From positions 1 to 32,005 of the forward strand of contig CAIUCS010000170.1 in the NCBI GenBank assembly GCA_903897715.1: a stretch of DNA of 32,005 nucleotides, written 5' to 3'. The position numbers were made by a program, and so were the translations under genes. This stretch comes from an uncultured Synechococcales cyanobacterium (lineage in GTDB: Bacteria > Cyanobacteriota > Cyanobacteriia > CAIUCS01). The notes below the pieces were generated by a model that had not been told where the DNA came from, searched no databases, and saw only the letters and a list, made by a program, of their open reading frames with translations. Positions 1 through 32,005 of the stretch are shown here, piece by piece (position 1 is the stretch's first letter; the number at the start of each line of letters is the position of its first letter).

Positions 1-77
1 CCCTAAACTTTGATTCTATATTGACTTTCTCCTCAGCGTAAGAGGATGAGGAAGCCAGTCTGACCGCACTAAGTGGA

Positions 78-231
78 CTATTGACCGATAGACGGACATC
101 GCCAACACCCCCAACCCCTCTCCCAGAGGTCGAGGGGAGCCAATCCATCCCTCCGGTTCCCTCTCCCATCGGGAGAGGGCTAGGGTGAGGGCTTTCGGGG
201 TTTTGGCTGAGAAGTTTTGTCAGTCAATCAG
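78..231 (+). repeat. MITE-like 155-bp repeat, copy 1 (left end diverged)
   Basis: Copy 1 of a repeat also present at 5890-6044 and, inverted, at 7423-7577. The core is a palindrome with arms CCCTCTCCC and GGGAGAGGG, followed by a segment rich in CGGGGTTTTGGC and a right end GTTTTGTCAGTCAATCAG that is identical to copy 2. The left terminal repeat is degenerate here (CTATTGACCGATAG instead of CTAGTTGACTGACA), so this looks like an older copy. No coding capacity. It lies upstream of the glucokinase gene. Confidence 0.75.
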
Positions 232-406
232 GGATTGGGGTCTTTCTTACCCGGCTCATACATCCATTAAAATTGGGTTTCCCATCCCCTAACTTAAGTT
301 TAGCAATCTTGCGTCATAAGGGCAGGGCTGGAATCCTGGTCATTATGAATCCATAGATAATTATTATTTTTTTGATCAATTGTAATATTCTCATTGGTAG
401 TTTTTC
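232..406. other. Intergenic region upstream of glucokinase
   Basis: AT-rich leader with no ORF that looks real. TAATAT at about 382-387 could serve as a -10 element for the downstream gene but has no convincing -35 partner. No Shine-Dalgarno sequence is visible before the ATG at 407. Bases 1-77 hold a short inverted repeat (CTCCTC near 30, GAGGATGAG near 42) that I cannot assign. Confidence 0.3.
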
Positions 407-1306
407 ATGTCCCCTACTTCTAGCGTCATTGGCATTGATTTAGGCGGTACCGCCATTAAACTTGGACAATTTGACCGTGAGGGTTACTGTATTTCCACCC
501 TTTCAATCCCTACTCCCCATCCCTCCACACCTGAGGCAGTACTCTCGGTTATCGTTGCAGCCATTGCTCAGCTTGACCCCCACAATAGAAGTGAAGTCAT
601 TGGCGTGGGTATCCCTGGTCCTGCCGATGAAAGTGGTCGTATCGCTAGGGTCGCAATTAACCTGACCGGCTGGCATAACGTGCCATTGTCAGATTGGTTA
701 GAGAGGCGAACTGGTCGTCAATCTGTTCTTGCCAATGATGCTAACTGTGCCGGGTTAGGGGAATATTGGTTAGGAGCCGGACGACCCTACCGTCATCTTA
801 TTTTACTTACCCTGGGAACTGGGGTGGGTGGGGCAGTCATTATGGATGGTCAACTATTTTCAGGCAGAAATGGAACGGCGGGTGAGTTAGGGCTAGTCAC
901 CCTTAACCCAGATGGTCCCCCCTGTAATAGTGGTAATCAAGGTTCTTTAGAACAATATGTATCAGTGGCAGCCATTCGCCGTCGTACCGGATTAGAACCC
1001 TGGGAGCTGGGGGATCGTGCCAAGTCCGGTGACGCCGATGCCCTAGCATTCTGGCAACAGTATGGTCGGGATTTAGCCGCAGGACTGGCTAGTTCCATCT
1101 ATATTCTCGCCCCAGAAGCGGCAATCATCGGTGGGGGTATTAGTGCAAGTGCTGATTTTTTCTTGCCCGCCTTGAGATTGGAAATTGAACGGCGGGTTAT
1201 GCCGAGTTCCCGGTGTGACTTGCAAATTCTCAGCGCAGAATTGGGCAATCAAGCTGGGATTGTAGGGGCAGCCAAGTTGGCATGGGATACTTTTTCAGAT
1301 TCTTAA
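407..1306 (+). CDS. ROK-family glucokinase
   Basis: Sugar kinase of the ROK family (299 aa, normal length), most likely glucose + ATP to glucose-6-phosphate in the cytoplasm. The phosphate-binding loop GIDLGGT is at residues 9-15, the sugar-site motif NDAN at 110-113, the second nucleotide motif TLGTGVGG at 135-142, and the GELG stretch at 159-162. The usual ROK zinc site is degraded: the His after GE(L/I)G is Leu, and the CxCGxxGC motif reads CNSGNQGS, leaving only Cys173. Cyanobacterial ROK glucokinases are, as far as I recall, often of this form. Start at ATG 407; no ribosome-binding site is visible. No sugar transporter or regulator is adjacent, so the substrate comes from family similarity only. 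Confidence 0.88.
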   Translation: MSPTSSVIGIDLGGTAIKLGQFDREGYCISTLSIPTPHPSTPEAVLSVIVAAIAQLDPHNRSEVIGVGIPGPADESGRIARVAINLTGWHNVPLSDWLERRTGRQSVLANDANCAGLGEYWLGAGRPYRHLILLTLGTGVGGAVIMDGQLFSGRNGTAGELGLVTLNPDGPPCNSGNQGSLEQYVSVAAIRRRTGLEPWELGDRAKSGDADALAFWQQYGRDLAAGLASSIYILAPEAAIIGGGISASADFFLPALRLEIERRVMPSSRCDLQILSAELGNQAGIVGAAKLAWDTFSDS

Positions 1307-1320
1307 TATAAATTAAGAAT
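1299..1320 (+). terminator. AT-rich hairpin at the glucokinase stop codon
   Basis: Perfect 9-bp inverted repeat, ATTCTTAAT and ATTAAGAAT, with a 4-base loop. The gene's TAA stop lies inside the left arm. There is no T tract after it, so it is at best a weak intrinsic terminator or an mRNA-stabilising hairpin. Confidence 0.35.
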
Positions 1321-1396
1321 GATGGTGGGAAACTCTGAATCTAAAAAGTTATTCTATATTAGCGTAATCCAACTGTAACCCTTAGGAAAGTATCCC

Positions 1397-4009
<2,613 letters not shown>

Positions 4010-4069
4010 AACTCTAGGAATAATGGATGTAGTTCACTGAAAAAACCAAAAAACGTAACCTAAACCAGC

Positions 4070-5767
4070 CTACCTCTGGAACATTTTCAGCATCCGTTGC
4101 GTGACTAAGAAACCACCGGCAATATTGATTGTGCCTATAAAAATGGCGATCGCCCCCAAAATTGTGGTGGCAGAGGTTTGGGGTTGGGAGATTTGTAACA
4201 TACCCCCGATAATAATGATGCCGCTGATGGCGTTAGTCACACTCATCAGGGGGGTATGGAGGGCTGGTTTTACATTCCAAATTACCTGCCAGCCTACAAA
4301 AACTGCCAATACAAATACGGTTAGGTGGGAGAGGAAAGATGGGGGGGCTGCATAACCTAAACCCACCAAAGATAGACCAGCCACGAGAATCCAAAGACCA
4401 CTTAGATTGATTTCTCCACGGGTGGAACCGGGGGACGGAGTGACTGGTAAATCTGGAGCGGTGACTACTGGCTGTGGTGATGGATTTACAGTTGATGGAG
4501 GAGGCCAGGTAATCTTCCCTTCATGAAGAATTAAAGCTCCACGAATAACTTCGTCGTCATAGTCGATGCGATAATTTTTGCCACCCCCCATATCATCCAA
4601 CAAGTGAAATAAGTTTGTACCATATAACTGACTAGACTGAGCCGCCATGCGACTGGGTAGATCGGTTAAACCAATGATACGAACCCCCTGATAGGTATAA
4701 ATCTCCCCAGGTTGGGTCACTTCACAATTTCCTCCTTGTTCAGCGGCCATATCCACAATTACAGACCCGGGACGCATGGATTCCACCATTTCCCGTGTGA
4801 TGAGACGGGGTGCCGGACGTCCGGGAATCAAGGCAGTGGTGATAATAATATCCACATCCTTCGCTTGTTGGGCAAATAATTCCATTTCCGCCTGAATAAA
4901 TTCATCACTCATGACCTTGGCATAGCCACCCTGTCCACTGCCATCTTCAACAAAATCCAGCTCTAAAAATTCGGCACCTAAACTTTCCACCTGTTCCTTG
5001 ACCGCCAGTCGAGTATCAAAAGCACGGACAATCGCCCCTAATCCACCCGCAGTTCCAATTGCTGCCAACCCGGCAACACCAGCTCCAATCACTAATACTT
5101 TTGCGGGAGGAACTTTACCGGCGGCGGTGATTTGTCCTGTAAAGAATCGTCCAAAATTATTTGCTGCTTCAATCACTGCCCGATACCCGGCAATATTTGC
5201 CATGGAACTCAGAGCATCTAATTTCTGTGCCCGACTAATACGGGGAACACTATCCATTGCTAATACGGTTACTTGACGACCAGCCAACTGTTGTAACAGA
5301 TCAGCATTCTGAGCCGGCCAAATAAAACTAATTAAGGTGCTACCTTCTCGCAGCAAGTTAACTTCATCAATATCATCATGGGTTATGGGTGCCCGAACTT
5401 TTAAGATAATGTCTGCTTCAGCCCAAAGATGTTCAGCCCCAGTGACCAAACGACATCCTGCTTGTTCATATAAGCTGTCATCAAAACTGGCACGAACTCC
5501 CGCTCCGCTTTCAATTAGTACTTCAAAGCCAAGTTTCAGTAGCCGCTTTGCCGTGTCCGGTGTGGCGGCGACCCGATTCTCCCCTGGAAAGGTTTCTCGG
5601 GGAACTCCAACTTTGAGGACAGCACGGTTCTCATTGGGTGAACCAGCAGATGACTCATCAGTCGTCACTTCGTTGGGTGGAGTAACCTGGGGCTGGGTTA
5701 AGGGTTTATCATGGGCATTGGTTAGTTCAACAGACGATTCAATTTTTGATTCAACTCTTGCGGTCAT
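4070..5767 (-). CDS. pntA: NAD(P) transhydrogenase subunit alpha (one-piece)
   Basis: Alpha subunit, 565 aa, with the NAD(H)-binding domain I and the membrane part of alpha in one chain, as in E. coli rather than split in two. The conserved protein begins near residue 52 ([18 protein letters not shown]); the NAD-binding loop GAGVAG is at 228-233; the stretch from about 465 contains the C-terminal membrane helices and ends in [12 protein letters not shown]. Residues 1-50 are a polar Ser/Pro/Thr/Glu-rich extension absent from the canonical start, and a second Pro/Ser/Thr-rich linker lies near 425-455. GGAG seven bases before the ATG at 5767 supports this start. A MITE and a structured region lie upstream (5890-6166) and may form part of its leader. 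Confidence 0.95.
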
Positions 5768-5889
5768 AGTTTCTCCACATCTAACTAAGGGTTTTAATAC
5801 CCATCTCTTTGGGATCCTAGTTGATCCTTGAGATTCTGGTTCTTTCTTTAACTTCTTTTATGGATTTATAAAAACTAGGTCTAAAATCC

Positions 5890-6044
5890 CTAGTTGACTG
5901 ACAACAGTTGTACGCCCTCACCCCCAACCCCTCTCCCAGGGGGCGAGGGGAGCCGATCCACCCCTCCGGTTCCCTCTCCCATCGGGAGAGGGCTAGGGTG
6001 AGGGCTTTCGGGGTTTTGGCTGAGAAGTTTTGTCAGTCAATCAG
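5890..6044 (+). repeat. MITE-like 155-bp repeat, copy 2
   Basis: Complete copy, 155 bp. Left end CTAGTTGACTGACAA and right end TTGTCAGTCAATCAG are inverted repeats of each other; the interior repeats the CCCTCTCCC/GGGAGAGGG palindrome and a CCCTCACCCCCAACC-type block. It sits 122 bp upstream of the pntA start codon, between the gene and the structured region at 6045-6166. No transposase, so if mobile it would need an enzyme supplied elsewhere. Confidence 0.85.
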
Positions 6045-6166
6045 CTAAAATCCTGTTCTTCGGGGACAGATTCTGTTGGTTTTCAATGTAGATCTTGAGC
6101 CTATCTAGGGATGCTTCCCCAACAGGTGAGACACAAGTAATCAAGGCTCCACGGTGAAGGCTTGCC
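6045..6166 (-). ncRNA. Candidate structured RNA or pntA leader
   Basis: Not a recognised family. Several complementary arms compete with each other: 6052-6057 plus 6062-6065 can pair with 6121-6126 plus 6117-6120 (CCTGTT...GGGG); 6073-6079 can instead pair with 6119-6125 (CTGTTGG with CCAACAG); and 6097-6102 pairs with 6144-6149 (GAGCCT with AGGCTC), crossing the first stem. A TATAAT box on the minus strand at 6173-6178 would start a transcript near 6166 running through this region toward pntA. It could be a leader of pntAB, an independent small RNA, or chance. I checked by eye only. Confidence 0.3.
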
Positions 6167-6172
6167 ATAGGG

Positions 6173-6178
6173 ATTATA
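6173..6178 (-). promoter_or_regulatory. Candidate -10 box upstream of pntA leader
   Basis: Perfect TATAAT on the minus strand (ATTATA on +). The hexamer 17 bases upstream is a poor -35 match, so the promoter call rests on the -10 alone. It would give pntA a 5' leader of about 400 nt that includes a MITE copy. Confidence 0.3.
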
Positions 6179-6220
6179 ACCCCTCTTACATCTTTACCTT
6201 TTTATCACCACGGGAGAATG

Positions 6221-6236
6221 AACCCTTAAGGGTTTT
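6221..6236 (+). terminator. Small palindrome followed by T run
   Basis: AACCCTTAAGGGTT followed by further T residues (TTTTT from 6232) resembles a short intrinsic terminator for a plus-strand transcript, but no plus-strand gene precedes it. It could end a small RNA transcribed rightward through 6045-6166. The stem has no unpaired loop unless the central bases open. Confidence 0.25.
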
Positions 6237-6436
6237 TAGGCGATCTGCGATATTAATTAGTCATATCACCTTTATTCCATTGGGCACAATTCCCAGGCAT
6301 TCACGTCTATAATTTTGAGTAAATTCCCCATACATTTTTCCGAGTATGGCATTTTTTTCCTGTGTATGCAGATGGGATAATTCCCTCGGAATGGTTTAAT
6401 TCTTAATGACTCCCCCAATTTTATAGGTACAGTTCG

Positions 6437-7018
6437 ATGTTTTCTTTTCCAACTTCTTCGGTGAAACGGTTTTTTTCCACGGCTGCGATCGCGGCATCTT
6501 TAGGAATATTTGGTATCTACCCAGCAATTACATGGGCACAAAATAATTCTGGTCTCACCATTTTTAGTGGTGTGGATCGCAAGGATCAGTTGAGTTATTA
6601 CTTAGATTTTGGTGGAGAATCTGGCAACGTCGATCGCTATCGCCTCAAGATTCCTGCCAAAAAGCTAAAGGTAGCCGTCAACCGTTTTGCAATAAGCTAC
6701 CCCAACTACTATAAGGGTAAATTTGATCCCAGTCAGGTGGAAATTTTAGTGGGTAAAGAACCAGGTTTTTCCTTTTTTAGCACAGACACCCGTCAATCAA
6801 TTAAGGTTTCCCAAGTAGAGTGGGATCAGCAAGACTTTAATCTGCAAATCTTCCTCGAACAACGCCTTCCCGCTGGTCAAGATGTTGAGATTGTTCTTTC
6901 CAATGTTCAAAATCCATCCATGGGGGGAACCTTCTATTTCAATTGTAATATTGAAGCTCCGGGAGATGTAGGGGGGTTAGTTCGTTATGTGGGTACCTGG
7001 ATAATTAGTATTAGTTAG
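6437..7018 (+). CDS. Secreted DUF2808 protein
   Basis: 193-aa exported protein of the DUF2808 family, which is common in cyanobacteria and has no established function. Residues 1-34 form a signal peptide ending near ITWAQ. The mature part starts with a GLTIFSGVDRKDQLSYYLDF block and continues with the characteristic YRLKIPAKKLKVAVNRFAIS segment around residues 72-92. It ends in a hydrophobic strand, GTWIISIS. A HIP1 octamer lies in the signal-peptide coding region at 6485-6492. The 390 bp upstream carry no other gene, so it probably has its own promoter, which I cannot locate confidently. Confidence 0.85.
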   Translation: MFSFPTSSVKRFFSTAAIAASLGIFGIYPAITWAQNNSGLTIFSGVDRKDQLSYYLDFGGESGNVDRYRLKIPAKKLKVAVNRFAISYPNYYKGKFDPSQVEILVGKEPGFSFFSTDTRQSIKVSQVEWDQQDFNLQIFLEQRLPAGQDVEIVLSNVQNPSMGGTFYFNCNIEAPGDVGGLVRYVGTWIISIS

Positions 7019-7118
7019 AATCCACAACTAATTGGTTCCAATCTAAAATCTTTTTGTTTTTCCCACAGGTCAATTCCTGTTCCTACCTGCGTAATCCCTT
7101 ACAAAAAATGGGTTTCAA

Positions 7119-7319
7119 GCCCTGCCTTTAGGGCATAAGAAGCTACACTGGAAATTCTGTCGGGGCATCGACCGTTAGGTTCGGTAATGTAAAATGGGCT
7201 ACGAATGGGGTCACCGTTTGACCATAGAATCCTCTAAGCTTTAGCCAGAGGAGTATGATAATCTCCTATAGGGAAGGAACCAGCGGACTCATACCTCAAC
7301 TCCCTTTACTCAGGGGAGT
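7119..7319. mobile_element. Hairpin cluster resembling IS200/IS605 ends (remnant)
   Basis: Three short hairpins: GCCCT/AGGGC at 7119-7134; CCTCT/AGAGG at 7231-7251; and ACTCCC/GGGGAGT at 7299-7319. The last two are each followed by GTATGA. IS200/IS605 elements carry imperfect subterminal hairpins of this kind, and their right ends often read like this in cyanobacteria. No TnpA or TnpB reading frame is present, so this would be an end remnant or a non-autonomous derivative. The match is by general resemblance only. Confidence 0.3.
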
Positions 7320-7422
7320 ATGACGGTTACCTTTCCTTTTGGGGGGGAGGTGGACTCCACAAAAATCTAACGTTCTCCACACAAAAGAAGTGTTTTAGGA
7401 GATAGGAACTAGAGTCTTCCCC

Positions 7423-7577
7423 CTGATTGACTGACAAAACTTTTCATCCAAAACCCCGAAAGCCCTCACCCTAGCCCTCTCCCGATGGGAGAGGGAACCG
7501 GAGGGGTGGATCGGCTCCCCTTGCCCCCTGGGAGAGGGGTTGGGGGTGAGGGCGTACAACTTTTGTCAGTCAACCAG
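7423..7577 (-). repeat. MITE-like 155-bp repeat, copy 3 (inverted)
   Basis: Complete copy in the opposite orientation to copies 1 and 2, again 155 bp. Its ends are the cleanest: CTGATTGACTGACAAAA at the left and, read inward from the right, CTGGTTGACTGACAAAA. The interior is the reverse complement of copy 2 with few differences. It lies 168 bp upstream of the antiporter gene. Confidence 0.85.
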
Positions 7578-7644
7578 AGCCTTCCCCTCCTCTGGAACCA
7601 GACCACTAAGAATCCACCCGAGAGTATCCTAATGTTGCACGTTT

Positions 7645-7706
7645 GCCCTCATTTCCGTTCCCCTTCTCCCAAAAAGGGGGGAAGGGGAGGGATTTCAGAT
7701 GAGGGC
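7645..7706. repeat. Long imperfect palindrome
   Basis: Outer arms GCCCTCAT (7645-7652) and ATGAGGGC (7699-7706) enclose inner arms TCCCCTTC (7659-7666) and GAAGGGGA (7681-7688) around an A-rich centre. It lies just upstream of the antiporter start and could form a cruciform or an mRNA stem. A stretch with GGGATGAGGGCAAA near 12675 resembles one arm of it, suggesting a second repeat family. Confidence 0.45.
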
Positions 7707-7744
7707 TGCAATAATGGGATGCACCCATCTACTCCATCCCTTAA

Positions 7745-9226
7745 ATGTACACCATGGTTAATTTATTCGATTGCATTAACTTTCAACTGCCAACCCTCCC
7801 TTTTCAGCGATTCTCATTAGTGGTTGCCCTAGCCAACAATGGGGCGGATGTAGAACCGTCTTCCACCATTGATCCTTCCATCGTTTTGGCGGGGGTCTTT
7901 CTCAGTCTTGTGGTGATTTATTTTGCCAGTAAGGTGGGGGGAGAAGTTTGCATTCGTTTAAATTTACCACCTGTGCTGGGGGAGTTGGTGATGGGAGTAG
8001 TGGTGGGCATCTCTGCTCTACATCTTCTTATCTTTCCCGAGGGTAACTTTCAAGGCAGTGATTCTCTCATCATGGAGTTGTTACAGGCGACCACCAGTTT
8101 AAATCCATCGGCATTAGAGGCAACCTTTCAAGCACAAAGTGAAGTGATTTCTGTTTTGGCAGAAATGGGGGTAGTCATTTTATTGTTTGAAATTGGATTA
8201 GAGTCAGACTTAAAGGAACTAATTCGGGTAGGACCCCAGGCAACTGTGGTCGCTGTAGTGGGGGTGGCGGCTCCATTCATTGCCGGAACAGCCGGGTTGG
8301 TTTTTTTCTTTGGAATGCCAATCATCCCATCGGTATTCGCAGGCGCGGCACTTACAGCCACCAGCATCGGTATTACAGCGAAGGTATTAGCAGAAATACA
8401 ACGGCTTGCTTCAACTGAAGGACAAATCATCATTGGAGCAGCCGTCTTAGATGATGTCTTAGGCATTATTGTGTTAGCAGTGGTTGCTGGTCTGGCACGA
8501 ACGGGGGAAGTAGTTCTATCCAATGTGGTGGTTTTAATTGTCAGCGCAGCTATTTTTTTAATTGGATCAGTGGTGCTAGGACGGTTTTTAAGTCCCTATT
8601 TTATGGCGGTTGTCGCTAACCTGAAAACCAGGGGTCAGTTATTGATATCAGCCTTAATATTTGCATTTTTCCTTGCCTATGTAGGAGCAGCCATACAACT
8701 GGAAGCTATTTTAGGCTCATTTGTCGCCGGGTTAATCTTAGCTGAGACAGACCGACAAAAGGAACTGGAGGAACAGGTTGTCCCTATCGCTGATATGTTT
8801 GTACCTATTTTCTTTGTCGTTGTGGGTGCTCGTACAGATATTGGAGTATTAAATCCTGCCGTTCCTAGTAATCTGGACGGATTAAAAATCGCTATATTTT
8901 TAATTGTTGTTGCGATTATTGGTAAGTTAATAACCGGTTTAGTGATTTTTGGTAAACCCGATATTAATCGTCTAGCAGTTGGTGTGGGGATGATTCCCCG
9001 TGGTGAAGTGGGGTTGGTGTTTGCCAGTATTGGTTCAGTGAGCGGAGTACTATCTCCTCCTCTCCAGGCTGCTATTATTGTAATGGTGATCATTACTACT
9101 TTCCTATCTCCCCCATTTCTACGAATTGCTTTTGCCATGGGAGCCCCCGCTTCGTCCAATTCCCTCCCTAGTCACGATGAATCCCAAATTATTCCGTTAG
9201 AGGATACAACCGTTAAAAACGAGTAG
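7745..9226 (+). CDS. Cation:proton antiporter (CPA2 type, NhaS3-like)
   Basis: Integral membrane antiporter of the CPA2/NapA-KefB family, expected to exchange Na+ or K+ for H+. 493 aa with about 12 hydrophobic helices from residue 50 to 480. Family hallmarks: the PPVLGELVMGVVVG segment near residue 80, FEIGLESDLKEL in the fourth helix region, ALTATSIGITAKVL, and the transport-site pair Asp236-Asp237 in VLDDVLGII. The C-terminal tail is short and has no TrkA-N domain, which argues against a KefB/KefC-type regulated K+ channel. It resembles the cyanobacterial NhaS3 type as I know it, but ion specificity is not readable. Start is uncertain: ATG 7745 or 7754; the N-terminus may be a cleaved or first membrane segment. 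Confidence 0.88.
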   Translation: MYTMVNLFDCINFQLPTLPFQRFSLVVALANNGADVEPSSTIDPSIVLAGVFLSLVVIYFASKVGGEVCIRLNLPPVLGELVMGVVVGISALHLLIFPEGNFQGSDSLIMELLQATTSLNPSALEATFQAQSEVISVLAEMGVVILLFEIGLESDLKELIRVGPQATVVAVVGVAAPFIAGTAGLVFFFGMPIIPSVFAGAALTATSIGITAKVLAEIQRLASTEGQIIIGAAVLDDVLGIIVLAVVAGLARTGEVVLSNVVVLIVSAAIFLIGSVVLGRFLSPYFMAVVANLKTRGQLLISALIFAFFLAYVGAAIQLEAILGSFVAGLILAETDRQKELEEQVVPIADMFVPIFFVVVGARTDIGVLNPAVPSNLDGLKIAIFLIVVAIIGKLITGLVIFGKPDINRLAVGVGMIPRGEVGLVFASIGSVSGVLSPPLQAAIIVMVIITTFLSPPFLRIAFAMGAPASSNSLPSHDESQIIPLEDTTVKNE

Positions 9227-9280
9227 GTGCAACTGATTTAATTTTTGAATTTATTATGGATAACCATTTAGGTCTAGCTT

Positions 9281-10270
9281 ATGGAAGCCTTACCCTTGAA
9301 ACAATCTTTGTCAAGTTTAGCCCGTGAACCAATATGGATAGCCTCCGCACTTTCCATAGGCTTCCATGGCTTGATCTGGTTCACTTCACCCTTCCCCCTT
9401 TCATCTGAGAATTTATCTGGTAAACAGTCCACCCCAATGATTGAACTGGATGTCATTGGTCAGTCCCGTTTACCAGCACAAGTATCCCCAACAACCAACC
9501 TAACCATTCAACCCCCTATTATTTCCCGACCCTCTAATGATGTTTTTTCTCGGTTTCCAGGTGGTCAATTGTTTAATCCATCAACCCTTCCCTTTGAGCC
9601 GCCTCCCCCTTCTTCCTATAAATTACCAGAACCCCCGCCTCTTAAATGGTCTATACCCAGTCCAGCAGTTTCGTCAACTCCCTCGCCAACCCCCCAACCA
9701 TCATCCAGTGCTCTTCTATCTGGGAATAGTGTTAAACCTGATGATATCGATTCAATTTTAAAAACTAATCCCATTAATACTCTATCTGACCCCTCTAAAG
9801 TGGCTGCTGCCCAAGAACAACTAGCTGGTACCACCCCAAGTCCCAGTCCCAGTGATACGGATGCAGACTTTACCTACAGCGAGGTTGGCACTAGACAAAT
9901 TGATGGATCCAACCAATTAATTGTATGGTATGGAAAGGCTAAACAAATTTCAGGTGATCCGGGTATAGAATTTATCAAATTGCCAGACCCCTTAGTGATT
10001 AATGATTACCTGCCTAAACGGTGTATCAATAACTCAAAATCCATATCAGCAGCTGTATTGGCTGATGCCACTGGGAAAGCGGCTGATTCACCCCAGTTAC
10101 TGATTAGCAGTGGTTACGGCGTTCTGAACCGAATAGCTTTGGAACGTCTACGAACATTTAGTTTTCCCAAGTCTGAGGCTGGCAAGTATAAAATTTATTT
10201 ATTAAATGTAGATTTCCAATTGCAAGATTCTTCTTGTTCTCCGATTGTGACTCCCAGTCCGAGTCTTTGA
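9281..10270 (+). CDS. TonB-like protein, membrane-anchored and proline-rich
   Basis: 329 aa. A single hydrophobic segment near residues 15-37 follows a short cytoplasmic start, then a long Pro/Ser-rich region (about 65-200) suited to span the periplasm. The C-terminal about 90 residues (from NDYLPKRC) have the pattern of a TonB C-terminal domain: a residue run of the type VLADATGKAADSPQLLISSG, then LNRIALERLRTFSFPK and a last hydrophobic strand. This suggests an energy transducer for outer-membrane receptors, but no ExbB/ExbD or receptor gene is nearby and the similarity is remote. It starts 55 bp after the antiporter stop. Unlike well-known TonB proteins, I do not see a clear SHLS-type His motif in the anchor. 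Confidence 0.6.
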   Translation: MEALPLKQSLSSLAREPIWIASALSIGFHGLIWFTSPFPLSSENLSGKQSTPMIELDVIGQSRLPAQVSPTTNLTIQPPIISRPSNDVFSRFPGGQLFNPSTLPFEPPPPSSYKLPEPPPLKWSIPSPAVSSTPSPTPQPSSSALLSGNSVKPDDIDSILKTNPINTLSDPSKVAAAQEQLAGTTPSPSPSDTDADFTYSEVGTRQIDGSNQLIVWYGKAKQISGDPGIEFIKLPDPLVINDYLPKRCINNSKSISAAVLADATGKAADSPQLLISSGYGVLNRIALERLRTFSFPKSEAGKYKIYLLNVDFQLQDSSCSPIVTPSPSL

Positions 10271-10323
10271 GGTGAAATCATAATCTTTATGGGTGATGTC
10301 ATAATCAATAGAACCTATTTACC

Positions 10324-12633
10324 ATGACTGAACATCCTGCTATTTCTGCCATTTGCACTCAATTACGGGTTGGGCAGCAGGAATTGGCAAATTGGCGAGA
10401 GGGACGGTTAGCCGTATCAGCAGTACCAGGGGCTGGCAAGTCAACTGGAATGGCGGCAGCAGCGGCAATTACAATTGCACGTCATCAGCTACATAGCCGT
10501 CGTCAGTTAATTGTGGTGACCTTCACCCGGTCTGCCGCAGCCAATATTAAGGCTAAAATTCTTTCCCATTTAAAGGAATGGAAATTACCAGTTAGTGCTT
10601 TCGCTGTTCATACTCTCCATGGATTGGCTTTCACTATTGCCAGTCGTCATCCCAATTTATCTAAAATAAACGTTGCAAATACTAGTTTAATCAATCCTAA
10701 TCAGGAACATCGTTTGATCCGAAACAGTGTGGATCAATGGATTGCCAACCATTCATCCTTATATCGACAGTTAGTCATTGGCACTAGCTTTGATGGGGAA
10801 GAGACTGAACGGTTAAGACGACAGTCTCTATTGCGGACAGAGGTACTTCCCAAATTGGCTTATACGGTTATTCGAGAGGCGAAAAGCTCAGGGCTGCACC
10901 CAGTAGACTTACGGTCTTGTAACACCCCTGTAACCCAAGGTGAGGATAATCTAGAGTATGAAATTCTTCACATTGCAGCCGGATTATATGAAAGTTATCA
11001 AACCCAGTTGGCAAAACGTCAATTGATTGATTACGATGATATGATTTTAGCTGCTTTACGGGTTCTAGAAGACCCGGATGCCCGACAATTCTGGCAGACC
11101 CAGATTTTCGCAGTGTTTGAAGATGAAGCTCAGGATTCTACCCCTCTTCAAACCCGTTTATTAGAGATTTTAGCCTCTGATCCTCAGCACCCAAAACATC
11201 AAAATTTAATTCGAGTGGGTGACTCCAATCAAGCCATTAACTCTACCTTTACTCCCGCTGACCCTCTTTTTTTTCGAGAGTTTTGCAAACATTGTGCTGA
11301 TGAAAACCGTTTGATCCTATTAGACCATGCTGGACGTAGCAGTCTTCCCATCATTGAAACTGCCAACTTTGTATGCCAATGGGTTAATCAATCATCCCAG
11401 GGAGAGAAAACGAGCACTCAAGGGGATCAGCCAGATTCAGGTTCTTTTCCCCAGGTGCTTCCCTTCACCTTACAATTCATTCATCCAGTATCTGCCAACG
11501 ATCCCCAGCCCAATGCCAATCCACCGGCTATGGATGGTGGAGTGGAGTTAGTCACTCCTAAAGATATCCAGGAAACGATTGAGTTCATTGGTCAGCGGTT
11601 AGTCACTTTGATGACCCGTACCCCTCAAGCCCAGGTGGCAATATTGGTGCGTACTAATGAACAAGGTCGGTATGTTGCTCAATCGTTACAACAAGGGTGG
11701 GGTAACCAACTCAGGATTTATGACGTGGGACAACGAGAGCGTCAATCCCAGATTCCGAGGGAAATCTTAGCTTTATTGCGGTTTATTCATCGTCCCCAGT
11801 CCCCAGACTATGTGAAATCCGCCCTAGAGGTTCTGGCAAAACGTCAATTGATTGGGGTTCAAGACTTAGATGCCCTGGCTTGTCAGCCAGAACAATTTCT
11901 GTACCCCGGACCTTTAGACACTCCCCCGGCAAATAATCCGCAGATGCTAGATATTGAAAAAGCTCGTCATTATGGCTGTAATCTGCTCAAGGCGCGTTTG
12001 CAATTACCCCCCTATCATTTAATTTCGTTTTTAGCCCTCACCCTCAATTATGACAAAAGTGAACTGGCGACTGCGGATAAACTGGCGGATCGTATCGCTC
12101 GTCAAACGTATAACAGTAGCGAATTCGATGTTATTTTGACTGTTTTGAATCAAATTGTAGAGTCAGAGCGGTTTGAGCCAGTGGAAGTTGATGATTCAGA
12201 CTCTCGGTATACCCGATGTGGTCAGGTCACTGTAATAACAATGCATAAAGCAAAAGGGTTAGATTGGGATTATGTTTTCTTGCCTTTTTTGTATCAAAAG
12301 AATATCCTCCCCCCATTACGGGTGCCACCATCTAGTTCGTTTCTGGGTAACTTTACCTTATCAGAAATTGCCCGGGCTCAAATCCGCGCCCTAGTTCATC
12401 ATCAACCAATTCCAACGTCCTCCCAAGCATGGAGCCAGGCTCAATCCCTACAACAGGCGGAGAGCTATCGCCTCCTTTATGTTGCCATTACTCGGGCGAA
12501 ACAGTTATTATGGATGGCAACTGAACAATCCGCACCTTACCATTGGTCTGACCCCCAACAACTCCAAGCCCAATCTCCCTGTTCAGTGGTAGTGGCACTC
12601 ACAAAACATCAAGGTGTGCATTCTACTCCTTGA
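10324..12633 (+). CDS. UvrD/PcrA-type superfamily 1 DNA helicase
   Basis: 769-aa ATP-dependent 3'-5' helicase of the UvrD/Rep/PcrA superfamily. Walker A PGAGKS is at residues 35-40; motif Ia follows in VVTFTRSAAANIKAKI; the Walker B box is FEDEAQD near residue 265-270 (DEAQD is typical of the family). Motif V-like VITMHKAKGLDWDYVFLP is near 640 and motif VI YVAITRAKQLLW near 719. It is longer than and divergent from housekeeping UvrD and lacks the characteristic UvrD N-terminus, so it is a paralogue, not the excision-repair enzyme. Role in repair or recombination is inferred from the fold. No Shine-Dalgarno is clear before the ATG. It begins 53 bp after the TonB-like gene and could be co-transcribed. 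Confidence 0.9.
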   Translation: MTEHPAISAICTQLRVGQQELANWREGRLAVSAVPGAGKSTGMAAAAAITIARHQLHSRRQLIVVTFTRSAAANIKAKILSHLKEWKLPVSAFAVHTLHGLAFTIASRHPNLSKINVANTSLINPNQEHRLIRNSVDQWIANHSSLYRQLVIGTSFDGEETERLRRQSLLRTEVLPKLAYTVIREAKSSGLHPVDLRSCNTPVTQGEDNLEYEILHIAAGLYESYQTQLAKRQLIDYDDMILAALRVLEDPDARQFWQTQIFAVFEDEAQDSTPLQTRLLEILASDPQHPKHQNLIRVGDSNQAINSTFTPADPLFFREFCKHCADENRLILLDHAGRSSLPIIETANFVCQWVNQSSQGEKTSTQGDQPDSGSFPQVLPFTLQFIHPVSANDPQPNANPPAMDGGVELVTPKDIQETIEFIGQRLVTLMTRTPQAQVAILVRTNEQGRYVAQSLQQGWGNQLRIYDVGQRERQSQIPREILALLRFIHRPQSPDYVKSALEVLAKRQLIGVQDLDALACQPEQFLYPGPLDTPPANNPQMLDIEKARHYGCNLLKARLQLPPYHLISFLALTLNYDKSELATADKLADRIARQTYNSSEFDVILTVLNQIVESERFEPVEVDDSDSRYTRCGQVTVITMHKAKGLDWDYVFLPFLYQKNILPPLRVPPSSSFLGNFTLSEIARAQIRALVHHQPIPTSSQAWSQAQSLQQAESYRLLYVAITRAKQLLWMATEQSAPYHWSDPQQLQAQSPCSVVVALTKHQGVHSTP

Positions 12634-12990
12634 TTCACTTCCACCACCCCTTGGGGCATTGAAAATTGGGTTGGGGGATGAGGGCAAATTTGCAAAGCTG
12701 GAATGTACTCAAGTGGGTGGACAGATACTTTATTGCACTGTAAAATTTAATTAAAATTAATGAATATTACTTTTTTGGGAAATAGTAATGGTCTTTCCAG
12801 ACCTCTATCCGCCTGAGTCATTGAGGGAAAGTAATGTGAGGTAAGCAGGATGATCATTCCTAAAATTTAAGTCATCAGTATGTCCCTAACTTAGATGCGT
12901 TGTGACTTTCTTTGGCATCCGACTTGATGTTTCATTTGGGCATGGGTTGGATGTATCTAATTGTTTTTATTGTTAACTTCCGTTGTAATT
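12634..12990. other. Intergenic region, nothing convincing
   Basis: AT-rich spacer of about 360 bp between the helicase and a small membrane-protein gene. It contains a GGGATGAGGGCAAA stretch near 12675 that resembles one arm of the palindrome at 7645-7706. I see no terminator with a clear T tract and no RNA gene. Confidence 0.4.
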
Positions 12991-13152
12991 ATGACTATTT
13001 TGCGCCAATACATCATTCCTTTGCTAATTGGACTAGTTTTCTTATTTGCCTGGGTTGCCGTGAGTGTTCGGATTTTTTTACCTGCGGACATGGCTGCTCC
13101 TGCTCCCATAGGGATACAAATGCTGAGTAGTAAAGCAATAGTTACAGGGTGA
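12991..13152 (+). CDS. Small single-helix membrane protein, unknown
   Basis: 53-aa product starting at ATG 12991. Residues 8-30 (IIPLLIGLVFLFAWVAVSVRIFL) form one strong transmembrane helix; a short Ala/Pro-rich segment PADMAAPAPIG follows. Its size and shape resemble the many one-helix proteins of cyanobacterial photosynthetic complexes, but I do not recognise it as any named Psb, Psa, Pet or Ndh subunit. An in-frame TTG at 12961 would add ten residues and is less likely. No Shine-Dalgarno is evident. It may be a real conserved gene or an unexpressed ORF; the well-formed helix favours the former. Confidence 0.5.
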   Translation: MTILRQYIIPLLIGLVFLFAWVAVSVRIFLPADMAAPAPIGIQMLSSKAIVTG

Positions 13153-13230
13153 TATTTTCCCAGGGAATTATTCTTGGGAGGCTCCGACCAAGGATTATTT
13201 AGTTGGAGATATTCTCCTAGTACACTCTAG

Positions 13231-14505
13231 ATGCTGGTAGGGGATAGGTGCTTTGGTGTTGTTATGCCTATGTTCCCCGTTGAATCGGTCAAAGTCGCTC
13301 ATTTTTTGATTTATCCAGCAATACCCATGGTCACCCATTGTGGATCACAGATTACTGTAAAGTGGTTTCATCATTTCAGTTTAATTCCCCAACCTGCTTG
13401 GGATCTCCTTGCTTTACCCCTCCAAACTCCTTTTTTAGAATGGCAATGGTTGAATAATCTGGAAACCTCTGGTAGTGTTTCTGCCAAGACGGGATGGCTG
13501 CCTAATCATTTAACACTTTGGCAAGATGGGGTCTTAATCGCTGCCGCCCCACTGTATATTAAAAATCATAGTTATGGAGAGTTTGTTTTTGACTACCAGT
13601 GGGCAGAGTTAGCCTCCCGGATTGGCACACCTTATTATCCTAAACTATTGGGTATGGTACCATTTACTCCCACTCAGGGTTATCGGTTTTTGATTGCTCC
13701 TGGAGAAAACGATGTTTCCCTGACCGAGTTGATGATGGATATCATTCACCACTTTTGTCAGCAACATCACATGGGTGGCTGCCACTTTTTATTTGTTGAT
13801 TCTCAATGGCAACCGGTTGCAGAGCAATGTGGATTTTCACCATGGCTACATCATAGCTATATTTGGCAAAATCATGGCTATCAAACATTTGATGATTATT
13901 TAGCTATGTTTAATGCCAATCAACGGCGGAATATTAAACGGGAGAGAAAGTCTGTTGCTAATGCAGGATTTTATTTAAGGGTATTGACTGGTGATCAAAT
14001 CTCCCCTGATCTTTTTCCATTGATCTATGAGTTCTATAGCCACACCTGTGACCAGTTCATGTGGGGTAGTAAATACCTGACTCAACAGTTTTTTGAGCAA
14101 TTATACCCAAGTTATTGCCATCGTGTGCTTCTGGTGGTAGGTTACTCCACAGATGACTCAGACCATCCAATCGGTCTCTCGTTTTGTATTTATAAAGATA
14201 ATCAACTCTATGGGCGATATTGGGGTTCATTTGAGGAAGTAGACTGCTTGCACTTTAATGCCTGCTATTATTCGCCCATTGAATGGGCCATCGCCCACAA
14301 TATACAAACGTTTGATCCAGGAGCTGGGGGGAAGCACAAACAAAGAAGGGGGTTTCCAGCCACTCCCAATTATAGTCTACACTATTACTACCATCCAAGG
14401 ATGCAGCAACTTTTGCGGAGAAACATTCAAGAAATAAATGCAATGGAACAAACGGAAATCAACTCCATCAATCAAGATTTACCTTTTTGCAATAATTCCC
14501 TATAA
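13231..14505 (+). CDS. COG3146/DUF482 family acyltransferase-like protein
   Basis: Cytoplasmic protein of the FemAB-like/GNAT-fold family DUF482 (COG3146), annotated in other bacteria as peptidoglycan-related N-acyltransferase; the real substrate is unknown. Family blocks: SGSVSAKTGWLPNHL, a basic FNANQRRNIKRERK stretch, and PGAGGKHKQRRGF near the end. The reading frame opens at ATG 13231, but the family match begins only about 35 residues in, so ATG 13327 (392 aa) is a realistic alternative; neither has a ribosome-binding site. It is rich in His, Trp and Tyr. It is not obviously part of an operon. Confidence 0.8.
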   Translation: MLVGDRCFGVVMPMFPVESVKVAHFLIYPAIPMVTHCGSQITVKWFHHFSLIPQPAWDLLALPLQTPFLEWQWLNNLETSGSVSAKTGWLPNHLTLWQDGVLIAAAPLYIKNHSYGEFVFDYQWAELASRIGTPYYPKLLGMVPFTPTQGYRFLIAPGENDVSLTELMMDIIHHFCQQHHMGGCHFLFVDSQWQPVAEQCGFSPWLHHSYIWQNHGYQTFDDYLAMFNANQRRNIKRERKSVANAGFYLRVLTGDQISPDLFPLIYEFYSHTCDQFMWGSKYLTQQFFEQLYPSYCHRVLLVVGYSTDDSDHPIGLSFCIYKDNQLYGRYWGSFEEVDCLHFNACYYSPIEWAIAHNIQTFDPGAGGKHKQRRGFPATPNYSLHYYYHPRMQQLLRRNIQEINAMEQTEINSINQDLPFCNNSL

Positions 14506-14582
14506 CGAGAATTATTTTCATATTTGAAAATCAGTTCATTAATCATAGGTGGATAGAATATCCACTGAATTTAATTATTCTT

Positions 14583-15722
14583 ATGTGTCTCCAGACTACT
14601 TTTGCTCCTCTTTCCCTGGTTCGTTTCCCAATCAACCGGTTTTGGTGTACGTTTCTTTTGTTATCATCTATAACCTTAACTGGTTGTGGACCTCAAATAA
14701 CTACTGCTAGGCAGAAAAACTCTCCCACCCCCCTCCTACCGGTTATTTCTTCCCCGGTTGCCAAGGGGGCACAAGTCAGTCTTAATGTTGTGGGGAACTC
14801 ATTACTCACTCCCCTTTACATTGAATGGTTCAAGGCATTTAAGACTGCTTATCCCAACATTCAAATTCGCTATCAATTGACGAACCAAGAGACAACCATT
14901 AGAGAATTTGCGACTCAATCAGCAGACTTTGCCACCATGGACGTGCCACTGGAATCAAAGGAAATTCAAGAGATAGGCGATCGAGGGTTTTTAATGATTC
15001 CAGTGGGTGTTTCCGGTATTGCCCTTGTTTATAATGTGCCGGGAATTGAGTCAGGGTTAAAATTACCCCGTGAAGTGTATAGCGGGATGTTAATGGGGCA
15101 AATTACAAAGTGGAACCATCCAGCCATTGTTAACGCCAATCCAAGCCTGAGCCTACCCAATTTACCGATCCGTATTATTTATCAATCCTCTATCCATGGT
15201 GCTACTCCAATTCTTACCCGACATTTAAGTGCAATGAACAAAACCTGGAAAGCCCTTTATGGAGAAGGGCGACAGGTGGTTTGGCCCACTGGTGTAGGGG
15301 TGGATGGGAACGATGGGGCTGTCAACTTGGTTCAGTCCACACCGGGTTCGCTCACCTATCTAGACTATCAGTTCGCCGAAAAAAATAAGTTGGCGATCGC
15401 ATCTTTACAAAACGGCTCAGGGCAGTTTGTAAGCCCCACCGCTGCTGGTATCACCGCTGCATTAACCTCCATATCAATACCCGACACATTACTACCCTTT
15501 CTTACTGATCCATCTGGTTCCGATGCTTACCCTATAGTAGGTTACACTTGGTTTTTATTTCCCCAGCATCATCAGCCAAAAACTGAGCCAAAAGTAGAAA
15601 CTCTCAAGTCATTACTCATATGGAGTCTGACTGAAGGACAAATTGTAGGACAAACAGAAGGGTATGCTCCCATACCGACGGATGCCCTGACAAAAATTCA
15701 GCCCATTGTCAAGGGATTATAA
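14583..15722 (+). CDS. PstS-like substrate-binding lipoprotein, orphan
   Basis: 379-aa periplasmic binding protein of the PstS/phosphate-binding family, anchored as a lipoprotein: lipobox LTGC with Cys35 after the hydrophobic segment at 22-34. The overall order of family blocks is preserved (LLTPLYIEWFKAF, then FATMDVPL, then a LGQITKWN-like block MGQITKWNHPAI), but the usual phosphate-contact motifs differ: TFPAP-type start is absent, and the RSDGSGTT-type loop reads YQSSIHGAT. Asp in MDVPL is retained. No pstC, pstA or pstB is adjacent. It may bind another anion, act as a sensor, or serve other transporters; canonical phosphate uptake is not supported. Confidence 0.75.
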   Translation: MCLQTTFAPLSLVRFPINRFWCTFLLLSSITLTGCGPQITTARQKNSPTPLLPVISSPVAKGAQVSLNVVGNSLLTPLYIEWFKAFKTAYPNIQIRYQLTNQETTIREFATQSADFATMDVPLESKEIQEIGDRGFLMIPVGVSGIALVYNVPGIESGLKLPREVYSGMLMGQITKWNHPAIVNANPSLSLPNLPIRIIYQSSIHGATPILTRHLSAMNKTWKALYGEGRQVVWPTGVGVDGNDGAVNLVQSTPGSLTYLDYQFAEKNKLAIASLQNGSGQFVSPTAAGITAALTSISIPDTLLPFLTDPSGSDAYPIVGYTWFLFPQHHQPKTEPKVETLKSLLIWSLTEGQIVGQTEGYAPIPTDALTKIQPIVKGL

Positions 15723-15872
15723 TGGATTAACCTGTTCGGAGTTTGTCAGAAAATTGAATTGCTCCACGGGAGATCTCTGCTATCCCTTGAAGGGGTAGGA
15801 TAAAATCTTGGGGGTAGCTAATTCCCCACAGTTGGGTGGCGTAGAAGTACCCACACCACCAATGGAACCGAC

Positions 15873-16016
15873 TTAATCTTCGTGTTCGTCAAACGGATCC
15901 CGTAAATTATCAGATGGTGGACCAAACGCAGTATAGATGGTATACGCCGTAATTGCCACAACTACTAATAAAATGGAAATGCTAAGAACCATTGCAGGAT
16001 CTAAGAGGTGTTTCAT
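15873..16016 (-). CDS. psbN: Photosystem II protein PsbN
   Basis: 47-residue membrane protein needed for photosystem II assembly or repair in plastids. I translated it from the minus strand: a hydrophobic helix in the first 30 residues is followed by [20 protein letters not shown], which matches the conserved PsbN C-terminus. It starts at ATG 16016 with four more residues than the usual 43-44 (the canonical start aligns near residue 5, Leu). It is divergent from psbH across a 77-bp gap, the standard cyanobacterial arrangement. A TATAAT at 16047-16052 on its strand is a plausible -10 box. Confidence 0.92.
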
Positions 16017-16046
16017 AAGAACTCATAATCTTATATGGTAAGGTTT

Positions 16047-16052
16047 ATTATA
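16047..16052 (-). promoter_or_regulatory. Candidate psbN -10 box
   Basis: TATAAT on the minus strand in the 77-bp psbN-psbH divergent region; transcription would start about 24 bases before the psbN ATG. The -35 hexamer upstream is weak. No equally good box is seen for psbH, although the region must serve both directions. Confidence 0.35.
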
Positions 16053-16093
16053 GAACGTTACAAAATCCATTTACAGTAAATTTTAGGTGATCC

Positions 16094-16297
16094 ATGGCTC
16101 AACGGACTCGGTTAGGTGACATCCTACGCCCCTTAAATGCAGAGTATGGCAAAGTAGCCCCCGGTTGGGGGACAACATCTCTCATGGGTGTTTTTATTAC
16201 ATTATTTTTTGTTTTTCTAGTCATTATCCTCCAAATCTATAATTCTTCTTTGATTTTGGAGAATGTTAATGTTGATTGGAGAAGTATTGGGGGTTGA
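16094..16297 (+). CDS. psbH: Photosystem II protein PsbH
   Basis: 67-aa low-molecular-weight photosystem II core subunit in the thylakoid membrane, needed for stable assembly and QB-site function. The N-terminus [20 protein letters not shown] and the following [11 protein letters not shown], then a single hydrophobic helix (about residues 27-48), match PsbH. Length is normal. AGGTGA lies just before the ATG. Divergent from psbN. The downstream ispE gene begins 13 bp after its stop if ATG 16311 is used. Confidence 0.97.
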
Positions 16298-16310
16298 TCC
16301 GACCTTGTCA

Positions 16311-19376
<3,066 letters not shown>

Positions 19377-19387
19377 GGAGAACTACT

Positions 19388-20392
19388 GTGGATAGATTGA
19401 ATAGACGACAGATTTTACGCATTGGTTTAGGGGGAATGGTAGGATTAACCCTCTCCGATCTAACCACCCCCGCCTTAGCCCAATCTAACTTTTTGGGGCT
19501 TCCCGTAGAACCTTATCGGTATAATGTTGCCCGTATGACTTCCATTGGGGATCGCATACAGTTAAACCTTGATCCTGCCAATTCTCCAGCAGGGAAATAT
19601 ACAGAACCCAGTCTTCGTTTAGCTGTAGGTGCTGTCCCATTAGAAATGGTTGCTATCCCCGGGGGAACCTTTAAGATGGGAATCCCAATTGCGGAGCAAC
19701 AAAAACTAATATCTACCAAGGGGCAAGCACTATATGAACAGTTTTTCCTTCATGAAGAACCCCAGCATCAGGTAACGCTGTCTGATTTCTTTATTGGGCG
19801 GTTTCAAATCACCCAAGCCCATTATGAGGCAGTGATGGGGGCTAATCCAGCTTATATTAAATTTCAGGGAGTGAATAATCCTGTGGACACCGTAAGTTGG
19901 GATGATGCTCAAGAATTTATTCGACGACTTAATCAATTAAGTGGCAAATTATACCGATTGCCCACAGAGGCTGAATGGGAATATGCCACTCGGGCAGGTA
20001 CCTCTACTCCCTATTGTTATGGAGAAATCATTAATTCGTCGGTGGTCAATTACTATCCCACTGAAGCCAATGAACAATTTAGAGAAGCAACAATGGCTGT
20101 CAATACCCTGCATCCTAATCTGTGGGGTCTGTACCATGTCCATGGTAATGTTTGGGAATGGTGTGCCGATCAGTATTATGACAGTTATAAACTAAAACCA
20201 GAAATCTTAAAAACAAATGGCTCCATTCCTTGGACTGAAGTGAATACTCCTTCGCCTCCCCTCGATCGCAGGTTAAGGGTATTGCGGGGTGGGTCATGGT
20301 TTTCTGACATCAGTGGACTCCGTTCCGCCGCCCGGTATCGGAATTTACAAAGCCTAAGAAATCTTACCGTTGGCTTTCGAGTTGCCCTCTGA
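19388..20392 (+). CDS. Tat-exported FGE-sulfatase-fold (SUMF1-like) protein
   Basis: 334 aa from GTG 19388, preceded by GGAG seven bases upstream. The N-terminus NRRQILRIGLGGMVGLTLS is a twin-arginine signal peptide, cleaved near ALAQS. The mature protein has the formylglycine-generating-enzyme fold: MVAIPGGTFKMG near the start, RLPTEAEWEYATRAG, GNVWEWCADQY and the closing RVLRGGSWF...GFRVAL. The two active-site cysteines expected in true FGE after RGGSW are missing (FSDISGL), so it is unlikely to make formylglycine; the family also includes ergothioneine-type and other metal enzymes and binding proteins. Exported location is inferred from the signal. Confidence 0.83.
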   Translation: MDRLNRRQILRIGLGGMVGLTLSDLTTPALAQSNFLGLPVEPYRYNVARMTSIGDRIQLNLDPANSPAGKYTEPSLRLAVGAVPLEMVAIPGGTFKMGIPIAEQQKLISTKGQALYEQFFLHEEPQHQVTLSDFFIGRFQITQAHYEAVMGANPAYIKFQGVNNPVDTVSWDDAQEFIRRLNQLSGKLYRLPTEAEWEYATRAGTSTPYCYGEIINSSVVNYYPTEANEQFREATMAVNTLHPNLWGLYHVHGNVWEWCADQYYDSYKLKPEILKTNGSIPWTEVNTPSPPLDRRLRVLRGGSWFSDISGLRSAARYRNLQSLRNLTVGFRVAL

Positions 20393-20426
20393 TGGGGAAT
20401 TTCCAGGAGATTACCCCCAGGCGGTT

Positions 20427-20498
20427 GGTATTACTCCAGTTGTTCATAGGGTACATGAACGCCCAATTCTTAAGGGATAACAACTACTGGAGAATACC
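20427..20498. repeat. Imperfect inverted repeat upstream of creatininase gene
   Basis: GGTATTACTCCAGTTGTT at 20427-20444 and AACAACTACTGGAGAATACC at 20479-20498 are near-perfect reverse complements with a 34-base loop. It could be a transcript stem at the end of the upstream gene or an operator-like palindrome; there is no T tract. Confidence 0.35.
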
Positions 20499-20541
20499 TG
20501 CTCAATAATCATTATTAGAATTTTCAGCTTACGTTTTATCT

Positions 20542-21288
20542 ATGCTTCTTCATCTTAGTACCTGGACCGAAGTAGAAACTTACTTGCAATCATCGGAAAG
20601 CATTATTATCCCAATTGGATCGACTGAACAACATGGTCCAACTGGTTTAGTGGGAACTGATGCAATTTGTGCGGAGGCGATCGCCCGTGGAGTGGGGGAT
20701 GCCACAAAAACCTTAGTTGCTCCAACTATTCATGTGGGCATGGCACTCCATCACTTGGGCTTTCCGGGAAGTATTAGTCTTCGCCCCAGTACGTTGATTT
20801 TAGTAATTCGTGACTACGTGGTTGCCCTGGCTAGAGGGGGGTTCACCCAGTTTTTTTTCATTAACGGTCATGGAGGAAATATTGCCACATTAAAGGCTGC
20901 CTTTGCCGAAACCTATGCCGACTTAGCAGACTTACATTTACCAAATAGCGATCGAGTACGGTGTCATGTTGCAAATTGGTTTATGTGTAGTTCAGTGTCC
21001 AAAAAGGCGAAAGAACTGTATGGTGATCAGGAAGGTTCCCATGCAACCCCTAGTGAAATTGCCCTGACCCAATTCATCTATCCTGAGTCCATCAAAACCG
21101 CTCTTCTCACCCCAATCGTCCATGCAGAACATGCAATCTATGGGGCTGTTGATTTTCGTCGTCGATACCCGGATGGACGCATGGGATCTAACCCGGGTCT
21201 GGCTACCCCCCACCATGGTCGGCAATTTTATGAACTGGCAGTGAATGAGTTAAGTGGTATTTTTCGGGATTGGATGCAGTTATCCTAG
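20542..21288 (+). CDS. Creatininase-family amidohydrolase
   Basis: 248-aa cytoplasmic metal-dependent hydrolase of the creatininase superfamily, which acts on cyclic or linear amide bonds (creatinine, formamidopyrimidines, peptide ends of mycofactocin). Candidate metal ligands by position: Glu29 and His31 (PIGSTEQHG), Asp40 (VGTD), His110 (INGHGGN), with Glu164, His167 and Glu172 in QEGSHATPSEIALT. Length is normal. Substrate cannot be told: no mycofactocin or creatine genes are nearby. The N-terminus at ATG 20542 is a natural start for the family. Confidence 0.87.
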   Translation: MLLHLSTWTEVETYLQSSESIIIPIGSTEQHGPTGLVGTDAICAEAIARGVGDATKTLVAPTIHVGMALHHLGFPGSISLRPSTLILVIRDYVVALARGGFTQFFFINGHGGNIATLKAAFAETYADLADLHLPNSDRVRCHVANWFMCSSVSKKAKELYGDQEGSHATPSEIALTQFIYPESIKTALLTPIVHAEHAIYGAVDFRRRYPDGRMGSNPGLATPHHGRQFYELAVNELSGIFRDWMQLS

Positions 21289-21344
21289 CCCATCCCTACT
21301 TTTTCGCTTTAGGACGGGAAGAGGACAATCCCCGGTTTAATGCA

Positions 21345-21374
21345 TTGCTTCTGTGTTAAGGTGACATATATAAT
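21345..21374 (+). promoter_or_regulatory. Promoter of FIST gene
   Basis: TTGCTT at 21345-21350, an 18-base spacer, and TATAAT at 21369-21374: the best sigma-70-type match in the window. It would give a leader of about 50 nt before the gene's start. Confidence 0.55.
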
Positions 21375-21430
21375 GGCTCAAACAGTTGTGTATTGCCTAA
21401 GCTGTAATTAACTTTCATTCGGAGGTGTCC

Positions 21431-22711
21431 GTGGTAGAACCCCTATCTGATGTGCCAACATTGGATACTTCTCAGTCTGACTCCATGAAATGGGTTAGTG
21501 TTTTATCCACTCGTCCATCCTTAGAAGCAGCCCTTGCTGAAGTAGTTGATGCCGCTGAATCCATCCTGGCAACCCCGGCTGATTTGGGTTTTTTATTTAT
21601 TTCACTTACCTTCGCCAGTGAATATCCCCGATTGATTCCCCTCCTGAAAGAACGGTTGGCTATACCTGCATTGATTGGTTGTGGTGGTGCTGGAATTATT
21701 GGTACTGACAAAAATGGGCAACCCCAAGAAATTGAAGGATTGCCTGCATTATCTTTAACATTAGCCCGTCTGCCCAAGGGTACAGTCAGAACCTTTCATT
21801 TACGAGCAGATGATTTACCTGACCTAGACAGTTCACCTAGTCACTGGGTGGATGTTGTGGGGGTTGATCCGGCAGAGGAGCCCCATTTTATATTATTATC
21901 TGACCCCTTTTCTTCAAAGGTTAATGATCTAATACAGGGTTTAGATTTTGCTTACCCTGGCTCGGTGAAGGTAGGAGGGTTAGCCAATGGAGATAGCAGT
22001 AATGGGTCGGTTTTATTTCACGATTATCAAATCCATCGAGAAGGAACCGTTGGCATAGCTTTGACGGGGAATCTAACAATTGAAACTATCGTAGCCCAAG
22101 GCTGTAGACCCATTGGACCGATTTTCCAAATTACTCAAGGGGAACGCAATGTACTTCTGGGGCTTCAACAGCAAGATCAAGATGGAAACTGGGTTGGTAA
22201 ACCCCGTCCCCCTCTGGAATTATTAAGGGAGGTGGTTCAAGAATTAAATGAAGATGACCGAGTTTTGGCGCAGCATTCATTATTTATTGGGATAGCCCGC
22301 AATGGGTTTCAACAAAATTTAGATTATGGAGACTTCCTCATTCGTAATTTATTGGGGGTGGATCCTCGGGTGGGGGCGATCGCCATTGGAGATCGAGTCC
22401 GAACGGGACAACGAATTCAATTTCATCTACGGGATGCCCATACTTCTGAGGGAGACCTTGAAACCTTATTGGCAGGCTATGAAAGACGGCATTATTCCCA
22501 GCCCAATGCCCACGGTGCCCTAATGTTTACCTGTTTAGGCAGGGGTGAAGGTCTTTACGGACAACCGAACTTTGATTCTCAGTTATTCCGTCGTTATCAA
22601 ACTGACGTTCCGTTAAGTGGCTTTTTTTGTAATGGAGAGATTGGTCCCATTGGAGGGAATACCTTCCTTCATGGCTACACATCAGTATTTGCCATTTGTC
22701 GGCAACGTTAA
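21431..22711 (+). CDS. FIST-domain sensory protein
   Basis: 426 aa with FIST N (about residues 20-225) and FIST C (about 235-405) domains, a ligand-sensing module predicted to bind amino acids or other small molecules and often found with signalling domains; here it stands alone. Family blocks: GGAGIIGTDKNGQPQEIEG, VGGLANGD, and near the end GFFCNGEIGPIGG. GGAGG at 21421-21425 is spaced five bases from GTG 21431; an upstream in-frame GTG at 21425 overlaps the ribosome-binding site and is less likely. It converges on the AAA ATPase gene with a 14-bp gap. Confidence 0.87.
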   Translation: MVEPLSDVPTLDTSQSDSMKWVSVLSTRPSLEAALAEVVDAAESILATPADLGFLFISLTFASEYPRLIPLLKERLAIPALIGCGGAGIIGTDKNGQPQEIEGLPALSLTLARLPKGTVRTFHLRADDLPDLDSSPSHWVDVVGVDPAEEPHFILLSDPFSSKVNDLIQGLDFAYPGSVKVGGLANGDSSNGSVLFHDYQIHREGTVGIALTGNLTIETIVAQGCRPIGPIFQITQGERNVLLGLQQQDQDGNWVGKPRPPLELLREVVQELNEDDRVLAQHSLFIGIARNGFQQNLDYGDFLIRNLLGVDPRVGAIAIGDRVRTGQRIQFHLRDAHTSEGDLETLLAGYERRHYSQPNAHGALMFTCLGRGEGLYGQPNFDSQLFRRYQTDVPLSGFFCNGEIGPIGGNTFLHGYTSVFAICRQR

Positions 22712-22725
22712 TTATTCTGCCAAAG

Positions 22726-24243
22726 CTATGAATTGAACTGAGACAGGTTACCATAACGGGATGCAAGGCGGGCTTTACCAGCTGCAGCCCAATCCTGTAG
22801 GATCCGTATTTGTCCTTGGGCAGTGCGGGCAAGGGGAATCATCTGACTAGCCGCCTCTAAAATATCATCAGTGGTGAAGTCTCGATTTTGACTAAAGGCA
22901 ATGTGCATCGCTTCCACAATGGTTTGTTCAATTTCTGCCCCTGAAAAATCAGGAGTTTCATAGGCAAGTCGTTCAAGGTGAAAGTTTGACCCATGATGGG
23001 GGCGGAGCCGAGATAGATGGACAGTAAAAATTTCTTGGCGTTCAGTTTGATTCGGCAGCCCAACAAAGAAAATTTCATCAAATCTTCCTTTGCGTAAAAT
23101 TTCTGTTGGTAAAGCCTCAATGTTATTGGCAGTTGCCACTACAAACACAGGTGATTGTTTTTCTGCCAACCAGGTGATGAAGGTGCTAAATACTCGGTTG
23201 GTTGTTCCTGAATCTCCCTTACCATCTAGTCCGGCAAACCCTTTGTCAATTTCATCAATCCATAAAACACAAGGAGCCAGGGCTTCGGCAATTTGGATCA
23301 TCTGACGGGTGCGGGACTCCGACTCCCCCACTAAGCCTGCAAATAATCGACCAACATCCAGTCGCAAGAGGGGAAGATGCCAATGATGGGCGATCGCCTT
23401 GGCTGTCAAAGACTTTCCCGTTCCCTGAATACCAGCTAATAGCAAACCCCGTGGGTGGGGCAATCCGTATTGACGGGCTTGGTGGGAAAAAGCATTCCCC
23501 CGACGCAATAACCATTCTTTTAAGTTATCCAAACCACCAATATCAGTCATGGTTTCTTGGGTAGGGAAAAAATCCAGGATCTGGGTTTGGCGAATGGTTT
23601 GACGTTTTTCCTCAAGCAATAATTGGATATCGGTTGCTTCTAATTGATGATGGGTGGCGATCGCCTTTGCCAACACTCGATGAATGCGCTCCATGGATAA
23701 ACCTTGGGCAGATCTAGCCAGATCCTCCAATAACTGGGAATCTAGGGATTGCCCTAAATTTGCCAGTAAACGGGTGATCTCAGTCCTAATTTCCCCAGCA
23801 GTTGGCAAGGGGAAGTCAACCACCGTAACCACATCCCCCAAATCGGTGGGAATAGTCAGCTGGGGTGACAACAATACGACATTTTTAGGCTGAGACTTTA
23901 AGGTACGAGCTAAATTCCGCAACTTACGGCAAACGGCAACATCTTCGAGAAAACGATGGAAATCCCGTAGGATAAATATTCCAGCGGTAACTGATGGCAA
24001 TTTATCCAATAGTTCCAAAGCCTGCAATGGATTCCGTTTCCCAAACCCCTGATCATTAGGATTACCTTGGTACCCATCCACATAATCCCAAATATAAACA
24101 GCCCGTCCCCCTTGTATTTTAGCAAGTTGGGTGAGTACTAACTCAACCCGTTCTTCCTCTCGGGTTGGGATGTAGAGAATGGGATACCGTGCCCGTAATA
24201 GAAGTCCAAATTCCTCGATAAAGTTCATGGATGGGATAGACAA
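22726..24243 (-). CDS. AAA ATPase, Ycf46 type
   Basis: 505-aa AAA+ ATPase resembling the plastid/cyanobacterial Ycf46 family. A weaker N-terminal ATPase-like region (about 1-220) precedes the active module: Walker A GIQGTGKS at 271-278, Walker B LWIDEID at 327-333, then TANNIEALPTEILRKGRFDEIFFVGLP with the conserved arginine. Its function is not firmly known; Ycf46 has been linked to CO2 or bicarbonate acclimation in cyanobacteria. It starts 64 bp after the ndhD stop on the same strand, so it may be transcribed with ndhF-ndhD. Confidence 0.88.
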   Translation of the reverse strand: MSIPSMNFIEEFGLLLRARYPILYIPTREEERVELVLTQLAKIQGGRAVYIWDYVDGYQGNPNDQGFGKRNPLQALELLDKLPSVTAGIFILRDFHRFLEDVAVCRKLRNLARTLKSQPKNVVLLSPQLTIPTDLGDVVTVVDFPLPTAGEIRTEITRLLANLGQSLDSQLLEDLARSAQGLSMERIHRVLAKAIATHHQLEATDIQLLLEEKRQTIRQTQILDFFPTQETMTDIGGLDNLKEWLLRRGNAFSHQARQYGLPHPRGLLLAGIQGTGKSLTAKAIAHHWHLPLLRLDVGRLFAGLVGESESRTRQMIQIAEALAPCVLWIDEIDKGFAGLDGKGDSGTTNRVFSTFITWLAEKQSPVFVVATANNIEALPTEILRKGRFDEIFFVGLPNQTERQEIFTVHLSRLRPHHGSNFHLERLAYETPDFSGAEIEQTIVEAMHIAFSQNRDFTTDDILEAASQMIPLARTAQGQIRILQDWAAAGKARLASRYGNLSQFNS

Positions 24244-24307
24244 TATTTAATGGTTGACACTCAGAACTAGGAACTGAGGTGGATGGGGAAAAACTATTCC
24301 CCATAAA

Positions 24308-25939
24308 TCAATGAATTCCCTTAATCAGTCCAGGAATTTCTGGGGCACGGATAAAGACCAGTGACGGTGAGTGAACCGTTGCCTCTGAAATCATTATTGC
24401 CCTATAGGATTGAGGCAATGTTAGCTTATTTAAGCTATTATCCAGTATCTGGGTTATGGCAATGGTTGTGGAGTCATAAACTTTCGTCAGTAGCTTGGGA
24501 TAAAAGCCAATGCCAATGATAGGAATTAGCAGACAGGCAATGATAAACACTTCCCTGGGTTCAGCATCGACCAAGGCTTCATGGGATGTAAGGTGTTGAT
24601 TTTCAGATCCATAAAAAATTTCCCGCAGCATTGACAGTAAATAGATGGGAGTCAGAACGACCCCAATTGCTGCCAAGGTAATAACTATAATCTTAAAGGT
24701 AAGGGTATAGGTATCACTTATGGCAAAACCAACAAATACCATCAATTCCGCAACAAACCCACTCATACCAGGTAATGCCATGGATGCCAGAGAGCAGGCT
24801 GTAAACATTGCAAATATTTTAGGCATACTTCGACCGATCCCCCCCATTTCTTCCAGGATGAGAGTATGGGTACGGTCATAGGTAGCACCCACCAGAAAAA
24901 ACAAACTAGCTCCAATTAACCCATGGGATACCATTTGTAATACTGAACCACTTAACCCTAAATCAGTAAATGAACCCAGTCCAATTAAAACAAAACCCAT
25001 GTGGGAAATGGAAGAATAGGCAATTTTCCGTTTTAAATTTCGTTGAGCAAAGGAAGTTAGGGCTGCATAGATAATATTCACCACTCCCAACATAACTAAA
25101 ATGGGAGCAAAATAGACATGGGCATCGGGAAGCATCCCCACATTCATTCTAACTAAGGCATACCCCCCCATCTTCAACAAAATACCAGCTAAAAGCATGT
25201 GGACTGGAGCGGTGGCTTCTCCATGGGCATCGGGTAGCCAAGTATGCAAAGGAATAATGGGTAGTTTGACGGCATAGGCAATGAATAACCCCCCATAGAC
25301 CAATAGTTGAAATGAAAGGGTATAGTTTTTGGCTGCCAAAGTATGCATATCAAAACTAACATTATCCCCATAGAAAGCCATGGCTAAAGCGGCGACTAAA
25401 ATAAATAAAGACCCGATGGCAGTGTAAAGGATGAATTTGGTGGCAGCATATAACCGTTTGTAGCCACCCCAAATCGATAGCAGTAAATAAACCGGAATTA
25501 GTTCTAATTCCCATACCAGGAAAAATAACAACATATCTTGAACGGCGAAGACAGCAATTTGTCCACCGTACATGGCCAACATGAGGAAATAAAACAGTTT
25601 TGGCTTTAAGGTAACGGGCCAAGCCGCCAGAATGGCTAAGGTAGTGATGAAACCAGTCAACAAGATCAATGGCATGGACAAACCATCCGCAGCCACAGAC
25701 CATTTTAGGTCTAATTGAGGGAGCCAGGTATAACTTTCAACCAATTGTAAATTGGAATTATTGAAATCATACCCGGTATAAAAGGCATATACCAGAATCA
25801 CAAAATCAATTAGACCAATTATTAAGGCATACCAGCGTACTGTGCGTCCGTCCTTATCAGGGATGACTGGGATCAAAAAAGAAGCCAGTACGGGGAACAA
25901 AATACTGATGGTCAGCCACGGAAAATGTGTAGTATCCAT
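24308..25939 (-). CDS. ndhD: NAD(P)H-quinone oxidoreductase subunit 4 (NdhD)
   Basis: Membrane-arm proton-pumping subunit of cyanobacterial NDH-1, in thylakoids, used in respiration and cyclic electron flow. 543 aa with about 14 transmembrane helices. NdhD/NuoM features: [18 protein letters not shown] with the key Glu, [28 protein letters not shown], and [18 protein letters not shown]. Placement directly after ndhF suggests the D1/F1 pair of the respiratory/cyclic complex rather than the CO2-uptake D3/D4 sets, which are linked to cup genes not present here. Confidence 0.96.
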
Positions 25940-26072
25940 TGGTGATCCGTTGAATTAGGGAAGACTAGGGAAAAGAAGTGAAGAAGTCCAAAAGGGCTAT
26001 TCTATTAGAGATAAGAACCCATTGAAATAAGAACGAACCATCCTAGGGACGGGATGGTTTCTCAGTCTCATC

Positions 26073-28148
26073 TTATCCTGAGACTCCAGACAGTACTACT
26101 AAACCAAGAACTGCCCCGAATACAATTAAGGCGTAAAATTGAGCACGACCATTTTCAAAATATTTTAATGCTTCTCCAGTGACTAATGTAATCAACCCTG
26201 TAAAGTTGACAACCCCATCTACAACTTTGGAATCAGTTTCCAATGCAGCCCGAGCAAGACGACGACTACCTTGGATGAATAACCGATCGTTGATGTCATC
26301 TAGGTACCATTTATTTCGAGAAAATCCATATAATGCTGGAAAACGATTGGCGATCGCCCCTGGATCAATCCTATGACTGAGGTACATCAGGAATGCAAGG
26401 CTAATGCCAATAAGGGCAATTCCCACTGAACTACCCCCCATTATTAAAAACTCATTCCAGTTGAATTCTTCTCCATGGGTAACCCCAAGATGGAGTGACC
26501 CAGTTGCAACCGGGGGATGGATGAATTCTGTAAAATAATTCGCAAAAGGGGTTCCCACCAGCCCAATTAAGACAGAGGGGAATGCCAGAATCAACAATGG
26601 CAATGTCATCGTAATGGGGGATTCGTGGGGATGCCCGTGGTGACCATGGGCATGATCATCCCCTGGGTTTAGGGATAATTCATCGGCGTGCATTGCCCCT
26701 GGTCCAACGCTGATGGAAAAACCATGGATGGCTTCCCGCTTGAGGAATTGACGTAGGGACTGGTCGTTCCCTCGGAAGTCCCCCTCAAAGGTGGTAAAGT
26801 ACATCCGAAACATGTAAAAAGCAGTGATGCCAGCAGTCAACCAGCACACTAACCAAAGTGCCGGCTGGGCAGCAAATGCAGAACCTAAAATTTCATCTTT
26901 TGACCAAAATCCAGCGAAGGGTGGGATACCACAAATGGCTAGGGTGCCAATCAAAAAAGTAGTAGCGGTGATTGGCATATATTTTCGTAAGCCTCCCATT
27001 AACCGCATATCTTGCGCCAGAACAGGGTCATGACCAACCACTCCTTCCATGCCGTGGATAACGGAACCGGATCCAAGGAATAACATTGCCTTGAAGTAGG
27101 CATGGGTCATCAAATGAAATAACCCGGCTCCATAGGCTCCAACTCCCATTGCCATTGTCATATACCCTAACTGGGAAATGGTTGAATAGGCTAACCCTTT
27201 TTTGATGTCATTTTGAGTAATGGCAATACTGGCTCCCAAAAAGGCTGTGAAAGCGCCAGTCCAAGCAATGACATTGGTGACTGCTGGTAAATGCTCAAAT
27301 ACTGGAAACATCCGCGCAATTAAAAATACCCCAGCGGCAACCATTGTGGCAGCGTGGATGAGAGCGGAAATGGGAGTGGGTCCTTCCATTGCGTCGGGCA
27401 ACCACACATGGAGGGGGAATTGGGCAGACTTAGCCATGGGACCTAGAAATACCAGGATACCCATCAATACCGCCAATCCTGTGCCAATGGCTCCAGATTC
27501 AAGTAAGTTAGAAAGGCGATCGCCAATGACAGTGAAATCAAAACTCCCGGTTGACCAATACAGACCCAAAATACCCAATAATAGACCAAAGTCACCTACA
27601 CGATTTGTGACAAATGCTTTTTGACACGCATCGGCAGCGGCTTTCCGGTCATACCAAAAACCCACCAGCAGGTAGGAACACATCCCCACTAGTTCCCAGA
27701 AAATATAAATCTGTACCAAATTAGGACTGATGACCAAACCTAACATGGAGGAACTGAAAAGGCTCAAGTAAGCATAGAAGCGAACATAGCCAGGATCATG
27801 TGCCATATACCCGTCGGTATAGATCATGACCAGCAAAGCAACAGTCGTAACAATCACCAACATTAAAGCTGAAAGGTGATCAATGGTGTAGCCCATGGTG
27901 AGTCGGAAGTCCCCAGCCTTTGCCCACTCAATGACTTGCAAAAATGAACTATGCCCCTGGATTTGAGTCCACAAAAGAATGATGGACAATACCATAGAAA
28001 CTCCCAATAGGGAAATAACCAGGATGGCACTTCCTTTTCGAAAATTGGCGGCTGTTTTATCGAATGAAATTAGCCCGAGCCCCAGTATCAATGATCCAAC
28101 TAGAGGAAATACTGGAACCAGCCAGGCATATTGATAGATTGCTTCCAT
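26073..28148 (-). CDS. ndhF: NAD(P)H-quinone oxidoreductase subunit 5 (NdhF)
   Basis: Largest membrane subunit of NDH-1, 691 aa, distal proton pump with a long C-terminal lateral helix. Conserved stretches: WELVGMCSYLLVGFW, HVWLPDAMEGPTPISALIHAATMVAAG, and KKGLAYSTISQLGYMTMAMG. An about 15-residue His-rich segment (HAHGHHGHPHE) lies near residues 490-505 before the last helices. It precedes ndhD by 133 bp on the same strand, so the two are probably one transcript. The ATG at 28148 has no good ribosome-binding site. Two hairpins lie about 100 bp upstream. Confidence 0.96.
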   Translation of the reverse strand: MEAIYQYAWLVPVFPLVGSLILGLGLISFDKTAANFRKGSAILVISLLGVSMVLSIILLWTQIQGHSSFLQVIEWAKAGDFRLTMGYTIDHLSALMLVIVTTVALLVMIYTDGYMAHDPGYVRFYAYLSLFSSSMLGLVISPNLVQIYIFWELVGMCSYLLVGFWYDRKAAADACQKAFVTNRVGDFGLLLGILGLYWSTGSFDFTVIGDRLSNLLESGAIGTGLAVLMGILVFLGPMAKSAQFPLHVWLPDAMEGPTPISALIHAATMVAAGVFLIARMFPVFEHLPAVTNVIAWTGAFTAFLGASIAITQNDIKKGLAYSTISQLGYMTMAMGVGAYGAGLFHLMTHAYFKAMLFLGSGSVIHGMEGVVGHDPVLAQDMRLMGGLRKYMPITATTFLIGTLAICGIPPFAGFWSKDEILGSAFAAQPALWLVCWLTAGITAFYMFRMYFTTFEGDFRGNDQSLRQFLKREAIHGFSISVGPGAMHADELSLNPGDDHAHGHHGHPHESPITMTLPLLILAFPSVLIGLVGTPFANYFTEFIHPPVATGSLHLGVTHGEEFNWNEFLIMGGSSVGIALIGISLAFLMYLSHRIDPGAIANRFPALYGFSRNKWYLDDINDRLFIQGSRRLARAALETDSKVVDGVVNFTGLITLVTGEALKYFENGRAQFYALIVFGAVLGLVVLSGVSG

Positions 28149-28250
28149 CGTGTGTGCCTATTAAAAATCTGCTTAATCTAACTTTGGCAATATTCGTAGC
28201 TAACGAATGTTAACCATACTACCCAATCCAATCTTGATATGAAACTCTAA

Positions 28251-28298
28251 GAAACATGGGATTCAATCATGTTTCCTACCAACATTAAAATTGGTAGG
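28251..28298. promoter_or_regulatory. Two adjacent perfect hairpins upstream of ndhF
   Basis: Hairpin 1: GAAACATG (28251-28258) and CATGTTTC (28268-28275), 9-base loop. Hairpin 2: CCTACCAA (28275-28282) and TTGGTAGG (28291-28298), 8-base loop. The two share one base and would stack. Neither ends in a T tract on the minus strand, so a terminator is unlikely; a leader structure or protein-binding palindrome pair for ndhF is possible. The rest of 28149-28643 is AT-rich with no gene seen. Confidence 0.4.
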
Positions 28299-28643
28299 AG
28301 ATCAGGGAGAGAGACTTACTTCAGTTGGTCATTACACTTACATACTTAAAGTTTTTACTGTTGAGATCAAGTCAAAAAATCTAAGATTAAACTACAAAAC
28401 AGGTTTTGTCCATTGAATTTAGAATTTGACCCCTACAGGAAGATGAATCTACCCAACTAGTGAATATATACCCATCTTCTTAAAAACTAATAGTATTGTT
28501 ACACACCCAAAATTGATAAAGTCGAAGGAAAATAAATCTTTCAACCTTGTCTGGCAACGGTTCTAACTATTTACGAAAGTTTATTTTTCTTTTTGGTTAA
28601 TTTGGGATCATTTAATATATAGCAGATTTCATAATTGTGAGGT

Positions 28644-28877
28644 TCAGCAGCAATGGGTAAACCAGCTTTTAATGTCTGCTTCAGAAATTTTCTGAAAGGC
28701 GGTTTCAAGAGCTTTGGGTAGAGCTTTATACGTCCGTGCTCCCAACGTCTTGAGCATGGTCTTTAGCTTTGACCAAAAGTTCTCAATTGGCGAGAAGTCT
28801 GGCGAATAAGGCGGCAAATATACCAGACGTGCCCCGACATCCTCGATCCACGCCTGAATTGCGTCATCCTTGATTTG
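28644..28877 (-). pseudogene. IS630-family transposase, C-terminal fragment
   Basis: About 77 residues remain from a DDE transposase of the IS630/Tc1-mariner superfamily. The frame carries the hallmark ARLVYLPPYSPDFSPIENFW, with the final catalytic Glu, then WSKLKTMLK and the end SWFTHCC. The N-terminal half with the two catalytic aspartates is gone; the frame meets a stop at 28878. It is flanked by the decayed helicase gene at 28904, so insertion and deletion here probably helped to inactivate that locus. No intact copy of the element is in the window. Confidence 0.9.
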
Positions 28878-28903
28878 TTATCTTGCTTGGCAGCACATTT
28901 CGT

Positions 28904-30970
28904 TTACTTTCCAATCATGTGCAATGCCTCGATCCAGATTTTGAGTTCTTGTTCAGCCAGGTATTTATCAGTCAACTCCTGTTCCTGGTGGGCGATGTAG
29001 GTATTCCGAAAATCATTGATGCGGATAACGGTTTCCAAAAACTTACGTCCGCCCTGAAATCTCAACTGAGTCTGCAAGGCTTCAAATACCCCCCTATTTT
29101 CTTGGTGTTATTGAGAGCCTAGTCTAAGCACGATCGCAGCAAGCCGATCAGCGATAGTCCATATCGGGGAAGATAGAAATCGTTGTTCTTGGTACGTCAT
29201 TAATATCAATAACTTCGATGGGCAGTCCTTCCTGAGCCAGTTCTTGAGCATATAAACTGGCAAACGCAGGATGTTCGATTACTGTTACCAGTTCGTTGGC
29301 TTGACCGGGGGGAGTCATGCGGCGCAAGCCCGGACTCAGGGTTTGTTCTGGCAGAATGTTGGCTTTAGAACTGTAGGGACGCAGGGGCACGATCGTCGTC
29401 ACGTTTCGCACGTCCCAACCTTCCCGCGGCATCAGCACCGAGACAATACAAAAATAGGGACTGGCGTTGCTATCGAGTTCGCGGCTAAGTTTTCGCAATG
29501 CCTTAAGATCTTCGTCGCTGATGGCTTTTTCGTCTTCGACAAATTCATAGCAAGCCTCTTTCCCCCGTCCGACTTTCTTCAACTTGCCCTTAAGGTTAGT
29601 GTGCAGGTTGATGGTTTTGCCATTGAGTTGCTCAAACAGGGGGTCGGTGTTGAAGCGTTGGGTGATTTGATCGGCAGCATCCGTGTCATCACACATGATG
29701 AACAGCAGGGGCTTTTTGTCGCTGGTTTCCCACTCGGCTTTGCTGGCTTTCCAGCGGTAACCCAGAAGCAAATGCTGCTCCCAGCGGTAGGCGGCGTTGT
29801 CGTCGGTTTGTTCTACTAACATGCGGCTGGCTTGTCCAATTAGCGGAGTTTTGACAATTCCAGCATCCACCGCTTCCCCTAGGGGCGTATCGCAGACAAT
29901 AGGTTTGAACAGCAGTCCCTTATTGTCTTTGGGTGTGGCAGAAAAATCGAGTTGCGCCACCAGCTTGCAACCACTCCGAGACAGGATGGTTTCATGCAGG
30001 GTGCGGATGGCTTCGTTCCAGGCAGAGCCAGCGTCCCAAACGTGGTGGGCTTCGTCGTTGAGTACCATGACTCGGCGATGGGCGGTGATTCTATCTCGCA
30101 ATGCGGCTCCCGTATCGAGAGCTTTTGACTGAGACACTACGGGACCCATCCAGGGATAACTGTCGTCCTCGGCGTTCTTTTTGCGTTTGGCAGTGTCGTA
30201 AAGGCGATGAATATTCGTGAGATAGAGCGTCCCCCCGTGGCGGCACCGCTAGCTTCATCTTGCAACACCACCGATAGGTTCCAATCGCCCCGCCATTCTG
30301 GGGGAATCAGCGGATCCTCGTCAAACACGCGCCCATTGCCAAAGTCCTCTTTGAGGCGTTCCTACACGGTGAGGTTGGGGGCAATCACCACAAAATGCCG
30401 CGCCATCTCCGAGTCGGATTCCCGCAGGGCGTGGAAGTAGCTCCAAACGATGCAGAGGCTCATAACTTTGGTTTTACCTGCCCCCGTTGCCAGTTTGAAG
30501 GCATAGGGACTCTAGGCATCTTCGTCTTCGGTGATACCCAATGCCTGTAATTCGGCATTTGCACCGCCAAACTCGGCAATGATTTGGGATAGGCACTCAA
30601 TCTGCCGCACTTCTTTGAGATAAATCAGGGTTTCCACTGCCTCTCGCTGGCAAAAGTAGTAACGAAACTCAAATTCTTCACCACCCACCCCTGCCCCCTC
30701 CTTGGAGGGGAAAGTTAGACGGTGGGCGCGGTTAAACCAGTGGTTGAGGAGTTGAATCGTGGTGTCACTGGCTCCGATGTAGAAGGCTTCTCGCCATTCC
30801 CGCACTGCTGCCCGTAGGTTATTAATCGCCTCGATCGGAGAAGCTCTGCGTCCTTGTTTGATTACAGCAGGATCACCCGATTTTTCTGCCCGAACACGAT
30901 GGGCATTGGGTTCTTGCCAGGGGGCAAAGAGGGGTTCGAGAACGGTGGGATTGAGGGTGGCGGAGGGCAT
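28904..30970 (-). pseudogene. Broken DEAD/DEAH (type III restriction-like) helicase
   Basis: One gene in several frames. Start ATG 30970, first piece 30512-30970 ends at TAG. The same frame continues past it with SPYAFKLATGAGKTK (Walker A), then a second TAG at 30362-30364, then a frameshift in a G6 run at 30231-30236. The frame 29148-30149 carries LNDEAHHVWD (DEAH box) and MPREGWDVRNVT, and ends at TGA 29148. A large part is then missing, and a last fragment (28904-29107) has FRNTYIAHQEQELTD, which I take as the same gene's C-terminus. The motif VI loop reads LSPGLRR where GRGLRR is expected. Family: superfamily 2 restriction/defence helicase. Clearly non-functional as read. Confidence 0.85.
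30695..30710. repeat. Small palindrome inside the helicase pseudogene
   Basis: CCCCTCC and GGAGGGG separated by TT, within the C-rich block CCACCCCTGCCCCC. It encodes an in-frame insertion (about SKEGAGVGG) before EFEFRYYF that looks foreign to the protein. It is like the GC-rich palindromic repeats scattered in cyanobacterial genomes, and may be such a unit inserted into the gene. Confidence 0.45.
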
Positions 30971-30971
30971 T

Positions 30972-31169
30972 TTAGAAGAACAGGGTTTGAAATAGATCTG
31001 CTACGGGTAAGCTAAAGCCAGGAATCACCTTTTCCCCATCCCAAAGATCGGGAGAACGTTTATTACCACTTTTCATGGTGAAGGCAGTACTAGAATCTTG
31101 AGGCAAGGTTATAAACTCTTGATCTGTCCACACTTTTTTCTCTGCAATGACTTTAGTGGCAGTAGGCAT
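30972..31169 (-). pseudogene. Uma2-family remnant with internal deletion
   Basis: 65 residues. The beginning (KVWTDQEFITLPQD) resembles an Uma2-family start and the end (VIPGFSLPVADLFQ) the typical Uma2 C-terminus; the roughly 120 residues between, including the PD-(D/E)XK-like core, appear deleted. AGGAG seven bases before the ATG at 31169 is a good ribosome-binding site. It ends one base before the helicase start codon and begins 47 bp after the xisHI stop, so it was the middle gene of a compact operon. The alternative is a small intact gene of unknown family. Confidence 0.55.
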
Positions 31170-31216
31170 GAATTGCTCCTTTTCTCAATAATCAGAATTC
31201 AATAATAAAACTGTAA

Positions 31217-31949
31217 TCAAGCCGTTGCATAGTCAGAATATTCGCGCATTTTGGGATAGTGGAAGCCTACCACAATTTCTTTTTTGGAGATGCCCATTTC
31301 TTCAAGATCTTTATCCAGTTCAATATCAGTATTATTTTCCTGTACCCAGATCTTGCCGTCTTTTATATCAAAGTGAAAGATTGAATAATTTATGCGTTTT
31401 TCTCCTTCCCAGCCGACTCGAAGCAATAGATAATGATCCCGATCTGAATCAATAATGAGTTGGGTTTCGACATCTTTTTCTCGCCACGTATCAACATATT
31501 TTTCTAGGAACTGACGAATACTTTGGCGGTAGTGTTCGTCTATCCATAATTGAATCTCCTTGTTTTCTAGATTATATACAAGTAGTTTTACGGGGTAGGC
31601 CTGTAAAACTTTTTGAATCAACGCTTCGGTGAAAAAAGAGTCGTATACGAGTTTGGGGACAGCTAAATAGAGGATACGATCAGGATGTCTTTCTGTCAGG
31701 GCAACTTTATAGCAAAAATATTGTCCTAGAGCAGCGTAGAAGTCGGTGATTTGAGAGACATTGCTGAAGGTTTTGATTTCAACAGCGATTTTTCTCACCC
31801 CTTTCTGCTCCGATCAGACTTTCTAAGCCTAGGTCGATCTGGACACTAATCTTCCCGATCGCAATCGACAGTGGATCGTGGGAAATCACCCATCCATCCA
31901 AAATTAACGTTTCTTTGACCCAGTTGTGATAGCGATCTCTAGCGGACAT
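31217..31949 (-). pseudogene. Fused xisH-xisI, frameshifted in XisH N-terminus
   Basis: XisH and XisI are small cyanobacterial proteins named for control of fdxN-element excision; XisH has a PD-(D/E)XK nuclease-like fold. Here one frame (31217-31798, 193 aa) runs from XisH (AVEIKTF, ALGQYFCYK, ERILYLAV-like ILYLAVPKLVYDSFF) straight into XisI (VETQLIIDSDRDHYLLL, GKIWVQENNTDIELD, VVGFHYPKMREY). The usual XisH stop and XisI Met are absent. The XisH N-terminus (ATG 31949, ISHDPLSIAIGKI) is in another frame; removing one A from the A5 run at 31789-31793 (minus strand) joins the two. A GTG at 31798 could start the short form, but it would lack part of the nuclease core. Confidence 0.85.
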
Positions 31950-31951
31950 AA

Positions 31952-31977
31952 CTACACCTCTACATCTACATCTACAG
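31952..31977. repeat. Short CTACAT(C) tandem run
   Basis: About four imperfect copies of CTACATCTA/CTACACCTC just upstream of the xisH start codon. Too short to interpret; no recognisable promoter here. Confidence 0.4.
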
Positions 31978-32005
31978 TAATGGAAGTATCACAACCGAAA
32001 GTATC

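Follow-up and report, generated by a model that had tools for sequence, protein, structure and literature searches.

The xisH and xisI genes at one end of a contig (C170) from a cyanobacterial draft genome of 2.86 Mb in 207 contigs are, with a probability of about 90%, a recently inactivated pair inside a decaying mod-xisH-xisI-Uma2-res operon of a type III-like restriction-modification (R-M) system. The window analysed here is the entire contig, 32,005 bp. The xisHI locus lies approximately 55 bp from the contig end and all its parts are on the minus strand (Table 1). The order of a type III-like operon is still present, with the tail of mod at the contig edge and the remnants of res downstream of xisHI. 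We found no intact xisHI elsewhere in this genome; a further match is limited to a XisI fragment at the edge of contig C157. This fragment (C157:3-155, G000) is distant, 39% identical, and cut by the contig end; C157 also has a gene whose tandem repeats are tetratricopeptide-like.

Table 1. Features of the xisHI locus in the window, and gene content of the corresponding mod/res slot at other loci.
Feature	Position or loci	Strand	Basis
mod (DNA methyltransferase) gene, last codons, cut by contig end	31950..32005	-	DNA alignment to L008
xisH 5' part, XisH residues 1-~50, including presumed catalytic Asp39	31799..31949	-	PF08814 positions 1-53; alignment to L008/L009
Open frame of 193 aa from a GTG start, running from the C-terminal part of XisH, which has Glu-x-Lys, into XisI	31217..31798	-	ORF listing; PF08814 53-133 and PF08869 5-110 in one ORF
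Original xisI ATG, retained, now out of frame with XisI	31545..31547	-	Alignment to intact relatives
Fusion point: 2-bp TA absent from GATAGAC[TA]GAACAC; xisH TAG stop gone, xisI moved into xisH frame	31537..31538	-	Alignment
Uma2 remnant with two in-frame deletions inside it, leaving 65 aa out of about 193	30972..31169	-	tblastn with Uma2 of L207 and L210
res pseudogene, type III-like R-M: 2 TAG stops, 2 frameshifts, residues ~617-1067 (~450 codons) deleted	28907..30970	-	NF046055 matches to remnants; ResIII match to intact L008 res
Slot content: PIN with small partner	L161, L200		
Slot content: MNT with HepT or HEPN	L167, L198, L210		
Slot content: Uma2	L162, L193, L201, L202, L207, L210, L211		
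Slot content: XisI alone	L193, L201, L212		
Slot content: nothing	L165, L166, L169		

The XisH family (PF08814) matches the locus in two frames, at 31949-31791 (profile positions 1-53) and 31828-31553 (profile positions 42-133), with scores of 103.9 and 56.3 bits that both exceed the gathering cut-off of 25. The N-terminal part of XisH is thus in a frame of its own, as the earlier note on this DNA had read it. An uninterrupted XisH frame of approximately 138 aa is absent from the locus, the frame being broken near codon 49. XisI (PF08869) is matched at full length (31537-31223, profile positions 5-110) with 127.5 bits, above its gathering score. This match shares its open frame with the C-terminal part of XisH, no stop intervening at the junction, and XisI has no in-frame ATG or GTG to start from. 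A third of XisH is absent from the 193-aa product. We therefore agree with the earlier note that the XisH C-terminus runs into XisI without stop or start.

XisH presumably has a PD-(D/E)XK nuclease fold, and we take the Asp and the Glu-x-Lys to be its catalytic motif. If so, the break in xisH separates the two: Asp39 lies upstream and Glu-x-Lys downstream of it, and the presumed site is not found on one polypeptide.

We found relatives by scanning 84,980 species genomes. The closest, L008, comes from a metagenome-assembled genome (MAG) of a Spirulina sp. (93% amino acid identity), and the next, L009, from a Leptolyngbyaceae MAG (80%). In both, xisH and xisI are the two adjacent genes that one would normally expect, separate and overlapping end to end. 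The overlap is ATGGATAGACTAGAA, in which xisH ends Trp-Ile-Asp-TAG and xisI begins Met-Asp-Arg-Leu-Glu in a different frame. Aligned with L008, the xisHI of the window differs in length only by two 2-bp gaps. The first, at 31537/31538, reads GATAGAC--GAACAC in the window, TA being lost from the shared xisH stop and xisI codon 4. The second is at about 31804/31805, in a purine run that leaves its exact position ambiguous by 1-2 bases.

The earlier note had proposed a single-base break, an extra A in the A5 run (T5/A5) at 31789-31793. That the XisH frame is broken stands, while the lesion is a 2-bp loss approximately 11 bases before the A5 run, upstream of it, and the loss at 31537/31538, which is what produces the apparent fusion, had been missed. 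An extra A can be ruled out, since the intact L009 also has A5 and the alignment puts the loss upstream. Removing one A from the run restores the frame on paper, but the resulting protein would fall one residue short of the intact relatives compared.

Substitutions relative to L008 are mostly synonymous. We counted 8 synonymous and 0 nonsynonymous changes in xisH before the break, 16 and 10 after it, and 19 and 7 in xisI, where a synonymous share of about 20-22% would be expected. Most of the divergence thus predates the lesions, and the break is recent. The same counts also speak to some degree against a pseudogene, as the mostly synonymous changes in XisI and in the XisH tail would allow for some retained use of XisI. 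One could go further and propose that the 193-aa product is kept as an antidote or regulator of the XisI type without the nuclease. The low ratio of nonsynonymous to synonymous changes in xisI would agree with this, as would the occurrence of XisI without XisH in the same mod/res slot (L193, L201, L212) and at other loci. We give this proposal only a slim chance, because the GTG start has a purine-rich stretch directly against it and is not conserved, and because the divergence largely predates the breaks, so that the ratio says little about the present.

We suggest the following course of events for an inactivated pair. In the intact ancestor, xisI would have started inside the end of xisH in a different frame, so that the frames would merge in one step through any +1 or -2 indel lying after the xisI start and before the xisH stop. 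The alignment shows that a 2-bp deletion inside this normal overlap was the actual merger. It also shows another 2-bp deletion near codon 49 that splits xisH between the presumed Asp and Glu-x-Lys, so that a full XisH can no longer be made. XisH activity was probably lost. XisI would at most be translated from a poor GTG start, joined to the C-terminal end of a truncated XisH, and the fusion would have no function of its own. What the earlier note took as a possible fused nuclease-partner protein is by this account no evolved fusion, only a by-product of a deletion in the normal overlap.

We looked for genuine fusions in 386 cyanobacterial genomes and among the best relatives from the 84,980 species genomes. 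XisI is present in 104 of the 386 genomes. Around the 150 best XisI matches of these genomes there was no frame of fusion length, open frames being 111-155 aa. When the read-through fused sequence was used as query, only interrupted frames ranked below the window itself. In a set of 148 distinct XisI genes, xisI has the usual frame relative to xisH in 122, the same frame in 11 and the third frame in 2; the remaining 13 have no xisH nearby. These XisI samples favour the best-scoring copies and do not amount to a census. The junction is open in only two of the 11 same-frame cases, the window and L021. A conserved uninterrupted fused frame was not found in more than one genome of these surveys, and the search for fused forms that the earlier note had proposed likewise left L008 and L009 as separate pairs, with no intact fused homologue. 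This is the homologue pattern that the earlier note had named, alongside reads with the extra A, as the sign of a one-off pseudogene.

Several candidates for natural fusions were rejected. In L010-L017, L019, L022 and L023, XisH and XisI are separated by stops or frame changes, and the xisH of L021 is interrupted by a TGA nonsense codon. L021 (L021:3001-3744, a Prochloraceae MAG) is an independent instance of the same kind of accident as in the window, a merger of the xisH and xisI frames; the R-M locus around it is of type I and includes Fic/Doc and PIN genes. In a sample biased by the fused query, L010-L017, L019, L022, L023, L030, L069 and L077 have a frameshifted xisH beside a readable xisI.

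A functional XisHI fusion protein, in which the break in xisH would stem from a sequencing error or a programmed frameshift, is in our judgement very improbable. The 193-aa frame is open, XisI scores well and the substitutions are mostly synonymous, but there are two separate 2-bp gaps instead of a homopolymer slip at an A5 run that intact L009 shares, the surveys gave no intact fused homologue, and the adjoining res and Uma2 are wrecked. The 2-bp loss in the overlap together with the wrecked R-M cluster indicates that what looks like a fused protein is wreckage and no new enzyme. As a fused protein the xisHI of the window would be of no importance: it is most probably a young pseudogene, its fusion the predictable outcome of the overlap. 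In most xisHI pairs one small indel in the overlap would fuse both proteins, yet intact fusions were not found in our surveys. Their absence from these surveys fits a requirement for two separate chains.

Decay, which the earlier note had offered as the alternative, is well supported by the two gaps in xisHI and the wrecked state of res and Uma2. A DDE_3 transposase fragment of 57 aa (window 28644-28817, minus strand) adjoins the broken res gene. An assembly or sequencing artefact in an intact pair might be considered, given a draft in 207 contigs and a locus so close to a contig end. We regard it as highly unlikely, since lesions of several types extend over res, Uma2 and xisHI, and the ORF listing shows two long genes at 24308-28148 that run without a stop for 543 and 691 codons; such intact genes beside wrecked ones argue against a general assembly error. 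Judged from the sequence, the lesions are operon decay and not base-calling noise. We found no second strain with the allele of the window, so that fixation of the inactivated pair can only be presumed.

The main interest lies in the exchangeable mod/res slot, a by-product of following up the fusion, as it reveals a place in which pairs of this kind travel. In L008, xisHI has a DNA methyltransferase on one side (PADLOC MTase_III, E = 2e-219) and, on the other, a ResIII protein that weakly resembles BPTD_3080 restriction enzymes. The same order recurs in L009, L045, L164, L163, L207, L208, L209 and L210, and mod-xisH-xisI-res is complete in L008, L009, L045 and L164. The slot between mod and res of this cyanobacterial type III-like operon is variable (L008:340-6052; L009; L045; L161-L164; L193-L212). 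Its contents were surveyed at loci fetched with the res protein alone; besides those in Table 1 they include DUF2283 and Y1-type transposase genes. In L193, L201, L212 and L208 (L208:6396-6767) the slot holds a XisI that lacks XisH or is a second copy in tandem, and XisH without XisI was not seen there among the loci examined. The xisHI of L021 adjoins Fic/Doc and PIN; HsdS and a ResIII protein are nearby. Around 30 high-scoring XisI loci, 11 of 99 flanking ORFs belong to Uma2, more than to any other family, and a few to ParE and Methylase_S. These neighbours show no dominant R-M link, which makes the R-M slot a sub-lineage trait and not a general one.

The variable slot suggests, by genomic context, a toxin-antitoxin-like cargo role for xisHI. 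We tentatively speculate that XisHI is a mobile nuclease-antidote (toxin-antitoxin-like) module and not primarily an excision factor. As exchangeable mod/res cargo, interchangeable with PIN, HEPN-MNT and Uma2, it would guard the operon or act on its failure; we hold this as possible but rather doubtful. If true, the two proteins would have to be translated separately, which would account for one-step fusions being seen only in wrecks. We found no paper making the case for XisH as a toxin-antitoxin protein or for xisHI as cargo between mod and res.

XisH and XisI first became known as factors needed when heterocysts excise the fdxN element; what they do in strains that lack heterocysts has been described as still undisclosed (PMC2674450). 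For such strains the operon gives a testable hint: exchangeable R-M cargo beside or instead of toxin-antitoxin genes. Solved homologues are single proteins (2INB and 2OKF for XisH; 3D7Q, 2NLV, 2NWV and 2NVM for XisI). With the fdxN-element excision controlling factors of Anabaena PCC 7120 (PF08814/PF08869) the window shares both families above cut-off, the order xisH-xisI and a trace of the usual overlap. It differs by two breaks in the reading frame, by the joining of the pair into a single frame, and by its place in an R-M operon instead of a nif element. PADLOC models gave no match to XisH or XisI. Toxin-antitoxin modules of R-M loci (PIN/VapC-type, HEPN-MNT, Fic/Doc) resemble XisH/XisI in gene context alone, PIN or HEPN-MNT genes occupying the same mod/res slot elsewhere. 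A further close likeness is to the intact operon of L008, L009, L045, L164 and L208, with the same gene order and up to 93% protein identity; there xisH and xisI are separate and readable, whereas the copy in the window is decayed and accompanied by an extra Uma2 remnant, Uma2 being likewise present in L207 and L210.
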